This document shows, in pieces, positions 1 through 64,000 of a stretch of DNA of 64,000 nt. The notes beneath the pieces are model-generated. The model was not told where the DNA came from, did no database searches, and saw only the letters and a program-made list of their open reading frames with translations. Source of the DNA: Opitutaceae bacterium (GTDB lineage: Bacteria; Verrucomicrobiota; Verrucomicrobiia; Opitutales; Opitutaceae). Each line of letters opens with the position of its first letter. The first letter of the stretch is position 1. The position numbers and the translations under genes were made by a program. The stretch is taken from the NCBI GenBank assembly GCA_016795565.1, contig JAEUGW010000011.1, positions 1-64,000 of the forward strand, read 5' to 3'.

Positions 1-153
1 ATTTGGCTGAACAGGCTGGCGCATCTTGGCTGGGCGCCGGCCGCGCTGGTGTGGACGGTGGTTTCGTTTTTCATCACCCGCAATCATCGCCCCTCCATCA
101 GCGCGGCTCCACTTTCTTTCACGCTGTTTTGGACAGGCGTGGAATCTGATTCT

Positions 154-3100
154 TCATCCAAACAACTCCGCGATGATCTCTTTCACCCGCGAGGCATCGA
201 GGCGGCCACCGCGATCCTCCGTGACGATCAGTCGGCCGTCGGGATTGGTTTCCGCGTGCCAGAGAGTGATTCCGTGGGCGGCATACCATGCGAGTTTGTT
301 CCTCCATTTTTCGGCGTAGCCGGGGTTGTCCGGCATGCCGCAGTGCTCCCAGTAGAAGGTGCGGCCGAGTTCGTCACGCAGGGTGAAGTCCGGCACGCGC
401 TTGTCGCCGCCGGGCATGATGAGGTGTTCTTCGTAGGTGTAACTAAGCCAGTTTTTCTCACGGGCGTAGTCGAGTTCGTTGGCGACGATGACCTCGGCCT
501 TGGAACTCACGAGATCGCCACGGCGGGTGCGGTGGATGAGGTATTGCTCATACCAACCGTCGCGTCCGGTCTTGCGATCCTTCACCCGCACGGGTTGCGG
601 GCGGCGGGTGGGTTCGGGTTCGTCAAGGTTGACGGTGGTGAAGCGCCGGGCGGTGGCGGATGCGGCGTGCGAGGACCAGTGGCCAATGTCGCGGATGTCG
701 CCCTCGTGAAGGAGAATGACCTTGTCCTTGTGCCGCGTGAGCGCGGTGTAAAGCAGCTCACGGCAGAGCGTGGCGGCGGACTTGGGCAGGACGACGAAGG
801 TTTTCCGGAACTCGCTGCCCTGCGACTTGTGGACGGAGATGGCGTAGGCGAGCTGTAGCGGCGCGTCGCCTTCATCGCCGAAGCCGCCGGCGAGGAAGGA
901 GTAGGCAAAACCCGGCTGCGAGGCGAAACAGACTTCCACTTGTTTCGGAAACCACGGCGATTTGCCGTCTTTGGCGAACAGGTTCCTCCCGGTGACGACT
1001 CCGATCTCTCCGTTGGCGAGGTAGAGCAGCGGCTTGGTGCCGTCATCCAGTTGGCGTGGCCAGACGTAGCGGAAGCTATGTGGGCGATTGACGGTGTTGA
1101 TGACCTTACAGCCATAGACGATCTGCTGGGCACCGAGGGGCTTGATGACGCGAAATTGTGCGCTCTGGCGGCCGCTGGCATAGCGCACCATGCCGCCGCG
1201 CATGGCGTTGTGGAGGATGCGGTTCAGCTCCTCGGTGCCGCCCGGCGCGAGGTTCATGGGCGAGAGAATTTGCCAATCTTCGATGCGGAGTTCCGCGCCG
1301 CGATTGAAGTGCCACTTTCCATTACCTCCGCTTGCCCCGAGTGCGCCACACAGTTCCTCGAGATCGTCGTTTTTCAGGGAAAACTCCTCGCACAGCGTCT
1401 GGCGGAAGCGGGTGCGGAAGTCCTCCGCGTCGTCCCAGCGCACGCAGCGCAAGCGTGCTTCACCCGGCGAGGCGGCGAGGTGGTGGAGGATTTCGTCGTC
1501 GGCGACACGTCCGCTGAAGAACTCGGCAAGCTGGAGGTCGGGTGGCTCCACGCCATCGCGCTGGTCCTGTCTCATGCGCTGGGTGAGTTCCGCATAGCCG
1601 GGAGCCACGCAGGGCCAGCAAGCGTCGACCGGGCGCAGGGCTTCCACGAGATCGGCGAAAGGACGGCCCGCGCCGATGGGTGGGAGCTGGCCGGGATCGC
1701 CCACGAGGATGACGCGCTCCGCGCCGCGGGTGGCATCCAGCAGCGCGGCGAGTTGGTCCTCGGTGAGCATGGAGGACTCGTCCACGATGACGGTTTTGAA
1801 CTGACTGACCGGGTCCGCTTCCGGGTTGATGAAATACGCGCCGGTGGCTCCGTTGTAGCGTTGGTGGCGATGGAGGAACTGGGCGAGTGTCCGCGCGGAA
1901 TGTTTTGTCTGTGTCTGCATCCGCACGCGGGCTTTGCCGGTGGGGGCGAGCAGCAATACGCCGCCGGACCGGATGCCGGGTTCGTCCAGCAAGGCGCGGA
2001 GGATGCTGGTTTTCCCCGTCCCTGCCGGACCGATGAGCACGGAAAAACGGGCCGTCGCCAGCTCGGCCAGCGCGGCGGCTTTTTCTTCACGGGCTTTCAG
2101 TTCGCGCGGCGTGCCGTCGCTGGCAGGAAGGATGTTTTCCAGTAACGCGTTCCAGTCGGCGGTGACGGGAAGACGCTTCAACTTCCGCACGCGGCGGGTC
2201 AGGTTGCGCAGCGAGCGCGTGATGGAGTCGCGCCGCTTCGTCTGCACCAAGTGCGAGCCATCGCCGAGCGGATGAAACACCAGCTCCGGATCGGGTTCGT
2301 CATCGTCTTCGGCGGCTTCCCAAATGGCTCGCAAAGCCACGAGTGAGTCGGCATCCACCTGCACCGGCGGCTCGATGGCGAGCCCAGCCACCCGCTCCAA
2401 CAGCAGCGGCTGGGGCAGCGCGGTGTGGCCGTCGCGCTCCGCCGTGCGCAGCACATGGGCGAGCAGTGCCCGCACGCGCCGTGCGTCATCCGCCTCCCAC
2501 GCGGCCTCCGGGCCGGGCAGCGGGTGATGCGCGGCAAGCGCCTTCGGTAAATACACCGCGCGGTCCACCGTCCAGAACGTGGGGGGCGGAACGATGCTCA
2601 CGAACTCCTCCTCGTTGCCTTCCTCATCCGTTTGCACGGTGGTTTTCACCGCAGGCTGGATCCACCGCTCGGCGATGAGGTAGGGATTTTTCAAAAGCTC
2701 CGCTTCCGGTTCCACGATGCCGGTCAGGTTGCTCCGGTCGTCAGCCTGCCAGAGCATCGCCGCTTGCTCCGCTGCCAGCGCGAGACGCGAGAGCAGGCGC
2801 AGGTAGGCGCGACGCGGCGCGGGCAGGTGTTTCCATTTCGATTGGAGCGCGACGGTGATCTGCGGGCGCAGTGCAGCCGGGAGGGACTTGCTGTCGGCAA
2901 ATCCGCGCTCCACGCGCTGCCACGGGTCGTCCTCGTCCCTCAACTCTTCGGTCATGGTTCCGGCGACTACCTCGCCCAAGGGCATGCCGAATGCCGTGAG
3001 CGCCGCGCCGAGACCCGGATATGCGCCACGCTGTCGCCGCACTTCGATGATGCGGTCATTGATCCACGACTGCACGCGCTCCCATGGCCCCGGCACCACC

Positions 3101-3993
3101 TCGGCGCAGCGCGCCAGACAGCGCCGCATTTCCTCCAGCGCGCCCAGTGCCGCGTCGCCGCCTACCTGTTCGGTCGCGTAGCTGAAATCACCGCGATGTT
3201 CGTCCGGAGCAAAGGCGACGAAATCCGGTAGATGCAGCGGTTCACCTGCGGCGACGCGCTCCAGCAGGGCATGATAGGGCATCAGGAAACCATCGGCAAA
3301 CCCCGGCCGCAGCGTGTGAACCACCGGGCGCTCCCAGACCCATGCGGCGGTGCCTTCCGGGTCGCCCTTGATATACTCCCGCAAGGGCTTGAGTTCGCTG
3401 ATGTGGGCCGCGCCGATGAGCACGCGGCGATCGTCCTCCACGCCAGGGATCGCTTTGGCGTAGAAGAACACGAGCGAGCGCCCCGGTTTGATCGCACTCC
3501 AAAACGAATCCAGGCACGCCCGCTGATTGTCCGCGTCGAGCACCCAGGTGCCCTTTTCTTTCCACCGCTCCATTGGCTCGCGCTCTGGGTCGTAGCCGAT
3601 GCCGAGACGTTCCTCGTTGGCCGCCGCACCCTCGCGCATCAGCCAGCGGAATGGCACCCCGGGCGCGGAATAGGCAGGCATGGCGAGCGGCGTCGGCAGA
3701 ATGTGCGCGTAATCCTCATCGTGCCCGAGCTTGTGGCTGACATTCAGGTGGAATGGGCGATCCGACATGAACCCGGCGCGCTCGCGCAGACAGGGCGGCA
3801 CTTCGTCTCCCATGTCCGCCATGTGCTGCCCGGCGCGCTCATGTTCCCAAGCGTCCTCACGACTCTCGCTGATGCCGCGCAGGCAGAGGCAGGCGTTGTT
3901 ATTCAGCGGTCGCCGGCAAACGGTCCCGTCCCATCCGGCATCATGCCAAGGCACGCGGATGGAAAGATGGCGGAAGGGCAGCGGGGTCTTCAT
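154..3993 (-). CDS. Large RecD-like DNA helicase with C-terminal PD-(D/E)XK-like nuclease domain
   Basis: A protein of about 1279 residues. The start ATG at 3993 was chosen because the following residues (RVPWHDAGWDGTVC) look like a genuine conserved N-terminus, whereas the 22 codons upstream overlap the preceding gene. The first 600 residues have no motif I recognise. A superfamily 1 helicase core follows: Walker A GPAGTGKT near residue 657, Walker B VIVDESSM near 736, motif III GDPGQLPPIGAGRPF, and a UvrD/RecD-type C-terminal motif AISVHKSQGSEF with YTALTR. The last 115 residues carry an E...VPDFTLRD...YWEH pattern typical of PD-(D/E)XK folds. It probably unwinds and cuts DNA, but its process (repair or defence) is not shown. 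It lies 4 bases after the NTF2 gene, so it could be the last gene of that transcript. Family assignment firm, function inferred. Confidence 0.85.
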   Translation of the reverse strand: MKTPLPFRHLSIRVPWHDAGWDGTVCRRPLNNNACLCLRGISESREDAWEHERAGQHMADMGDEVPPCLRERAGFMSDRPFHLNVSHKLGHDEDYAHILPTPLAMPAYSAPGVPFRWLMREGAAANEERLGIGYDPEREPMERWKEKGTWVLDADNQRACLDSFWSAIKPGRSLVFFYAKAIPGVEDDRRVLIGAAHISELKPLREYIKGDPEGTAAWVWERPVVHTLRPGFADGFLMPYHALLERVAAGEPLHLPDFVAFAPDEHRGDFSYATEQVGGDAALGALEEMRRCLARCAEVVPGPWERVQSWINDRIIEVRRQRGAYPGLGAALTAFGMPLGEVVAGTMTEELRDEDDPWQRVERGFADSKSLPAALRPQITVALQSKWKHLPAPRRAYLRLLSRLALAAEQAAMLWQADDRSNLTGIVEPEAELLKNPYLIAERWIQPAVKTTVQTDEEGNEEEFVSIVPPPTFWTVDRAVYLPKALAAHHPLPGPEAAWEADDARRVRALLAHVLRTAERDGHTALPQPLLLERVAGLAIEPPVQVDADSLVALRAIWEAAEDDDEPDPELVFHPLGDGSHLVQTKRRDSITRSLRNLTRRVRKLKRLPVTADWNALLENILPASDGTPRELKAREEKAAALAELATARFSVLIGPAGTGKTSILRALLDEPGIRSGGVLLLAPTGKARVRMQTQTKHSARTLAQFLHRHQRYNGATGAYFINPEADPVSQFKTVIVDESSMLTEDQLAALLDATRGAERVILVGDPGQLPPIGAGRPFADLVEALRPVDACWPCVAPGYAELTQRMRQDQRDGVEPPDLQLAEFFSGRVADDEILHHLAASPGEARLRCVRWDDAEDFRTRFRQTLCEEFSLKNDDLEELCGALGASGGNGKWHFNRGAELRIEDWQILSPMNLAPGGTEELNRILHNAMRGGMVRYASGRQSAQFRVIKPLGAQQIVYGCKVINTVNRPHSFRYVWPRQLDDGTKPLLYLANGEIGVVTGRNLFAKDGKSPWFPKQVEVCFASQPGFAYSFLAGGFGDEGDAPLQLAYAISVHKSQGSEFRKTFVVLPKSAATLCRELLYTALTRHKDKVILLHEGDIRDIGHWSSHAASATARRFTTVNLDEPEPTRRPQPVRVKDRKTGRDGWYEQYLIHRTRRGDLVSSKAEVIVANELDYAREKNWLSYTYEEHLIMPGGDKRVPDFTLRDELGRTFYWEHCGMPDNPGYAEKWRNKLAWYAAHGITLWHAETNPDGRLIVTEDRGGRLDASRVKEIIAELFG

Positions 3994-3997
3994 GCGA

Positions 3998-4486
3998 CTA
4001 TCGAAGGAGCCGGGTGAAGGAAAGCGAGCCCAGCTTCCAGCCGCCGCCTTCCCGCACATAGACCTCCGTGACGACGAAGGGATTGGTGACCTCGTTGCCG
4101 CCGACCACGGCCACGAGCCGGATCTTGCCCAGGACGATCGCGGTGCCGCCCACGAACCGCACGGATGCTTCCTGTATCTCCACGTCCTTGTAGTGGATCG
4201 ACCCGCGCTTGATGACTTCCAGCTCCTGCTGGCGCGACATCGTTCCGCCCATGTGGACGAAGACGGATTCCTCGTGGAAAAGCGCGGCGAGGCGGTCCAC
4301 GTCGCGCTCGGACATCCAGCGACACTTGTCCTTGGAAAGGTTCAGAACCTCCTGTTTGGCCGCATCGCTGTGCGCGGGGGCGGGAGCGGCGGAGTCCGCG
4401 ATGGCCGGCTCCGCTGCCGTCAATGATGAACACAGGGCGAAGCCTGTTGCAGCGAGGAACAGGAGGTGAGTCTTGGAGCTTTCCAT
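3998..4486 (-). CDS. Exported NTF2-fold (SnoaL/DUF4440-like) protein
   Basis: A 162-residue protein with an N-terminal hydrophobic signal (THLLFLAATGFALCSSLTAAEPA) and an NTF2-like core: a helical stretch with RDVDRLAALFHEESVFVHMGG, then a beta-rich C-terminal half ending in GGWKLGSLSFTRLL. Such folds serve as small enzymes or ligand binders, and no catalytic residue can be assigned here. I chose the ATG at 4486 because it begins a normal signal peptide; an ATG eight codons upstream (4510) is also open. It follows a second exported NTF2-like gene with 78 bases between them and ends 4 bases before the helicase start. Confidence 0.8.
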   Translation of the reverse strand: MESSKTHLLFLAATGFALCSSLTAAEPAIADSAAPAPAHSDAAKQEVLNLSKDKCRWMSERDVDRLAALFHEESVFVHMGGTMSRQQELEVIKRGSIHYKDVEIQEASVRFVGGTAIVLGKIRLVAVVGGNEVTNPFVVTEVYVREGGGWKLGSLSFTRLLR

Positions 4487-4564
4487 GAATTGGTTCTGGG
4501 GGATTGCCATGGTGTAGCGACACGTAATCTTGGGCTAGGCGACGGCGGTGCCACGCCCTGCACT

Positions 4565-5083
4565 TCACTTTGCTTCCGCGACTTCGCGGTGCACGAAATT
4601 GGAGATGCGATGCTGGATCAGCCACTGGCCGTCCTGTTTGATGAAGGTGTCCTTGTAGATGGTATACATGGTGGTCTTCATCTCCTTCCCGTCCTGTTTC
4701 CCGATCAGGATCACCCGGCAGTAGGACGTGGCCTTGGCGGTGTTTCCGGCAAGTTCGTCGATGGTCTGTTGTCCGTTCTGGTGATAGACCGTGTGGAAGT
4801 TGGCGAGGAAGGCGGCGAAGGTCTCCTTGAGTTGCGCCCGTCCTTTCAGGCTGGAGATGAGTTTGCCGCCGGAAAATGACTCGACCACGGCGTCCTCGGT
4901 GAAGAGCAGGACTTGCCGATCAATCTCCTTCGTGTCGGCGAGGTTTGAGAAGACATCCACGACCTGCTTGATGGCCAGCTTGTCTTCGATGGTGGCGATT
5001 CTTTGTTCGAGCGCCGGCGTGTCCGCGCCGTGCCCGCGGGTGGCGGCGAGGGCTAGGGTTACGAGGAGGAGGATGGTTTTCAT
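4565..5083 (-). CDS. Exported NTF2-fold (SnoaL-like) protein
   Basis: A 172-residue protein with a signal peptide (MKTILLLVTLALAATRGHGA) and a SnoaL-like domain: an opening helix ALEQRIATIEDKLAIKQVVDVF, the phrase LLFTEDAVVESFSGG, and a C-terminal beta strand region ending DGQWLIQHRISNF. It resembles the polyketide-cyclase/steroid-isomerase-like NTF2 group, whose members act on small organic ligands; the ligand here is unknown. Its sequence is clearly diverged from the adjacent NTF2 protein, so these are two distinct members and not a recent duplication. It sits downstream of the MFS carrier in the same direction. Confidence 0.82.
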   Translation of the reverse strand: MKTILLLVTLALAATRGHGADTPALEQRIATIEDKLAIKQVVDVFSNLADTKEIDRQVLLFTEDAVVESFSGGKLISSLKGRAQLKETFAAFLANFHTVYHQNGQQTIDELAGNTAKATSYCRVILIGKQDGKEMKTTMYTIYKDTFIKQDGQWLIQHRISNFVHREVAEAK

Positions 5084-5136
5084 GACTTGTTTGGTAGAGC
5101 GGTGAATGGAGGGTGTCGCTTTGTCGGTGTCGTAGG

Positions 5137-6354
5137 TTATCTGGTGGTCTTGCTGCTGATCCTCAACGCATAGATGCCAATGATCTTGGAAAGGATCAGG
5201 AGGGCGACTCCCGCGGTGAGAATCAGTTTGAAATCCAAAACGTCCGCCAGATACCCCCAGCCTCCGGCCATGATCGCCCCGCCAAGGGCCAGGGCGATGG
5301 AGATGTTCGAGAATATCTGCGAGTAGTCCTTGGCCCCGAAAACCGACCTGACCAACAAGGCCGTTTCCACCGTGACGCCCGCGTAGGCCCAGCCGAACAA
5401 GAACCCTCCAGCCACCATCAAGGCGATTCCCGCTTGCCCCATCATCAGGAGCAGCAGCCCCAGGATTCCCAGGCCCGTCGAGGCGAGCACCCCCGCCAGG
5501 GAACTCCGGTCATTGACATACCCCAGGGCCACCTTGCCGATGGTGACGCCCAGCATGATCGCCGACGCGACAAGCGCGGATTGCTCCACCGAGTAGCCGA
5601 CGCTGGTGATGTAGGAGGGCAGAAACAGGTTCAGCGTGGAAACGCCGATCATCAGGAACGCGAACACCATCAAGGCGTAGAAGACCGGGGTTCTGACCGC
5701 AACCGCGTAGTCCATGCCCGCCTTGGGCGCCGCGCTGGCGTCGTCCTTCTCACCGAAGGGTTTCAATCCTTTGTCTGCCGGGCGATCGCGCAGCAGCAGC
5801 CCGAGCAACGGCACCACGCCTCCCAGAATGACGATCCCGAAGATGAGATAGGTCGTTCTCCAGCCATAGGTCTTGATCAGGTAGCCGCCGAGGGGATTGA
5901 ACACCACGCCACCGATACCCGATGCCGCGCTGCAAAGTCCGACAAAGAAGCCGACCCGCGTGTTGAACCAGCGATTGATCAACACGGGGTAGCTGAGATA
6001 GAGCAGGAACGAGAGCGAGACGCCAAGCACGGCTCCGGCAATGTAGAATTGCCAGACCGCGGTGAAGCGCGACATGCCCAGATACAGGGTGCCGACGACT
6101 GCCGCGCTGCCGGTCAGAATCCATCTCGCGCTGTATCGGTCGAGCAACCTCCCCGCAACCGAGAGCATCAGGAACGACAAGGCATAGACAAAGGTCATGT
6201 AGAGGCCAAACGCCCCGACGGACACCCCCAGCTCGGCGCTGACGGGCTGATAGAAGATGCCGGCGCAGCTCATCACCAGGCCGATGATGACGCCCATGAT
6301 CAGGCAGCAGCAGACGACAATGACGTAGCCGTAGTGGGGTCCGCTCTTGTTCAT
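5137..6354 (-). CDS. MFS transporter, oxalate/formate antiporter (OFA)-like
   Basis: A 405-residue integral membrane protein with about 12 hydrophobic segments. The N-terminal half carries the MFS loop signature GRLLDRYSARWIL between segments 2 and 3, and a central cytoplasmic loop (RDRPADKGLKPFGEKDD) splits the two six-helix halves. Pattern and length fit the OFA/monocarboxylate branch, so the likely substrate is a small organic acid; this is inferred from family only. The ATG at 6354 has an AAGGA Shine-Dalgarno about 9 bases upstream, which settles the start over a TTG two codons earlier. It is embedded in a run of oxidoreductase genes and may import or export their substrate or product. 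Confidence 0.88.
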   Translation of the reverse strand: MNKSGPHYGYVIVVCCCLIMGVIIGLVMSCAGIFYQPVSAELGVSVGAFGLYMTFVYALSFLMLSVAGRLLDRYSARWILTGSAAVVGTLYLGMSRFTAVWQFYIAGAVLGVSLSFLLYLSYPVLINRWFNTRVGFFVGLCSAASGIGGVVFNPLGGYLIKTYGWRTTYLIFGIVILGGVVPLLGLLLRDRPADKGLKPFGEKDDASAAPKAGMDYAVAVRTPVFYALMVFAFLMIGVSTLNLFLPSYITSVGYSVEQSALVASAIMLGVTIGKVALGYVNDRSSLAGVLASTGLGILGLLLLMMGQAGIALMVAGGFLFGWAYAGVTVETALLVRSVFGAKDYSQIFSNISIALALGGAIMAGGWGYLADVLDFKLILTAGVALLILSKIIGIYALRISSKTTR

Positions 6355-6434
6355 GATCAAGGTTCCTTCACGGTGAAGTCTGATGGATTGATGGAAACAT
6401 GGTGTGGCATCATCGGCGACGCGTCCGTGGTTCG

Positions 6435-7280
6435 TTACTCCCCAGGCGGAAAGTCCGTCGAGGCGGCCAGCTCCGTCTGCGTCTCGAAGTTCTCGAGGCG
6501 CTTTCTCACCGCCGTGATCGTGCTCTGCAGCGCCAGTGACCCCAGCACCATGCGCAGCGGCGCCGGGTTGGTCTCCACGCTATCGATGATGCGCCTGGCC
6601 ATGCGCGCGGGGTCGCCGGGCGCCAGACCGTTCTTCGGGTCGAGCATCTTCAGAAAGGCATGCGCGGGATTGCCCTCGTAGGCCGGAAGCGGCGTGGCCA
6701 CCTGCGCACTGCCGTAGCGGAACTCGGTGCGAGCGCCGCCCGGCTCGACGATGGTCACGCCGATGCCGAACGGCGCGACTTCCTGGGCCATCGATTCGCA
6801 GAAACCCTCGATGCCCCACTTGGTCGCGTGATACAGCGAGTTGCCGGCAGCGGCCACCTGGCCGCCGTAAGACGAAAGTTGGATGACGCGTCCACCCCCT
6901 TGCGCACGCAGGTGCGGCAGTGCCGCCCGGATGAGCCGGATCGAACCCGTCAGGTTGGTGGCGATGATGTGCTCCACTTGCGGATCGTTCAATTCCTCGG
7001 CCGCTCCGAAGAGGCCGTAGCCCGCATTGCTGACGATGACGTCGATGCGCCCAAACTCGGCGAAGGAATCATCGACCACGGCACGCACCGCAGCACCGTC
7101 GGTCACGTCGAGGACGCGGCAGAAGTAAGTGTCCGGATACTGCGCGCGGAGGTCGGCCACGGCCTCGGGCTTGAGCACCGTGCCGACCACGCGATCGCCC
7201 CGCGCCAACAATTGTTCGGTCATCACGCGGCCGAAGCCGCTGCTGACGCCGGTAATAAGCCATGTGCGTTGGTGTGACAC
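6435..7280 (-). CDS. Classical SDR oxidoreductase
   Basis: A 281-residue short-chain dehydrogenase. The cofactor motif TGVSSGFG is at residues 10-17, NAG at 85-87, and the catalytic residues are Ser137 and Tyr150-x3-Lys154. The start is a GTG at 7280 preceded by AGGAG with 6-base spacing; the longer open frame reaching 7358 overlaps the upstream SDR gene and is not conserved-looking. The family oxidises or reduces alcohols and ketones with NAD(P)(H). Sequence style is that of the retinol-dehydrogenase/KR-like classical group, substrate unknown. It is 28 bases after the next SDR gene upstream. Confidence 0.9.
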   Translation of the reverse strand: MSHQRTWLITGVSSGFGRVMTEQLLARGDRVVGTVLKPEAVADLRAQYPDTYFCRVLDVTDGAAVRAVVDDSFAEFGRIDVIVSNAGYGLFGAAEELNDPQVEHIIATNLTGSIRLIRAALPHLRAQGGGRVIQLSSYGGQVAAAGNSLYHATKWGIEGFCESMAQEVAPFGIGVTIVEPGGARTEFRYGSAQVATPLPAYEGNPAHAFLKMLDPKNGLAPGDPARMARRIIDSVETNPAPLRMVLGSLALQSTITAVRKRLENFETQTELAASTDFPPGE

Positions 7281-7308
7281 AAAGATCTCCTGTAAATGCG
7301 CCTGCTTG

Positions 7309-8130
7309 TTACTTTCTGGCTTCCGGCCCGTAGAAGAAGTTGGCGGTTGCACCGCCATCGATCAGGAAGTCGCTGCCGGTGATGAATCCGCCCTCCGGCC
7401 CCATGATCAGCGCCGCCAGCGCGGCGACCTCGTCGGGAGTGCCGGCGCGGCCCGCAGGCATTTTCTTCAACATCGCCTGATAGAAATCGGCGCGCTCGCC
7501 GTGCAATTCGTCGTGGGCCAGCGGCGTGACGATGATGCCGGGGCTGATCGAATTGATGCGTGCGCCGCGCCTCGCCCAGTGCACCGCTTCCCCGCGCACC
7601 CGGAGCGAGTTGCAGCGCTTCGACATCTGATAGGCGTGGAGCGTGTCCTTGACGCCCTTGACAAAATCGAGCTTCAGCAGCTCTTCGGCCGGAGCGGTGG
7701 CCAGCAGCGCATCCTGCCCGGCGGTCAGCGCGGGCATGCGGTAGCCGGACTGCGACGAGATCACCACGCCCGAGCCGCCCGCCGCCATGACCTTGCCGAA
7801 CTCTTCGAGCAACACCGCCGTGCCATAGAGATCAACCTTGAGGATCGCTTCGATGGGGGCCTGCGATGGCGAGACGCCCGCCGCCTGCACCAACGCCTTG
7901 ATCGGCCCCAGCTCCTGCGCCTTGCGGACCACGGCCTGGACCATGGCGCGGTCCGAAATGTCGGCCCGCATGGCGGTGGTTTCAAATCCGGCGTTCTCGA
8001 GCACCTTGGCGGCCGCGTCGGAGGCCTCCTGAGTGTGGTTGGCCACCAGAATGTGGCGGCCACTGCTGATGCGTCGCGCGATGGCCTGGCCGATGCCGCC
8101 GGCGCCGATGACCACGGTGATGTCTTTCAT
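7309..8130 (-). CDS. SDR oxidoreductase with an insertion before the active-site tyrosine
   Basis: A 273-residue SDR with a Rossmann motif GAGGIGQ at residues 9-15 and a catalytic Tyr167-x3-Lys171 (YQMSK). The serine region (VVISSQSGYRM, 122-132) lies about 40 residues before the tyrosine, against roughly 13 in classical SDRs, so there is an extra segment (ALTAGQDALLATAPAEELL) that is likely part of the substrate pocket. The C-terminus has the family motif ISPGIIVTPLA and ends with FLIDGGATANFF. Cytoplasmic, NAD(P)-dependent, substrate unknown. It lies between a zinc alcohol dehydrogenase gene and another SDR on the same strand. Confidence 0.9.
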   Translation of the reverse strand: MKDITVVIGAGGIGQAIARRISSGRHILVANHTQEASDAAAKVLENAGFETTAMRADISDRAMVQAVVRKAQELGPIKALVQAAGVSPSQAPIEAILKVDLYGTAVLLEEFGKVMAAGGSGVVISSQSGYRMPALTAGQDALLATAPAEELLKLDFVKGVKDTLHAYQMSKRCNSLRVRGEAVHWARRGARINSISPGIIVTPLAHDELHGERADFYQAMLKKMPAGRAGTPDEVAALAALIMGPEGGFITGSDFLIDGGATANFFYGPEARK

Positions 8131-8168
8131 GGTTTTGGTTGGTTCATGTTGTTATCTTATACGAAAAT

Positions 8169-9188
8169 TCACTCCACGCGCAGCAGGGTCTTGATGGCGC
8201 GGCGCTCGTCCATGGCCTTGTAACCCTCCGCCACTTCGGCGATGGGCAGCACCAGGTCGAACACCTTGCCCGGTTGGATCGCGCCCTGGAGCACGCGGTC
8301 CATCAGGTCGGGCAGGAAGCGGCGCACGGGCGCGGGGCCACCCAGCATGCGGCGCTGCGAGAAAAACAGTTTCTGGCCGTCGAAGCTCACGCCATGCGGC
8401 ACGCCGACGTAGCCAATGGTTCCGCCCGGACGGCAGACGCCCATGGCCTGATCCATTGACTCGCCCATGCCAACACATTCGAGCACTGATTCCGCGCCCA
8501 CGCCGTCCGTCAATTCCTTGATCCGGGCGATGCCTTCATCGCCTCGCTCTGCCACGATGTCGGTGGCGCCGAACTCACGCGCCAATTTCTGGCGCGAGGC
8601 GTGGCGGCTCATCGCGATGATGCGCCCCGCCCCCAACTGGCTGGCGGCGAGCACGCCCATCAGCCCGACCGCGCCGTCGCCCACCACCACTGCGGTGCTG
8701 CCCGGTCGCACCTGCGCGGCGACGGCCGCATACCAGCCGGTGCCGAGCACGTCGGACACCGCCAGCAGGTGCGGAATCATCTCGGCGTTCGGCAGCTCGG
8801 CGGTGGCCACGAGCGTGCCGTCGGCCAGCGGCACGCGCGCATACGGCGCCTGCGCGCCGCTCATGAACTCGCCCTGGGCGCAGGACGAATGAAAGCCGAA
8901 CGCGCAGTGCGGGCATGTGTTGTCGGAAATGCAGAACGAGCCGACGACGAACTGGCCGGGCTTGATCGTCTTCACGGCGGAACCGACCTCGACGACCACG
9001 CCGCAATATTCATGGCCCATGTGCGCCGGGCCGTCCTGCTTTGAAATGCCGCGGTAGGGCCACAAGTCGGACCCGCAGATGCAGGTGGCGGACAGCTTGA
9101 TGATGGCGTCTGTCGGCCTTTCGATCCGCGGATCGGGGACCGATTCGTAGCGGACATCGCCGGGAGCGTGCATGATGGTGGCTTTCAT
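8169..9188 (-). CDS. Zinc-dependent alcohol dehydrogenase (MDR superfamily)
   Basis: A 339-residue medium-chain dehydrogenase. Catalytic zinc ligands are visible as Cys38 (CICGSD) and His59-Glu60 (GHEYCG). A structural-zinc cysteine cluster lies at residues 86-103 (C...CPHC...C). The nucleotide-binding motif is VVVGDGAVGLMGV, roughly residues 165-180. The start ATG at 9188 begins a typical MKATIMHAPG N-terminus; a longer frame continues upstream but runs through the SUMF1 gene. The family interconverts alcohols and aldehydes or ketones with NAD(P). It is surrounded by SDR and aldo/keto reductase genes. Confidence 0.92.
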   Translation of the reverse strand: MKATIMHAPGDVRYESVPDPRIERPTDAIIKLSATCICGSDLWPYRGISKQDGPAHMGHEYCGVVVEVGSAVKTIKPGQFVVGSFCISDNTCPHCAFGFHSSCAQGEFMSGAQAPYARVPLADGTLVATAELPNAEMIPHLLAVSDVLGTGWYAAVAAQVRPGSTAVVVGDGAVGLMGVLAASQLGAGRIIAMSRHASRQKLAREFGATDIVAERGDEGIARIKELTDGVGAESVLECVGMGESMDQAMGVCRPGGTIGYVGVPHGVSFDGQKLFFSQRRMLGGPAPVRRFLPDLMDRVLQGAIQPGKVFDLVLPIAEVAEGYKAMDERRAIKTLLRVE

Positions 9189-9246
9189 GGGTGTCTTCTG
9201 GGTTGATGGGGCGGTAGGCTGTTGGCAGTGACGCTTGGCGGCTAAC

Positions 9247-10131
9247 TCACGGCATGCGCACCAGGCGAAAGCCGATGCTGATGCCGCGATAGTCCGGGTC
9301 GTAATCGCGCCGGAAGGCCGTGCGCCAACTCGTGGCCGTGGCATGCCAGCTTCCGCCGCGCACGACGCGATGAGTGCCCTGTGGTGGCCCCGGCGGATCG
9401 ACCGCCGGGCTGCGGGCGTAGTAGTCCGGAGCATACCAGTCCGCCACCCATTCCCAGACGTTGCCGTGGACATCATGCAAACCCCAGGGGTTGGGCGGTT
9501 TGCTGCCGACAGGGTGGTGGCCGCCGGTCTGGAAATCGCCGCCGAACCACGCGTATCGGTCAAGCTGGCGCTCGTCATCGCCAAAGGAGTAGCGCGTCGT
9601 GCTGCCGGCCCGCGCGGCGTATTCCCACTCGGCCTCGGTCGGCAGGCGGTAACGCGCGCCACCTTCGAGCTTGTTCAGCGCGGCGATGAACTCCTGCGCA
9701 TCGTGCCATGAGACCGTCGCCGGGTGATTGGGCCGGTTGATGCGTTCGGCCATGCCGGGCAGCGAGTAGTAGGGGTTGGAGCGATCCCGTGCATAGGCGC
9801 TTTCGCCCAGCACCGCCTGCCACTGCGCCTGCGTCACCTCGTGCCGGCCGATCTGGAAGGGGCGGCTGATGGTGATCTGGTGCTGTGGTTTCTCGAAGGC
9901 CCGTGCCTGCCTGTCGCTGTCGGGCGAGCCCATGAGGAAAGTGCCGGCCGGTAGGGTCACGAACTCCATGCCCACGCTGTTGGTGAACGTTTTTCCGACT
10001 CCTTCGGCGCTTTGGGCCAGGCCAGGGTTCGGCCACCCCAGCAATACGGTGGCGCAAGCGCCAAGGGCGACACCGGCGGTCGTTGGCAATATGTTGCGGC
10101 GTGACATGAGCGACTGGCGACCGGGTTTCAT
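9247..10131 (-). CDS. Tat-exported SUMF1/formylglycine-generating-enzyme-like protein, no cysteines in mature part
   Basis: A 294-residue protein. The N-terminus MSRRNIL followed by a hydrophobic stretch and GLAQSA looks like a twin-arginine signal. The rest is a full FGE-sulfatase/SUMF1 domain: GMEFVTLPAGTFLMGS, RPFQIGRHEVT, YRLPTEAEWEYAARAG, HGNVWEWVADWY and VVRGGSW...GFRLVR. Catalytic formylglycine-generating enzymes use a cysteine pair near the C-terminus; here no cysteine occurs anywhere after the signal, so sulfatase maturation is unlikely and a binding or EgtB/non-oxidative role is more plausible. The start overlaps the preceding NmrA-like gene by 4 bases (ATGA type), implying translational coupling. 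Confidence 0.88.
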   Translation of the reverse strand: MKPGRQSLMSRRNILPTTAGVALGACATVLLGWPNPGLAQSAEGVGKTFTNSVGMEFVTLPAGTFLMGSPDSDRQARAFEKPQHQITISRPFQIGRHEVTQAQWQAVLGESAYARDRSNPYYSLPGMAERINRPNHPATVSWHDAQEFIAALNKLEGGARYRLPTEAEWEYAARAGSTTRYSFGDDERQLDRYAWFGGDFQTGGHHPVGSKPPNPWGLHDVHGNVWEWVADWYAPDYYARSPAVDPPGPPQGTHRVVRGGSWHATATSWRTAFRRDYDPDYRGISIGFRLVRMP

Positions 10132-10952
10132 GCTTCTCCTCCATTCTGGCCATGGGCGGATGCGGCGCCAGGCGGACGCATAGCCTTCAGATCCGCGAGC
10201 ACTTGCGCCGGCTCCTGGTCCAAGGGCATGTTGTCGGCATCGCCCACGCCATCGGGCGCGCCGCCAGCGTCGGCTGTCACCGCGAAGAAAAGCGGCGCTA
10301 GGTCCTGCGGTTCCGGCCCGGTCTCGGCGACCAGTTCGAAGGTCTTGTTGCGGGCCTCGTCCAGCGTGAGGCCGGCCACCAGCACCTCGGCGATCTGGCG
10401 GCGGGCGATCACGCCATCGGCGGGCGTGCCGGCGTGACGCGTGTCGCCCTGCAGCATCACCAGCCGGTGCTGGGTGGCGTCGTTGTAGTCGAACCAGCCG
10501 GGCCGCACGATGGTGTAGGCGTTGCCACTGGCGCGCACCAGCCGTTCGGAGCGGCGCTTCCAGTCGTGCGCCTCGGTCCGGCGGTTGTAGGCGCCGGTGC
10601 GGTCGGTGACGCCGATGGCGGTCATCAGCGCGATGCGCACCCTGCGGCCGCGCAGCGCGAGCAGCACGTTGCACACCCCGCCGTAATCGATGGCGCGCGT
10701 GTCGGCCTTGCCGCCGTTGGAGCCGTGCGTGAAGACGATGGCGTCCACGCCGGCGACCGCCGGCGCCAGCGTGTCCGGCTGAGTCAGCTCGCCGACCACG
10801 ATCTCCGCCTGCGCCGGAAAACCGGCCGCCTTCGCGCGGCTGCGCACCAAGGCGCGCACGGCATGGCCGCGACGCAGCGCTTCCTCGATGACATGGCGGC
10901 CGACGCTGCCGGTCGCACCGACGCATAGAACGGTCATCTGTTCGCGGGTCAT
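10128..10952 (-). CDS. NmrA-like/atypical SDR NAD(P)-binding protein
   Basis: A 274-residue protein with an N-terminal dinucleotide motif GATGSVGRHV and a following VRALVRSRAKAAG segment that would contact NADP phosphate. It lacks the classical YxxxK, as expected for the atypical NmrA/YwnB group, which act as redox sensors or reductases. The C-terminal tail is long and rich in Asp, Gly and Ala. The 3' end overlaps the SUMF1 gene by 4 bases and the 5' end lies 24 bases after an aldo/keto reductase gene, so it is part of the same transcript. Substrate or partner unknown. Confidence 0.85.
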   Translation of the reverse strand: MTREQMTVLCVGATGSVGRHVIEEALRRGHAVRALVRSRAKAAGFPAQAEIVVGELTQPDTLAPAVAGVDAIVFTHGSNGGKADTRAIDYGGVCNVLLALRGRRVRIALMTAIGVTDRTGAYNRRTEAHDWKRRSERLVRASGNAYTIVRPGWFDYNDATQHRLVMLQGDTRHAGTPADGVIARRQIAEVLVAGLTLDEARNKTFELVAETGPEPQDLAPLFFAVTADAGGAPDGVGDADNMPLDQEPAQVLADLKAMRPPGAASAHGQNGGEA

Positions 10953-10976
10953 GGGCGCCTCCTCATGGCATCACTC

Positions 10977-12916
<1,940 letters not shown>

Positions 12917-14077
12917 TCAACTCCCGCTTTTCAGCGGCGCCTCCACGCCGGAGAAGGCCAGCACGACGTCCGGCAGGCGCTGTCCTCGGATCTCGATGGC
13001 CCGCACCGCCGCATCCAGTTCGACGAATTCGGCGGGCGTGAAACGAACCGCGGCGGCGCCGATGTTCTCGAGCATGTGCGCCATCACCGTCGTGCCGGGG
13101 ATGGGCACGATCCAGGGTTTCTGCGCCAGCAGCCACGCGAGGGCGATCTGGGCGGGAGCAGCCTGCTTGCGGGCTGCCCAGGTCTTGATCAGATCGATCA
13201 ACGGCTGGTTGTGACGCAGATTCTCCGGCGAGAATCTTGGCGTGGCTCCGCGTAGATCGCCGGCGGCGAACCGCGTGCCGGCGTCGAGCCAGCCGGTGAG
13301 CAACTGGCAGTCCAGCGGCCACCACGGCACGAAGCCGATGCCCAGCTCCTCGCAGAGCGGGAGCACTTCCTTCTCCGGGTCGCGGGTGGCCATCGAATAC
13401 TCGCTCTGGATCGCGGTCAGCGGCAGCACGGCATGAGCGCGGCGGACAGTCTTGATGCCCGGCTCGGAAAGGCCCCAATGGAGAACCTTGCCCTGATCCT
13501 TCAGCTCCTTGAGCGCACCCGCGACGTCTTCGATCGGCACGGCCGGATCGACGCGGTGTTGATAAACGAGGTCGATGCGGTCGGTGCGCAGCCGCTTCAA
13601 CATTCCCTCAACGGCCTGTTTGATATGTGCGGGGCGGCTGTTGAGTCCGGGGCCGCGCGCGCCGGTCTCGGGGTCGATGTTCCAGCCGAACTTGGAGGTG
13701 ATCCTGACCTTGTCGCGAAACGGCTCGATGGCCTCGCCGAGAATCCGCTCGTTCTCGAAAGGACCGTAGGCTTCGGCACAGTCGAAGAACGTGACGCCGC
13801 GGTCGTAGGCCGCGCGGAGAATGGCGATCATTTCCGGGCGGTAAGGCACCTCGGTCGTGTATTTGCGGTGCATGTTCTGCACGCCCATGCCGACGGCGGA
13901 GACTTCCAGCGCGCCGAGCTTGCGCCGCGCGCTCAGGGTCGGCGATCCGGGCGCGGAGGGGGTAGCAGCAGCAGTCAATCGTCCGGGGAGCAAGGGCAGG
14001 GCGGCGGCGGTGGCGGCGGCAGAGAGAAAATGTCGCCGGGAAATGTCGGTGTGCTGGATCGGTTGGGAGGATTTCAT
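12917..14077 (-). CDS. Aldo/keto reductase with twin-arginine signal peptide
   Basis: A 386-residue protein. Residues 13-18 are SRRHFL, followed by an alanine-rich hydrophobic core and AAATPSAPG, a textbook Tat signal. The aldo/keto reductase domain begins near residue 50 and has the full tetrad Asp99, Tyr104, Lys129 and His174, and the C-terminal IPGTTVMAHMLENIGA motif for NADPH. Tat export fits an enzyme that binds its cofactor before transport. Its closest relative in the window is the adjacent cytoplasmic AKR13-like gene. An upstream in-frame extension to 14639 overlaps the cupin gene and is rejected. Confidence 0.92.
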   Translation of the reverse strand: MKSSQPIQHTDISRRHFLSAAATAAALPLLPGRLTAAATPSAPGSPTLSARRKLGALEVSAVGMGVQNMHRKYTTEVPYRPEMIAILRAAYDRGVTFFDCAEAYGPFENERILGEAIEPFRDKVRITSKFGWNIDPETGARGPGLNSRPAHIKQAVEGMLKRLRTDRIDLVYQHRVDPAVPIEDVAGALKELKDQGKVLHWGLSEPGIKTVRRAHAVLPLTAIQSEYSMATRDPEKEVLPLCEELGIGFVPWWPLDCQLLTGWLDAGTRFAAGDLRGATPRFSPENLRHNQPLIDLIKTWAARKQAAPAQIALAWLLAQKPWIVPIPGTTVMAHMLENIGAAAVRFTPAEFVELDAAVRAIEIRGQRLPDVVLAFSGVEAPLKSGS

Positions 14078-14113
14078 GGCTGGGTGGGTTGAGGGGTGCT
14101 GCGATGCGGGTGG

Positions 14114-14914
14114 TTATGGCTTCTGAAAAACTTCCTTCGCCACGCCGGCGGCGCTCATGGCGCTGGGCCAGCCGGCATAGAAGGCGAGATGCGTGATCAC
14201 CTCGGACAATTCCTCCTCGGTCACCCCGTTTTGTCTGGCGAGGGCGAGATGCGAGCGGAGCTGATCCGGCCGGTTCATCGCGATGAGCGCGCTGACGACG
14301 GCGAGGCTGCGATCTCGCCGCGCGAGCTGCGGCCGCGCCCACACGTCGCCGAACAGGACGCCGTCGGTGAGTTCGGCCAGCTTCGGCGCGACATCGCCGA
14401 CGAGCTGCTGCGCCCGGGAGCGAGCCGGAGCGGTCGCGGTGGAGGCCGGGGCTGGCGCAGGCGGATCGAACTGGGCGTCGGTCACTTTCTCCATCCATTG
14501 CACCGATGTCCCGTCGAGCTGTTCGGAAAAAGCGAGGTGCGACATCGCCGCATCGGGCGACGCTCCGTGCCAGTGCTTCACATTCGGCGGAATGCGGACA
14601 ATGTCGCCCTTCCTGATTTCCTGGATTGGACCGCCCCAATGTTGGATCCGACCGACCCCGGCCGTCACGAACAGAGTCTGGCCGAGCGGGTGCGTGTGCC
14701 AGTTCGTGCGTGCGCCCGTCTCGAAATGCACCAGTCCGCCGGAGATGCGCGCGGGCTCGGCTGCGCCGAACAGCCGCTCGACGCGCACGGTGCCGGTGAA
14801 GTTCTCCGCCGGCGCCGGCTTCGCGGGCTCGGCGTTCGCGCGGATCACGGTGATGTCCTGCGCGGATGCCAGGGTGGCGAGGGCGGCGGTCATAAGGGTG
14901 GTGAGTGTTTTCAT
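14114..14914 (-). CDS. Exported cupin and carboxymuconolactone-decarboxylase (CMD) fusion
   Basis: A 266-residue protein with signal peptide MKTLTTLMTAALATLASAQ. Residues about 35-135 form a cupin domain with metal-binding histidines (NWHTHPLGQTLF and KHWHGASP). A proline/alanine linker (DPPAPAPASTATAPARSR) leads to a CMD domain at about 165-260 (RDRSLAVVSALIAMN...EELSEVITHLAFYAGWPSAM). The CMD part has no AhpD-type CxxC, so a peroxidase role is not supported. Fusions of this kind are seen next to dehydrogenase and aldo/keto reductase genes. It lies 15 bases after an alpha/beta hydrolase gene. Reaction unknown. Confidence 0.9.
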   Translation of the reverse strand: MKTLTTLMTAALATLASAQDITVIRANAEPAKPAPAENFTGTVRVERLFGAAEPARISGGLVHFETGARTNWHTHPLGQTLFVTAGVGRIQHWGGPIQEIRKGDIVRIPPNVKHWHGASPDAAMSHLAFSEQLDGTSVQWMEKVTDAQFDPPAPAPASTATAPARSRAQQLVGDVAPKLAELTDGVLFGDVWARPQLARRDRSLAVVSALIAMNRPDQLRSHLALARQNGVTEEELSEVITHLAFYAGWPSAMSAAGVAKEVFQKP

Positions 14915-14929
14915 GGATTGGATCCTCGG

Positions 14930-15985
14930 TTACAGGGTTCTGCGATAGAACGCGGAGAGTTGCTCCATCGCCGCGTTCACATAGCGAGGCACCCAGTAGG
15001 TTTCGATGTGCGTGGCGCCTTCGATCTTGAACAGAGCCTTGTCCTTCGTGCCGGTGGCCTTGGCGAAGGCGTCCTCGCTCAAATACAGGCTGTCAGCCTT
15101 GCTGCCGGCGATCATCAGGAGCGGCTGGTTGATCAGCTCGATCTGGTCGGTGGCGTCGAAGTGCATCAGGTCCAGCAAGCTGCTCGTGGTGTATTTGAAG
15201 GTGGAGTTGGGGTGCGCGTGCGTGCGCCAGTAATACTCGTAACCCTGCCGATACATCTCGAAAGGCAGTTTCGCGATCTGCTCATCCGTCAGGTTGGCGT
15301 CTCCCGAGTAGAGCACTTCGCCCCCGGCCGACTCCTGGGCGCGTGCGACCGAAGCCTGCCGCAGGCGCTCCTGGATCGTATTCAATTGCGAATCCGCGAA
15401 GCCGTTGCGGCGCACGCGCCCGGAGTTGAACATGCTCAGCGTGGCGACCGACTTGAAACGCTTGTCGGTCTGCGCCGCGGCCAACGAATAACCGCCGCCG
15501 CCGCAGATGCCGAGCAGGCCCAAGCGGTTCTTATCGACGCCGGCATACTGGGTGAGGAAGTCCGCCGCGCCATGGATGTCTTCGGTTCGGAATTGGGGTT
15601 TGTCCACGTTGCGGGGCTGGCCGCCGCTCGCCCCCTGATAGGCCGCGTCCATGGCGATCGTGATGTAGCCCTGTTCCGCCAAGCGCTGGGCATACAGGCC
15701 CGCGGTCTGCTCCTTCACCCCGCCGTTGGGGTGAGCCACCACCACCGCCGGGTAGGCCTGCTTCGGGTCGTAGTTTGCCGGAGTATAGACGTTGGCCGAA
15801 ATCTTCAGCCCGTTGAGCTGGTAGCTGACGGGGTGGATGTTGATCTGGCCCGCGACGTTTTCGGTGATCGCGCCCTCGTAGGTGAGCGTGAAGGGATTCT
15901 TTTTGTAGTCCGCCGCTGCGACGTCCATCGCGGACATCGCGAGGGCGGCGGTCAAGGCGGCGGCGCCTGATTGTGATTTTTTCAT
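14930..15985 (-). CDS. Exported alpha/beta hydrolase with cysteine nucleophile (dienelactone-hydrolase-like)
   Basis: A 351-residue protein with a signal peptide (to about AMDVAAA, residue 25). The nucleophile elbow reads LGLLGICGGGGYS, placing Cys161 where most family members have serine, as in dienelactone hydrolase and YcjY-like proteins. A C-terminal GATHIETYW supplies the likely catalytic histidine. The start ATG at 15985 overlaps the upstream hydrolase gene by 4 bases (ATGA). The protein should act in the periplasm on an ester, lactone or similar bond; the substrate is not known. Confidence 0.88.
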   Translation of the reverse strand: MKKSQSGAAALTAALAMSAMDVAAADYKKNPFTLTYEGAITENVAGQINIHPVSYQLNGLKISANVYTPANYDPKQAYPAVVVAHPNGGVKEQTAGLYAQRLAEQGYITIAMDAAYQGASGGQPRNVDKPQFRTEDIHGAADFLTQYAGVDKNRLGLLGICGGGGYSLAAAQTDKRFKSVATLSMFNSGRVRRNGFADSQLNTIQERLRQASVARAQESAGGEVLYSGDANLTDEQIAKLPFEMYRQGYEYYWRTHAHPNSTFKYTTSSLLDLMHFDATDQIELINQPLLMIAGSKADSLYLSEDAFAKATGTKDKALFKIEGATHIETYWVPRYVNAAMEQLSAFYRRTL

Positions 15986-17067
15986 GGGGCGAGTCCCTTT
16001 TCGTTGAGGAACGCGGCCACATGGTCCGCGATCTGGATATTGTTCAGGTCGGACATCAGGAAGTGCGTGTTGCCGCGAATCCCGATCTCCGGAAGGTGCA
16101 CCAACCGGGCATCGCCGCCGTGTTTGTTGATGGCGCCAACCCAAAGTCGGGCCATGGCGAGACGCACCCGCCAGTTGTCATGGCCGCGCTCCGGGGTGGG
16201 TTCGGTCGGAAAATTGTCGCCGTAGTAGATGATGATCGGAATGCGGGTGAGTTTCGTGAAGTCCGCCAGGGGCACGGACTCCGGCGACAAGGTGCCGGCG
16301 GCGCTTGGCATGGCCGGAGGCAGTTCACCTGCGGGGAAGATGAAACCGCTGCCCGGCTCGAACGCGACGATGGCCTTCACGTTCGGATTCTTGATCGCCG
16401 TCAGCCAGCCAGGCCCGCCGCCCTGCGAATGAGTGAAGAGGATAGCCGGACCGGTTCTGGCGAACAACGCGGACATCGCATCCGAGATCACACCTGCGTC
16501 GTAGGGGCCGGTGTTGGGAGTGACGGAGCGGAGGAACTGCTCCAGCGTCCCGGGTGTGCGATCGAACTGGACGTTGGAGAAGTAGTCCGGCCACTTGCCG
16601 AGCCGGAACTGGTCGAAGAAAAGCTGATCGTAGGGCGTCGGCTCAATCGTGGCGGCGACGGTGCTGTTGCCGGCCCGCCCCCGGCGCGGCTGATCGACGA
16701 GATAGACGGAGAAACCGCGGCGCAGGAAAAGGGTCTGGAAACCCTCGCGCCCGTCGGGCGTGGTTTCCCAACTGCGGGCCGACTGGTAGGCGCCATGCAG
16801 CATGACGATGGGCAGCGCCTTGGCGCTGGCCGGAATCTGGTAGAAGGCGTAGAGGTGGTCCCCGTGCAGGCTCTGGCCCGCGGGGGTCGGGTTGTTATTG
16901 GAATAGGTCCCGGGAGTCCTCGCCACCGTGCCGCCCACGGCGAAGCTGCCTTGCTGCTGAATGACGAGCGGAGCGGGCGCGCCGGTCTCCGCGGCGCGCG
17001 ATCCGAGCGCGTTCGCGGCGAGGACCGCGATCCAGACCAGGGTTTGGAGCAACGTAGTCCGCTTCAT
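15982..17067 (-). CDS. Exported alpha/beta hydrolase (serine type), first gene of the long minus-strand run
   Basis: A 361-residue protein with a signal peptide (QTLVWIAVLAANALGSRAA). The oxyanion region is IVMLHGAYQSARSW (about residues 87-100), and the nucleophile is Ser214 in FTHSQGGGPG. Family members include secreted esterases of unknown specificity. It is the first gene of the minus-strand run and lies 154 bases from the divergent AraC-type regulator gene, which makes it the probable first target of that regulator. It overlaps the next hydrolase gene by 4 bases. Confidence 0.88.
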   Translation of the reverse strand: MKRTTLLQTLVWIAVLAANALGSRAAETGAPAPLVIQQQGSFAVGGTVARTPGTYSNNNPTPAGQSLHGDHLYAFYQIPASAKALPIVMLHGAYQSARSWETTPDGREGFQTLFLRRGFSVYLVDQPRRGRAGNSTVAATIEPTPYDQLFFDQFRLGKWPDYFSNVQFDRTPGTLEQFLRSVTPNTGPYDAGVISDAMSALFARTGPAILFTHSQGGGPGWLTAIKNPNVKAIVAFEPGSGFIFPAGELPPAMPSAAGTLSPESVPLADFTKLTRIPIIIYYGDNFPTEPTPERGHDNWRVRLAMARLWVGAINKHGGDARLVHLPEIGIRGNTHFLMSDLNNIQIADHVAAFLNEKGLAP

Positions 17068-17221
17068 GATGGGTGAAGTTTAATTGTTCCTGCGGGCCGC
17101 GTCGCGCGCTCTTTTGCTGCGGCTGTTCGGATTTTGCTGGAATCGCCTGGAGTCCGGCGGCGCAGCGCGCCCTTCCGCTAGGTTGTTGCCACGGCCGGGG
17201 TTGGGCATCATTTTCGCCGCC
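17068..17221 (-). promoter_or_regulatory. Divergent control region between hydrolase run and AraC-type regulator
   Basis: This 154-base space separates the start of the minus-strand run from the start of the divergent AraC-type gene. Divergent AraC regulators usually control the facing operon from such a region. I do not see a convincing -35/-10 pair or a clear direct-repeat operator; a CAATTAAACT stretch (minus strand) close to the hydrolase start is the only AT-rich segment and could be a -10. The role rests on position. Confidence 0.4.
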
Positions 17222-18139
17222 ATGAAACCCCGTCCGCCCGTTCCAGACACGACCTCGGCTGAGGCATGGGATGATTACAACATTGGGAAGCGGATTGCCG
17301 TCGGCAGCGGTCCCGCCTGGCGGGAGGTCCGGCTTTCCGTCTTCGAACTGCCGCAGGTGGCGGAGACGTTCACCATGCCGGCCGTGACCGAGCCCTTCAT
17401 CGCCTGGGCGGCCTCGGGCAACGCGGAATTCCAGGAACGCGAAGGCAACGGGCCGTGGAAAACCACGCGGGTCAGGAAGGGGACGCTCTTCGTCACCGCC
17501 GCGGGCGCGCCCTACGACATGCGCTGGCGTTCCCTCGGATCGGAGCCCTTCGAGGCGGTGCTCGTCATCCTCAGCATGCCCCTGTTCAACGCGGCGCTTG
17601 CGGAGGTGTTCGGCGCGCAGGCCGCGGGCGCGCGCGTGCGCGATGTCTCAGGCTTCGAGGATCCGCGTCTCACGGCGCTGCTGCAGCAGTTGCGCGATGA
17701 GGTTGGCCATCGCGACGCAAGCCCGTTGTTCGTGCGCGGCCTCGGCCAGGCTGTCGGCGTGCATCTCGCGCGCCACTACACGGAAGTTTCCGAAGACGCG
17801 AAGCACGCGGTCGCAGCCCTGCCCGCATTCAAGCTGCGCCGCATCACCGACTGGATGGCCGAGAACCTGGCCGAGGAATTCAGCCTCGCCCGGCTCGCCG
17901 GGCAGGCGGGCATGAGCGAGTTTCATTTCAACAGACTGTTCAAGCGCGCGACCGGCGTGCCGCCTTCGCAGTATCAGATCCGGCTCCGGATGGATGCGGC
18001 CCGGCGACTCCTGCGCGAGACGGATCTCAGCGTGATCCGCATAGGCAACGACGTTGGCTACTCGAACCCGAGCCATTTCGCGCGCATCTTCCGCAAGGAA
18101 ACCGGGCTCACGCCGTCCGACTACCGGCGACAGAAGTGA
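17222..18139 (+). CDS. AraC-family transcriptional regulator
   Basis: A 305-residue regulator. The N-terminal half is a cupin-like sensor (VAETFTMPAVTEPFIAW...RKGTLFVTAAGAPYDMRW). The C-terminal 100 residues are the AraC double helix-turn-helix: LARLAGQAGMSEFHFNRLFKRATGVPPSQY and the second helix pair with IGNDVGYSNPSHFARIFRKETGLTPSDYR. The start ATG at 17222 begins the conserved part; the open frame continues upstream to 17084 through non-coding-looking sequence. It is transcribed away from the 14-gene oxidoreductase run and probably controls it in response to a small ligand. Confidence 0.92.
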   Translation: MKPRPPVPDTTSAEAWDDYNIGKRIAVGSGPAWREVRLSVFELPQVAETFTMPAVTEPFIAWAASGNAEFQEREGNGPWKTTRVRKGTLFVTAAGAPYDMRWRSLGSEPFEAVLVILSMPLFNAALAEVFGAQAAGARVRDVSGFEDPRLTALLQQLRDEVGHRDASPLFVRGLGQAVGVHLARHYTEVSEDAKHAVAALPAFKLRRITDWMAENLAEEFSLARLAGQAGMSEFHFNRLFKRATGVPPSQYQIRLRMDAARRLLRETDLSVIRIGNDVGYSNPSHFARIFRKETGLTPSDYRRQK

Positions 18140-18321
18140 AGCGGCGGCGTGGCGCCTTGGCGTCACGCCAGGCCCCGGCCCGCACCCGCCGGGCAGGGCG
18201 AACACCGGTGCCGTGCCTCATGGGCGGGTGGTTAGCGATGCTTCCGCGCACCCTGAAAATTTCCCCAGCCCAGTCACGGGATTTCACCTCCGCGGGAAAG
18301 CACGGGGTGTTTTTTCGCCGC

Positions 18322-19458
18322 CTACGCGGCGAAATACTTCCGCCGGACGAAGCGCCAGGCGGCCACGAAGAAGGCCGTGAGAGGCACGGCCAGCATCATG
18401 CCCAACACGCCGCCGAGGGCCTGGCCCCAGAAGAAGACCGCCACGATGATGGCCACCGGATGCAGGCCGGTCTGCCGGCCCATGATGCGCGGGGTGAGGA
18501 ACCAGCCCTCGACCAGTTGCACCGCGATGAAGATCCCGACGCAGATGGCCACGAGAGTCAGCCCGCCGTCGGGCTGCAGATAGGCCAGCGGCAAGGCCAC
18601 GCTCAGGCCGAGAATGCTGCCGAGGTAGGGGATGATGTTGAGGAGGCCGGTGAGCAACCCGATGGCCAGGCCGAACTTGAGGCCCGCGATCGTGAAACCG
18701 GTAGCCAGCAGCACGCCCATGATGAGGCCGATCAGGATCTGACCGCGAAAGAAGGCGACCAGGATGCCGAGAAACTCACGCACGAGAAACACGACGTCGT
18801 CCCGGTGCTCCTTTTGCAGAAACGGCAGGTGCTCGGGCAGCGAGCGGGTCGGGTCGTTGTTGGAGAGCAGAAAAAAGAACAGATAGACGGGGATGACGGC
18901 CAGCGACGCCACGACGCCGAAGATGCCAAAGATGCCCGCGCCGGCCGACTTGAGGGTCGGGGCGAGGTGGCCGAGCAGGTCCTGCGCCTGCTGGGCGAGG
19001 CCGTCGAGGGCGGCCTTGACGGTGGGGTGGTCGAGGTAGGGGCGGATGATGGCCAACCACTCCGGGAAATGTCCCTCGCCCCAGGCGACAGTCTTGCGCC
19101 ACAGGGTGGGCAGGTAGGCCACGAACTCCAGCAGCTGGGAAACCAGCGCAGGCAGGAAGGTGACCAGCAATCCCGTCACCGTCAGCAGAAACACAAAATA
19201 AAGCAGCACGACGGCCACCGGACGTTTCACCCTCAGGCGCTGCTCGAAGACGGTCACCACCGGCCGCATCAGGAGCGCCAGGATGCCGGCGACCGCCAGC
19301 GGCCAGATGACCCCCGAGAAGGCGCTGATGAACCGCGCCACCCCGGACAGGAGCAGGAAGAGCAGCCAGCCGATGGCGCAGATCGCGGCGAAGCCGAGGG
19401 CAAAACCCACCAGCTTGCGCTGGGCGGGAGTCAGGAGCGGGGTCGCTTCGGCGGACAT
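18322..19458 (-). CDS. AI-2E family transporter (UPF0118 membrane protein)
   Basis: A 378-residue membrane protein with the family layout: two or three N-terminal membrane segments, a cytoplasmic stretch rich in charged residues (HFPEWLAIIRPYLDHPTVKAALDGL), then five further segments with the conserved PVYLFFFLLSNND, GLLNIIPYLGSILG and LTPRIMGRQTGLHPVAIIVAVFFWG motifs. The family includes exporters of autoinducer-2 and Na+/H+ antiporters, and the substrate cannot be told from sequence. The start ATG at 19458 was chosen; a GTG 19 codons upstream is also open. It converges with the AraC gene, with 182 bases between them. Confidence 0.9.
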   Translation of the reverse strand: MSAEATPLLTPAQRKLVGFALGFAAICAIGWLLFLLLSGVARFISAFSGVIWPLAVAGILALLMRPVVTVFEQRLRVKRPVAVVLLYFVFLLTVTGLLVTFLPALVSQLLEFVAYLPTLWRKTVAWGEGHFPEWLAIIRPYLDHPTVKAALDGLAQQAQDLLGHLAPTLKSAGAGIFGIFGVVASLAVIPVYLFFFLLSNNDPTRSLPEHLPFLQKEHRDDVVFLVREFLGILVAFFRGQILIGLIMGVLLATGFTIAGLKFGLAIGLLTGLLNIIPYLGSILGLSVALPLAYLQPDGGLTLVAICVGIFIAVQLVEGWFLTPRIMGRQTGLHPVAIIVAVFFWGQALGGVLGMMLAVPLTAFFVAAWRFVRRKYFAA

Positions 19459-19511
19459 GGGCGACAGGAGACAGCGGACACCGGAAGGTGGCAAGCCCAC
19501 AGCGTCTGCTG

Positions 19512-20243
19512 TCACCGCTTCCGTGCAGCAATCGAGCTCACGATTTTGGCTGCGCGGGGGATTTTGGTCGGGTTTTCCGCCAAGCCCTGGGCTTCGAGTC
19601 GCTCGAACTGGGTGTGCTGGAAAATGGGAGACTCGACGGCGGGCCCGCCCTCATCGCCGGCGTCCTTCAGCGCGCCGGCGAAGGCGGCCATGAGCCTGTT
19701 CATCTTTTCGCACTCCGCCCGCAGTTTCGCCTCGTTCCGGCCGGGCCAGTAGTCGCCTTCGTCGTTGATCTTCACGGTTGCGCCGGCCTTTTGCCAGAGG
19801 AGCACGAGGTCGATCACAGCGAGGTGGCACTTCAGGAAATGCTCCGCGCCGTGCAGGCTGGCGTATTGGGTCTTGCAGAAACTGGCGTAGCCCCAGCCGC
19901 CGCAGCCGGTGCGGAGCGTGCGGCGCCCCACCTTGATGGTGGCGGGATAGTGACACAGGCCGAACCGGGCGGATTCGCAGTCCGGGCCAGGCCAGACGGA
20001 AAACACCCAGCCGCAGTCCGCCGGAACATCGTGCCCAAAGGTGGTGCCGTCCCGCTCCTCGCTCACGAACTGACAGTTGCGGAATGAATTCAGGTCGGCC
20101 TCCTGCACCGGGGTGATCTCGGCGAGTTCGCGGCGTCGGACGAGGGCAGCGGAGCGGCGGTGCACGGCGCGAACAATGTGCTCGACGCCGGTTTTCCCAA
20201 CGGTGCCGGGCAGGCGGAGCTGGTAATGAATGGTGAGGCCCAC
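19512..20243 (-). CDS. Protein of unknown function
   Basis: A 243-residue protein starting at a GTG (20243). I do not recognise the family. Visible features: an opening MGLTIHYQLRLPG, a His/Arg-rich helix (VRAVHRRSAALVRRRELAE), several aromatic and cysteine residues in the middle (CGWVFSVWPGPDCES, TGCGGWGYASFCKTQYASLH) and a charged helix GRNEAKLRAECEKMNRLM. No signal peptide or membrane segment. It is likely a real gene because composition and codon use match its neighbours and it fills the gap between AI-2E transporter and restriction gene on the same strand. Confidence 0.7.
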   Translation of the reverse strand: MGLTIHYQLRLPGTVGKTGVEHIVRAVHRRSAALVRRRELAEITPVQEADLNSFRNCQFVSEERDGTTFGHDVPADCGWVFSVWPGPDCESARFGLCHYPATIKVGRRTLRTGCGGWGYASFCKTQYASLHGAEHFLKCHLAVIDLVLLWQKAGATVKINDEGDYWPGRNEAKLRAECEKMNRLMAAFAGALKDAGDEGGPAVESPIFQHTQFERLEAQGLAENPTKIPRAAKIVSSIAARKR

Positions 20244-20284
20244 GGTTCAGGTGTGTTGGGCAGATATTCTGTGCCGAGACTCAT

Positions 20285-21280
20285 TCACAAGAAACCCGGT
20301 GTGACATCGGGATACGGGCCGAGGAAACGCTCGCCGTTGAAATGGATCATGTGATTGGGGTCTTCCGCAATCCACACTTCTGATTCCCATGCGATCTGCG
20401 TCACGAAGGCTTGCATCATCCGACGGCTCTCAAAGGCCGTGACGAATACCAGTCCAGCCTTGCTCGATGCGAACAACTCTTTGAGCTCCTTGCGCCGCTT
20501 TCCATCCACCGGCCCCGCGCTTGTGACTGCTTCGATGAGCAGAAGCCAATTTTTGTCCGTGTGGTGTATGATGACATCCGGAACCTTTGAGGCTGAATCC
20601 AGGGTAATACCGAGCGCGGCCAATGCCGCGCCTTGCAGGTTGGTCGATTTGTTTTCGGTGTCACCAATGTAGAGGATCAGGCCGCCTGGAGCGAAGACGG
20701 GGCAGAATTGCTCTATGATTGCTCTGATGAGTGGATTCTGACCGCCGGGCGAAAGCGTAACCTGTGACCCGTCAGGCAAGGTCACTGGCACTCGGGCCAG
20801 ACTACGCTGCCGTGTGATCTCGTGTTTCATGTTTTCCCGACTGGCGAGGTATCGTCGCAGGGCCGGCGCCCAGCCGGGAGTTCCGAATTTCCGCAACAAT
20901 GCGAGGGCTGTGGGTTCGATCTGATAGGCCGTTTTGCCGCTGTTAGTCGGGCGGTTGGCGTCGTCCGGATTGCGGAGCACCAAGCCCTCCTCGACGAAGT
21001 ATTTGACCGCGTCGTCGCGAATGGTTTCGCGGGTATTCGGTGCGTAGCGAACCCCGTAGGTCGTGGCGATGAAGTCGATGATGGGCGTGATGCCGCGCAA
21101 CGGAGCCTGAGCTTCCGTCCACAGTGAGTCGGGCCTGAGGTCAAGCAGCGCGAGCAACGTGAAAGCGGCGGTTTCGTTGCACTGGCGCGGACCGAACTGT
21201 AATTCGGTGAGGGCCTTAATGCATTCGGAGAGCCGACGCTTTCGTGCCGCGGCCGTAGAGGTAAGTTTAGCGGCGGACAT
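20285..21280 (-). CDS. Type II restriction endonuclease, PstI/BsuBI family
   Basis: A 331-residue protein that carries the PstI/BsuBI family motifs throughout its C-terminal half: SPGGQNPLIRAIIEQF (177-192), GGLILYIGDTENK, KVPDVIIHH (Asp235), WLLLIEAVTSAGPVDGKRRKEL (Glu250, Lys261), AGLVFVTAF and HMIHFNGERFLGPYP. Asp235, Glu250 and Lys261 are the expected metal and catalytic residues. PstI and BsuBI cut CTGCAG, so the same site is predicted here. The start was set at the ATG at 21280; a TTG five codons upstream is also open. It overlaps the methyltransferase gene by 14 bases. Confidence 0.92.
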   Translation of the reverse strand: MSAAKLTSTAAARKRRLSECIKALTELQFGPRQCNETAAFTLLALLDLRPDSLWTEAQAPLRGITPIIDFIATTYGVRYAPNTRETIRDDAVKYFVEEGLVLRNPDDANRPTNSGKTAYQIEPTALALLRKFGTPGWAPALRRYLASRENMKHEITRQRSLARVPVTLPDGSQVTLSPGGQNPLIRAIIEQFCPVFAPGGLILYIGDTENKSTNLQGAALAALGITLDSASKVPDVIIHHTDKNWLLLIEAVTSAGPVDGKRRKELKELFASSKAGLVFVTAFESRRMMQAFVTQIAWESEVWIAEDPNHMIHFNGERFLGPYPDVTPGFL

Positions 21281-22751
21281 GAAGATGCTTAGCAACCAGC
21301 TCGTCGATCCCTTCTTGCGGGAGAGTGAGGACCGCTGGATCGCAGCCCATCGCCCGGAGGGCAGCCTGACTAGGGTATTTCAATGCGCGCAAGTCGGTAG
21401 CGTTCACTTGGGTGTGGCCGCTGAAGCGCCGGAAATACTGATCAACTATGGTGGAATTCAGGAAGGCGTAGAGGCCGACCGCGAGACTCCGCTCCAATCC
21501 ATGGCCGTCGGTGTGGAAATAATTCAGGTGGTTCTCGATGCCGAGCCAATTGGCTGTTACCTGTTCGGGATCGAACAGACAGGCGACAAGCCGCCGACGC
21601 TCTGCAGTCGAAGTGAAGCGCTTCGTAAGCAAATAAACCCCAGCGGGCACGAGCCACTGTCGTGTCTCTTCATTATGCAAGATAGCATTGGGCTTGCGAG
21701 ATTCAGCCTTCGGCCAATGCACCGCGCCGCCATTAAAATGACACGGATAGAGCAGGGGCACGGTGCCGGGCTCGGGTTCCTTGCGCAGGGCGCCCCGCAG
21801 GCGGAAGTCCACCACGCGACCCGTCGATACACTCACGCCTAACGAAGCGAGGCTCGAGCCAAGACCATCCATGGCATGTTTGGCCGAGGCGTGCTTGGCG
21901 GTGGCGGGGATGTGGATGAACTTCCCGGCGTCGGACGGATGGACGATGTCAGTAAACGGGAAGATGGTTTCAGAGATGTCGCCATCGTGCTCACCGCTGC
22001 TGCTTGATATGAGCATCTCACGTGGCTGTTCAGATGATTTAATCGCGTGAAAAATGATGTTCTCCTGCAGCACGTGGTCTTCCCGAAAAGCCGCCTGTCG
22101 CGATTCGAAGAGATGAATCCGGCGCAGACCCACATGGCGGAGAAGTTCTTCCCGAAAGGGGCGGAAATAGGGGCCGTTGCAGAAGCTCCGCGGGGTGATG
22201 GCGACAAGCTGCCCCTGCGGAGCCAGCAGGCGCTGGATGAGGGCAATAAAGCCGGTGTAGAGGTTGCTGGTCTCGATGCCGACAGAGCGCAGCGCGTGAC
22301 GCTCCGCCGACTCCGTGCCGATCTTGCGATATGGCGGGTTTGCTATCGCCGCATCGAACAAAGGCGGCGGCTTGGCAAACAGGTCGCCGGTCAGCCGGGC
22401 GGACATTTCGAGAATGAAATCGGTCTGATTGACAGTGTAGGTAAACAGGATGCCAGCATTGGCGCAGCGATCCTCGCATTCTTGCAGAGTCGCGCCAAGC
22501 GTTCCCAGAATATCTTCGTCGAGTTCATAGAGGGTCGCGTCGATGCATCGAACATCGCTTCCTTTACGACAGCAGTGTGAGACGAAGGCCGATGTGAGCG
22601 CGCCGGCACCAGACCCGGCATCCAACAAGCGAACTGCCCCGGGTAGCGGACCGAACATCGAAGCCATGAAGTCAGCAATAGGTTCCGGCGTAAGGAACTG
22701 TCCCAGGTTATCCTGCCTTTCTCGGGTGCTGCTAGCGGAGGCGATTTTCAT
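21267..22751 (-). CDS. Adenine-specific DNA methyltransferase, PstI/BsuBI-type (gamma class)
   Basis: A 494-residue N6-adenine methyltransferase. Residues 17-22 read GQFLTP, the AdoMet motif I is LLDAGSGAGAL (42-52) and the catalytic motif IV is NPPY (138-141). The C-terminal half would be the target recognition domain. It precedes and overlaps a PstI-type endonuclease gene, giving a normal modification-first order. Methylation of the adenine in CTGCAG is predicted by analogy. The start ATG at 22751 begins MKIASASSTRERQDNLGQF, typical of the family; the 52 codons open upstream look non-coding. Confidence 0.92.
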   Translation of the reverse strand: MKIASASSTRERQDNLGQFLTPEPIADFMASMFGPLPGAVRLLDAGSGAGALTSAFVSHCCRKGSDVRCIDATLYELDEDILGTLGATLQECEDRCANAGILFTYTVNQTDFILEMSARLTGDLFAKPPPLFDAAIANPPYRKIGTESAERHALRSVGIETSNLYTGFIALIQRLLAPQGQLVAITPRSFCNGPYFRPFREELLRHVGLRRIHLFESRQAAFREDHVLQENIIFHAIKSSEQPREMLISSSSGEHDGDISETIFPFTDIVHPSDAGKFIHIPATAKHASAKHAMDGLGSSLASLGVSVSTGRVVDFRLRGALRKEPEPGTVPLLYPCHFNGGAVHWPKAESRKPNAILHNEETRQWLVPAGVYLLTKRFTSTAERRRLVACLFDPEQVTANWLGIENHLNYFHTDGHGLERSLAVGLYAFLNSTIVDQYFRRFSGHTQVNATDLRALKYPSQAALRAMGCDPAVLTLPQEGIDELVAKHLHVRR

Positions 22752-23002
22752 GTCCTGTATCTGGAAATTATGCTGCTGGACACGTGCCAAGCGGTTTCGC
22801 GGCTCAGCGCCTGCTCTTGGCAGTCGATTCCAGACAGGAGTCGAGGTTGCGGCGGGAGGTCTCGGTGCGCTTGGCGATGCTCGGCGGATGGCATGAAATT
22901 GTCTCACAGCAGTGGAGTAGAAGAGATAGGTTGCGGCAAGCGCGGAGGTGTCGGGAGTTCCCCGGCGCGAATGGGCTGGTGCCGCCTTCGTCTCGTCCCG
23001 GC

Positions 23003-25348
23003 TCAGGCCGTGGGCGAGGGCGGGCAGGGGCTGAGCTTATGGGCGAGCTTGCCGTGGAAGAGCCAGCGGCCGAGGGCGGGCATCAGGAGCATCGCGCCGA
23101 GCATGTTGAAGAAAAAGAGGAAGCTGAGCAGGATGCCCATGTCGGCCTGGAACTTCAGGGCGGAGAAGGCCCAGGTGCCGACGCCGACCGCCAGCGCGCT
23201 GCCGGTGAACATCACCGACGTGCCCATCGTGGCGAAGGCGAAGCACAGGGCGTCCTCGAAGCTCTCGCCCTCCTCGAGCCGTTCCTGGATGGCGGAGAAA
23301 AGGTAGATGCCGTAGTCCACGCCGATGCCGACGCCGAGGGCGATGACGGGCAGCGTGGAGGTCTTCAGGCCGATGTTGAGGTAGTATTTCAGGGCGTAGC
23401 CGAGGTAGGAGACAACGACGAGCGGCACGATGACGCACAGCGCCCCGCGCCAGGAGCGGAACGAGACGAGGCAGAGCACGATGACGGCGGCATAGACCCA
23501 CATGACCATCGGGTTCTGCGCGGCCGACACGACCTCGTTGGTGGCGGCCATGACGCCGACGTTGCCGGTGGCGAGTTGGAACTTGGCGCGCTCCGTGCCG
23601 TGGGCGGCGCGGAATTCCTTCACGGCGGCGACGACGCGCTTGATGGTCTCGGCCTTGTGGTCGCGGAGGTAGATCATCACGGGGATGACGCTGCCGTCGT
23701 CGTTGAGCAGGCCGGTGGCGGTCTCGACGGGGGAGACGGACTGGGCGAGCATGGCGGGGTTGCGCGGGATGATGCGCCACTTGAGGCTGCCCTCGTTCCA
23801 GCCGGCATTGATGGTTTTGGCGAGGTCGGCGAGGGACATCGTGGACTGGACACCCTCGATGTTGCGCATGTGCCAGCCGAAGCGGTCCACCAGCGCCATG
23901 ATGTCGTGATCGATGACGCCGTTGGGCACGGTTTCGACGAGGACGGTGATGACGTCCACGCCGATGCTGAACTCCCGGGTGACGACGGCGGTGTCCTTGT
24001 TGTAGCGGGAGTCCTGCCGGAGCTCGGGCACGCCCGCATGGAGGTCGCCGATCTTGACCTGCGAGGACTTGACCCAGCCGAACACCAGCAGGGCGAGGGA
24101 GACGGCGATGATGACAATCGAGCTGACGGGGCCGGTGGTGAAGTTGGTCAGGCGGCGCCACCAGGGCTGCAGGGCGAAGCGGCGAAAATTCACGCGCTTG
24201 CGGAAGCCCGGGCTCATCCTCGTGTAGGAGACCAGCACCGGGAGGAGGAAGCGGTCGGTGAAGATGATGAGGAACACGCCGAGGCTGGCCGTGATGGCGA
24301 GTTCCTGGATGGTCGGCACGGCGACCAGGTAGATGGTGCTGAAGCCGACGGTGCCAGTCAGGATGGCCACGCAGCCCGGGACAAAGAGGTTGCTGAACGA
24401 GGCGCGGGCGGCGGCGGGCTCGTCCTTGCCCATGTTGACCTCATAGCGGAACGAGCGGAGCATCTGCGTGGCGTGGCTCAGCGCGATGGCGAAGATGAGG
24501 AACGGCACGAGGATGGAGAGCGGATCGATGCCGAAGCCGAGGAGGTTGAGGATGCCGAATTGCCAGACCACGGCGCAGAACGAGGTGAGCAGCGGCAGCA
24601 CCGTGAGCATGAGCGACTGCGAGAAGTAGTAGAGCAGGACCGCCGAGATCACGAGGGCGATGCCGAAGAAGACCAGCACGCCCTTGGCCCCGTCGGTGAT
24701 GTCGCCGATGACCTTGGCGAAGCCGATGATGTGGATGCTGATGTCGGCGGTCTGGTATTTGGCGCGGATGTTCTTCTCCAGCGCGGCCGCCACCTGCGCG
24801 TAATCGAGGCGCTTCCCGGTGGCAGGATCGACCTCCAGCAGCGAGGCGATGACGGCGGCTCCGGTGAAATCGTTGGCCACGAGCATGCCGACGCGCCCGG
24901 ACTTGATGACGTTCTGGCGGACGCGCTCCAGGCCGGCGGCGTCGGGCGTGAAGTCCGCCGGGATGACATTGCCCCCCGCCAGGCCGTCCTCGACGACCTC
25001 GAGGTAGCGGACGTTGGGCGTGTAGATGGACGTGACCTGGGCCCGGTCCACCCCCGGCAGGTAGTAGGTCTCGTCGGTGACGGCCTTGAGGGTTTTGAAA
25101 AACTCCGGAGTGAAGATGTCGCCGTGCTTCGCGACGAGGGCGATGACCACGCGGTTGGCGCCGCCGAACTGGGTGCGGTGCTTCTTGAAGGTCTCGATGT
25201 ATTCGTGCCCCGTGGGCAGCTGTTTGTCGAAGCTGGCGTCGATGCGGGTCTTCGAGGCAAACCAGCCCAGCACGACGGTGATGGCCACGAACACCGCCAG
25301 CGTGACCGGGCGGTAGCGGAAGACGAGTTCCTCGAGGCGCTTGATCAT
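23003..25348 (-). CDS. MMPL/RND-superfamily exporter (HAE3-like)
   Basis: A 781-residue protein with two repeats, each of one membrane segment, a large periplasmic loop and five further segments. The paired signatures are IDPLSILVPFLIFAIALSH in the first half and VIALGVGIGVDYGIYLFSA in the second, where acidic residues would carry protons. This matches the HAE3/hopanoid-transporter-like branch, which moves lipids or hydrophobic compounds across the envelope. The start ATG at 25348 (MIKRLEELVFRYRP) was chosen because the upstream open frame is made of an interspersed repeat. Neighbours are a YCF48-like protein, DUF1329 and DUF1302, a set that recurs with this exporter type. Confidence 0.92.
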   Translation of the reverse strand: MIKRLEELVFRYRPVTLAVFVAITVVLGWFASKTRIDASFDKQLPTGHEYIETFKKHRTQFGGANRVVIALVAKHGDIFTPEFFKTLKAVTDETYYLPGVDRAQVTSIYTPNVRYLEVVEDGLAGGNVIPADFTPDAAGLERVRQNVIKSGRVGMLVANDFTGAAVIASLLEVDPATGKRLDYAQVAAALEKNIRAKYQTADISIHIIGFAKVIGDITDGAKGVLVFFGIALVISAVLLYYFSQSLMLTVLPLLTSFCAVVWQFGILNLLGFGIDPLSILVPFLIFAIALSHATQMLRSFRYEVNMGKDEPAAARASFSNLFVPGCVAILTGTVGFSTIYLVAVPTIQELAITASLGVFLIIFTDRFLLPVLVSYTRMSPGFRKRVNFRRFALQPWWRRLTNFTTGPVSSIVIIAVSLALLVFGWVKSSQVKIGDLHAGVPELRQDSRYNKDTAVVTREFSIGVDVITVLVETVPNGVIDHDIMALVDRFGWHMRNIEGVQSTMSLADLAKTINAGWNEGSLKWRIIPRNPAMLAQSVSPVETATGLLNDDGSVIPVMIYLRDHKAETIKRVVAAVKEFRAAHGTERAKFQLATGNVGVMAATNEVVSAAQNPMVMWVYAAVIVLCLVSFRSWRGALCVIVPLVVVSYLGYALKYYLNIGLKTSTLPVIALGVGIGVDYGIYLFSAIQERLEEGESFEDALCFAFATMGTSVMFTGSALAVGVGTWAFSALKFQADMGILLSFLFFFNMLGAMLLMPALGRWLFHGKLAHKLSPCPPSPTA

Positions 25349-25400
25349 GGGGCTGGGATTGGCATCGCGAGCCAGGCCAAGCCGGGCGTGGCGATCCAGA

Positions 25401-25437
25401 TGGATTGCTTCGTCGCTCCGCTCCTCGCAATGACGGG
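25401..25437. repeat. Interspersed palindromic repeat, copy 1 (single arm)
   Basis: The arm begins TGGATTGCTTCGTCGCTCCG and ends CTCGCAATGACGGG. It is the well-known bacterial interspersed type that reads as CEERSDEAI when translated on the minus strand. It lies just upstream of the MMPL gene start. Related copies are at 26431, 35645 and 53988. Confidence 0.7.
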
Positions 25438-25445
25438 TTTGGGTG

Positions 25446-26381
25446 TCATTGGGTGGGAAGAGACACTCGAATTGCACCGGCCTCGCCGACGGTGAGCAAC
25501 GCGCCGTCACCGGCATCGATCACGGCGGCGACGCTGGTGCCGAAGTCGGCGGGTTTCCAATGGGTGAAGGTGACGCCGGCGTCGCGGCTCAGGAAGAAGT
25601 TGCCACCCTGGCCGGCGAGCACGACCACGCCGGCGGCGAGGCGGGTGCCACCCAGAATGAGCACCTGCACGGGGTTGTTTTCCTCGGTCCATTCCGCGCC
25701 TCGGTCATCCGAGCGCAGGATGTGGCCGCGCAAGCCATAGACCAAGACGCGGCCGTCATCGAGGGGCAGCGCGCCGAAGAAGGAGCCGTCATAGGGCACC
25801 TCGGACCTGGTCCATTGCTTGCCGCCATCGCGGGAGACGAGCAGCAAGCCGCCTTCGCCAGCCAGATAGAGCGTGCCGTCGGCACCGGCGGTCAGGCGGT
25901 TGTAGTGCACCTCGTCGGCGGAGGGGTGCGCCGCCGTCCAGGTCCTGCCGCCGTCGGCCGTGGCCATGAATTTGCCATACGCCCCGACCGCGAAGCCGTG
26001 CTGGGCGTCGCGGAAAAGCACGTCGAGATAAACGGTCTCGAGGTCCTTGCCGTTGTCCTGGTGCTGCCAGGTCAGCCCGCCATCGGTGGTGGCGAGGATA
26101 GTGCCATCGTGGCCGACGGCCCAGCCGTGCCGGGCATCGGCGAACGAGACACCGGTCAACAGTGCCTGGGTGGGCGTGAGGCTTTGGGTCCAGGTGCGGC
26201 CTTGATCAGCCGAGCGCAACACATGGCCGCGGTCGCCGACCGCGACCAAGGTGTCGCCGGCCCGGGTGACGGCCAGCAGGAGCGACTTGGGGGCGAGGGG
26301 CGCCAGTTCGGAGGATTCGGCGGCAGGGGCGCGGCAGGCAGCCAGCAAGACGAGCAACAGGGCAAACCAACGCGCTGCCAT
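25446..26381 (-). CDS. YCF48-like beta-propeller lipoprotein
   Basis: A 311-residue protein. The chosen start (ATG 26381) gives a signal peptide with lipobox LLAAC at about residue 15, so it is likely an outer-membrane or periplasmic lipoprotein. The rest contains six Asp-box-like repeats (SADQGRTW, TTDGGLTW, TADGGRTW, SRDGGKQW, SDDRGAEW, SRDAGVTF), typical of YCF48/BNR propellers. An upstream extension of the frame to 26474 is encoded by an interspersed repeat and is rejected. It lies between the DUF1329 gene and the MMPL exporter gene and is probably a periplasmic part of the same envelope system. Confidence 0.88.
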   Translation of the reverse strand: MAARWFALLLVLLAACRAPAAESSELAPLAPKSLLLAVTRAGDTLVAVGDRGHVLRSADQGRTWTQSLTPTQALLTGVSFADARHGWAVGHDGTILATTDGGLTWQHQDNGKDLETVYLDVLFRDAQHGFAVGAYGKFMATADGGRTWTAAHPSADEVHYNRLTAGADGTLYLAGEGGLLLVSRDGGKQWTRSEVPYDGSFFGALPLDDGRVLVYGLRGHILRSDDRGAEWTEENNPVQVLILGGTRLAAGVVVLAGQGGNFFLSRDAGVTFTHWKPADFGTSVAAVIDAGDGALLTVGEAGAIRVSLPTQ

Positions 26382-26430
26382 CCTGAACAAAGGGAAGGAT
26401 CCAGCCGGGGTCTTGCTGGCGATCATGCAG

Positions 26431-26462
26431 CTGGATTCTTCGCTTCGCTCAGAATGACAGGC
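26431..26462. repeat. Interspersed palindromic repeat, copy 2 (single arm)
   Basis: The segment CTGGATTCTTCGCTTCGCTC followed by AGAATGACAGGC is one arm of the same repeat family as at 35645 and 53988. It sits just upstream of the YCF48-like gene, between it and the terminator after DUF1329. Confidence 0.75.
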
Positions 26463-26485
26463 AAGACAAAGCATGGAGCTGGCGC

Positions 26486-26513
26486 AAAAAAGGGCGGCCG
26501 TTGCGGGCCGCCC
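26486..26513 (-). terminator. Rho-independent terminator after DUF1329
   Basis: On the minus strand an 8-bp GC stem (GGGCGGCC / GGCCGCCC, loop of 6) is followed by six T residues. It starts 15 bases after the DUF1329 stop codon, so DUF1302 and DUF1329 form one transcript that may end here, with the YCF48-like and MMPL genes transcribed by read-through or from a separate promoter. Confidence 0.85.
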
Positions 26514-26528
26514 TCGGATTGAATCATC

Positions 26529-27881
26529 TCAGCGGACGCCTTCCTGGCGCAGGGTGGAAGGCGTGTAGTCCTGCGGGGTGCGGACGAGGCTGAAGTCATA
26601 CATCTTCCCCTCGTTATCCAGGCCGATGGCGAGATAGCGGCCGGCGAGCAGATCGGTGTGGACCTCGAGCGTGCTCCAGAAGGTCAGGGCGTCGTAGTAG
26701 TTGATGCAATGCGCCTCGGAGACGCGCCAGAGCTGGCCGCGGCCGTCATACTGGTCCACGGCGAGGATCTGCCAGCTGTCCTCGTCCACGTAGAAGGTGC
26801 GGCGGGAGTAAACGTGGCTGGTGCCGGCCTTGAGGGTGGCGTCCACGACCCACACGCGGTGCAGCTCGTAGCGGGTGAGGCCCTGGTTGATGTGCAGCGG
26901 AGTGAGGATGTCCTTATACTTCAGGGAGCCGCTGTGCAGCTTGTAGCTGTTGTAGGGGACATACATTTCCTTTTTGCCGACGAGCTTCCAGTCGTAGCGG
27001 TCGGGCGCGCCGTTGAACATGTCGAACTGGTCGGAGGTGCGCATGCCGTCGGCGGCGGTGCCGGGATTGTCGTAGGCGACATTCGGGGCGCGGCGGACGC
27101 GGCGCTGGCCGGTGTTGTAGAGCCAGGCGCGGCGGGGCTCCTTCACCTGGTCCATGGTCTCGTGCACGACGAGGATGGAGCCGGCGAGGCGGGCGGGCGC
27201 GGTGACGGCCTGCTTGAAGTAGATGAGGACGTTGTCCAGGTCCTTCTCGGTGATGCCCTCGCGGACATAGTTGAAGAGGAACTCGTCGTCGAAATCCACG
27301 AGGTTGTAGCTGCCGTTGCGCTGCGGGGCGGCCTGGCTGATGTGGCGGCTGGCGGCGACGCCGCGGTAGCGGGTCAGGTGGTTCCAGATGACCTCCAGTC
27401 CGTTCTGCGGGATGGGGAAGGGCGTGCCGATGACAGAGCCGGTGATGCCGTTGCCGCCCTCGGTGAGCGCGGCGGTGGTGGCGTTGGCCTTGGTGGCGTC
27501 GTAGATGCGCTGCGGGTTCGAGGCGCTGCGGTGCGAGGCATAGATCGGCATCGAGTAGCCGGCGTAGGCCTTGAGCAGGGCGAGGTGGCCCGCGCTGAGC
27601 TTGTCGGCATACTGGTCGGCATTGGCGCCGGTGATGGTGAACTTCACGGCATCGTCCGCAAACGGGTCGGGGTGGTGCTGGCCGGGCTGGTAGCCGGCCG
27701 GGGCGGTGGTGATGCCGCCGTTCCAGGCCGGGATGGAGCCGTCGGCGTTGCCGGCTTTCTCGCCCCCGAGCGGGGTGAGGTCGTTGCCGAGGCGGCTGGC
27801 GTCGGCGGCGGAGATGCCGGCCTGCGCCACCAGGGAAGCCAGCAGACCGAGGGCAATGGTCAGAAGGGATTTCGTGTTCAT
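26529..27881 (-). CDS. DUF1329 periplasmic protein
   Basis: A 450-residue protein with a signal peptide (SLLTIALGLLASLVAQAG). It matches DUF1329 in its ordered features: LGNDLTPLGGEKAGNADGSIPAW near the mature N-terminus, then GYSMPIYASHRSA, VIWNHLTRYRG, RRAWLYNTGQRRVRRAPNVAYDNP, YVPYNSYKL, RYELHRVWVVDATLK and RRTFYVDEDSWQI. The family is proposed to have a LolA-like lipid-binding fold and almost always sits beside DUF1302 barrels and MMPL exporters. It lies 19 bases after the DUF1302 stop and is followed by a terminator. Confidence 0.93.
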   Translation of the reverse strand: MNTKSLLTIALGLLASLVAQAGISAADASRLGNDLTPLGGEKAGNADGSIPAWNGGITTAPAGYQPGQHHPDPFADDAVKFTITGANADQYADKLSAGHLALLKAYAGYSMPIYASHRSASNPQRIYDATKANATTAALTEGGNGITGSVIGTPFPIPQNGLEVIWNHLTRYRGVAASRHISQAAPQRNGSYNLVDFDDEFLFNYVREGITEKDLDNVLIYFKQAVTAPARLAGSILVVHETMDQVKEPRRAWLYNTGQRRVRRAPNVAYDNPGTAADGMRTSDQFDMFNGAPDRYDWKLVGKKEMYVPYNSYKLHSGSLKYKDILTPLHINQGLTRYELHRVWVVDATLKAGTSHVYSRRTFYVDEDSWQILAVDQYDGRGQLWRVSEAHCINYYDALTFWSTLEVHTDLLAGRYLAIGLDNEGKMYDFSLVRTPQDYTPSTLRQEGVR

Positions 27882-27900
27882 TGGATGGAGAGGTCTCGGG

Positions 27901-29877
27901 TTAGAACGAATACTTCAGGTTGCAGGACACGTAATCGCGGTCGCCGAGCAAATTGTAGCGCCCGGCGCCAAAGAAGTTCACGTAGCGCAGGTCGAGCGCC
28001 CAGGCGTTCTGGAAGGTGAACTCGGCGCCGACAGTGAGCGACTTGCGGCCGTGGAGGAAATTGCCCAGCGGGAGCGGGGTGTTGCCGCCGACATCGTGCG
28101 AATAAACCAGCAGGGGCGACACGTTCACGCCGCGGAAGGCGTTGTTGTAGTCGAGGCGGCCGACCACCTGGTAGCCCCAGGAGAAGTCATCGGCGAAGGC
28201 CGAAGCGGGTTCTGAGAGCGGGGCGATGTTGGACGCGTTGCTGCCGGAATTGGTCATGTAGGTGAGGTCGCCGCCGACAAAGGTGCCGGGGCCGTCGAAG
28301 CGCAGGGTGCCCTTGGCCGGGAGGTCCACGCTGACAAACCCGGCCTCGGCGAGCAGGGTGGTCTGGTCGGCGCCGAAGAAGCCGCGCATGACCTTGGTGG
28401 CGGTCATCTGGCCGGTCCATACCTTGACGCGGCGGAAGCCGGGGATGTAGGTGTTGAGCGCGTAGGCACCGAGCTGGTTGTTGCCGGCGAACCGCGCACT
28501 GAGCGGCGAGAGGGCGGCGAAGAGCAGCTCCACGTCGTCAATCTGCACCGGCTGGCTGCTGCGGTAGCTCAGCTCGCCCTGCAGGGCGATGCCGTTGAGG
28601 CTGGTGTTGAAGCTGGCGCCCACGAGGTGGATGTCCTCGGGGAACTCGATGAGGTAGCGGCCGGTGGCGGCGGCCACGAGCAGCTCGCGCTGGGCGATCT
28701 GGCCGGAGACGCCTGCGACGGTGGGCAACAGGGGCAGGAGAGCCGCCGGCACAGCGGAGGTGGGCACGGCTCCGAGCGAGGCGCCAATCAGCAGCTGCAG
28801 GGCGGTGGCGGGCGGCAGGCTGACCGAGGTGGCGGCCGGAACGAGACCAGCCATGAAGGTGGCATTGGCCCCGAGGATTGCGCCGGTGTCCGAGCCGACG
28901 AGCGCGGTGTTGACCGGGACGGTCGGCGTGTTGGCCGAGATCACCGGCAGCCGGCTGTGATAGTTCATGTAGAACAAGCCGAATTCCGTGTCGGCCAGGC
29001 CGTGCGCCAGCCAGCGGAGGTTGAGACCGTATTGGCCGCCGGTGCCGGGCTCCCGGTCGGCGCCGCGGGAGATGGCCCCGAGGGTGGAGGAGTCAGCGAT
29101 GGCGCCGAAGCCGAGATACACCTTCTTGCCGCCCTTGGCGACAAAGTCGTTCGTGCTGAAGTAAGTGCCGGGGGGATCGACGCGGGTGCGCTCCCAGTCG
29201 AGCAGGACAAAGGCCTCGAGGCTGAGCTCCTCGGTCATGTTCAGCGAACCGGATACCATCATGAGCGGCCGGAGCGCCTCCTTGAGCTCGGAGCCGGGGG
29301 TGCGGAGCTTGGCGACGTCGATCGGGTTGATGGAATTGACGCCGTTGGGGATGAAGGTGCTTTCGCCCCAGCTCAGCACCTGCCGGCCCACGCGGATTGT
29401 GGCGGGCATGCCGGCGACGGTCTCGTTGAAATAGACGTAGGCATCGAGCAGCTCGGCGCCCTGGGCGACGATCTTGCTGGCCTCGTCACTGAGCGGCGTG
29501 CGGTCGCGCTGGCCGTTGGAGTTGACGAGATCGTTGAAGTAAAATCCGCGGACAAAGACGCCGCTGTTCTGGTATTTGATGAACAGGTCGTGATTCGCCT
29601 TGGCGAGAAAGGAGACCATGCCGCTCCGGTAGTTCAGGTTGCCGTCGTCCGCGTTGACGGAGCGCTGCAGGCCGCCGGCGGAGAGGCCGTATAAGTCGCG
29701 GTCCGCATCCTTCATGCGGTAGAGGCCGCCGACGGAGATGGTGGTGTCGAAGCTGCCCTTCGCTCCGGCGAAATCGAAGAGGAAGGCCTGGGCGGCCGGA
29801 GCGACACCGAGGGCAAGGACGAGGCCGGCGACAATCTGCGGACGCAGACTGGGAGGTATGGCAATGCGGAGGTTCAT
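27901..29877 (-). CDS. DUF1302 outer-membrane beta-barrel protein
   Basis: A 658-residue protein with a signal peptide (MNLRIAIPPSLRPQIVAGLVLALGV... to AQAF). The mature part opens with SVGGLYRMKDADRDLYG and has the alternating aromatic pattern of a beta-barrel, with conserved stretches LLDAYVYFNETVAGMPATIRVGRQVLSWGE and FGLFYMNYHSRLPV. The last residue is Phe (LKYSF), as usual for barrel insertion. The ATG at 29877 was chosen as start; an upstream extension to 29988 has no signal peptide logic. It is the first gene of the DUF1302-DUF1329-YCF48-MMPL module. Confidence 0.93.
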   Translation of the reverse strand: MNLRIAIPPSLRPQIVAGLVLALGVAPAAQAFLFDFAGAKGSFDTTISVGGLYRMKDADRDLYGLSAGGLQRSVNADDGNLNYRSGMVSFLAKANHDLFIKYQNSGVFVRGFYFNDLVNSNGQRDRTPLSDEASKIVAQGAELLDAYVYFNETVAGMPATIRVGRQVLSWGESTFIPNGVNSINPIDVAKLRTPGSELKEALRPLMMVSGSLNMTEELSLEAFVLLDWERTRVDPPGTYFSTNDFVAKGGKKVYLGFGAIADSSTLGAISRGADREPGTGGQYGLNLRWLAHGLADTEFGLFYMNYHSRLPVISANTPTVPVNTALVGSDTGAILGANATFMAGLVPAATSVSLPPATALQLLIGASLGAVPTSAVPAALLPLLPTVAGVSGQIAQRELLVAAATGRYLIEFPEDIHLVGASFNTSLNGIALQGELSYRSSQPVQIDDVELLFAALSPLSARFAGNNQLGAYALNTYIPGFRRVKVWTGQMTATKVMRGFFGADQTTLLAEAGFVSVDLPAKGTLRFDGPGTFVGGDLTYMTNSGSNASNIAPLSEPASAFADDFSWGYQVVGRLDYNNAFRGVNVSPLLVYSHDVGGNTPLPLGNFLHGRKSLTVGAEFTFQNAWALDLRYVNFFGAGRYNLLGDRDYVSCNLKYSF

Positions 29878-30068
29878 AATACGGGTTACTCGGAACGTCT
29901 CACAGAGACGTGATTGGGGTAGGTGGTGAACAAGCCTAAGCTTGGAGTTTGCTCGCGGCATAAAGCTGGCTTTTGCCGACGACAGCAAGTGCTAAACCGC
30001 AGTCTGGCAGGAGCTTCTTTTTGGATTAGGTTTTTGACGCCTGCCGCAAATGCGCAACTTTGGCCGCC

Positions 30069-32951
30069 ATGGACGCGGCGACGCACATCCACATCAAGGG
30101 AGCCCGGGAGCACAATCTCCAGAACCTGGAGCTGCGCATCCCGCGCGGCAAACTGGTCGTGCTCACCGGCCCCAGCGGCTCGGGGAAGTCCTCGCTGGCC
30201 TTCGACACCATCTATGCCGAGGGCTACCGGAAATACATGGAAAGCCTCTCGGCCTCCGCGCGGCAGGTGCTGGAGCAGCTCAAGCGGCCCGATGTCGATT
30301 TCATCCACGGCCTGTCACCGGTGCTGGCGATCGAGCAGCGCAGCAGCGGGGGCTCGCCCCGCAGCACCGTGGCCACCGTCACCGAGGTGGCGGACTATGC
30401 GCGGCTGTTGTGGGCGGTCTGCGGCGAACAGCGCTGCCCCAAGGATGGAGGGCGCGTAGAGAAGCGCTCCCTCGACGACTGCCTCAACCAGCTTTATCGC
30501 GAGGCTCCCGGGGAACGCGCCATCATCCTGGCACCCTGGATGAAGGCCAAGCCCTCCGTGCTGCGCGACGAATTGCCGCGGCTCAGGCAGCGGGGATTCC
30601 AACGCGTGCGGCTGGCCGGGGAGATCAGGTCGCTCGAGGATCCGAAGCTCGTGCCGAACGGGGCGGAGGAGATCACGGTGGAACTGGTGGTGGACCGCGT
30701 GCAGGTCACGGCCGAGCAGCGCAGCCGGCTGGCGGACTCGCTGGAGCTGGCCTTCCGCGAGGGGCGGAACCGGGCCAGCGTGCTCGCGCAGAAAACCCCC
30801 GACGCACCCTGGCGCGAGATTCACCTGAGCCAGAGCCTGAGCTGCGTGACCTGCGGCGACGTGTTCGAGCCGCTGACGCCGCGGTATTTCTCCTTCAATC
30901 ACGCCGAGGGCGCTTGCGAGACCTGCGGCGGCCTCGGCCGGCAGATGACGTTCAGCGAGGAGCTGATCGTGCCCAAAACCGAGAAATCCGTGCGCGAGGG
31001 GGCCATCAAGCCCTGGCGCATCGGCGGGCGGAACCTCATCATCCGCCACAGCTCCATCCTCAAGCAGCTGGCCGAGCAACTACCCTTCGATGCCGACATC
31101 CCGTGGCAGGACCTGCCGGCGGAGACGCGCCACATCCTGCTGCACGGCGCCGGGGAGCGGTTGTTCAGTTTCCGGGTGCGCAAGACCCAGAAGGCCGAGG
31201 CGAAGACGTTTCCCGGCGTGATCGCGCTGCTCGATGCCGGCCGGCGCGAATCGCGCAGTGACGGCTACCGCGCGCGGCTCGCCACGTTCATGGCGAGCGG
31301 CGACTGCCCCTCCTGCCACGGGCAGCGGCTCAACGCCCGCAGCCTCGCGGTTCGTGTGGGGGCGTCCCTTGCGGATGCCCGGGCGTTGTCCAGCAACGCC
31401 CCAATAGGGGTCAATTTCGCGGCCTTCCTGGCGTTCGATATCCGGCGCGCGCTGGAGTTCATGCAGAGTCTGCGGCCGATCCTGCCCGCGACCGACGCCG
31501 TGCGCGAGGTGCTGGAGGGCGTGACGCAGCGGCTGCATTTCCTCAGTGAGACCGGCCTGGGTTACCTGACCCTCGACCGCGAATTCCCCACGCTTTCCGG
31601 CGGCGAGGCCCAGCGCGTCCGACTGGCGACGCAGCTCGGCATGGGGCTGGTTGGCGTGATCTACGTGCTCGACGAACCGAGCATCGGCCTGCATCCGCAC
31701 GACAACCAGCGCCTCCTGGCCACGCTCCGGGAGCTGCGCGACCGCGGGAACACGGTGCTGGTGGTCGAGCACGACGCCGACACCATGCGCATCGCCGATG
31801 AGCTGATCGAACTCGGGCCCGGCGCCGGCACCGAGGGCGGGCGGATACTCTTCCACGGCACCCCGGCGGCTTGCGCGCTGCTGCCGGCTGCCTCCTCGCG
31901 AACCGGGGCCTACCTTGGCGGCAAGCTTGGCGTCGTGAAGGACGGCAAGGCGCGCCGGCCGGACGACCGCTGGTTGTCGGTCAAGGGTGCCAGCGAACAC
32001 AACCTGAAGGGCGTGGACGCGCATTTTCCCGTGGGCCTGCTGACCTGCGTCACAGGCGTGTCCGGCTCGGGCAAGAGTTCGCTCGTGAATGACATCCTCG
32101 CCACGGCCGCGGCGCGGAAACTCAACGGCGCGAAGGCCCTGCCGGGCCGGCACCGCAGCCTGGCCGGGTTCGAGCATTTCGAGAAGGCGGTCGTGATGGA
32201 TCAGGAGCCCATCGGGCGGAGCCCCCGCTCGAACCCCGCGAGCTATGTCGGCCTGCTGGACTTGCTGCGCGACTTGTTCGCCAAGCTGCCGCTCGCCAAG
32301 GTGCGCGGCTACAAGGCGAACCGCTTCAGCTTCAATGTGCGCGGCGGGCGCTGCGAGCGCTGCCAGGGCGACGGCCAGATCAAGCTGGACATGCAATTCA
32401 TGGCCGACGCCTACATCCCGTGCCCGAGTTGCGACGGCCGGCGCTTCAACCGCGAGACGCTCGAGGTGCGCTTTCACGGCCAGAGCATCGCCGACGTGCT
32501 GGCACTGACCGTGGCGGAGGCCATGACGCTGTTCCGCGCCGTGCCCCGCATCATGGAAAAGCTGGCGACCCTGGAGGCCGTCGGTCTCGGCTATCTGCAG
32601 CTCGGCCAGTCCGCCACGACCCTGTCGGGTGGCGAGGCCCAGCGGATCAAGCTGTCGCTGGAGCTCAGCAAGCGTGAGCAGGGGACGACCCTCTACATCC
32701 TCGACGAACCGACCACCGGCCTGCACTGGACGGATATCCAACGGCTGATGGACCTGCTCTTCAAGCTGCGTGATTCCGGCAACACCCTGGTCGTCATCGA
32801 GCACAACCTGGACGTCATCCGGCTGGCCGACTGGGTCATCGACCTCGGCCCCGGCGGCGGCCCGGACGGCGGCGAGATTGTTTACGCCGGGCCGGTGGAT
32901 GGATTGATGAAGGAATCCCGCTCGCTGACGGGCCGGGCACTCATGGAGTAG
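30069..32951 (+). CDS. uvrA: UvrABC excinuclease subunit A
   Basis: A 960-residue UvrA with both ABC ATPase modules. Walker A motifs are GPSGSGKSS (34-42) and GVSGSGKSS, and the two signature motifs LSGGEAQR are present, each followed by a Walker B with DEPSIGLH and DEPTTGLH. Zinc-binding cysteine groups are seen (CVTCG...CETCGG and CERCQGDGQ...CPSCDG). The region after residue 120 (UvrB-binding domain, CPKDGG... to VDRVQV) is intact, so this is the repair-competent type and not a UvrA2. The start ATG at 30069 is preferred to a TTG three codons earlier. It is divergent from the DUF1302 gene. Confidence 0.97.
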
Positions 32952-33073
32952 GGGCTTTGTTTCCAGCCGGCGCGGCGGGGGCTGGAAAGCGAGTGCCCAA
33001 TCAAAAATCCCTGCAACTATCGGCAACGGGCCGGTGTGCTTGGGGTATCGCCAGAGCCACCAACCCGATCCCC

Positions 33074-33652
33074 ATGAAAAATCCCGTTCGCTTCACCCTT
33101 GCCGCCGCGACCCTGTCGCTGGCGTTGGTCACGATTACTTCCGCTTCCGAAATCGAAACCGGTGCCATTGACATCGGCCAGTTGATGCCCGCCGCGAAGG
33201 GGCAGTTCGTCGAGATCAACCTTTCGCCGGCCATGCTCAAGTTTGCGGCCCGCATCGCGGCCCGCCAGGAGCCCGAGACGGCCGAGCTCATCCGCAACCT
33301 CAAGAGCATCCGCGTCAATGTCGTCGGCCTCGACGACTCCAACCGCTCCGCCACGATCGAGAAGATCGAGGGCGTCCGCCGCAAGCTTGAGACCCAGGGC
33401 TGGACCAAGATGGTCACCGTCCGGGAGAAGAACGACGGCGACAATGTCGATGTCCACGTGATGCAGCGCGGCGAGGAGGCCATCGACGGACTGGTCGTCA
33501 CCGTGCTCGACAAGAAGGGCGAGGCCGTCTTCGTGAACATCGTCGGCAACATCAATGCCGACCAGATCGCGCAGATCGCCGAGAAGTTTGACCTCGAGCC
33601 CCTGCGCAAGGTGCACCTGAAGATCGAGGGGCGGAAGAAGAAAGAAGTCTGA
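33074..33652 (+). CDS. DUF4252-type exported protein
   Basis: A 192-residue protein with a signal peptide (FTLAAATLSLALVTITSASE). The mature part resembles DUF4252: an N-terminal IGQLMPAAKGQFVEINLSPAML, a helix RNLKSIRVNVVGLDDS, and a final beta-rich segment ending in lysines (KIEGRKKKEV). Such proteins often lie beside ECF sigma factors but none is adjacent here. It lies 70 bases before a second protein of similar plan that has a membrane anchor, so the two probably work in the same place. No enzymatic motif. Confidence 0.8.
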   Translation: MKNPVRFTLAAATLSLALVTITSASEIETGAIDIGQLMPAAKGQFVEINLSPAMLKFAARIAARQEPETAELIRNLKSIRVNVVGLDDSNRSATIEKIEGVRRKLETQGWTKMVTVREKNDGDNVDVHVMQRGEEAIDGLVVTVLDKKGEAVFVNIVGNINADQIAQIAEKFDLEPLRKVHLKIEGRKKKEV

Positions 33653-33662
33653 TTCCTTGTAG

Positions 33663-33683
33663 GGGCGTGCCTTGCGCACGCCC
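33663..33683. repeat. Hairpin-forming interspersed element between two DUF4252-type genes
   Basis: Perfect 8-base inverted arms GGGCGTGC (33663-33670) and GCACGCCC (33676-33683) with loop CTTGC. The surrounding GTAGGGGCGTGCC is a sequence type found repeatedly in bacterial intergenic regions. No T-run follows, so a terminator role is uncertain. Confidence 0.6.
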
Positions 33684-33723
33684 GGCCGGACTAGCCCCGC
33701 CCCTCATTCGCAAATTCATTCCC

Positions 33724-34353
33724 ATGAATCCCGCGCCCCAAGCCGCTCCCGCCACCCGCCGCCGTGTCTGGCCGTGGGTGGTCTTCGGTGCCGGACTCTG
33801 CCTCGCGCCGTTCCTGCTCCTCGGCCTCGCCGCCGTCAGCTACCTGACGCTCGACCGCGATGTGCGGATGCTGCGCAATCACGTCATGGAAGCCACCGAC
33901 ACCGCCTGGGACACCAAGGTCCAGATGAGTGTCGGCCGCCTGACGCTCGGTGCGATCGGGCAGGGGCTGCGCCTCGTCGATCACAAGGACATGGCCGATG
34001 CCCGCCTGGCCCTGCGCTCCGTGAAGCAGGCCAGCGTCGGCGTCTACGAGCGCCGTGCCGGCGGCAACGATTGGTCCCGCGAGCAGCTATTTGCCGCAAC
34101 GGACCGTGCCATGCGGAACCGCGGCTGGACCCGCATGGTGGGTGTCGCGGACCGGCAGGAAACCGTCTTGGTTTACGTGCAGGACGATCCGGATGCGGAA
34201 GAGCCATTCGACATCTGCGTCGCCGTGGTCAACGGGAAGGAAATGGTCGTGGTCTCGACGACGATCGATGCCACGGCCTTGGGCGACCTGGTCGCCCGAC
34301 ACACCGGCGATGAAGTGAAGCGGCGCCTGCGCTCCGCGAAGTTCAGGCTCTGA
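33724..34353 (+). CDS. Membrane-anchored protein related to the preceding DUF4252-type protein
   Basis: A 209-residue protein with one N-terminal membrane segment (VWPWVVFGAGLCLAPFLLLGLAAV, about residues 15-38) and an outer domain. The core has a segment DARLALRSVKQASVGVYERR followed by AMRNRGWTRMVGVADRQETVLVYVQDD, matching in order the RNLKSIRVNVVGLDDS and LETQGWTKMVTVREKNDGDNVDVHV pattern of the upstream DUF4252-type protein, so the pair is paralogous. No known active site. It is followed by a GC-rich hairpin at 34359-34379. Confidence 0.75.
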   Translation: MNPAPQAAPATRRRVWPWVVFGAGLCLAPFLLLGLAAVSYLTLDRDVRMLRNHVMEATDTAWDTKVQMSVGRLTLGAIGQGLRLVDHKDMADARLALRSVKQASVGVYERRAGGNDWSREQLFAATDRAMRNRGWTRMVGVADRQETVLVYVQDDPDAEEPFDICVAVVNGKEMVVVSTTIDATALGDLVARHTGDEVKRRLRSAKFRL

Positions 34354-34358
34354 GGTGG

Positions 34359-34379
34359 AACCCGCGCTCCGCGCGGGTT
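34359..34379 (+). terminator. GC-rich hairpin after the DUF4252-type pair
   Basis: Perfect arms AACCCGCG (34359-34366) and CGCGGGTT (34372-34379), loop CTCCG, then TTGGG. It starts 6 bases after the stop codon. The run of T is short, so this could instead be an interspersed hairpin like the one at 42199. Confidence 0.5.
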
Positions 34380-34443
34380 TGGGAGGATGCAGGACGACTC
34401 GCCACCTTGATATTCGCCCCGTTCCGTGCAATTCGTGGCGGCG

Positions 34444-35634
34444 ATGCCTCGCCTGCCGCTCATCGTCACGACCCCGGCTCTGCCGACTGTCGTCCACCTC
34501 GACGCCGACGCGTTTTTTGTGTCGTGCGAGTTGTCGATGAACCCGCAGTTGCGCGGCACCAAGTGCGCCGTCGGCGGACGGGAGCGCGGCATCATTTCCT
34601 CGGCCAGCTACGAGGCCCGCGCCTGCGGGGTTTACACGCCGATGGCGACCAAGCACGCGCTCAAGGTCTGTCCCGACCTGATCCTGCTGCCGCACACCTC
34701 CGGCATCTACAGCAAGAAGTCCCGGGAGATGTTTGAGCTGTGCGAGACGATCACGCCCATCGTGCAGCGCAACTCGATCGACGAGGGCTATCTCGACCTG
34801 GGGCCATGCGGCTTCAGGTCGACGGCCGAAATCGAGCACCGCATCCGCGCCCTGCAGCAGCGCATCTGGGACGATCTGCAGATACCGACTTCCTTTGGCA
34901 TCGCGGCCAACAAGCTGGTGTCCGCCATCGCCAGCAAGGCCCGCAAGCCCCGCGGCTTCACGGTGGTGCCGCCGGGGGAGGAGGCCGCCTTTCTCGCCCC
35001 CCTGAAGATCAGCGTGATCCCCGGCGTCGGCCTAAAGAGCGAGGAACGGCTGGCCGCGCAGGGCATCCGGTTGGTCAGCGACCTGTTCACGCGCACGGAG
35101 TCCGAGTTGAAGGCCCTGTTCGGCAGCGGCTGGCAGGAGATGCTGGCCATGGCCCGCGGCGAGGACGACCGGCCGGTGCACACCGACCACGAGGACGCAA
35201 AGTCCTATTCGGTGCAGGAGACCTTCGGCGAGGATATCCGCGATTTCGCGGAGATTGAGCGCATCGCCAAGGGCATGATCGATGAATTGATGCCCGCCAT
35301 CCGTGCCGACGGGAAGCGGGTGAAAACGATGACCGTGAAGGTGCGCTATCCTGGCATGGAGAACAGCACGGCGGGCCGCAGCCTGGCCGAGGCCACCGAC
35401 CTCGAAGCGCCATTCTATCCCCTGGTGCAACCGCTGCTGAAGGCCGCCTGGACGCAAAGGCGGCCCTTGCGGCTGGTCAGCGTGCGGTTTTCCGGCGTCG
35501 AGACCCAGGGCGCCCAGCTCGAGATGTTCGGCCAGACCGACGAGAAGAAACGCCGGCTGGCGGCGGTCTTGGACAAGCTGAACGGCAAGGGCAAAAAGGG
35601 CGCCGTCCGCCACGGTCATCAGTTGGGAAAATAA
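34444..35634 (+). CDS. dinB: DNA polymerase IV (Y-family)
   Basis: A 396-residue error-prone polymerase. The metal-binding motifs are VVHLDADAFFVSCE near residue 20 and NSIDEGYLDLG near 115. A helix-hairpin-helix follows (IPGVGLKSEERLAAQGI), then the thumb and little-finger domain (KTMTVKVRYPG). The C-terminal part contains QLEMFG, a beta-clamp-binding motif. Length and order fit DinB. It acts in translesion synthesis in the cytoplasm. The start ATG at 34444 is preferred to a GTG six codons earlier. No LexA-type operator was recognised upstream. Confidence 0.93.
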   Translation: MPRLPLIVTTPALPTVVHLDADAFFVSCELSMNPQLRGTKCAVGGRERGIISSASYEARACGVYTPMATKHALKVCPDLILLPHTSGIYSKKSREMFELCETITPIVQRNSIDEGYLDLGPCGFRSTAEIEHRIRALQQRIWDDLQIPTSFGIAANKLVSAIASKARKPRGFTVVPPGEEAAFLAPLKISVIPGVGLKSEERLAAQGIRLVSDLFTRTESELKALFGSGWQEMLAMARGEDDRPVHTDHEDAKSYSVQETFGEDIRDFAEIERIAKGMIDELMPAIRADGKRVKTMTVKVRYPGMENSTAGRSLAEATDLEAPFYPLVQPLLKAAWTQRRPLRLVSVRFSGVETQGAQLEMFGQTDEKKRRLAAVLDKLNGKGKKGAVRHGHQLGK

Positions 35635-35644
35635 TGCGGCCGTC

Positions 35645-35722
35645 TGTCATTCTGAGCGAAGCGAAGAATCCATTTGGAATCCTCGCAGCTCTGTGGATGC
35701 TTCGCTCCGCTCAGCATGACAC
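35645..35722. repeat. Interspersed palindromic repeat, copy 3 (two arms)
   Basis: Left arm TGTCATTCTGAGCGAAGCGA... (35645-35672) and right arm TGGATGCTTCGCTCCGCTCA... (35694-35722) are inverted copies that differ at only a few positions. It fills the gap between dinB and the inositol monophosphatase gene and supplies the ATG start of the latter at 35716. Confidence 0.85.
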
Positions 35723-36531
35723 GCCTCGAAGACAACTCGCAAATTGACCAGCGCATCGCCGCCGCCAAGCGGGCCGTTCTCGCCGAGACTGTGCTGATGC
35801 ACCGGGAATTCGGCCACGCCACGCCCGTCATCAAGCACGACGGCACCAAGGTGACGCCCGTGGACATCGCCATCTCGCAGCATCTGCAGGAGGCGATCAC
35901 CCAGGCGTTCCCCGCCGACCAGTTCTTCAGCGAGGAGCTGGCGCCGACAGCCGAGCCCGTGCCGGTCACCTCGCGTTTCTGCTGGGTGTGCGACCCGATC
36001 GACGGCACCAACAACTACGCCAACGGCATCATCTACTGCGCCATCTCGCTTGCCCTGTTGGAAAACGGCACGCCGGTCTATGGTATCGTTTACGACATGG
36101 CGCGGCGCGTCCTCATCCACGGCGGCCCCGGGCGCGGCGTCTGGGACGGCGACAAGCCGGTCCGGGCAAAACCGGAGGCGCCGAACGGCCACAGCCTGAT
36201 CGGCTTTCACTCGCCGGTGGAGAAGGTCCACGCGATGGAAGGCAAGAAACTCATCGAAAACTTCAAGATCCGCGGCCTCGGCAGCAGCACACTGCACCTG
36301 GCTTATGCCGCCATCGGGCTGCTCGACGGGGTGGTGGACCACAACAACAAGGTGTGGGACATCGCCGCCGCCTGTGCCCTCTGCGCCGAGGCCGGCGTCG
36401 AGATTCACTACCTCGAGAACCCGCCGTTCCCGATGACGGAGTTCACCCTGAAGGCGAAGCGCATCCAGTATGCCGCCGGCAATCCGGCGATGGTGGCGAA
36501 GCTGCGCGAGGTGGTGGGGCGTCAGACCTGA
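35716..36531 (+). CDS. Inositol monophosphatase family protein
   Basis: A 271-residue phosphatase of the IMPase superfamily. Metal-binding motifs are FFSEE (the first glutamates), WVCDPIDGTNNYANG (Asp-Pro-Ile-Asp-Gly-Thr) and VWDIAAACALCAEAG near the C-terminus. It removes phosphate from inositol phosphate or a related sugar or nucleotide phosphate. The start ATG at 35716 lies inside an interspersed repeat and has no clear Shine-Dalgarno; a helix conserved in the family begins at residue 9, so the true start cannot be much further downstream. Its 3' end overlaps the convergent beta-CASP gene by 10 bases. Confidence 0.92.
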   Translation: MTRLEDNSQIDQRIAAAKRAVLAETVLMHREFGHATPVIKHDGTKVTPVDIAISQHLQEAITQAFPADQFFSEELAPTAEPVPVTSRFCWVCDPIDGTNNYANGIIYCAISLALLENGTPVYGIVYDMARRVLIHGGPGRGVWDGDKPVRAKPEAPNGHSLIGFHSPVEKVHAMEGKKLIENFKIRGLGSSTLHLAYAAIGLLDGVVDHNNKVWDIAAACALCAEAGVEIHYLENPPFPMTEFTLKAKRIQYAAGNPAMVAKLREVVGRQT

Positions 36532-37880
36532 TACGTCTGCAATGGCACCGGGTCGAGGACCTTGGCGTGCGGGAGCTTGGCCTGGAGTTGCTCCAGAAAC
36601 CAGGCGCGGGCCGGCGGGTCGCCGTGGGTGAGGACAATGGAACGGGCCTGGGTTTTCACGGCGAAATCGAGCAACTCGTCGCGCGTGGCGTGGCCGCTGA
36701 ACTCGAAGCGCTCGATATTGGCGCGGACGCGGGTCTTCACGTTGACGGCGTCGAAGAGAAACTGGTCGCCGTTGTTCGCCGCGAGGAGCTGGCCGCCGGG
36801 GGTATCGGGGTCGCAATAGCCCACGAAGAGGATGCTGTGTTTGGCGCTGCCCAGCAGGCAGGACGCGATGGTGTAGGATGGCGTGTTCTCCGCCACCATG
36901 CCCGCGCTGACCACATAGATGCCCTGAAGCGGCGGCTCCTTGCCGGGCTTCAGGTCGCGGGGGGATTTCCTGACCTTGAGCTCCTTAAGGATGCTGCGGG
37001 TGAAGTGGACGAGCCCGGTCTTCTTGGTGATCTGGTCGAAGTAGTCGGCGAGGTCCATGCCGAGGCCGGAGACGAAGATGGGGCACTCGGCGAGGCGGTT
37101 GAATTTCCGGGCATCGTGCAGGATGGCCATGATCTCCTGCATGCGGCCGAGGGCGAAGACGGGGATGAGCACCGAGCCGCCGCGCTGGAGCGTGGCGTTG
37201 ATGGTCTCGACGAGGCGGATCATCTCCTTGGAGCGGGTGATGCCCGGGGGCTTCTCGGTGGCGCCGTGGGTCGTCTCGGTGACGAGGGTGTCGAACTTGC
37301 CGGTCGGAAACTTGGCGCCGGGCAGGATGCGCTGCACCTGGAAGTGGACGTCGCCGGTGAAGAAGATGCGCCGGTGCTTGTGGTGGATCTCGACGCCGGC
37401 GGCGCCGGGAATGTGGCCGGCGGGATGGAAGGTGAACTCGATCTCGTCGCGGGCGCCGGCAAACTTCTTGGGACTGTTGAAGGCGAGGGGATACATCCGC
37501 GGGGCGCAGCGGTCGATCTCCTCGTGGGTGAAGAGCGGATAGTCGGGGATGTCCTTATCCTCCTTCTCGCGCAGCATGACGTTGGCGGAGTTGTGCAGCA
37601 TGCGCTCGATCAGCATGTGACTGGGCTGCGTCATGACCACCGGGGTGTTCGGGAAGGCGCGCATCAGCAGCGGCAGCGACCCGATGTGATCGAGGTGGCA
37701 GTGCGTGATGAGGATGAGGTCGAGCTTCACCCCCTGCAGCGGGCGGAGGTTGGGGGCGGCGACGCGACCGACTTTCTTGGGATGGAGGCCGCTGTCGATG
37801 ACGAGGTGGAAATCACCGAGCTGGACGTAGAGCGAGTTGGCGCCGATGCCGCCATTCGCGTTGAGATCAATGAGCTTCAT
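36522..37880 (-). CDS. MBL-fold beta-CASP hydrolase (predicted RNA-processing exonuclease)
   Basis: A 452-residue metallo-hydrolase. The metal site is seen as ITHCHLDHIGSLP, HPAGHIPGAAG, FFTGDVHF and, after the beta-CASP insertion, FSGHATRDELLDF and VLTHGDPPA. The beta-CASP part carries TETTHGATEKPP, PVFALGRMQEIM and SAGM. The family includes CPSF73-like and RNase J-like RNA nucleases, so a role in RNA turnover is likely. It converges with the IMPase gene, overlapping it by 10 bases, and lies 14 bases after apaG on the same strand. Confidence 0.9.
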   Translation of the reverse strand: MKLIDLNANGGIGANSLYVQLGDFHLVIDSGLHPKKVGRVAAPNLRPLQGVKLDLILITHCHLDHIGSLPLLMRAFPNTPVVMTQPSHMLIERMLHNSANVMLREKEDKDIPDYPLFTHEEIDRCAPRMYPLAFNSPKKFAGARDEIEFTFHPAGHIPGAAGVEIHHKHRRIFFTGDVHFQVQRILPGAKFPTGKFDTLVTETTHGATEKPPGITRSKEMIRLVETINATLQRGGSVLIPVFALGRMQEIMAILHDARKFNRLAECPIFVSGLGMDLADYFDQITKKTGLVHFTRSILKELKVRKSPRDLKPGKEPPLQGIYVVSAGMVAENTPSYTIASCLLGSAKHSILFVGYCDPDTPGGQLLAANNGDQFLFDAVNVKTRVRANIERFEFSGHATRDELLDFAVKTQARSIVLTHGDPPARAWFLEQLQAKLPHAKVLDPVPLQTYQV

Positions 37881-37894
37881 TAAGTAGGGGCCAG

Positions 37895-38275
37895 TCAGCC
37901 GCCGGGAATCTCCATGTCAAACGCTGGTATGCGGACAAAGATGCGCCGCCCCTGGTCGTCGAGGCCGTGGAAGCTGCCCGCCACCCGTCCGTTGCAGGCG
38001 GTCACGTGATAACTGTTGTAGGAGAACTGCTCGCCGGGAGCCAGGGCGGGAGTCTGACCGACAATCTTGTCGCCCTCGACCACGAGGCTAGTGCCGTCGG
38101 CGTGCTCGATGACCCACTTGCGCCCCAGCAGGGTGACCGGGCGCGCCGACTCGTTGTGGATGGTCAGGTAATAGACAAAGGCGTGCGGCTGCTCCGGCGG
38201 CAGGTTGCCACCGTGGTGGTAAATCAGCTTGTCCAAAGTGACGCGCAGGCCGGGCAGTTCGAGCGGTTCGGGCAT
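37895..38275 (-). CDS. apaG: ApaG-domain protein
   Basis: A 126-residue single-domain ApaG protein (fibronectin-III-like beta sandwich): FVYYLTIHNESARPVTLLGRKWVIEHADG, then VVEGDKIVGQTPALAPGEQFSYNSYH and FVRIPAFDMEIPG at the end. ApaG is linked to Co2+/Mg2+ tolerance and diadenosine tetraphosphate metabolism in enterobacteria, but the biochemical role is uncertain. Length matches the family. It lies 14 bases before the beta-CASP gene on the same strand. Confidence 0.93.
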   Translation of the reverse strand: MPEPLELPGLRVTLDKLIYHHGGNLPPEQPHAFVYYLTIHNESARPVTLLGRKWVIEHADGTSLVVEGDKIVGQTPALAPGEQFSYNSYHVTACNGRVAGSFHGLDDQGRRIFVRIPAFDMEIPGG

Positions 38276-38324
38276 GCGGCTTTCAGCTGAACCGCGAAGA
38301 GCGCGAAGGGCACGCAGAAAAACA

Positions 38325-38338
38325 CCGGATTTATCCGG
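38325..38338. repeat. Short perfect palindrome upstream of purH
   Basis: Arms CCGGAT (38325-38330) and ATCCGG (38333-38338) with a 2-base gap. The adjacent segment ACCGCGAAGAGCGCGAAGG at 38291-38309 looks like another common intergenic repeat. They lie between divergent apaG and purH, in the region where both promoters should be. Confidence 0.4.
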
Positions 38339-38391
38339 CCATAACCCGGGTTTCGGCTTGCCGCCATGGGGCCCGGATTCAGAACGGCGGC

Positions 38392-39939
<1,548 letters not shown>

Positions 39940-39948
39940 CCTGTCGCC

Positions 39949-40737
39949 ATGAAATTCCGCGCCGCCTATTTGCTTTTGTTGGCCGCCTCGCTGCTCCTGC
40001 TCTCCGGTTGCTACACGGTGCCGGAGACCGGGCGCAGTTCCTTCATCATCCCGATCGGGGACGACGTGGCTCTCGGCACGGCGGCCTTTGCGGATATCAA
40101 GGCCAAGGAAAAAATCTCCACCGACCCCGCCGCCAACGAGCGGGTGCGACGCATCGGCCAGCGCATCGCCGCCGCCGTCGGTGACGCGCTGCCGGGAGCG
40201 AAATGGGAGTTTGTCGTTTTCGATGCGCCGGAGACCGTCAACGCCTTTGCCCTGCCCGGGGGCAAGGTCGGCATCTACACCGGCCTGCTCAAGCTGGCCG
40301 ATTCGGATGACGAAATTGCCATCGTGATGGGCCACGAAATCGGGCATGTGACCGCCCGGCACGGGGCCGAGCGCATGTCCCAAGGCCTGATGGTCGCGGT
40401 CGGCGGGGTCATTCTCGATTCCGCGACCTCGGGGAAGAAGAACCACGACCTGCTGCTGGCGGGCTACGGGCTGGCCTCGACCGGCGGCATCCTGGCGTTC
40501 TCTCGCAAGCATGAGAGCGAGTCCGACTATATCGGGATCCGCTATGCCGCCAAGGCCGGCTACGACCCGCGTGCCGCCGTCACCTTCTGGCGAAAGATGG
40601 CCAAGGCCAGTTCCCCCAGCAAAATGCCGGCATTCCTCTCGACCCATCCTTCCCACGAGCGGCGCATCGCCGATTTGCAGGGCTGGATGGCCCAGACGTT
40701 GCCAATCTACGAGGCGGCGAAATTACGGTATCGCTGA
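39949..40737 (+). CDS. M48-family metallopeptidase lipoprotein
   Basis: A 262-residue lipoprotein with lipobox LLSGC (Cys21). The zinc-binding HEIGH is at 129-133 and a downstream ESESDYIGIRYAAKAGYDPRAAV supplies the third ligand. The layout is that of BepA/LoiP-like envelope peptidases that degrade misfolded outer-membrane proteins. The C-terminus includes STHPSHERRIADL, a family signature. It follows purH by 9 bases, an unusual pairing that may be cotranscription without functional link. Confidence 0.93.
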   Translation: MKFRAAYLLLLAASLLLLSGCYTVPETGRSSFIIPIGDDVALGTAAFADIKAKEKISTDPAANERVRRIGQRIAAAVGDALPGAKWEFVVFDAPETVNAFALPGGKVGIYTGLLKLADSDDEIAIVMGHEIGHVTARHGAERMSQGLMVAVGGVILDSATSGKKNHDLLLAGYGLASTGGILAFSRKHESESDYIGIRYAAKAGYDPRAAVTFWRKMAKASSPSKMPAFLSTHPSHERRIADLQGWMAQTLPIYEAAKLRYR

Positions 40738-40813
40738 GAGGAGGCGTGCCCGCGCCGTTCCGCCCGGCACAAATTCGGCTAGCGCCCTGTCATAAACTGG
40801 GTCAACGTGCGGC

Positions 40814-42184
40814 ATGTTTGACCCCGTTGAAAAGCTCAAGGAATACGTCCGCCAAGGCAGTGTATCCGCCGATCCGCAATTTCAGGCGGGCATGGCCGGT
40901 GCCCAGCAATTCCTGACGAAACTGCTGACCGAAATCGGCTTCAAGGTGGAGTTGGTGCCCACGGCGCTGCACCCGGTGGTCGTCGCCAAGCGCGGTGACA
41001 ACCCGGCCTGGCCGCACGTCATCATCTACGGCCACTACGACGTGCAGCCGCCCGACCCGCTCGACAAGTGGGACACGCCGCCGTTCGAGCCGACAATCAA
41101 GGGCGAGCGCATCTACGGCCGCGGCACGGCCGACAACAAGGGGCCGCTGCTGGTGCACATCACCGCCGTCGCGCGCCTGCTGGAAAAGAACCCGGATCTG
41201 CCGCTGCGCCTGACCTTCGTCATCGAGGGCGAGGAGGAGATCGGCAGCAAGAACTTCAAGACCTTCCTCAAGGAGCACAAAGACAAGCTGCGCGGGGATT
41301 TCATCTACATGTCGGACAACGGCATTCTCTCGCCCGACCAGATGATCATCACCGTCGGCCTGCGCGGCATGCTGGCCTTTGAGGTCGAGTTGACGGGGCC
41401 GAACTCGGACCTGCACTCGGGCATGCATGGCGGGGTGCTCATGAATCCGCTGCAGGCCTTGGCCGAGTTGTGCGCCTCGTTGCACACGCCGGATGGCCGC
41501 GTGAACCTCCCCGGATTCTACGACTCCGTCGTCGAGCCCCAACCATGGGAGCGCGAGCAACTGGCCAAGGTCGGCCTGAAAGAGAAGGACTACGCGGCTT
41601 TCCTGGGCATCCAGGAATTCCACACCCCGCCGGGCTACACACCGTTCGAGGCCATCCGTTTCCTGCCGACGCTTGAATTCAACGGCTTCAGCGGCGGCTA
41701 TCAGGGCGAAGGGACCAAGACGGTCATCCCCAGCAAGGCCAAGGTGAAGATCACCTGCCGGCTCGTGCCCAACCAGACGCCGGACAACATGAAGGAAGCG
41801 GTCTTCAACGCCATTAGGGCCCGGTGCCCCAAGGGCGTGACGATGAAGATCACCCCGCAGCACAACGCGACACCCTACGTCGTGATCCCGCCGGACCGTT
41901 CCAACACGCCCAAGGACCAATCGCCGGCCCTCGCCAAGTGCTTCCGCGCCGTGGACAAGGCGGCGACCGAGGTCTTTGGCAAGCCACCGATCTATCTTCG
42001 CGAGGGTGGCAGCGTCGGGCTGCTCGCCGATCTGAAGGAAGTGCTCGGCCTCGACGCCGTCATGATGGGGCTCTTCCTGCCGGAGGACAACCTGCACGCG
42101 CCGAACGAGAGCTTCCACCTCGGCGTGATGAAGAAGGGCATCGAGACCTCGGAGCGCGTGCTGGCCGCTCTGGCGAAGGGGTAG
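40814..42184 (+). CDS. M20-family dipeptidase
   Basis: A 456-residue peptidase of the M20 (ArgE/DapE/CPG2) family. Metal and catalytic motifs: IIYGHYDVQPPDPLDKW, GRGTADNKGPLLVH, FVIEGEEEIGS, and the dimerisation domain with NSDLHSGMHGG. A C-terminal AKCFRAV...LREGGSVGLLADLK completes the site. These enzymes hydrolyse dipeptides and related amides in the cytoplasm. A GC hairpin lies 15 bases after the stop. The gene is 76 bases after the M48 peptidase gene. Confidence 0.93.
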   Translation: MFDPVEKLKEYVRQGSVSADPQFQAGMAGAQQFLTKLLTEIGFKVELVPTALHPVVVAKRGDNPAWPHVIIYGHYDVQPPDPLDKWDTPPFEPTIKGERIYGRGTADNKGPLLVHITAVARLLEKNPDLPLRLTFVIEGEEEIGSKNFKTFLKEHKDKLRGDFIYMSDNGILSPDQMIITVGLRGMLAFEVELTGPNSDLHSGMHGGVLMNPLQALAELCASLHTPDGRVNLPGFYDSVVEPQPWEREQLAKVGLKEKDYAAFLGIQEFHTPPGYTPFEAIRFLPTLEFNGFSGGYQGEGTKTVIPSKAKVKITCRLVPNQTPDNMKEAVFNAIRARCPKGVTMKITPQHNATPYVVIPPDRSNTPKDQSPALAKCFRAVDKAATEVFGKPPIYLREGGSVGLLADLKEVLGLDAVMMGLFLPEDNLHAPNESFHLGVMKKGIETSERVLAALAKG

Positions 42185-42198
42185 GGATGGGAGGCGGA

Positions 42199-42215
42199 GC
42201 CCGGCCTGCGGCCGG
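42199..42215. terminator. GC-rich hairpin after the M20 peptidase gene
   Basis: Perfect 7-base arms CCCGGCC (42199-42205) and GGCCGGG (42209-42215), loop TGC, followed by TTTGC. Similar in plan to the hairpin at 34359 (each is followed by GGGTTTG-like sequence and GGATGC), so it may be both a terminator and an interspersed element. Confidence 0.55.
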
Positions 42216-42303
42216 GTTTGCTGGATGCGAATCCTTGAAGGGGGACGGCATTCTGAATGCGCGCCCCGAGGCCGCGCTCCATCTCAAGGCACTGTGAAAA
42301 ACA

Positions 42304-42335
42304 AAAAACCGCGGTTGAATCCGCGGCTTTTGCGT
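42304..42335 (-). terminator. Rho-independent terminator of the Pal-like gene
   Basis: On the minus strand a hairpin with arms CCGCGG and CCGCGG around a short loop is followed by TTTTTTGTTTTT. It lies about 20 bases after the Pal-like lipoprotein stop codon on the same strand, and reads from both sides as a strong terminator. Confidence 0.8.
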
Positions 42336-42354
42336 TATTGAGCGGGAACCAGAC

Positions 42355-42900
42355 TTACTGCTTCCGGAGTTCGACGAAGTCGACGCGGCGGTCCTTCTGC
42401 CACTCCGACTCACCGCCGCCCTGCTTGGCGTCGGTCGAGCCCTTGGAGAGGGTCTCGAGGCGCTTCGCGTCCGCACCAAGGGACTCGAGGTAGCGCTTGA
42501 CTGAGTTGGCGCGACGGTCGCCGAGGCCAAGGTTGTATTCGGCCGTGCCCCGCCAGTCGCAATGCCCGACGAGGACGAGGTTCTTCGTCGGATTGTCGGC
42601 AAGCCATTTGAGGGCGGCCTGCAGCTTCGGGCGCTCGGGAGCGGCCACGGCGGCGCGATCGAGGCCGAAATAGACGGGCTCGACGACGCTCTGGTTTTCG
42701 TTGACCGGGGTGGCGACATCCCGCGTGGTCAGGCTGCTGTTGGGATCCTCCGCAAAGGCGACCGCGTTGGGATCGATGGTGCTGCTCGGGCCCGTGGCCG
42801 GCAGGCTGGATTCGTCGCGCACGGGCTTCTTTTTGCAGCCGGACAGGACGAGGGCGGAGAGGGCCAGCGCGAGGCCGAGGAGTTTGGCGAAGTTCTTCAT
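42355..42900 (-). CDS. OmpA-family (Pal-like) peptidoglycan-associated lipoprotein
   Basis: A 181-residue lipoprotein with lipobox LVLSGC (Cys22). After a linker, the OmpA domain at about 75-180 reads VVEPVYFGLDRAAVA, LVGHCDWRGTAEYNLGLGDRRANSVKRYLESLG, the peptidoglycan-binding core (including Asp and Arg of the NxxLxxxRA motif), and ends with WQKDRRVDFVEL. It anchors the outer membrane to peptidoglycan, as Pal does in the Tol-Pal system, but no tol genes are in this window. A strong terminator follows. Confidence 0.92.
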   Translation of the reverse strand: MKNFAKLLGLALALSALVLSGCKKKPVRDESSLPATGPSSTIDPNAVAFAEDPNSSLTTRDVATPVNENQSVVEPVYFGLDRAAVAAPERPKLQAALKWLADNPTKNLVLVGHCDWRGTAEYNLGLGDRRANSVKRYLESLGADAKRLETLSKGSTDAKQGGGESEWQKDRRVDFVELRKQ

Positions 42901-42981
42901 GAGGTTACTGATAAATGGGTGCGGCCGTTATTGGTTAATCACCAAGGGCGTGCAAGAACGAAACACACAGGCACAGGCCGC

Positions 42982-43677
42982 TCACCGATTCTGGGCGCGG
43001 TGGTCGATCAGGCCGATTTCCAGGGCGTAGCGGGTCAGGCTGGCCACGTCGTGGAGGTTGAGCTTGCGCATCAGGTTGGTGCGGTGGTTGTCCACCGTCT
43101 TGCTGCTGATGCCGAGCTTCAGGGCGATCTCCTTGGTGCTGTTGCTCTCGGCGACCAGCTTGAGTATCTGCCTTTCGCGGTCGGTGAGGCTGTCCGCCCC
43201 TGAGACCGGGCTGTTGTTGGCCACGACCGTGCGCAGCAGGGCGGCCACGCCGGGGCCGAAATAGGTGCCGCCGTGGGCGATGGTCTCCAGGCCTTTCTTG
43301 AATTCACCCAGGCCGGCCGTCTTCTCGACGAAACCATGCGCCCCCACCTCAAGCATTTCGCGGACAAGGGCCGGGCTCTCATACGCTGAGAAGACCAGCA
43401 CCCGGGTTTGTTTGAGCTGCTTGCTGATGCGGCGAAGAATATCTCCGCCGCTCAGGCCCGGCAGACGGGCGTCGAGCACGATCAGGTCGGGCTTCAGGTC
43501 GAGGCAGAGCTGGCAGGCCTGTTGCCCATCACCGCTTTCCCCCACAATCTTGTAGGCCGGGTCAATCCGGAGGATTTCGGCCAGCATCTCGCGTATGGCG
43601 GTTTGATCCTCGATGATAACGATGCGCTTGGCTGAAGTCGTGGGGGACACGGGTGGCAGGGTGGGGACGGAAACCAA
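42982..43677 (-). CDS. NarL/FixJ-type response regulator
   Basis: A 231-residue response regulator. The receiver domain has the acidic pair IIEDQTAI (about 23), phospho-acceptor Asp69 in LIVLDARLPG, and a conserved lysine in GFVEKTAG. The C-terminal LuxR-type helix-turn-helix is LTDRERQILKLVAESNSTKEIALKLGISSKTVDNHRTNLMRKL. No sensor kinase is adjacent. It lies 74 bases from the tRNA-Lys gene, downstream on the same strand. DNA target and signal are unknown. Confidence 0.92.
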   Translation of the reverse strand: MVSVPTLPPVSPTTSAKRIVIIEDQTAIREMLAEILRIDPAYKIVGESGDGQQACQLCLDLKPDLIVLDARLPGLSGGDILRRISKQLKQTRVLVFSAYESPALVREMLEVGAHGFVEKTAGLGEFKKGLETIAHGGTYFGPGVAALLRTVVANNSPVSGADSLTDRERQILKLVAESNSTKEIALKLGISSKTVDNHRTNLMRKLNLHDVASLTRYALEIGLIDHRAQNR

Positions 43678-43751
43678 AGTGACGCGACATTCGGGCTTTC
43701 GCCGGAAAACTCAATCCCGATTAGCATCCGGGGATTCCCGAAACCTCCAGC

Positions 43752-43826
43752 TGGTGGGGCGACTGGGATTCGAACCCAGAACCAATTGCTTAAAAGGCAA
43801 CTGCTCTACCGTTGAGCTATCGCCCC
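43752..43826 (-). tRNA. tRNA-Lys(UUU)
   Basis: On the minus strand the gene begins GGGGCGATAGCTCAACGGTA and ends with CGCCCCACCA. The acceptor stem (GGGGCG/CGCCCC), D arm (GCTC...GAGC), anticodon arm TTGC-CTTTTAA-GCAA with anticodon TTT, and T arm CTGGG-TTCGAAT-CCCAG pair correctly. The 3' CCA is encoded. The gene stands alone, between the response regulator and the sigma factor genes. Confidence 0.97.
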
Positions 43827-43971
43827 GAGCCAGAGCCAAGAGGGGCGATAGTTTTTCGCTTGGGCTTCAAGGCAAGGATTATTTGCGCCCGGGAGAAACC
43901 GCCATCGCAAACAGGCGAGCATTGACCGCGAGACCGCACTTCGTGCAAGCTGACGGTCAATTCGCGATTTC

Positions 43972-44622
43972 GTGGGAACAATCCTCAAATTTCCGGATCA
44001 GAATGAGCCTGAGCACATGACCGCCAAGGCCCAAGAAGTCGCATTAGACCGTTTGTTGGTTGACCGCTTTAAGGGCGGCGACCCAACCGCGTTTGACCAA
44101 CTGGTAACCCGCTATTGGGACAGGATCTACGCCATGACCAACCAGCTCCTGCGCAACCAGCAGGACGCCGAGGAGGTCACGCAGGATGCCTTCATCCGCG
44201 CCCATCGCGGTCTCGTGAACTTCCGGGGCGACTCGGCGTTCTCCACCTGGCTCTACCAGATCGCCACCAACCTGGCGCGCAACCGCTACTGGTATTGGTG
44301 GCGCCGCAAGCGCGACAAATCCCTCTCCTTCGACTCTCCGGTCAGCGGGGACAACGACACCACGCTCGCCGAACTGATCCCCGCCGAGCAGGAGACACCC
44401 GAGGACGCAACGGTCACGCAGGAGTTCGTCAACCGCGTCGCCGAATGCATGGAGGACTTGAACGAAAAGCACCGCGAAATCCTGATCCTGCGCAACGTCC
44501 AGAATCTGGCCTATGAGGAGATCGCGGAGATACTCGGCATCAGCGTCGGCACGGTCAAAAGCCGCATAGCACGCGCCCGGGAAAGCCTCCGGGAAAAACT
44601 CGGAGATGAATTCCAGCCATGA
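43972..44622 (+). CDS. ECF RNA polymerase sigma factor
   Basis: A 216-residue sigma-70 family factor. Region 2 reads YWDRIYAMTNQLLRNQQDAEEVTQDAFIRAHRGLVNFRGDSAFSTWLYQIATN, and region 4 reads HREILILRNVQNLAYEEIAEILGISVGTVKSRIARARESL. The start is the GTG at 43972 (ILKFPDQNEPEH then MTAKAQ); the ATG at 44017 is an alternative and neither has a clear Shine-Dalgarno. The stop overlaps the next gene by 4 bases (ATGA), which is the classic arrangement for a sigma factor and its anti-sigma. It should direct RNA polymerase to a stress or envelope regulon. Confidence 0.93.
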   Translation: MGTILKFPDQNEPEHMTAKAQEVALDRLLVDRFKGGDPTAFDQLVTRYWDRIYAMTNQLLRNQQDAEEVTQDAFIRAHRGLVNFRGDSAFSTWLYQIATNLARNRYWYWWRRKRDKSLSFDSPVSGDNDTTLAELIPAEQETPEDATVTQEFVNRVAECMEDLNEKHREILILRNVQNLAYEEIAEILGISVGTVKSRIARARESLREKLGDEFQP

Positions 44623-45293
44623 AAGACAACCGCTTCATCGAATTGGTGAACCTGTATATCGACCGGCAGATCACGGCCGCCGAGACGGCCGAGCTGGAGG
44701 CGGAGATGCAGGGCAACCCGCAACGGCGAGCCGTCTATCGTCAGTATTGCCGGATGCACAGCGCCACCAAGCAGGTCTACCATAGCTTCCGCACCGAAGC
44801 CCACGGCCCGCAGCCGGGTGCATCCGCGGGCCATGCCGCCATCACCGATTTCAAACGCCGGCCACGGGTGAACTGGATCCACTATGCCGGCGGCCTCGCC
44901 GCGGCGGCATGCCTGGCCCTGGTCTTTGTCCGCTACGATGCGGATTCCGGCCAAACCGCGAATCCGCCCGCCAATGTGGTGGCGAATCCGCAGGTCGCCC
45001 CGGTGGTGGCGGCGCTGCCACCGACTCCACACGCGGCCGCCCCGAGTCTCATCAGCTTGCGCAACAATCTGGACGTCGAGCCGAGCTATCAGGCGCTGGC
45101 CGCGTCCTTGCAGCAGGACGAGCTGCGCACTTACACGCAGGGCGGAATTCCATCCGGGCGGCTGCCGTCGCTCTTTGATGACGGCGTGTTTGACGCCCGC
45201 CCGTTTGCCCCGGCGAACAGCCAGCGCGTATTCCGGAGCAAACAAGGGCCCGCCCAGCAGGCGGAATTCACCGCCTTCCAGTTCCAACGCTGA
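44619..45293 (+). CDS. Putative anti-sigma factor, single-pass membrane protein
   Basis: A 224-residue protein. An N-terminal cytoplasmic segment (FIELVNLYIDRQITAAETAELEAEMQ) has the helical, zinc-finger-like layout of anti-sigma domains although it lacks a clear HxxxCxxC. A membrane segment at about residues 88-105 (HYAGGLAAAACLALVFV) is followed by a proline/alanine-rich outer region with no fold I recognise. The 4-base overlap with the ECF sigma gene suggests a partner that binds the sigma factor. Proposed by context; not shown by a motif. Confidence 0.75.
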   Translation: MKDNRFIELVNLYIDRQITAAETAELEAEMQGNPQRRAVYRQYCRMHSATKQVYHSFRTEAHGPQPGASAGHAAITDFKRRPRVNWIHYAGGLAAAACLALVFVRYDADSGQTANPPANVVANPQVAPVVAALPPTPHAAAPSLISLRNNLDVEPSYQALAASLQQDELRTYTQGGIPSGRLPSLFDDGVFDARPFAPANSQRVFRSKQGPAQQAEFTAFQFQR

Positions 45294-45382
45294 GGCGGCT
45301 CTGACTGAAGGCGGAGCGCGGCCTCCGGGTGCGCTTCTGGCGCGCCAATCAACCCGTCCAGAGGGTGAGCTCCACCTGAGGC

Positions 45383-45994
45383 TCAGCCCAGCGCTTTCTT
45401 GATCAGTGCCTCGGTCGAAGCCGACGCCCCGAGCGCCACGCTCGCCTGCCGCACGGCCTTGTCGGCCTCGGCGGCCTTGTAGCCCAGAGCCGTGAGCGCG
45501 AGCACAGCGTCGCGTATCTTGTTCTCGCCGGCGGGCAGCACCGCAGCGGTCGGCTCCCCCTTGCCGGACGCGAGGTGGCCGAGGTCCGCGGGGTTGAGTT
45601 TGTCGCGCAATTCCATGACCAGGCGCTCGGCGGTCTTCTTGCCGATGCCCGGGCACTTGGCCAGCAGGCCGACATCGCCGGCGACGATGGCACCCTGGAG
45701 GCTGGCGAGCGAGAGCTTGCTCAGGACGCTCAAGGCCATCTTCGGGCCGACGCCGGTGACCTTCTCGACCAGCAGGCGGAAGAAGTCGCGCTCCTCCTCG
45801 GTGGCAAAACCGTAGAGCGTGGCCGAATCCTCGCGATAGACGGCAAGGGTGTGCAGCTTGGCCGGCTGGCCGGGTGAGGGGAGGCGCTCGGCCGTGGTGA
45901 CCGGGATGTGTATTTCGTAGCCGAGGCCGCCGGTTTCGATGACCGCCGCCAGCGGGGTCGCGGAGACGAGGGTGCCGGAAACGCTGATGATCAT
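45383..45994 (-). CDS. ruvA: Holliday junction branch-migration protein RuvA
   Basis: A 203-residue RuvA. Domain I (OB fold) is MIISVSGTLVSATPLAAVIETGGLGYEI; domain II shows the two helix-hairpin-helix motifs VTGVGPKMALSVLS and CPGIGKKTAERLVMELRDKL; the C-terminal domain III ends with ALTALGYKAAEADKAV. It holds Holliday junctions for RuvB, which is not in the window. Its start overlaps the dapB stop by 4 bases, so translation is coupled to the lysine genes. Confidence 0.96.
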   Translation of the reverse strand: MIISVSGTLVSATPLAAVIETGGLGYEIHIPVTTAERLPSPGQPAKLHTLAVYREDSATLYGFATEEERDFFRLLVEKVTGVGPKMALSVLSKLSLASLQGAIVAGDVGLLAKCPGIGKKTAERLVMELRDKLNPADLGHLASGKGEPTAAVLPAGENKIRDAVLALTALGYKAAEADKAVRQASVALGASASTEALIKKALG

Positions 45995-46722
45995 TTGAGG
46001 CCGAGCACGTCCTGCATGTCGTAAACGCCGGGCTTCTGCTGGACGACCCAGTGCGCGGCACGCACGGCGCCGCGCGCGAAGATGCCGCGGTCGCTGGCCT
46101 TGTGCGTCAGCTCCAGACGTTCGCCGAGGGCGGCGAACATGACGGTGTGCTCGCCGACCACATCGCCGCCGCGCAGGGCGTGCACGCCGACCTCGGTGGG
46201 AGTGCGCTCGCCGGTGATGCCGGAGCGGCCGTGGCGCAGGGCCTCGGCGGTGAGCTTGCGCTCCTCCAGGATGATCTCGAGCAGGCGTGCCGCCGTGCCG
46301 CTGGGGGCATCCTTCTTGAAACGATGGTGCATCTCCACGACCTCGGCGTCGTAGTCGGCGCCGAGCACGGCGGAGGCGCGGCGGGTGAGGGCGAAGAGCA
46401 GATTCACCCCAACCGAGAAATTGCCGGCCCACACGCACGGGACTCGGGCGGCAAGGGCAAGGAGCTTCTTCTTTTCTTCGGCGCCATGGCCCGTCGTGCC
46501 GATGACGATGGGTTTCTGCTGCGCGACCGCCAGTTCGAGCAGGCGGCCGGTGCCGGAATGGGCGCTGAAATCGATGATGACATCGCAACCGGCAAGATGG
46601 GCGGCCGGATTGTCGCCCGCGTCGGTGGCGGCCCGGATGGCCGCGTCCATCTCACCGGCCACGGCGGCGATGCTCTGGCCCATGCGGCCCTTGGCCCCGT
46701 TGAGGAGGATATGGAGTGGCAT
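45991..46722 (-). CDS. dapB: 4-hydroxy-tetrahydrodipicolinate reductase
   Basis: A 243-residue DapB with the dinucleotide motif NGAKGRMGQSI near the N-terminus, GTTGHGAEEK for the cofactor, and EMHHRFKKDAPSGTA for substrate binding. It reduces the dapA product with NAD(P)H on the way to diaminopimelate and lysine. The start ATG at 46722 was chosen over an upstream in-frame GTG because MPLHILLNGAKGRMG is the usual DapB opening. It is 4 bases after dapA and overlaps ruvA by 4 bases. Confidence 0.95.
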   Translation of the reverse strand: MPLHILLNGAKGRMGQSIAAVAGEMDAAIRAATDAGDNPAAHLAGCDVIIDFSAHSGTGRLLELAVAQQKPIVIGTTGHGAEEKKKLLALAARVPCVWAGNFSVGVNLLFALTRRASAVLGADYDAEVVEMHHRFKKDAPSGTAARLLEIILEERKLTAEALRHGRSGITGERTPTEVGVHALRGGDVVGEHTVMFAALGERLELTHKASDRGIFARGAVRAAHWVVQQKPGVYDMQDVLGLK

Positions 46723-46726
46723 GGCG

Positions 46727-47620
46727 TCAGGCCTTCCGGAAGGCGGCCAGCGAAGCAAGGAGGGTCTTGCGACTCGCCGGACTGAGCGCGCAGAGCGGCG
46801 GCCGGACTTCCTCGGAACCGATGATGCCGGCCTCGACCATCGCCAGCTTCACCGGCGCGGGGTTGGACTCGATAAAGAGCGACTTGAACACCGGATAGAG
46901 CCGGCGGTGCAGGGCGCGGGCCTTTGGGTAATCATGAGCGAGGGCGAGCGAGACGAGTTTGCCAACTTCCTTGGGGTAAAGGTTGCTCGCCACGCTGATG
47001 ACACCTTGCGCGCCGACGGCCATGAAGGGCAGGGTGAGGCTGTCATCGCCGCTGAGCACCGTGATGTCGTTGCCCAAGGCCGAGATAATCTGGTCAACGC
47101 GATCAACGCTGCCGCCGGCCTCCTTGATGTGCGCGACATGCGGATACTTGGCCCGGAGTCGCTCGATGAGGGGCACGCCGATCTCCACGCCGCAACGGCC
47201 CGGGATGGAGTAGAGGATGATGGGCTTGTCGGTCACCTCGGCGATCTGCGCAAAGTGCAGGAACATGCCTTCCTGCGTCGGGCGGTTGTAGTAGGGCGCC
47301 ACGAGCAGAAATGCATCGGCCCCGGCGGCATCGGCCGCCTTGGTCATGTCGATGGCCTCATGCGTGGAGTTGGAACCGGTGCCCGCGATGACCGGCACGC
47401 GGCCCCGGGCCGCGTCAATCGTGCAGCGGATGACGTCGAGGTGCTCCTCGTGGGAGACGGTGGGCGACTCGCCCGTGGTGCCGACCGGCACCAGGCCGCT
47501 GATGCCCGCCTTGATCTGGGCCGCTACCAGCTTCCGCAGGTCGTCATAGGCGATGGCGCCGCGGCTAAAGGGCGTGACGAGGGCGGTGTAGGTGCCGGTG
47601 AAGGAGCGGGAACGATTCAT
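46727..47620 (-). CDS. dapA: 4-hydroxy-tetrahydrodipicolinate synthase
   Basis: A 297-residue TIM-barrel lyase. The signature GTTGESPTVSHEEH near residue 50, the tyrosine region PYYNRPTQEGMFLHF, and the Schiff-base lysine in HIKEAGGSVDR are all present. It condenses pyruvate with aspartate semialdehyde. The order dapA-dapB-ruvA on one strand, with spacing of 4 bases and a 4-base overlap, shows one operon. A divergent pilT gene begins 78 bases from its start. Confidence 0.96.
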   Translation of the reverse strand: MNRSRSFTGTYTALVTPFSRGAIAYDDLRKLVAAQIKAGISGLVPVGTTGESPTVSHEEHLDVIRCTIDAARGRVPVIAGTGSNSTHEAIDMTKAADAAGADAFLLVAPYYNRPTQEGMFLHFAQIAEVTDKPIILYSIPGRCGVEIGVPLIERLRAKYPHVAHIKEAGGSVDRVDQIISALGNDITVLSGDDSLTLPFMAVGAQGVISVASNLYPKEVGKLVSLALAHDYPKARALHRRLYPVFKSLFIESNPAPVKLAMVEAGIIGSEEVRPPLCALSPASRKTLLASLAAFRKA

Positions 47621-47698
47621 GGGAAAGTTACCTTGAACGGTGCAAGGAGAGCCTGTATCGAAAGCACAGCTTTAAGGCTGGTTCACGCATAAAATTCC

Positions 47699-48793
47699 AT
47701 GAGCACGACACTTCATACCGAAATCATCAACGATCTGCTTAAACTGGCCGTGGAGAGCGGCGCCAGCGACATTGTCATCAAGTCCGAGAAGCCCGGCTAC
47801 CTGCGCATGGGCGGCAAGCTGCGGCCGGTCGAGATGGACCCCATCACCTGTGAAACGGCCCAATCCTGGGTGGATGAGCATGTGCCGCGCATCTTCAAGC
47901 CCAAGTGGGACAAGGACGCGCAGGTGGACTTTGCCTACGCCGCCGACGATGTCGGCCGCTTTCGCGTGAACGCCTTCCATCAGCGCGGACTGGTGAGCAT
48001 AGTCCTGCGCCACATCAAGAGCCGACCGCCCACCTTCGCCGAACTGAAGATCGAGCCGGACACGTTCATCAAGATGGCGCAGGCCAAGGACGGCATCCTG
48101 CTCGTCTGCGGCGCGACCGGCTCCGGCAAGAGCTCGACGATGGCCGCCATGTTGAACTGGATCAACCAGAACATGGACAAGCACATCGTGACCATCGAGG
48201 ATCCGATCGAATACACCTTCAGTGACGAGAAATCCCTGTTCCAGCAGCGCGAGATCGGCCTCGACGTGCCGAGCTTCGAATTGGCCATCAAGTCAGTGCT
48301 GCGCCAGAATCCCGACATCATCCTGATCGGTGAAATGCGCGACCGGGAAACCTTCGAGACGGCCATCTCGGCCGCCGAAACCGGCCACTTGGTCATCTCG
48401 ACCATGCACGCCGCCACCGTGAAACAGTCGCTGACCCGCCTGTTCGAGTTCTTTCCGCCCGAGCAGATCGAACAGGCCCGCCGGCAGATCGCCGGCACGC
48501 TCCGCGGTTTCATCTGCCAGAAGCTCATCCCGGCCCTCGAAGGCGGCGGACGCTTCGCCGCGCACGAAATCCTCGTCGCTGACGCCACGGTGAGCAACCT
48601 GATCCTCGACGGCCACAACGACAAGATCCAGCAACTGCTCGACTCCGGTTCGGATGGCAGCTCGAAGTCGTTTAACAAGGACCTCTACCGGCTCATCAAG
48701 GAGGGTAAGATCAGCAAGGCCGATGGCATGCGCTTCTCCCCGAATGCCCCGGCGCTCGAGATGAACCTGAAGGGTATTTTCTTCAAATCTTGA
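47699..48793 (+). CDS. pilT: PilT/PilU-family type IV pilus retraction ATPase
   Basis: A 364-residue secretion ATPase of the PilT group. Walker A is CGATGSGKSSTMA, the Asp box is TIEDPIEYTF, Walker B is DIILIGEMRDRETFE, and the His box ETGHLVISTMHAA is complete. The C-terminal DLYRLIKEGKISKADGMRF resembles the PilU-type tail. It powers pilus retraction and needs other pil genes not in this window. A hairpin (CCCGGAT/ATCCGGG) follows its stop and may end the transcript. Confidence 0.93.
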   Translation: MSTTLHTEIINDLLKLAVESGASDIVIKSEKPGYLRMGGKLRPVEMDPITCETAQSWVDEHVPRIFKPKWDKDAQVDFAYAADDVGRFRVNAFHQRGLVSIVLRHIKSRPPTFAELKIEPDTFIKMAQAKDGILLVCGATGSGKSSTMAAMLNWINQNMDKHIVTIEDPIEYTFSDEKSLFQQREIGLDVPSFELAIKSVLRQNPDIILIGEMRDRETFETAISAAETGHLVISTMHAATVKQSLTRLFEFFPPEQIEQARRQIAGTLRGFICQKLIPALEGGGRFAAHEILVADATVSNLILDGHNDKIQQLLDSGSDGSSKSFNKDLYRLIKEGKISKADGMRFSPNAPALEMNLKGIFFKS

Positions 48794-48794
48794 C

Positions 48795-48815
48795 CCCGGA
48801 TTCGTCCGATCCGGG
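48795..48815. terminator. Hairpin after pilT
   Basis: Perfect arms CCCGGAT (48795-48801) and ATCCGGG (48809-48815), loop of 7, followed by TGTATT rather than a clear T-run. It lies 1 base after the stop codon. A weak intrinsic terminator is the best reading. Confidence 0.5.
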
Positions 48816-48897
48816 TGTATTCGCGGCGACTGCCAGGCCCGGACATTTTAGGGCTTGGTTTTTGGGCGGTGGGCCGGTTTAACCGCTCCTTTCATCT

Positions 48898-49803
48898 ATG
48901 TCACTCGCGCTAATTTTCGCCGGCCAGGGTGCCCAAAAAGTGGGCATGGGGAAGTCCCTGTATGAGGGATCGGCTGCCGCCCGCACCCTCTACGACGAGG
49001 CCAACCGCGTGCTGGGCTGGGATTTGAAGAAGGTCTGCTTTGAGGGACCCGAGTCCGACCTGACGCAGACCAAGGTCTGCCAGCCGGCGCTTTTCGTGCA
49101 TGGCCTGGCTGTCGTCGCGGCGTTGCGCGAGGCTGGCAAGCTGCCGGACGTGCACTTCGCGATGGGTCTGAGTCTCGGCGAGGTCACGGCGCTGACGGCG
49201 GCGGGCGTCTTTGATTATGCGACCGGCCTCAGGGTGGTCGCCGAACGCGGCCGGCTCATGCAGCTGGCGTGCGAACAATCCGTCGGTGGCATGGCCGCCA
49301 TCATCGGTGAGGAGCGCGCCCGCGTCGCCGAGCTTTGCGCCGAGTTCGGTATCGAGGCCGCCAATTTCAACGCCCCCGGCCAGATCATCGTCTCGGGTGA
49401 AAAGGCCAAGGTGGACGCGCTTGTCGCGGCGGCGAAGGACAAGGGCCTCAAGCGCGTCATGGCGCTCAATGTCGCCGGTGCCTATCACAGCCGCCTGATG
49501 GAGCCGGCGCGGACGGCGTTCGCGGCGTATCTGGCCGACATCAGCTTCAACCGCTCGGCGTTCACCGTTCTCAGCAACACGACCGGCCAGGTCGTCAGCG
49601 AGCCTGCGCAGATCCGCGAGGCGCTGGTTAAACAGGTTGTCTCTCCAGTCCTCTGGGAAGACTGCATGCGCGCCTGTGCGGCGGCCGGTGCCACCGAGTT
49701 CTGGGAGTGTGGTCCGGGCGGTGTGCTCGCCGGTCTGGCCCGCCGCACGGAGAAGGCGTGGGTCGTCAAATCGTTTGCCGAATACGCCGACACCACCGCC
49801 TGA
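48898..49803 (+). CDS. fabD: Malonyl-CoA:ACP transacylase
   Basis: A 301-residue acyltransferase with Gln-rich start (FAGQGAQKVGMG), nucleophile Ser92 in GLSLGEV and the His of NVAGAYHSRLM. It transfers malonyl from CoA to acyl carrier protein and is the housekeeping source of extender units. It is one base before lepA on the same strand and 4 kb from the ACP-ketosynthase lipid cluster, but on the opposite strand to it. Confidence 0.95.
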   Translation: MSLALIFAGQGAQKVGMGKSLYEGSAAARTLYDEANRVLGWDLKKVCFEGPESDLTQTKVCQPALFVHGLAVVAALREAGKLPDVHFAMGLSLGEVTALTAAGVFDYATGLRVVAERGRLMQLACEQSVGGMAAIIGEERARVAELCAEFGIEAANFNAPGQIIVSGEKAKVDALVAAAKDKGLKRVMALNVAGAYHSRLMEPARTAFAAYLADISFNRSAFTVLSNTTGQVVSEPAQIREALVKQVVSPVLWEDCMRACAAAGATEFWECGPGGVLAGLARRTEKAWVVKSFAEYADTTA

Positions 49804-49804
49804 G

Positions 49805-51604
49805 ATGCCCGCCAAGCTCACACGCAACTTCTGCATCATCGCGCACGTCGACCACGGAAAGACGACCCTGTCCGACCGCCTGCTCGAATACACGAGTACG
49901 ATCACCAAACGCGAGATGACCGACCAGCATCTCGACGCCATGGACCTCGAGAAGGAACGGGGCATCACCATCAAGATGCATCCGGTGGTCATGAACTACC
50001 CGGCCAAGGACGGGAAGACCTACAAGCTGCACCTCACCGACACGCCCGGACACGTGGACTTTGCCTACGAGGTCTCGCGCTCGCTGGCGGCGTGCGAGGG
50101 CGCGCTGCTGCTCATTGACGCGGCGCAGGGTGTCGAAGCCCAGACGGTGGCCAACGCCCACCTGGCCGAGCAGCAGGGCCTCAAGATCATTCCAGTCATC
50201 AACAAGATCGACCTGCCCAGCGCCAACCTCGAGCTTTGCATGCGTCAGTTGGAGGATATCCTCACGATTCCCGCGGAGGAGGCTATCCTGGCCAGCGGCA
50301 AGTCGGGCATCGGCATCCAGGATATACTCGAGGCCGTGGTGACTCGGATTCCGGCGCCGCGCTGGACGGATTATCCGACCCTGCGAGCGCTGGTCTTCGA
50401 CTCAAAATACGACGCCTACCGCGGCGTGGTTTCCTATGCGCGCGTTTTCTCCGGCACTATCCGGGCCGGGGAGATGATGGCCCTGATGAGCACGGGGCAA
50501 CGCTCCGAGGTCAAGGAGGTTGGCGTATTCCGGCCCGGCATGGAGAAGGTCGCGAGTCTCGGCCCGGGCGACGTCGGCTACGTCATCAGCAGCATCAAGA
50601 GCACCGAGGACATCAAGATCGGCGACACCATCACCCACGCCAACAAGCCCGCGGCGGACATGCTGCCCGGCTACAAGGAAGTGCGGCCGATGGTGTATTG
50701 CGGCCTCTATCCGCTCGAGTCCGACGACTACGAGAAGCTGAAGGTCGCCCTTGGCAAACTGCGCCTGAACGATTCCGCCCTGGTGTATTCCTCCGAAAGT
50801 TCCGTCGCCCTCGGCTTCGGTTTCCGCTGCGGTTTCCTCGGCTTGTTGCACATGGAAGTCGTCCAGGAACGGATCCGTCGCGAATACGACGTCGAGATCA
50901 TCTCCACTTATCCGAGCGTGGTCTACAAGGTGAAGAAGCACAACGGGGACGTCATCGAGGTGGACAACCCGATCAACCTGCCGGATCCGGGCTCCATCGA
51001 GGACATCTCCGAACCGACCATCAAGGCCGCTGTCCACATCCCGAACGAGTTCCTGGGCGACATGATGAACTTGATCATGGAGAAGCGGGGCAGCGTCGAT
51101 CACACCGACACCCTGGACGGAGCCCGCGTCATGCTCACCTGCACCCTGCCGCTCAACGAAATCCTCGTCGATTTCAACGACCGGCTGAAGAGCATCACCC
51201 GGGGTTACGGCTCCATGGACTACGAACTCGGCGAATACCGCGTCTCCGACCTCGTGCGGATGGACATCCTGGTGAATCAGGACCCCGTCGACGCGTTTGC
51301 CAGCATCGTGCACCGGACCAAGGCCGAGGGGCAGGGCAGGGCGCTGTGCGAGAAGCTGGCCGACATCATCCCCCCCCAGATGTTCAAGATTGCCGTCCAG
51401 GCCGCCATCGGCGGCAAGATCATCGCCCGCGACAATGTCCGAGAGATGCGCAAGGACGTCACCTCGAAGTGCTACGGTGGCGACATCTCCCGCAAACGAA
51501 AGTTGCTCGACAAGCAGAAGGAGGGCAAAAAGAAGATGAAACTTATCGGCAAAGTCTCGATCCCACCAGATGCCTTCATCCAGGTTTTGAAGACCAACAG
51601 CTAA
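49805..51604 (+). CDS. lepA: Elongation factor 4 (LepA)
   Basis: A 599-residue translational GTPase. The G1 motif is AHVDHGKTT, G3 is DTPGHVDF and G4 is NKIDLP. The LepA-specific C-terminal domain with GGKIIARDNVREMRKDVTSKCYGGDISRKRKLLDKQKEGKKKMK is complete. It back-translocates or re-sets stalled ribosomes. The start ATG at 49805 was chosen; the frame is open upstream in fabD. The lepA-lepB gene pair is a common arrangement. Confidence 0.97.
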   Translation: MPAKLTRNFCIIAHVDHGKTTLSDRLLEYTSTITKREMTDQHLDAMDLEKERGITIKMHPVVMNYPAKDGKTYKLHLTDTPGHVDFAYEVSRSLAACEGALLLIDAAQGVEAQTVANAHLAEQQGLKIIPVINKIDLPSANLELCMRQLEDILTIPAEEAILASGKSGIGIQDILEAVVTRIPAPRWTDYPTLRALVFDSKYDAYRGVVSYARVFSGTIRAGEMMALMSTGQRSEVKEVGVFRPGMEKVASLGPGDVGYVISSIKSTEDIKIGDTITHANKPAADMLPGYKEVRPMVYCGLYPLESDDYEKLKVALGKLRLNDSALVYSSESSVALGFGFRCGFLGLLHMEVVQERIRREYDVEIISTYPSVVYKVKKHNGDVIEVDNPINLPDPGSIEDISEPTIKAAVHIPNEFLGDMMNLIMEKRGSVDHTDTLDGARVMLTCTLPLNEILVDFNDRLKSITRGYGSMDYELGEYRVSDLVRMDILVNQDPVDAFASIVHRTKAEGQGRALCEKLADIIPPQMFKIAVQAAIGGKIIARDNVREMRKDVTSKCYGGDISRKRKLLDKQKEGKKKMKLIGKVSIPPDAFIQVLKTNS

Positions 51605-51628
51605 TTCGGCCGTCTCCACCGCATTCCC

Positions 51629-52993
51629 GTGTTCAGCTTCCTTTACTCCCAGGAAAAGAAAATGCGGCAGAACGCCGCCAACTGGCTGGAAGTGGCGGAC
51701 CGGGTTTACAAGTTCCGCCGGGATCAGCTGACGGACGTCCAGAACCAGCAGTTGCTGGGCGCCGCCACGGCGGTGAAACTGCGACTCAAGGAGAAGGCGG
51801 ACGTCAGCAAGCTCAAGCTCGCCGTCGAGACACTGGAAGGCGTGCTGCGCGCCATCGGCGGCCGGATCTACCCGCAGTCCTCCTTGGTCGAGAACATCGA
51901 ATTTTTCCTCGTCGCAGCCATCGTGCTCCTCGGACTCCGGGCATATTTCATCCAGCCGTTCAAGATCCCGACGAATTCCATGTGGCCGAGCTACTACGGC
52001 ATGACGGCTGAGGTCTTTCAGCCGGGCGAGGAGCCCGGTGTCGCACGCCAACTCGCCCGGCTGCTGACTCTGGGCGCGAGCAACTACACCGTGAAGGCAC
52101 CGGCGGATGGCGAGGTGATGGTTCCGGTTTTTCTTTACGGTCGGAGCGCCGCCGTGGCTTTCACCCAGCGGCATGGTCGCAGCCTTGGGGTTTTCCCGAC
52201 CGTGCTGCGCGAATTCACCTTCATGGTGGGCGGCGAACCGGCCAAGGTGACGGTGCCGGCGGATTTCCAAGGCGAGTTTGAACAGGTGCTCGATGAGTCT
52301 TTCAAGGGCACGGCACCCAGTTTCTATCATGTGCTCCAAAACGCGCTGGCCCGCCGGCCGGAACTCGAACGCTCCACGCTGCGCGATACCTCCGGTGCAC
52401 AACCGGTGGAGCGGATCGTTTATTGGGTGCCGACTGGGAAGCGGGTGAAAAAGGGCGAGCCTGTCATGTCGTTCGACATCTTGACCGGCGACCTGCTGTT
52501 CGTTGAACGTATCAGTTATAATTTTCTGCAGCCCAAGGTCGGTTCGGGCTTCGTCTTCAAGACCGGCAATATCCGGAGCCCGGAAATGCAGGACGTGGCC
52601 GGCAACCAGATCAGCCAGTATTACGTCAAACGTCTGGTCGGCACCCCCGGCGACACCCTCGAGATCAAGGCCCCGGCGCTTTACCGCAATGGCCTGCCGA
52701 TTGAGGGCGCGGACGCTTTCGGCAAAAATGCGCGTCGCGAAGGCAAATACCCCGGTTATACGAACGGCTCCGGCAATCCCGCCGCGATACTCGATGGCAC
52801 CCTAGGCGGCGACTATACTTTGCCCGCTGGCGGCTCGGTCACAGTGCCACCCAATTCATACTACGCCCTCGGCGACAATTCGCCCCGCAGCAAGGACAGC
52901 CGTTATTGGGGCTTCGTGCCCGAGAAGGACGTGGTGGGCCGGCCGCTGTTCATCTATTTCCCGCTGACCCGGCGCTGGGGGCCGGCCAGATAA
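51629..52993 (+). CDS. lepB: Signal peptidase I with large periplasmic insertion
   Basis: A 454-residue type I signal peptidase. It has a cytoplasmic N-terminal extension of about 90 residues and one clear membrane segment (IEFFLVAAIVLLGLRAYFI, about 90-108). The catalytic Ser117 is in IPTNSMWPSYYG, the general base Lys334 is in YYVKRLVGTPGD, and box E (LGDNSPRSKDSRYWGFVP) is near 425. Between Ser117 and Lys334 there are 217 residues, against about 55 in E. coli LepB, so a long insertion is present. The GTG start at 51629 is the first plausible one; an ATG at 51662 is an alternative. It follows lepA by 24 bases. Confidence 0.93.
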   Translation: MFSFLYSQEKKMRQNAANWLEVADRVYKFRRDQLTDVQNQQLLGAATAVKLRLKEKADVSKLKLAVETLEGVLRAIGGRIYPQSSLVENIEFFLVAAIVLLGLRAYFIQPFKIPTNSMWPSYYGMTAEVFQPGEEPGVARQLARLLTLGASNYTVKAPADGEVMVPVFLYGRSAAVAFTQRHGRSLGVFPTVLREFTFMVGGEPAKVTVPADFQGEFEQVLDESFKGTAPSFYHVLQNALARRPELERSTLRDTSGAQPVERIVYWVPTGKRVKKGEPVMSFDILTGDLLFVERISYNFLQPKVGSGFVFKTGNIRSPEMQDVAGNQISQYYVKRLVGTPGDTLEIKAPALYRNGLPIEGADAFGKNARREGKYPGYTNGSGNPAAILDGTLGGDYTLPAGGSVTVPPNSYYALGDNSPRSKDSRYWGFVPEKDVVGRPLFIYFPLTRRWGPAR

Positions 52994-53041
52994 CTGCAAT
53001 TCGGTCTTTCGGAACGCGAGTTTAGGCCAATAGTTATTGCA

Positions 53042-53071
53042 CAATATATATTATGTCTATAATATATATTG
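53042..53071. repeat. Perfect AT-rich palindrome between lepB and the lipid cluster
   Basis: Arms CAATATATATTAT (53042-53054) and ATAATATATATTG (53059-53071) are exact inverted copies with a 4-base loop GTCT. It lies between the convergent lepB and OleB-like genes. The stem is nearly all A and T, unlike the GC-rich terminators here. Function not known. Confidence 0.75.
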
Positions 53072-53091
53072 CCAAATGAGAGCTGTTTAAC

Positions 53092-53967
53092 TCAACCGAG
53101 AAACCCCTGGATCTCCCGCAGGCATTCCTGCTCTGCATCCTCGAGCACGTAGTGCCCCGCGTTCTCAAAATAATCAGACTGTGCCGCCGGCAGGAGTGCT
53201 TTCCAACGATTGTAGTAATGTCGGTTGAAGCAAAAATCCTGGCCGCCCCACAAAATCCGCACCGGGCGATCGCGCAGCAGGCCGAGTTTCGATTCGACCT
53301 CAGCCAACGCCCGGTCGCTGGCACTGCCCTTGCCTGACGGGATATCGACCACGAAACGATGGGTGGCGATGCGATTGCCCCAGTTGTTGTAAGGATACAA
53401 GAAACCGCGTCTCACGTCCGGTGTCAGCGGGCGCGTCACGGACATCCATGTGGCGGGTCCGGCAAAACCGTTGAGACCGCGCACCAGCCACTCCCCGACA
53501 ACCGGTGCCCGGCACAGCCGGATGCGCCACGGGACCACGGTATCAGCAAAGGCGGCCGTATTGAGGATAACCACCCGTCCAAGCTGGTCGGGTTTCGCCA
53601 AGGCCGCACCCAGCCCGATCGGCCCGCCCCAGTCATGCACGATTAAATGAATTTTGCGCAGGTTCAGGCTGTCGAGCAGCAGTCGCAGGTTCCTGATGTG
53701 CTCGCCCAGCGTGTAATTGAAGTCCTGGGGCTTGTCTGAGAGCCCGCAACCGATGTGGTCAGGCACGATGCAGCGGATATTCCTGCGCAAGCCCAGAACC
53801 AGATTTCGGTAATAAAACGACCAGGTCGGGTTGCCATGGACCATCACAACGGCCTCGTCGCCGGTGCCCTCGTCCACATAGCTCAGACCGCCCCGCCCCG
53901 TATCGAACCGCTTCGGCTCGAACGGATAGATGGCCTTCAACCAAGCGGGCAATTCGGGCGCACTCAT
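53092..53967 (-). CDS. OleB-like alpha/beta hydrolase (haloalkane-dehalogenase fold)
   Basis: A 291-residue alpha/beta hydrolase. The signature HGNPTW (44-49), nucleophile Asp112-Trp113 in VHDWGGPIG, and catalytic His272 (AGHYVLEDAEQECLREI) follow the haloalkane dehalogenase/OleB layout. OleB in head-to-head olefin synthesis decarboxylates a beta-lactone, and that role is suggested here only because an OleA-like gene lies directly upstream; it could instead be a dehalogenase. The ATG at 53967 has GGAGG 9 bases upstream. The upstream part of the open frame is encoded by an interspersed repeat. Confidence 0.83.
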   Translation of the reverse strand: MSAPELPAWLKAIYPFEPKRFDTGRGGLSYVDEGTGDEAVVMVHGNPTWSFYYRNLVLGLRRNIRCIVPDHIGCGLSDKPQDFNYTLGEHIRNLRLLLDSLNLRKIHLIVHDWGGPIGLGAALAKPDQLGRVVILNTAAFADTVVPWRIRLCRAPVVGEWLVRGLNGFAGPATWMSVTRPLTPDVRRGFLYPYNNWGNRIATHRFVVDIPSGKGSASDRALAEVESKLGLLRDRPVRILWGGQDFCFNRHYYNRWKALLPAAQSDYFENAGHYVLEDAEQECLREIQGFLG

Positions 53968-53987
53968 TCGGCCCATCCTCCCTTGTC

Positions 53988-54072
53988 TGTCATTCTGAAC
54001 GAAGCGAAGAATCCAGCAGCACAACCGCCGGCGATGATCCCACTGGGTCCGTCGCTACGCTCAGGATGACGC
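53988..54072. repeat. Interspersed palindromic repeat, copy 4 (two arms)
   Basis: Left arm TGTCATTCTGAACGAAGCGA... (53988-54015) and right arm TGGGTCCGTCGCTACGCTCAGGATGACGC (54044-54072) are inverted. It sits between the OleA-like and OleB-like genes. Its left arm differs by one base from the left arm at 35645. Confidence 0.8.
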
Positions 54073-54097
54073 GGTAATGCGGATCGAAAGTGATTCA

Positions 54098-55135
54098 TCA
54101 CCACTCCACGGCCAACATGAGACTGTTAATACCGCTGCCGATGCCGAGCAGCGCGGCTTTCTGCCCCGGCTTGAGGGCGCCCTTGTCCGCCGCCAGCGCG
54201 AGCGCGGTCGGCAACGCGGCCGAGCCGGTGTTGCCGAGCGTTTCGAAGGTCGAGAAATCCTTCGCCAAGTCCAGCCCCACGGTCTCGTAGAGCTTCCGAC
54301 GGTGCGTGCTGCCGACCTGGTGACAGACGAAGTGGTCTGGTGTGGCCTTGTTCCAGCCGGTCTCTTGCTCGAACTTCTGCCAAGTCCGGCGGGCCACCTC
54401 CACGCCGGCGATAAGCAGTTGTTCGGAATCGGTCTCCATCTGCAGCTCCTCGCCAGCCGTGTCGCCTTGGCAGAGTTCGCTGTGCTGTGTGGCAGACAGG
54501 AATGCCCCGGCCACCAGCCGCTGTTTCCGCGCGCCGGCCGGCAGCAGGTCTTCGTGGCAGACGATCGCACCCACCGCCCCCGATCCGATGGTCAGGTTCG
54601 CGAAGAACGGTTTGATGCCGTTGCGGTCCAGCGGAGCCGTCAGCAAATGCTGGATGGTGCGCTCCACCAGCGGCCTACCGTTCTCGCCCGCGACAACCAT
54701 GCCGCACTTGATCTGGCCGGCATCAATCATGGCACCGAGGGTCACGAGCCCGTTCAGGAAACCCAGGCAGGCGTTCGACAGGTCGAAGATCTGGCAGCTG
54801 GCCCCCAGCCCGATCTTGTGATGGGCAAACGAGGCCGTCGCCGGCTCGAGCATGTCGCGGGACACGGCGCAATGGATGAAGGCCTCCATCTGCTCCGCCT
54901 TGAATCCGGAACGCCGCAGCACGGCCCGGCCCGCCTGCGCGCTGGCATCGGATGGCTTGGTGCCGAGCGGCCATTGGCGGCGTTCCTTGATGCCGGTCAT
55001 CAGCTCCAGCCGCCCCGCCGGCAGTTTAAGGCGCTCATACAGCGGCCGCAGGCGCTCCTCGATCACGACCGAGGTCCAGACCTCGTCCGGCAGCACCGCG
55101 GCCAGGGACTCAATGCAGGCGTGACGGAAACGCAT
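54098..55135 (-). CDS. OleA-like thiolase-fold condensing enzyme
   Basis: A 345-residue ketosynthase III-type enzyme. Cys123 (LSNACLGF), His272 (CHQVGSTHRR) and Asn302 (LGNTGSA) form the catalytic triad. Glu97 in SRDMLEPATAS lies 26 residues before the cysteine, the same spacing as the Glu117-Cys143 pair that defines OleA in Xanthomonas; the His-Asn spacing of 30 is also the same. The sequence around SRDMLEP, SNACLGFLNG and LLGIGSGINS resembles OleA more than FabH. OleA joins two acyl chains head to head. The gene is 3 bases after the FabI-type gene. OleC and OleD are not in the window. Confidence 0.85.
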   Translation of the reverse strand: MRFRHACIESLAAVLPDEVWTSVVIEERLRPLYERLKLPAGRLELMTGIKERRQWPLGTKPSDASAQAGRAVLRRSGFKAEQMEAFIHCAVSRDMLEPATASFAHHKIGLGASCQIFDLSNACLGFLNGLVTLGAMIDAGQIKCGMVVAGENGRPLVERTIQHLLTAPLDRNGIKPFFANLTIGSGAVGAIVCHEDLLPAGARKQRLVAGAFLSATQHSELCQGDTAGEELQMETDSEQLLIAGVEVARRTWQKFEQETGWNKATPDHFVCHQVGSTHRRKLYETVGLDLAKDFSTFETLGNTGSAALPTALALAADKGALKPGQKAALLGIGSGINSLMLAVEW

Positions 55136-55138
55136 GGC

Positions 55139-55951
55139 CTATTGCTCCGGCCGCATGGCCAGCCGGATGATGTCCTTGTCGAAGAAATTCGAACCGAGTC
55201 CGGCATCCACGGTCAGGGTCGTGCCGTTGAGGCCGCTGCTGCGTTCGCTGAGCAGGAACAGGGCGGCGTTTGCCACCTCCTGTGTGTCCAGATTGCGCCT
55301 GCGGTAGGTGAGCTTCTCGGCGTAGAGGTAGCTCTCAATATAGCCCGGGATGCCGGCCGACGCGCTGGTCTTGAGTGGCCCCGCCCCAACGACGTTGAAC
55401 CGCACCTCGCTGTCGGAGCTGAATGATTTCGCCAGGAACCGGCTGCTCGACTCCAGCGCCGCCTTGATCGGCCCCATGTAGCCGTAGTTGTCCGGGGTGA
55501 CATGCAGTGATGAAATACCGATGGTCACAACGGAGGCATTGCGCGCCAGGTGCGGCTTCAAGGCATTGGCCAGCTCGACCAGCGAGAACGCCGAGATGGC
55601 CGTCGCCTGCAGGAAATCCCTCCGCGGTGTGCCGTGGAACGGTTTGAAGCCTTCGCTGTAATTGGCGAACGCAACCGAGTGCACCACGCCCTGCAATGGC
55701 GCGTGACCGGCTGCGGCGACAGCGGCGGCCAGCTTCTCGCAGGCGCCCTCCTGCTCGACGTCGCAGAGAAACACCGGCCGACCGGCCAGCAGCGACTCCA
55801 GTGATTTCTTCCTCGCCTCCGAGCGCACACTGTAGAGGACCTTCGCTCCCTGCTCCTCCAGCGCCTTCGCGATGAACCAGGCGACGCTCTTCTTGTTGGC
55901 GACGCCCATCACGAGGAAGGTCTTCCCCGAAACCTGAAGGAAATCCGTCAT
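55139..55951 (-). CDS. FabI-type enoyl-ACP reductase
   Basis: A 270-residue SDR of the FabI type: an N-terminal VMGVANKKSVAWFIA cofactor loop, AHSVAF-like HSVAFANYSEGF and the catalytic Tyr156-x6-Lys163 pattern in DNYGYMGPIKAALESS. The C-terminus has AGPLKTSASAGIPGY and GLNGTTLTVDAGL. It should reduce the double bond of enoyl-ACP; whether this is a full reductase for the cluster or an isomerising variant is open. The start overlaps the dehydratase gene by 4 bases. Confidence 0.87.
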   Translation of the reverse strand: MTDFLQVSGKTFLVMGVANKKSVAWFIAKALEEQGAKVLYSVRSEARKKSLESLLAGRPVFLCDVEQEGACEKLAAAVAAAGHAPLQGVVHSVAFANYSEGFKPFHGTPRRDFLQATAISAFSLVELANALKPHLARNASVVTIGISSLHVTPDNYGYMGPIKAALESSSRFLAKSFSSDSEVRFNVVGAGPLKTSASAGIPGYIESYLYAEKLTYRRRNLDTQEVANAALFLLSERSSGLNGTTLTVDAGLGSNFFDKDIIRLAMRPEQ

Positions 55952-56397
55952 GTCGTGACCTGTCCCTCGGGTTTCTTCCAGGCGACCGCGAACTCGACGT
56001 TCATCACTTTCCGGCCCTCGGGCGTCCTGATGAGGCCGGTGAGAAAATGAAATTCGCCGACCGTCTCCTTGCGCTTCACCTCCATGAGGACGGTGTCGCC
56101 GGGATAGACCGGCTGCCGGAAGCGGATGTCGGAAACCTTGCTCAGGAGCGGGACTCCCCCGCCCTGCCCGGCGGTCCCGGCCATGAGCTTGGCCATCAGG
56201 CAGGCGCCGGTCTGGAATACGGATTCGCTGAGCAGCACGCCCGGCGTGATCGGCGCGCCCGGGTAGTGGCCCTTGTAGAAATCCTCGTCCGCGCGCCAGG
56301 TGCGTTTCGCGACCAGCACCTCGCCTTCGTGTGAGACGATTTCGTCCACGAACAGGAACGGTGCGCGGTGCGGGATGAGCTTTTCGACTTCGGTCAT
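55948..56397 (-). CDS. FabZ-type 3-hydroxyacyl-ACP dehydratase
   Basis: A 149-residue hot-dog fold dehydratase. His44 in KGHYPGAPITPGVLL and Glu58 in LLSESVFQ give the FabZ catalytic pair with the usual 14-residue spacing. It removes water from 3-hydroxyacyl-ACP to form enoyl-ACP. The start ATG at 56397 gives the family N-terminus VEKLIPHRAPFLFVDEI. It is 7 bases after an FAD oxidoreductase gene and overlaps the FabI-type gene by 4 bases, so they form one operon. Confidence 0.92.
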   Translation of the reverse strand: MTEVEKLIPHRAPFLFVDEIVSHEGEVLVAKRTWRADEDFYKGHYPGAPITPGVLLSESVFQTGACLMAKLMAGTAGQGGGVPLLSKVSDIRFRQPVYPGDTVLMEVKRKETVGEFHFLTGLIRTPEGRKVMNVEFAVAWKKPEGQVTT

Positions 56398-56404
56398 GGG
56401 GTAT

Positions 56405-57853
56405 TCAGGCGGAAGCCATGGCGGTTCGCTTCTTGGCGGCAAGGGCCTTGTCGATCTGGTTGGCCACGATGACGCCGTAGTTGATGGTGCCCAGCCAGCC
56501 CGACATGATGATGCCGACCGAGCCGGCATGATACAGGCCCGGCAGCTGCTTCGGCAGATCCATCGAGACCTTGAGGCCTTCGAACTTGGTGCCGAATGAC
56601 GTGCCGGCCCAGTGCCGGGTGTAGCGCTCGATGGTCCGCGGAGTTGCGGCCTCCATCCACTCGATCTTGCCGCGAATGTCCGGGATGTGTTTCTCCAGCG
56701 CGGCGATCGATTCGCTGATCAGCCGCTGCTTCTCCGCGTCGTATTGTTCCGGCGTCAGCGCATTCCAGTCCGCATACTTCGCGTTGATGGAAACCACGAC
56801 CGTGTAGCGGTCGGAGCCCGGGCGCGTGTCCGGGTAATACAGGGAGAACGTCCGGCTGGTCGTGTGCAGGTCGACGAGCTTCTCGCTGGAAAACACCGGC
56901 TCGTCGGAGGTGAAAACCAGATCGCCGATGTGCGGCAGGGGCTCGCCCTTGCGGATGCCGAGATACACCTGGCAGGAACTGCTGTTGACGCGCACGGCCT
57001 TGGTCTCGGCCACGAACTCCGGGGTGAAGCTCTCCTCCCCGGCCAGGCGCAGAATGGTGTTCTTGATGTTGGCGTTGGAGAGCACGGCCTCGCAGCGGAT
57101 GGCGCGGCCGTTGGCGACCACGCCGGTCACGTGCCTTGCCCCGTCGCGTTCTTCGGTCAGGATTTTCTCCACCCCCACATGCTTGCGGATCTCGACGCCG
57201 TTGGCCTTCAGCTCCGCTGTCATCTTCCGGATGAGCACATCGCTGCCGCCCTGGAAGGTGTAGACGCCCTTGCTCATGAAGTTGGAGAACACGATGCCGA
57301 AGGTGATCGCCGGGTCGTCCAGGGTGGAGCCGTTGGCGTAGGCGATTGGCTCCATCAGCAGGCGCTGGACGTCGTCCCGCCCCGGGAAATACCGCTCAAA
57401 CATCTGGCCGGTCGTTTCCTGGTTGTTGTCGTAGAAATTCATCGCGCGCAGGTCGGTGAAGAACCGTTCGACGGTCTCGGCCGCCACCCGGAACTTCTCC
57501 ACCAGCAGCCGCGTGAAGTCCTCGCGGTCGAAAGTCGTGTCGATCGAGAACTGCGGGTTGATGAACCGCACGCCCTTCAGTTGCACGATCGAGTCGGCGA
57601 TGTCCTTGCTCCAGTATTTCCGGCAGGACTTGATCATGCCAATCGGGAAGCCGTGGAGGGAAATATCGAAGATGTGGCCGCCTTTCCGGGTGAACCAGGT
57701 GGCGAGTCCCCCAAGCTGGTAGTGGTGCTCCAGCAGCAGCACCTTGTGGCCGCATTTGGCCAGGACGTTGGCCCCGGTCATGCCGCCCAAGCCGCTGCCA
57801 ATCACCACGATGTCGTAGTGGTCTTCGATTCCTTTGAGCCAGTCGTAAGCCAT
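56405..57853 (-). CDS. CrtI/phytoene-desaturase-type FAD oxidoreductase 2
   Basis: A 482-residue flavoprotein. The ADP-binding motif [12 protein letters not shown] is at 18-29, followed by the CrtI-type stretch [29 protein letters not shown]. The C-terminal FAD-binding phrase is [22 protein letters not shown]. These motifs fit the CrtI/CrtISO/retinol saturase family, which acts on polyene chains (desaturation, isomerisation or saturation). With fatty-acid enzymes beside it, a lipid polyene is a plausible substrate. A second related gene lies upstream. It is not close enough to tell which reaction each does. Confidence 0.87.
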
Positions 57854-57903
57854 GCGAGCCGCCCAATCAAGTTTGGCGCCCGCGAAAGCGCAACGCGGAA
57901 AGT

Positions 57904-59337
57904 TTACCCGCGGGTCGAACTTTGCAGCACGTGGTAATTTGCCATCGAAATGCCGCTCAACATCGCGCCAACAATGCCCAGGAAACCTTGATCCGTGCCG
58001 CACAGATAGAGGTTCTGCAGATGGGTCCTGCCGTTGCGGATCTTCCGGGGTGCGCCGTAGATGGCGCCGTTCAGGTGCCCGGTGAACTTCTTGATCGTGC
58101 GCGGCGTGAACATGTCCGTCGCCACCTGCGCGGCGGCCAGCACGGTGTCGTCCACCCCGGGCAAAAAGCGCCGGGCACTGCGCACGGCGGCCTCAAACCA
58201 CTGCTGTTTGTCGGCCTGGTATTGCTCTTCCGGTAAATGCGCCCAGCGCTCGTAACTGGCCAGGCAGGTGACACGGAAGATCCCCTCCGGCAGACGGTCT
58301 GAGCCAAAGTCGAAGTTGTTTGGGAGGCAGATGACCCCGCTGCGGGTGTCCACCTGTTCCCGGGCCTGCGCGTATTCGAAGCGATCCGAATCGTTGAAGA
58401 AGATGATGGTGTCGTCACCCCAGCCCCACTCCGCGGGCTGGCGGTTGAATACGCTGATGGTTTCGATGAACGAGAGCGCACCGGTGTTGGCGTCGGCCTC
58501 CGCCGTGTGCACAGGCCCGCACAGCCTCATGGTCTCGGGATAGCCGACCGACGAAATCACATGTTTCGCCGTCACCTCGCTGCCGTCGTCCAGCACCAGC
58601 CGCGCCGCCCGGCCCTGTTCCTCGGTGATCCGCTGCACGCCGCATTTCATCCGGCGTTCGCCGCCAGCGGAGCGGAACTTGTCGAGCAGGACGCGGATGA
58701 TGACACGCACGCCCTCCAGCGGCCGGGCAAAGCCCTCGAGGAAGAGCGCCTTGAACATGATGACGAATTGTCCGAACTCCATGTCCCGCTCCTGCGCGCT
58801 GCCGTAATACATCACCGGGCAGAAGATCATGTCGGCCAACAGTGGATTCGAAATGTGCTGCGCCACGACCTCGCGGGCCGACAGCGGCTTGGCGTCGAGC
58901 GAGACGTCGTCGTAGGTCCTCACCAAGGCGACCAGCCGTCGCCAACCGGCGGCCTGCGCCGGGAACTTCGCCGCGACCTCGGCATCCAGCACCGCGAAGT
59001 CATTCGTGAACTTCAAGGTTGTCTCCCCGCGCGGGCCGAATGCGATCCTCGACTGTTTCTGCGGACACAGGGCAAATTCCTCGCGCTCGATGCGCAGCTG
59101 GCGCAGCAGTTTGACCAGCGGCGTGCCCTTCACGCCGGGTGCCACGTAGTTCGTCATGGCGTGCAAGCCGACGTCGTATTTTCGGCCGGCCATGCTGTAG
59201 AAGCTGTTCAGTCCGCCCGGGGCGTTGTGGCGTTCAAAAATGCAGACCTTTTGGCCGAAGTGCGCGAGGCGGATGCCCGCCGCCAGCCCGGACATGCCGG
59301 CGCCGATGATGGCTACATCGTAATGGGAGTCTTTCAC
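57904..59337 (-). CDS. CrtI/phytoene-desaturase-type FAD oxidoreductase 1
   Basis: A 477-residue flavoprotein with an ADP-binding motif [18 protein letters not shown] (11-28), [13 protein letters not shown] as the second glycine motif and [20 protein letters not shown] near the end as the C-terminal FAD contact. It belongs to the same family as the downstream flavoprotein but is clearly diverged. The start is a GTG at 59337, right at the edge of a palindromic element, with no strong Shine-Dalgarno; the only alternative is a TTG inside that element. Its substrate is probably a lipid or polyene attached to or released from the neighbouring ACP. Confidence 0.85.
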
Positions 59338-59341
59338 TTCA

Positions 59342-59419
59342 GGTAGGGCGAGTCGTCCCGACGAGCCGCGAACAGGCAATAAAAAATCGGGTCGGCTCGT
59401 CCGAAGGACTCGCCCTACC
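59342..59419. repeat. Long inverted repeat inside the lipid cluster
   Basis: Left arm GGTAGGGCGAGTCGTCCCGA... (59342-59367) and right arm GGCTCGTCCGAAGGACTCGC... (59394-59419) are inverted copies with a few central mismatches. It lies between the ACP gene and the first FAD oxidoreductase gene. It is a different family from the CATTCTGAGC-type repeats. Confidence 0.8.
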
Positions 59420-59446
59420 CGATTGCAAGTTCACCGCGGCTGCCGC

Positions 59447-59701
59447 TCAGGCCTTGGCGGCGAACTTCGGGGTCAGGTATTCCGCGCAGCTCTCCAGCGA
59501 GGCGAGATGCGAATAATCAGCCTCCGGCACCTCGATGCCGTGGCGCTTGCGGAGTTCCATCACGATGTCGAGGAAGTCCATCGAATCCAGCTGCAGCTGG
59601 TCGCGGAGGCGGATCTCAGGCTTGATGGCCGAGAGGTCCTCGTCCGGAGCGATGTCGGAGATGATGTCGATAACCAGCTTCTTGCAGTCGTCTTTCGTCA
59701 T
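59447..59701 (-). CDS. Acyl carrier protein of the lipid cluster
   Basis: An 84-residue carrier protein with the phosphopantetheine serine at Ser40 (LDSMDF) and the usual helix pattern (LVIDIISDIAPD ... FLDIVMELRKRHGIEVP). It would carry the growing chain for the enzymes in the cluster. It is 15 bases after the ketosynthase stop codon on the same strand. The C-terminus ends in KFAAKA. A housekeeping ACP gene is not seen in this window. Confidence 0.93.
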   Translation of the reverse strand: MTKDDCKKLVIDIISDIAPDEDLSAIKPEIRLRDQLQLDSMDFLDIVMELRKRHGIEVPEADYSHLASLESCAEYLTPKFAAKA

Positions 59702-59716
59702 GATGTGTAGCGGGAG

Positions 59717-60955
59717 TTATGCGGCGAATCGTTTGATAATCAACGTGGAATTTATGCCCAGCATCCCGAAGGAATTGTTCAGGATGACGTCGATTTTGGC
59801 CCCGGATTTTGGATGATTAATCACCAGGCCCGGTATATCACATTGCGGGTCAAGCTCATCGACATTGATGGTTGGATGCACCACCCCGTCCTCAAAGCTC
59901 GGCAGGTTTCCGGCGAGTTCGAGGGCCCCGGCTGCGCCCATGGCGTGCCCAATGAAACTCTTGGTGTTGTTGATATGCGGCGGCGCGCTCCGGGCCTTGA
60001 AGACCTCGGCAATGGCCTGGCATTCCTGAATGTCGCCCTGCGGCGTGGAGGTCGCGTGGGTGTTCACCAGGTCGATGTCCTCGATGGTCATGCCGGCATG
60101 GGCGATGGCCTTGCGCACGCATTCAGCCTGGCGCTCCGGGTTGGGCAGCACGTAGTCGGTGGCGTCGGAGTTGACATGGTAGCCAGCGATCTCGCCATGG
60201 ATCCTGGCGCCTCGGGCCAGGGCGTCCTCAAGCCGCTCCAGCGTGTAGATGCAGCCACCCTCGGAGATGACGATGCCGTTGCGAGCCTTGTCGAAGGGGC
60301 GGCTGGCCTTGGTCGGATCGGCGTGGGCGGCGAGTGCGTTCTGGCTCTTGAAGCCGGCAAATATCCCGAAAGTCTGCGGGCTTTCGCTGACCCCGCCACC
60401 AAGTGCAAAGTCGATCTCGCCGAGACGCAGCATCTGGGCGGCGTGAATCAGGCCCATGTTGCCGGCGGCGCAGGCCGCGCCGATCGTGTAGGCCGGCCCG
60501 GTGATGCCGAGATTGAGCGACACCTCCCCCGCGGGATTGTTGGCCACGGTCCGCGGGTTGTGATGGTGCGTCCAGAACTTCGTATCGTATTTGAACTGCG
60601 AGATGTTGTAGACCTCGTTCTCCGTCTCGACATTGCCGTGTTCCGTGATGCCGAGGTAGATGCCGACACGGCTGCGGTCGCGGGCCTCGAGATTCACGCC
60701 GGCATCGGCCAGGGCTTCGCGCGCGCAGTAGATGCTGATGCCGCCCGCGCGCGTGCCGATCCGAACATCCTTCTTTTTTTGGTATTTGAGCGGGTCGAAC
60801 GTGCACATGCCCGCCGGATGCCGGCCCATGAAGCGCACATCGACTGCCGTGATGCCCGACACGCCATTCAGCAGATTCCGGCGGAACTCGGGCAGCGAGT
60901 TGCCGTTCGGGGCGGTGAGGCCGATGCCGGTGATGACGATGCGCGTTTGCTTCAT
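59717..60955 (-). CDS. FabF-type ketosynthase, first gene of the lipid cluster
   Basis: A 412-residue beta-ketoacyl-ACP synthase II-type enzyme. Cys162 (IGAACAAGN), His300 (NTHATSTPQGD) and His337 (KSFIGHAMGAAG) form an intact Cys-His-His site. The segment FWTHHHNPRTVANNPAGEV before the cysteine is unusual for housekeeping FabF as I know it. It extends ACP-bound chains by two carbons. It begins 67 bases from the divergent galE gene and is the first gene of the eight-gene cluster. Confidence 0.92.
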   Translation of the reverse strand: MKQTRIVITGIGLTAPNGNSLPEFRRNLLNGVSGITAVDVRFMGRHPAGMCTFDPLKYQKKKDVRIGTRAGGISIYCAREALADAGVNLEARDRSRVGIYLGITEHGNVETENEVYNISQFKYDTKFWTHHHNPRTVANNPAGEVSLNLGITGPAYTIGAACAAGNMGLIHAAQMLRLGEIDFALGGGVSESPQTFGIFAGFKSQNALAAHADPTKASRPFDKARNGIVISEGGCIYTLERLEDALARGARIHGEIAGYHVNSDATDYVLPNPERQAECVRKAIAHAGMTIEDIDLVNTHATSTPQGDIQECQAIAEVFKARSAPPHINNTKSFIGHAMGAAGALELAGNLPSFEDGVVHPTINVDELDPQCDIPGLVINHPKSGAKIDVILNNSFGMLGINSTLIIKRFAA

Positions 60956-60978
60956 GTGTGACTGCGTAAGGAGTCAGA

Positions 60979-61003
60979 TTTGCCTAGCCAACGGAAAGGC
61001 AAA
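60979..61003. promoter_or_regulatory. Inverted repeat between lipid cluster and galE
   Basis: Arms TTTGCCT (60979-60985) and AGGCAAA (60997-61003) are perfect inverted copies with 11 bases between. They lie in the 67-base space between two divergent start codons, where both promoters must be. It could be an operator. No regulator gene is adjacent to name it. Confidence 0.45.
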
Positions 61004-61022
61004 AGCAATAACTGTCTCGACC

Positions 61023-62015
61023 ATGAAAGTGCTCGTTGCCGGCGGGGCCGGTTACATCGGAAGTCATTGCGTCCGCCAGCTCATCTCCGCGGGCCATGAA
61101 CCCGTGGTTCTCGACAATCTGGCCTACGGCCACCGCGCCTCGGTGCCGCCCGGCGTGCGCTTTGTCCAGGCTGACCTCGGCGACGCGACGGCCCTTGACC
61201 GCCTTTTCAAGGAGACGAAGTTCGACCTCGTGATGCACTTCGCGGCCTTCTGCTACGTCGGCGAGTCGGTGAAGACGCCGATGAAATACTACATCAACAA
61301 CTGTTCCGCCACCTACACGCTGCTTGAGGCGATGATGCGGCACGGCGTGATGAAGTTCGTCTTTTCCTCGACCTGCGCCACCTTTGGCGTGCCGGCGAAG
61401 CTGCCGCTGGTCGAGGACATGCCGCAGGCACCGATCAATCCCTACGGCCAGACCAAGCTCGACGTCGAGAACGCCCTCAAGGCCCTCGCCCACGGCCAGG
61501 GCCTGAGCTTTGCCGCGTTTCGCTATTTCAACGCCGCCGGCGCCGCCGAGGATGGCAGCATCGGCGAGGATCACGACCCCGAGACACACCTCATCCCACT
61601 CGCCATCTGGGCCGCACAGGGCAAGCGCCCGGCGCTTGAGGTCTTCGGCACCGACTACCCCACTCCGGACGGCACCTGCCTGCGCGACTACGTGCATGTG
61701 GACGACCTGAGCCGCGCGCACATTGCGGCCTTCGACAAGCTCACGAAGCCCGGCACCGCACTCTTCTATAATCTCGGCACCGGCAAGCCGACCTCCGTCC
61801 TCGAGATCATCAAGGCCGTGGAGAAGGTCACGGGCCTCAAGGTGCCGGTGAAATTTGCCCCGCGCCGCGAAGGCGACCCGCCCGCGCTCTACGCTGACTC
61901 GTCCAAGGCTCAGCGCGAACTCGGCTGGAAACCAAAGTTCATGACGGTTGACGATCTCGTGGAGACCGCCTGGCGCTGGCACCGGGCGAGGCCGGGCGGT
62001 TACGGGGATCGGTGA
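61023..62015 (+). CDS. galE: UDP-glucose 4-epimerase
   Basis: A 330-residue extended SDR. The NAD motif GGAGYIGSH is at 7-15 and the catalytic residues are Ser116, Tyr141 and Lys145 (FSSTCATFG, NPYGQTKLD). The C-terminal half has the sugar-nucleotide-binding region (RYFNAAGA, DYPTPDGTCLRDYVHVDDL). It interconverts UDP-glucose and UDP-galactose for surface polysaccharide. It diverges from the lipid cluster and converges on the sigma-54 regulator gene. Confidence 0.95.
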   Translation: MKVLVAGGAGYIGSHCVRQLISAGHEPVVLDNLAYGHRASVPPGVRFVQADLGDATALDRLFKETKFDLVMHFAAFCYVGESVKTPMKYYINNCSATYTLLEAMMRHGVMKFVFSSTCATFGVPAKLPLVEDMPQAPINPYGQTKLDVENALKALAHGQGLSFAAFRYFNAAGAAEDGSIGEDHDPETHLIPLAIWAAQGKRPALEVFGTDYPTPDGTCLRDYVHVDDLSRAHIAAFDKLTKPGTALFYNLGTGKPTSVLEIIKAVEKVTGLKVPVKFAPRREGDPPALYADSSKAQRELGWKPKFMTVDDLVETAWRWHRARPGGYGDR

Positions 62016-62051
62016 GCGGGCGGACGCCGATGGGAAATCGGCGGCCGCCAA

Positions 62052-63407
62052 CTACTTTTTCTTTGCCTCCGGCTTCTTTGCCTTCGTCGCCGGAACCGCT
62101 GCGGCCCGCGCCTCCAGCGCCGCTTTCACCGCGCCGAGCATATCGTCGGGGTGTGCCGTTTTGAGCTGCGCATAAAGCTCGTCGTAGAGCAGCTCCAGGG
62201 CCGCCGGTTCCGGGTCTGCGCCGCCGCGCACCTCGTCGGGCAGATCTTTGGGCAGGATTGTGTCGCTCCGGGCAATGACGGCACTGCGATAAATCATGTT
62301 CTCGAGCTCGCGCACATTGCCGGGCCAGTGGTGGCGGCAAAGGATGGCAAGCGCCTCGGGCGAGACCTTGCGGGCCTTCGTCTTCTTGCCCTTGGCCAGG
62401 CTCTGGATGAAGAAATCGACAATCTGCGGAATATCCTCCGCCCGCTCGCGCAGCGGCGGCAGGCGCAGACGCACGACATTGAGCCGATAGTAAAGGTCCT
62501 CGCGAAATTCCCTGTCCTTCACCAGCGCCTCGAGATCCTTGTTCGTCGCGGCGATGACGCGCACGTTGACCTTGAGCGTCTCGGAACTGCCAACCCGCTG
62601 AATCTCGCCTTCCTGGAGCACGCGCAGGATCTTTGTCTGCGTGGCCGGGGTCATGTCTCCAATCTCATCGAGGAAAATGGTCCCGCCGTCGCAAACTTCA
62701 AACTTGCCCAGCCGCTGTGCCGTCGCGCCGGTGAAGGCGCCGCGCTCGTGCCCGAAGAGCTCGCTCTCGATCAGGTTCTCGGGGATGGCCGAGCAGTTGA
62801 CGGCCACGTAGGGGCGCGCGCTGCGGTGGCTGTGCCGGTGGATGCTCCGGGCGATGAGCTCCTTGCCCGTGCCGCTCTCGCCGGTGATCATCACGGTCAC
62901 GTCGCTGGCCGCCACCTGGCCGATGACCTTGAAGACCTGCTGCATCGCGGCCGAAGTGCCGACGATGCCCTCCTTGTGCTCCTCGGAATTAAGGACGGGC
63001 TGCACGCCGCCCGCCGAACGGATGTCCGCCTGGGTGCGCAGGGCGGTCTCGATCAGCGCCAGCAGTGTCGGGGGATCAAATGGTTTCACCACGTAGTCGA
63101 AGGCGCCGAACTTCATCGCCTCGATCGCAGTCTGGGCCGTGCCGAAGGCGGTCATCAGGATGACCAGCTGCTTCGGATTGGCGGCGCGGATGTGCTGGAG
63201 CGTCTCCAAGCCCGTCATGCCGGTCATGCGGTTGTCGAGGAGGACTACGTCGGGCGGTTGCTTCTTCACCGCCGCCACCCCCTCCTCTCCGCTCGGCGCC
63301 TCCTGCACGCGGTATTGGCGCGACGAGAGCACCCGGTTGAGCGAATAGCGCACCTCCGCGTCGTCATCGACGACAAGGATATGCGGAACTGGGGCGGTCT
63401 CGGGCAT
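62052..63407 (-). CDS. NtrC-type sigma-54 response regulator without a recognisable C-terminal HTH
   Basis: A 451-residue regulator. The receiver domain has phospho-acceptor Asp58 ([10 protein letters not shown]). The AAA+ domain shows Walker A GESGTGKE, the sigma-54-contact GAFTGA motif, Walker [10 protein letters not shown] and the arginine finger region. After residue 390 the usual Fis-type DNA-binding helices (with NxxxAA...LGxxRxTL) are absent; the tail is [30 protein letters not shown] then lysine-rich. Such NtrC relatives without HTH activate sigma-54 promoters from solution. The M50 gene diverges from its start by 63 bases. Confidence 0.9.
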
Positions 63408-63470
63408 GTCCTAGCGTTGGATGCTCAAAATGGTTAGCGCTTCGCGCAAAGCTCGTTCTACTTACCGCCC

Positions 63471-64000
63471 ATGCTAGGGTGGTCAATTAACTTGTTTCGC
63501 GTCTTCGGCATCCAACTCGCGGTGCACGCGAGCTTCTTGCTGCTGCTTGCCTATTGGGCCTACCAAGGCTGGCAGGAAGGAGGTGCGGTGGGCATGGCGT
63601 GGAGCGTGGGGTTGATCGTGCTCTTCTTCGTGTGCGTCATACTGCACGAGTTGGGCCATTCGCTCACGGCGCGCCGCTATGGCATCCGGGTGCCGCGCAT
63701 CATGCTGCTGCCGATCGGGGGCATGGCGGAGTTTGAACGCATCCCCCGCCAGCCGCGGCAGGAACTGCTGATCACAATGGCCGGGCCGGCCGTGAATTTC
63801 CTGCTGGTGGCCGTGCTGCTGCCGCTGGTCTGGCGCGACTATTTTCACGGCGACGGGGTCGCCACATATTCGCCTGTCGGGGTGGCCGTCCAGTTGGTGT
63901 ATGCCAATCTCATCATGGGTGTATTCAACCTCGTGCCTGTGTTTCCCATGGACGGCGGCCGCATCTTCCGCGCCTTGCTGGCCATGAAACTGCCCTATCT
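63471..64000 (+). CDS. Site-2 protease (M50 family), partial
   Basis: This open frame begins at the ATG at 63471 and runs off the end of the window (176 codons shown). Zinc site HELGH is in VCVILHELGHSLTARRYG and a later FPMDGGRIFRALLAMK provides the third ligand (NPxDG-like motif). The membrane segments and GGMAEFERIPRQP loop match SpoIVFB/site-2 protease family members, which cut within membranes to release regulators. It is divergent from the sigma-54 regulator gene. The C-terminus, which often carries a CBS pair, is not in the window. Confidence 0.92.
   Translation, partial: MLGWSINLFRVFGIQLAVHASFLLLLAYWAYQGWQEGGAVGMAWSVGLIVLFFVCVILHELGHSLTARRYGIRVPRIMLLPIGGMAEFERIPRQPRQELLITMAGPAVNFLLVAVLLPLVWRDYFHGDGVATYSPVGVAVQLVYANLIMGVFNLVPVFPMDGGRIFRALLAMKLPY

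Follow-up and report, generated by a model that had tools for sequence, protein, structure and literature searches.

The window, that is, the whole 64,000-nucleotide stretch of DNA from an Opitutaceae bacterium that was analysed, contains eight genes that run in one direction on the minus strand, from position 60955 down to 53092, in the order FabF, acyl carrier protein (ACP), FAD1, FAD2, FabZ, FabI-like, OleA, and OleB-like. The first gene (59717–60955) encodes a FabF-like beta-ketoacyl-ACP synthase of 412 amino acids (PF00109/PF02801), whose translation shows the Cys and two His motifs, and which scores 312 bits against the fabF model TIGR03150, under the cut-off of 493.75. It is followed by an 84-amino-acid ACP (59447–59701), recognized as an open reading frame with a DSM phosphopantetheine motif and 62–96% identical in relatives with the cluster. 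The next two genes encode flavin oxidoreductases of the carotenoid isomerase/desaturase family (PF01593). FAD1 (57904–59340; the start is uncertain, with an open frame from 59379) finds its best NCBIfam match in the CrtISO model TIGR02730 at 79.5 bits, and the very conserved FAD2 (56405–57853; 482 amino acids) matches CrtISO at 96.6 bits, both far under the cut-off. The closest solved fold to FAD2 is that of a gamma-carotenoid desaturase (4rep, TM 0.74), a match that would fit desaturation and isomerisation alike and does not decide between them; from their sequences, FAD1 and FAD2 may be desaturases, isomerases, or reductases. In some Opitutaceae, a proline-rich, probably secreted protein of approximately 460 amino acids is encoded between FAD1 and FAD2 (L044:5049–6413 and L047:10872–12299).

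Downstream of FAD2 lie the genes for a FabZ-like 3-hydroxyacyl-ACP dehydratase (55948–56397; 149 amino acids; PF07977), which reaches 94 bits against the fabZ model NF000582 (cut-off 113), and for a divergent FabI-like enoyl-ACP reductase (55139–55951; 270 amino acids; PF13561, E 1.6e-56), whose best FabI model gives 171 bits (cut-off 370); the genome's second-best hit against a FabI model reaches 76 bits. Inspected by eye, the FabI-like protein retains both Tyr and Lys in its Y-x6-K motif and has Ile at the position of E. coli FabI Tyr146. This SDR was also considered as a candidate OleD and rejected, since it matches FabI models and the OleD match of the genome lies on contig 37. The FabZ and FabI-like genes overlap by 4 bases at the FabZ stop, and a gap of 3 bases separates the FabI-like gene from OleA; because of this spacing, at least FabZ, FabI-like, and OleA are likely to share one transcript. 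OleA is the seventh gene, and the last encodes the OleB-like alpha/beta hydrolase that the earlier note had placed in the window (53092–53967; 291 amino acids counted from the ATG, in an open frame from 54024), with an HDWGG nucleophile motif and matches to PF00561 and haloalkane-dehalogenase-type models. It is the neighbour of OleA throughout most of the order, as well as in other classes, and is presumed from its sequence to be the beta-lactone decarboxylase. No radical SAM gene is found among the eight genes of the operon. Candidatus Didemnitutus mandela (L241) and Candidatus Synoicihabitans palmerolidicus (L225) keep the whole eight-gene operon.

The gene at 54098–55135, also on the minus strand, encodes a head-to-head acyl condensing enzyme of 345 amino acids. 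The translation contains Glu97, Cys123, His272, and Asn302, with spacings of 26 residues between Glu and Cys and 30 between His and Asn, and in a sequence alignment these residues line up with the catalytic residues of Xanthomonas campestris OleA (3row; Glu117, Cys143, His285, and Asn315 in the reference numbering), so that the positions and spacings given in the earlier note are exact. Glu97, Pro98, Cys123, His272, and Asn302 are invariant among 31 relatives. The NCBIfam model NF006720 scores the protein at 434.3 bits against a cut-off of 285, an OleA of the PDB matches it with E 2e-60, and its AlphaFold2 model (pLDDT 92.5) superimposes on OleA crystal structures with a TM of 0.94 at 35% identity, compared with approximately 0.82 at 18–22% identity for FabH structures. 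A FabH-type structure, which the earlier note had named as the finding that would count against its reading, is thus not what the model suggests in this whole-fold comparison. The FabH of the same genome, encoded on contig 30, has Leu at position 97 and retains the Cys, His, and Asn; therefore, only the Glu, among the four residues, separates OleA from FabH. In a published survey of OleA proteins, only two lacked the Glu-Pro pair (PMC7064751). Judged by family model, predicted fold, tree, and the diagnostic Glu97–Pro98 pair, the protein is a genuine OleA, in agreement with the OleA-type assignment made earlier, and by analogy it is predicted to condense two acyl chains to a 2-alkyl-3-keto acid.

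The earlier note had described this enzyme as lacking OleC and OleD, which holds for the window but not for the genome. In the 99.99% complete genome of the bacterium, an OleC-family protein is encoded on contig 37 (93455–95110), with 652 bits against NF006754 (cut-off 478) and the next match of the genome at 116 bits; against two narrower OleC models, it scores 555 and 452 bits (cut-offs 900 and 850). Directly downstream of oleC lies a gene for an OleD-like reductase, whose best NCBIfam match is OleD at 364 bits (cut-off 580), and which is the sole gene in the genome to reach E 1e-70 with the OleD model. The genome search proposed in the earlier note thus gives OleC and a probable OleD, and the first of its two alternatives, that OleC and OleD lie elsewhere, is the one supported. 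On gene content, the Ole pathway is very probably complete but arranged in two loci, oleA–oleB and oleC–oleD.

The two loci are inherited together. Among 132 genomes of the order, OleA, OleC, OleD, and FAD2 are all present in 88 and all missing from 21, and many of the remaining 23 are incomplete assemblies. The block FAD2–FabZ–FabI–OleA–OleB is retained in many families of the order, FabF–ACP–FAD1 stands upstream of it in most members of the bacterium's own family, and in the Opitutales loci examined OleC–OleD stands on its own, so that the split between OleA–OleB and OleC–OleD appears, from these gene orders, to be old; in one genome (G065), FAD2 lies less than 5 kb from OleC–OleD. FAD2 is present in cultured Opitutales, namely Geminisphaera, Cerasicoccus, Pelagicoccus, and Coraliomargarita, and the FAD2 alignment, run against named genomes, picked out 80 loci, nearly all from Opitutaceae or other Opitutales, the closest being that of an Opitutus sp. 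(91%); a FAD2 search of plasmids returned distant phytoene desaturases only. MAGs of the order with only 0.8–1.3 Mb (G025, G026, G029, G044, G059, G107, G109, and G120, for example) often retain OleA and OleD together with OleC or FAD2, and the pathway therefore seems hard to lose.

The association extends through the phylum. Across 388 genomes, FAD2 occurs in 109, FAD1 in 113, and OleA in 111; all three are present in 100 and none in 268, FAD1 accompanies OleA in 105 (14 genomes being discordant), and FAD2 accompanies OleA in 103. Outside the order, 43 genomes have both OleA and FAD2, 270 have neither, and 12 are discordant. The p-values for such co-occurrence are inflated by the relatedness of the genomes, but both presence and absence recur across many families. 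For the 16 FAD2 loci outside the order that were mapped, the flanks do not include OleA, and one other class of the phylum has OleA directly beside FabF–ACP–FAD1, with FAD2 elsewhere. The genes are found joined in a bin titled Nitrospirae (L250; the phylum of this bin and the next is taken from the record titles), in which OleA–OleB–OleC–OleD–FabF–ACP–FAD1–FAD2, a FabG-like gene, FabZ, and FabI follow one another on one strand within 11 kb; this run on contig SCTG01000155, in which OleB stands between OleA and OleC, holds all ten genes (OleABCD, FabF, ACP, FAD1, FAD2, FabZ, and FabI) in addition to the FabG-like gene. A second Nitrospirae-titled bin (L257) has OleC–OleD–FabF–ACP–FAD1–FAD2 in a run that reaches both ends of the contig. 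The OleA tree places the Nitrospirae-titled OleA together with the flavoenzyme-linked OleAs of the phylum (support 0.87) and separates them from those linked to Pfa synthases.

Only three OleA genomes among the 388, all from a single family (f52), are devoid of both FAD1 and FAD2. Two of these (L173 and L174) have, directly beside OleA, genes for a KR protein and for a 2,320-amino-acid KS-KS-AT-FabA protein, each with PfaA as best match; in the third (G241), no Pfa gene is found within 20 kb around OleA. Within the phylum, OleA thus seems to come with either of two suppliers, a Pfa-type synthase of polyunsaturated fatty acids (PUFA) or the set of type II fatty acid synthase (FAS II) genes and flavoenzymes. 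The genome that holds the window has no Pfa synthase; Pfa models give only cross-matches of KS and AT domains, the best of them, with 250 of 1010 bits, to a type I ketosynthase encoded on contig 26. As a possible Pfa-like supplier this ketosynthase was discounted, since it is fused to a serine-palmitoyltransferase-like domain. Its gene (L119:8637–12737) encodes 1366 amino acids with the serine-palmitoyltransferase/BioF-like domain at the C-terminus and is close to a gene for inositol-1-phosphate synthase; the locus is perhaps one for a sphingolipid-type or inositol lipid.

In established Ole biochemistry, OleA joins two acyl chains, OleD reduces the resulting keto acid, OleC forms a beta-lactone, and OleB decarboxylates it. 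We propose, with a probability of roughly 0.7, that the bacterium has a complete OleABCD head-to-head olefin pathway, encoded at two loci and equipped with its own fatty acid supply line in the form of a Pfa-independent FAS II. The secondary FAS II (FabF, ACP, FabZ, and FabI-like) would elongate acyl-ACP, with FabG and FabD borrowed from primary metabolism, while FAD1 and FAD2 would insert several double bonds, or preserve them by isomerisation. From two of these chains OleA would then form a 2-alkyl-3-keto acid, which OleD would reduce; OleC would close the beta-lactone, and OleB would remove CO2, leaving a central double bond; from two C16:4 chains, C31:9 would result. An olefin pathway with its own chain supply is favoured because OleA, OleC, OleD, and FAD2 are co-inherited and joined in L250, and because a Pfa-type synthase stands beside OleA in place of FAD1 and FAD2 in two genomes of f52. 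That the OleABCD set is complete and makes an olefin is very probable; that the FAS II/flavoenzyme set provides it with polyunsaturated chains, as the partner genes suggest, is probable. Most likely, a long membrane hydrocarbon is formed in the bacterium by head-to-head joining of two chains, and the product is probably similar to C31:9. A C31:9 polyene has been reported from Shewanella, Geobacter, and Desulfotalea. Desulfotalea psychrophila makes C31:8 and C31:9 hydrocarbons although no PUFA pathway is known from it; phytoene-dehydrogenase-like genes, of which it has three, among them the consecutively numbered DP2405 and DP2406, occur in its FAS II clusters (PMC2649909), and the C31:9 made by Geobacter bemidjiensis is identical to that of D. 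psychrophila (PMC3098273).

It is also conceivable, though unlikely, that OleABCD is complete and that the FAD and FAS II genes yield something other than methylene-interrupted polyunsaturated chains, such as conjugated polyenes, mono-unsaturated chains, or double-bond isomers, or that they act on the hydrocarbon after OleB. FAD1 and FAD2 do score best with carotenoid isomerase models, and flavin enzymes with the fold of FAD2 carry out desaturation, isomerisation, and amine oxidation; however, a Pfa-type PUFA synthase stands beside OleA in place of the FAD genes in two f52 genomes, and the C31:9 of D. psychrophila points to polyunsaturated chains (PMC2649909). Far less credible is the second alternative of the earlier note, in which OleA and OleB act without OleC and OleD and yield a ketone or hydrolysed keto acid. 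In its favour, the window contains neither OleC nor OleD, but since both appear to be encoded elsewhere in the genome this alternative loses its basis; they are also co-inherited with OleA across the order and adjoin OleA–OleB in L250. Equally improbable is a variant of FAS II in which the protein would serve as a second FabH, initiating chains from acetyl-CoA and malonyl-ACP, as an operon full of FAS II genes might suggest; Glu97, the fold comparison, and the separate FabH with Leu speak against FabH for this gene, as do the adjoining OleB and the co-inherited OleC and OleD.

The olefin pathway proposed here resembles the OleABCD systems of Xanthomonas campestris and Shewanella oneidensis in the Glu-Cys-His-Asn set and fold of OleA and in the presence of OleB- and OleC-type proteins and a probable OleD in the genome; it differs in that the genes form two loci, with oleA–oleB inside an operon that also encodes FAS II proteins and two carotenoid-desaturase-like enzymes. 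As in the combination of Pfa and OleABCD in Shewanella and in f52, a dedicated chain supplier lies beside OleA or is inherited with it, but here the supplier consists of separate type II enzymes and flavoenzymes rather than a multidomain synthase. Within the same class, an oleABCD operon for long-chain alkenes has already been reported from freshwater Opitutae MAGs, whereas the genomes mapped here have their Ole genes in separate loci; the available text of that report makes no mention of FAS II or flavoenzyme genes beside oleA (PMC5673642). The clusters of Kuenenia stuttgartiensis and D. psychrophila, compared by their published description, likewise combine FAS II genes with phytoene-dehydrogenase-like flavoenzymes, but the present operon lacks genes for radical SAM, phenylacetyl-CoA-ligase-like, or membrane proteins and includes FabI-like, OleA, and OleB (PMC2649909).

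Automatic annotation would assign ladderane lipids to similar clusters of Verrucomicrobia. The two phytoene-dehydrogenase-like genes and the FAS II genes do resemble the Kuenenia clusters (PMC2649909), and 'ladderane' clusters, of unknown function according to the available text of the reports, have been described in that group (PMC7298704, PMC9902471). Ladderane synthesis is nevertheless the least tenable reading, given the lack of a radical SAM gene in the operon, the tight tie to OleABCD, the restriction of known ladderanes to anammox bacteria, and the acyclic polyenes, without ladderanes, that D. psychrophila makes with a similar cluster (PMC2649909). We suggest tentatively, at slightly under even odds, that the 'ladderane-like' clusters of Verrucomicrobiota do not serve ladderane synthesis and encode instead a Pfa-independent polyunsaturated FAS II with two carotenoid-desaturase-like flavoenzymes, possibly operating oxygen-free, that supplies OleABCD with the chains of polyene hydrocarbons. 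Relative to the available text of these reports, what is new is the predicted tie of OleABCD to such clusters, equated here by description, and the exchange with Pfa. A product is thereby offered for clusters labelled 'ladderane' in non-anammox bacteria, and the proposal bears on the synthesis of C31:9 without a Pfa synthase and on possible anaerobic polyunsaturated chains, a question since Rattray and co-workers (2009). As the gene set is small, conserved, present in cultured Opitutales, and complete in one Nitrospirae-titled run, it is open to lipid and genetic tests. A bin titled Phycisphaerae (L258), whose 15.9-kb contig lacks OleA, carries FAD2–FabZ–FabI at identities of 64%, 37%, and 52%, respectively.
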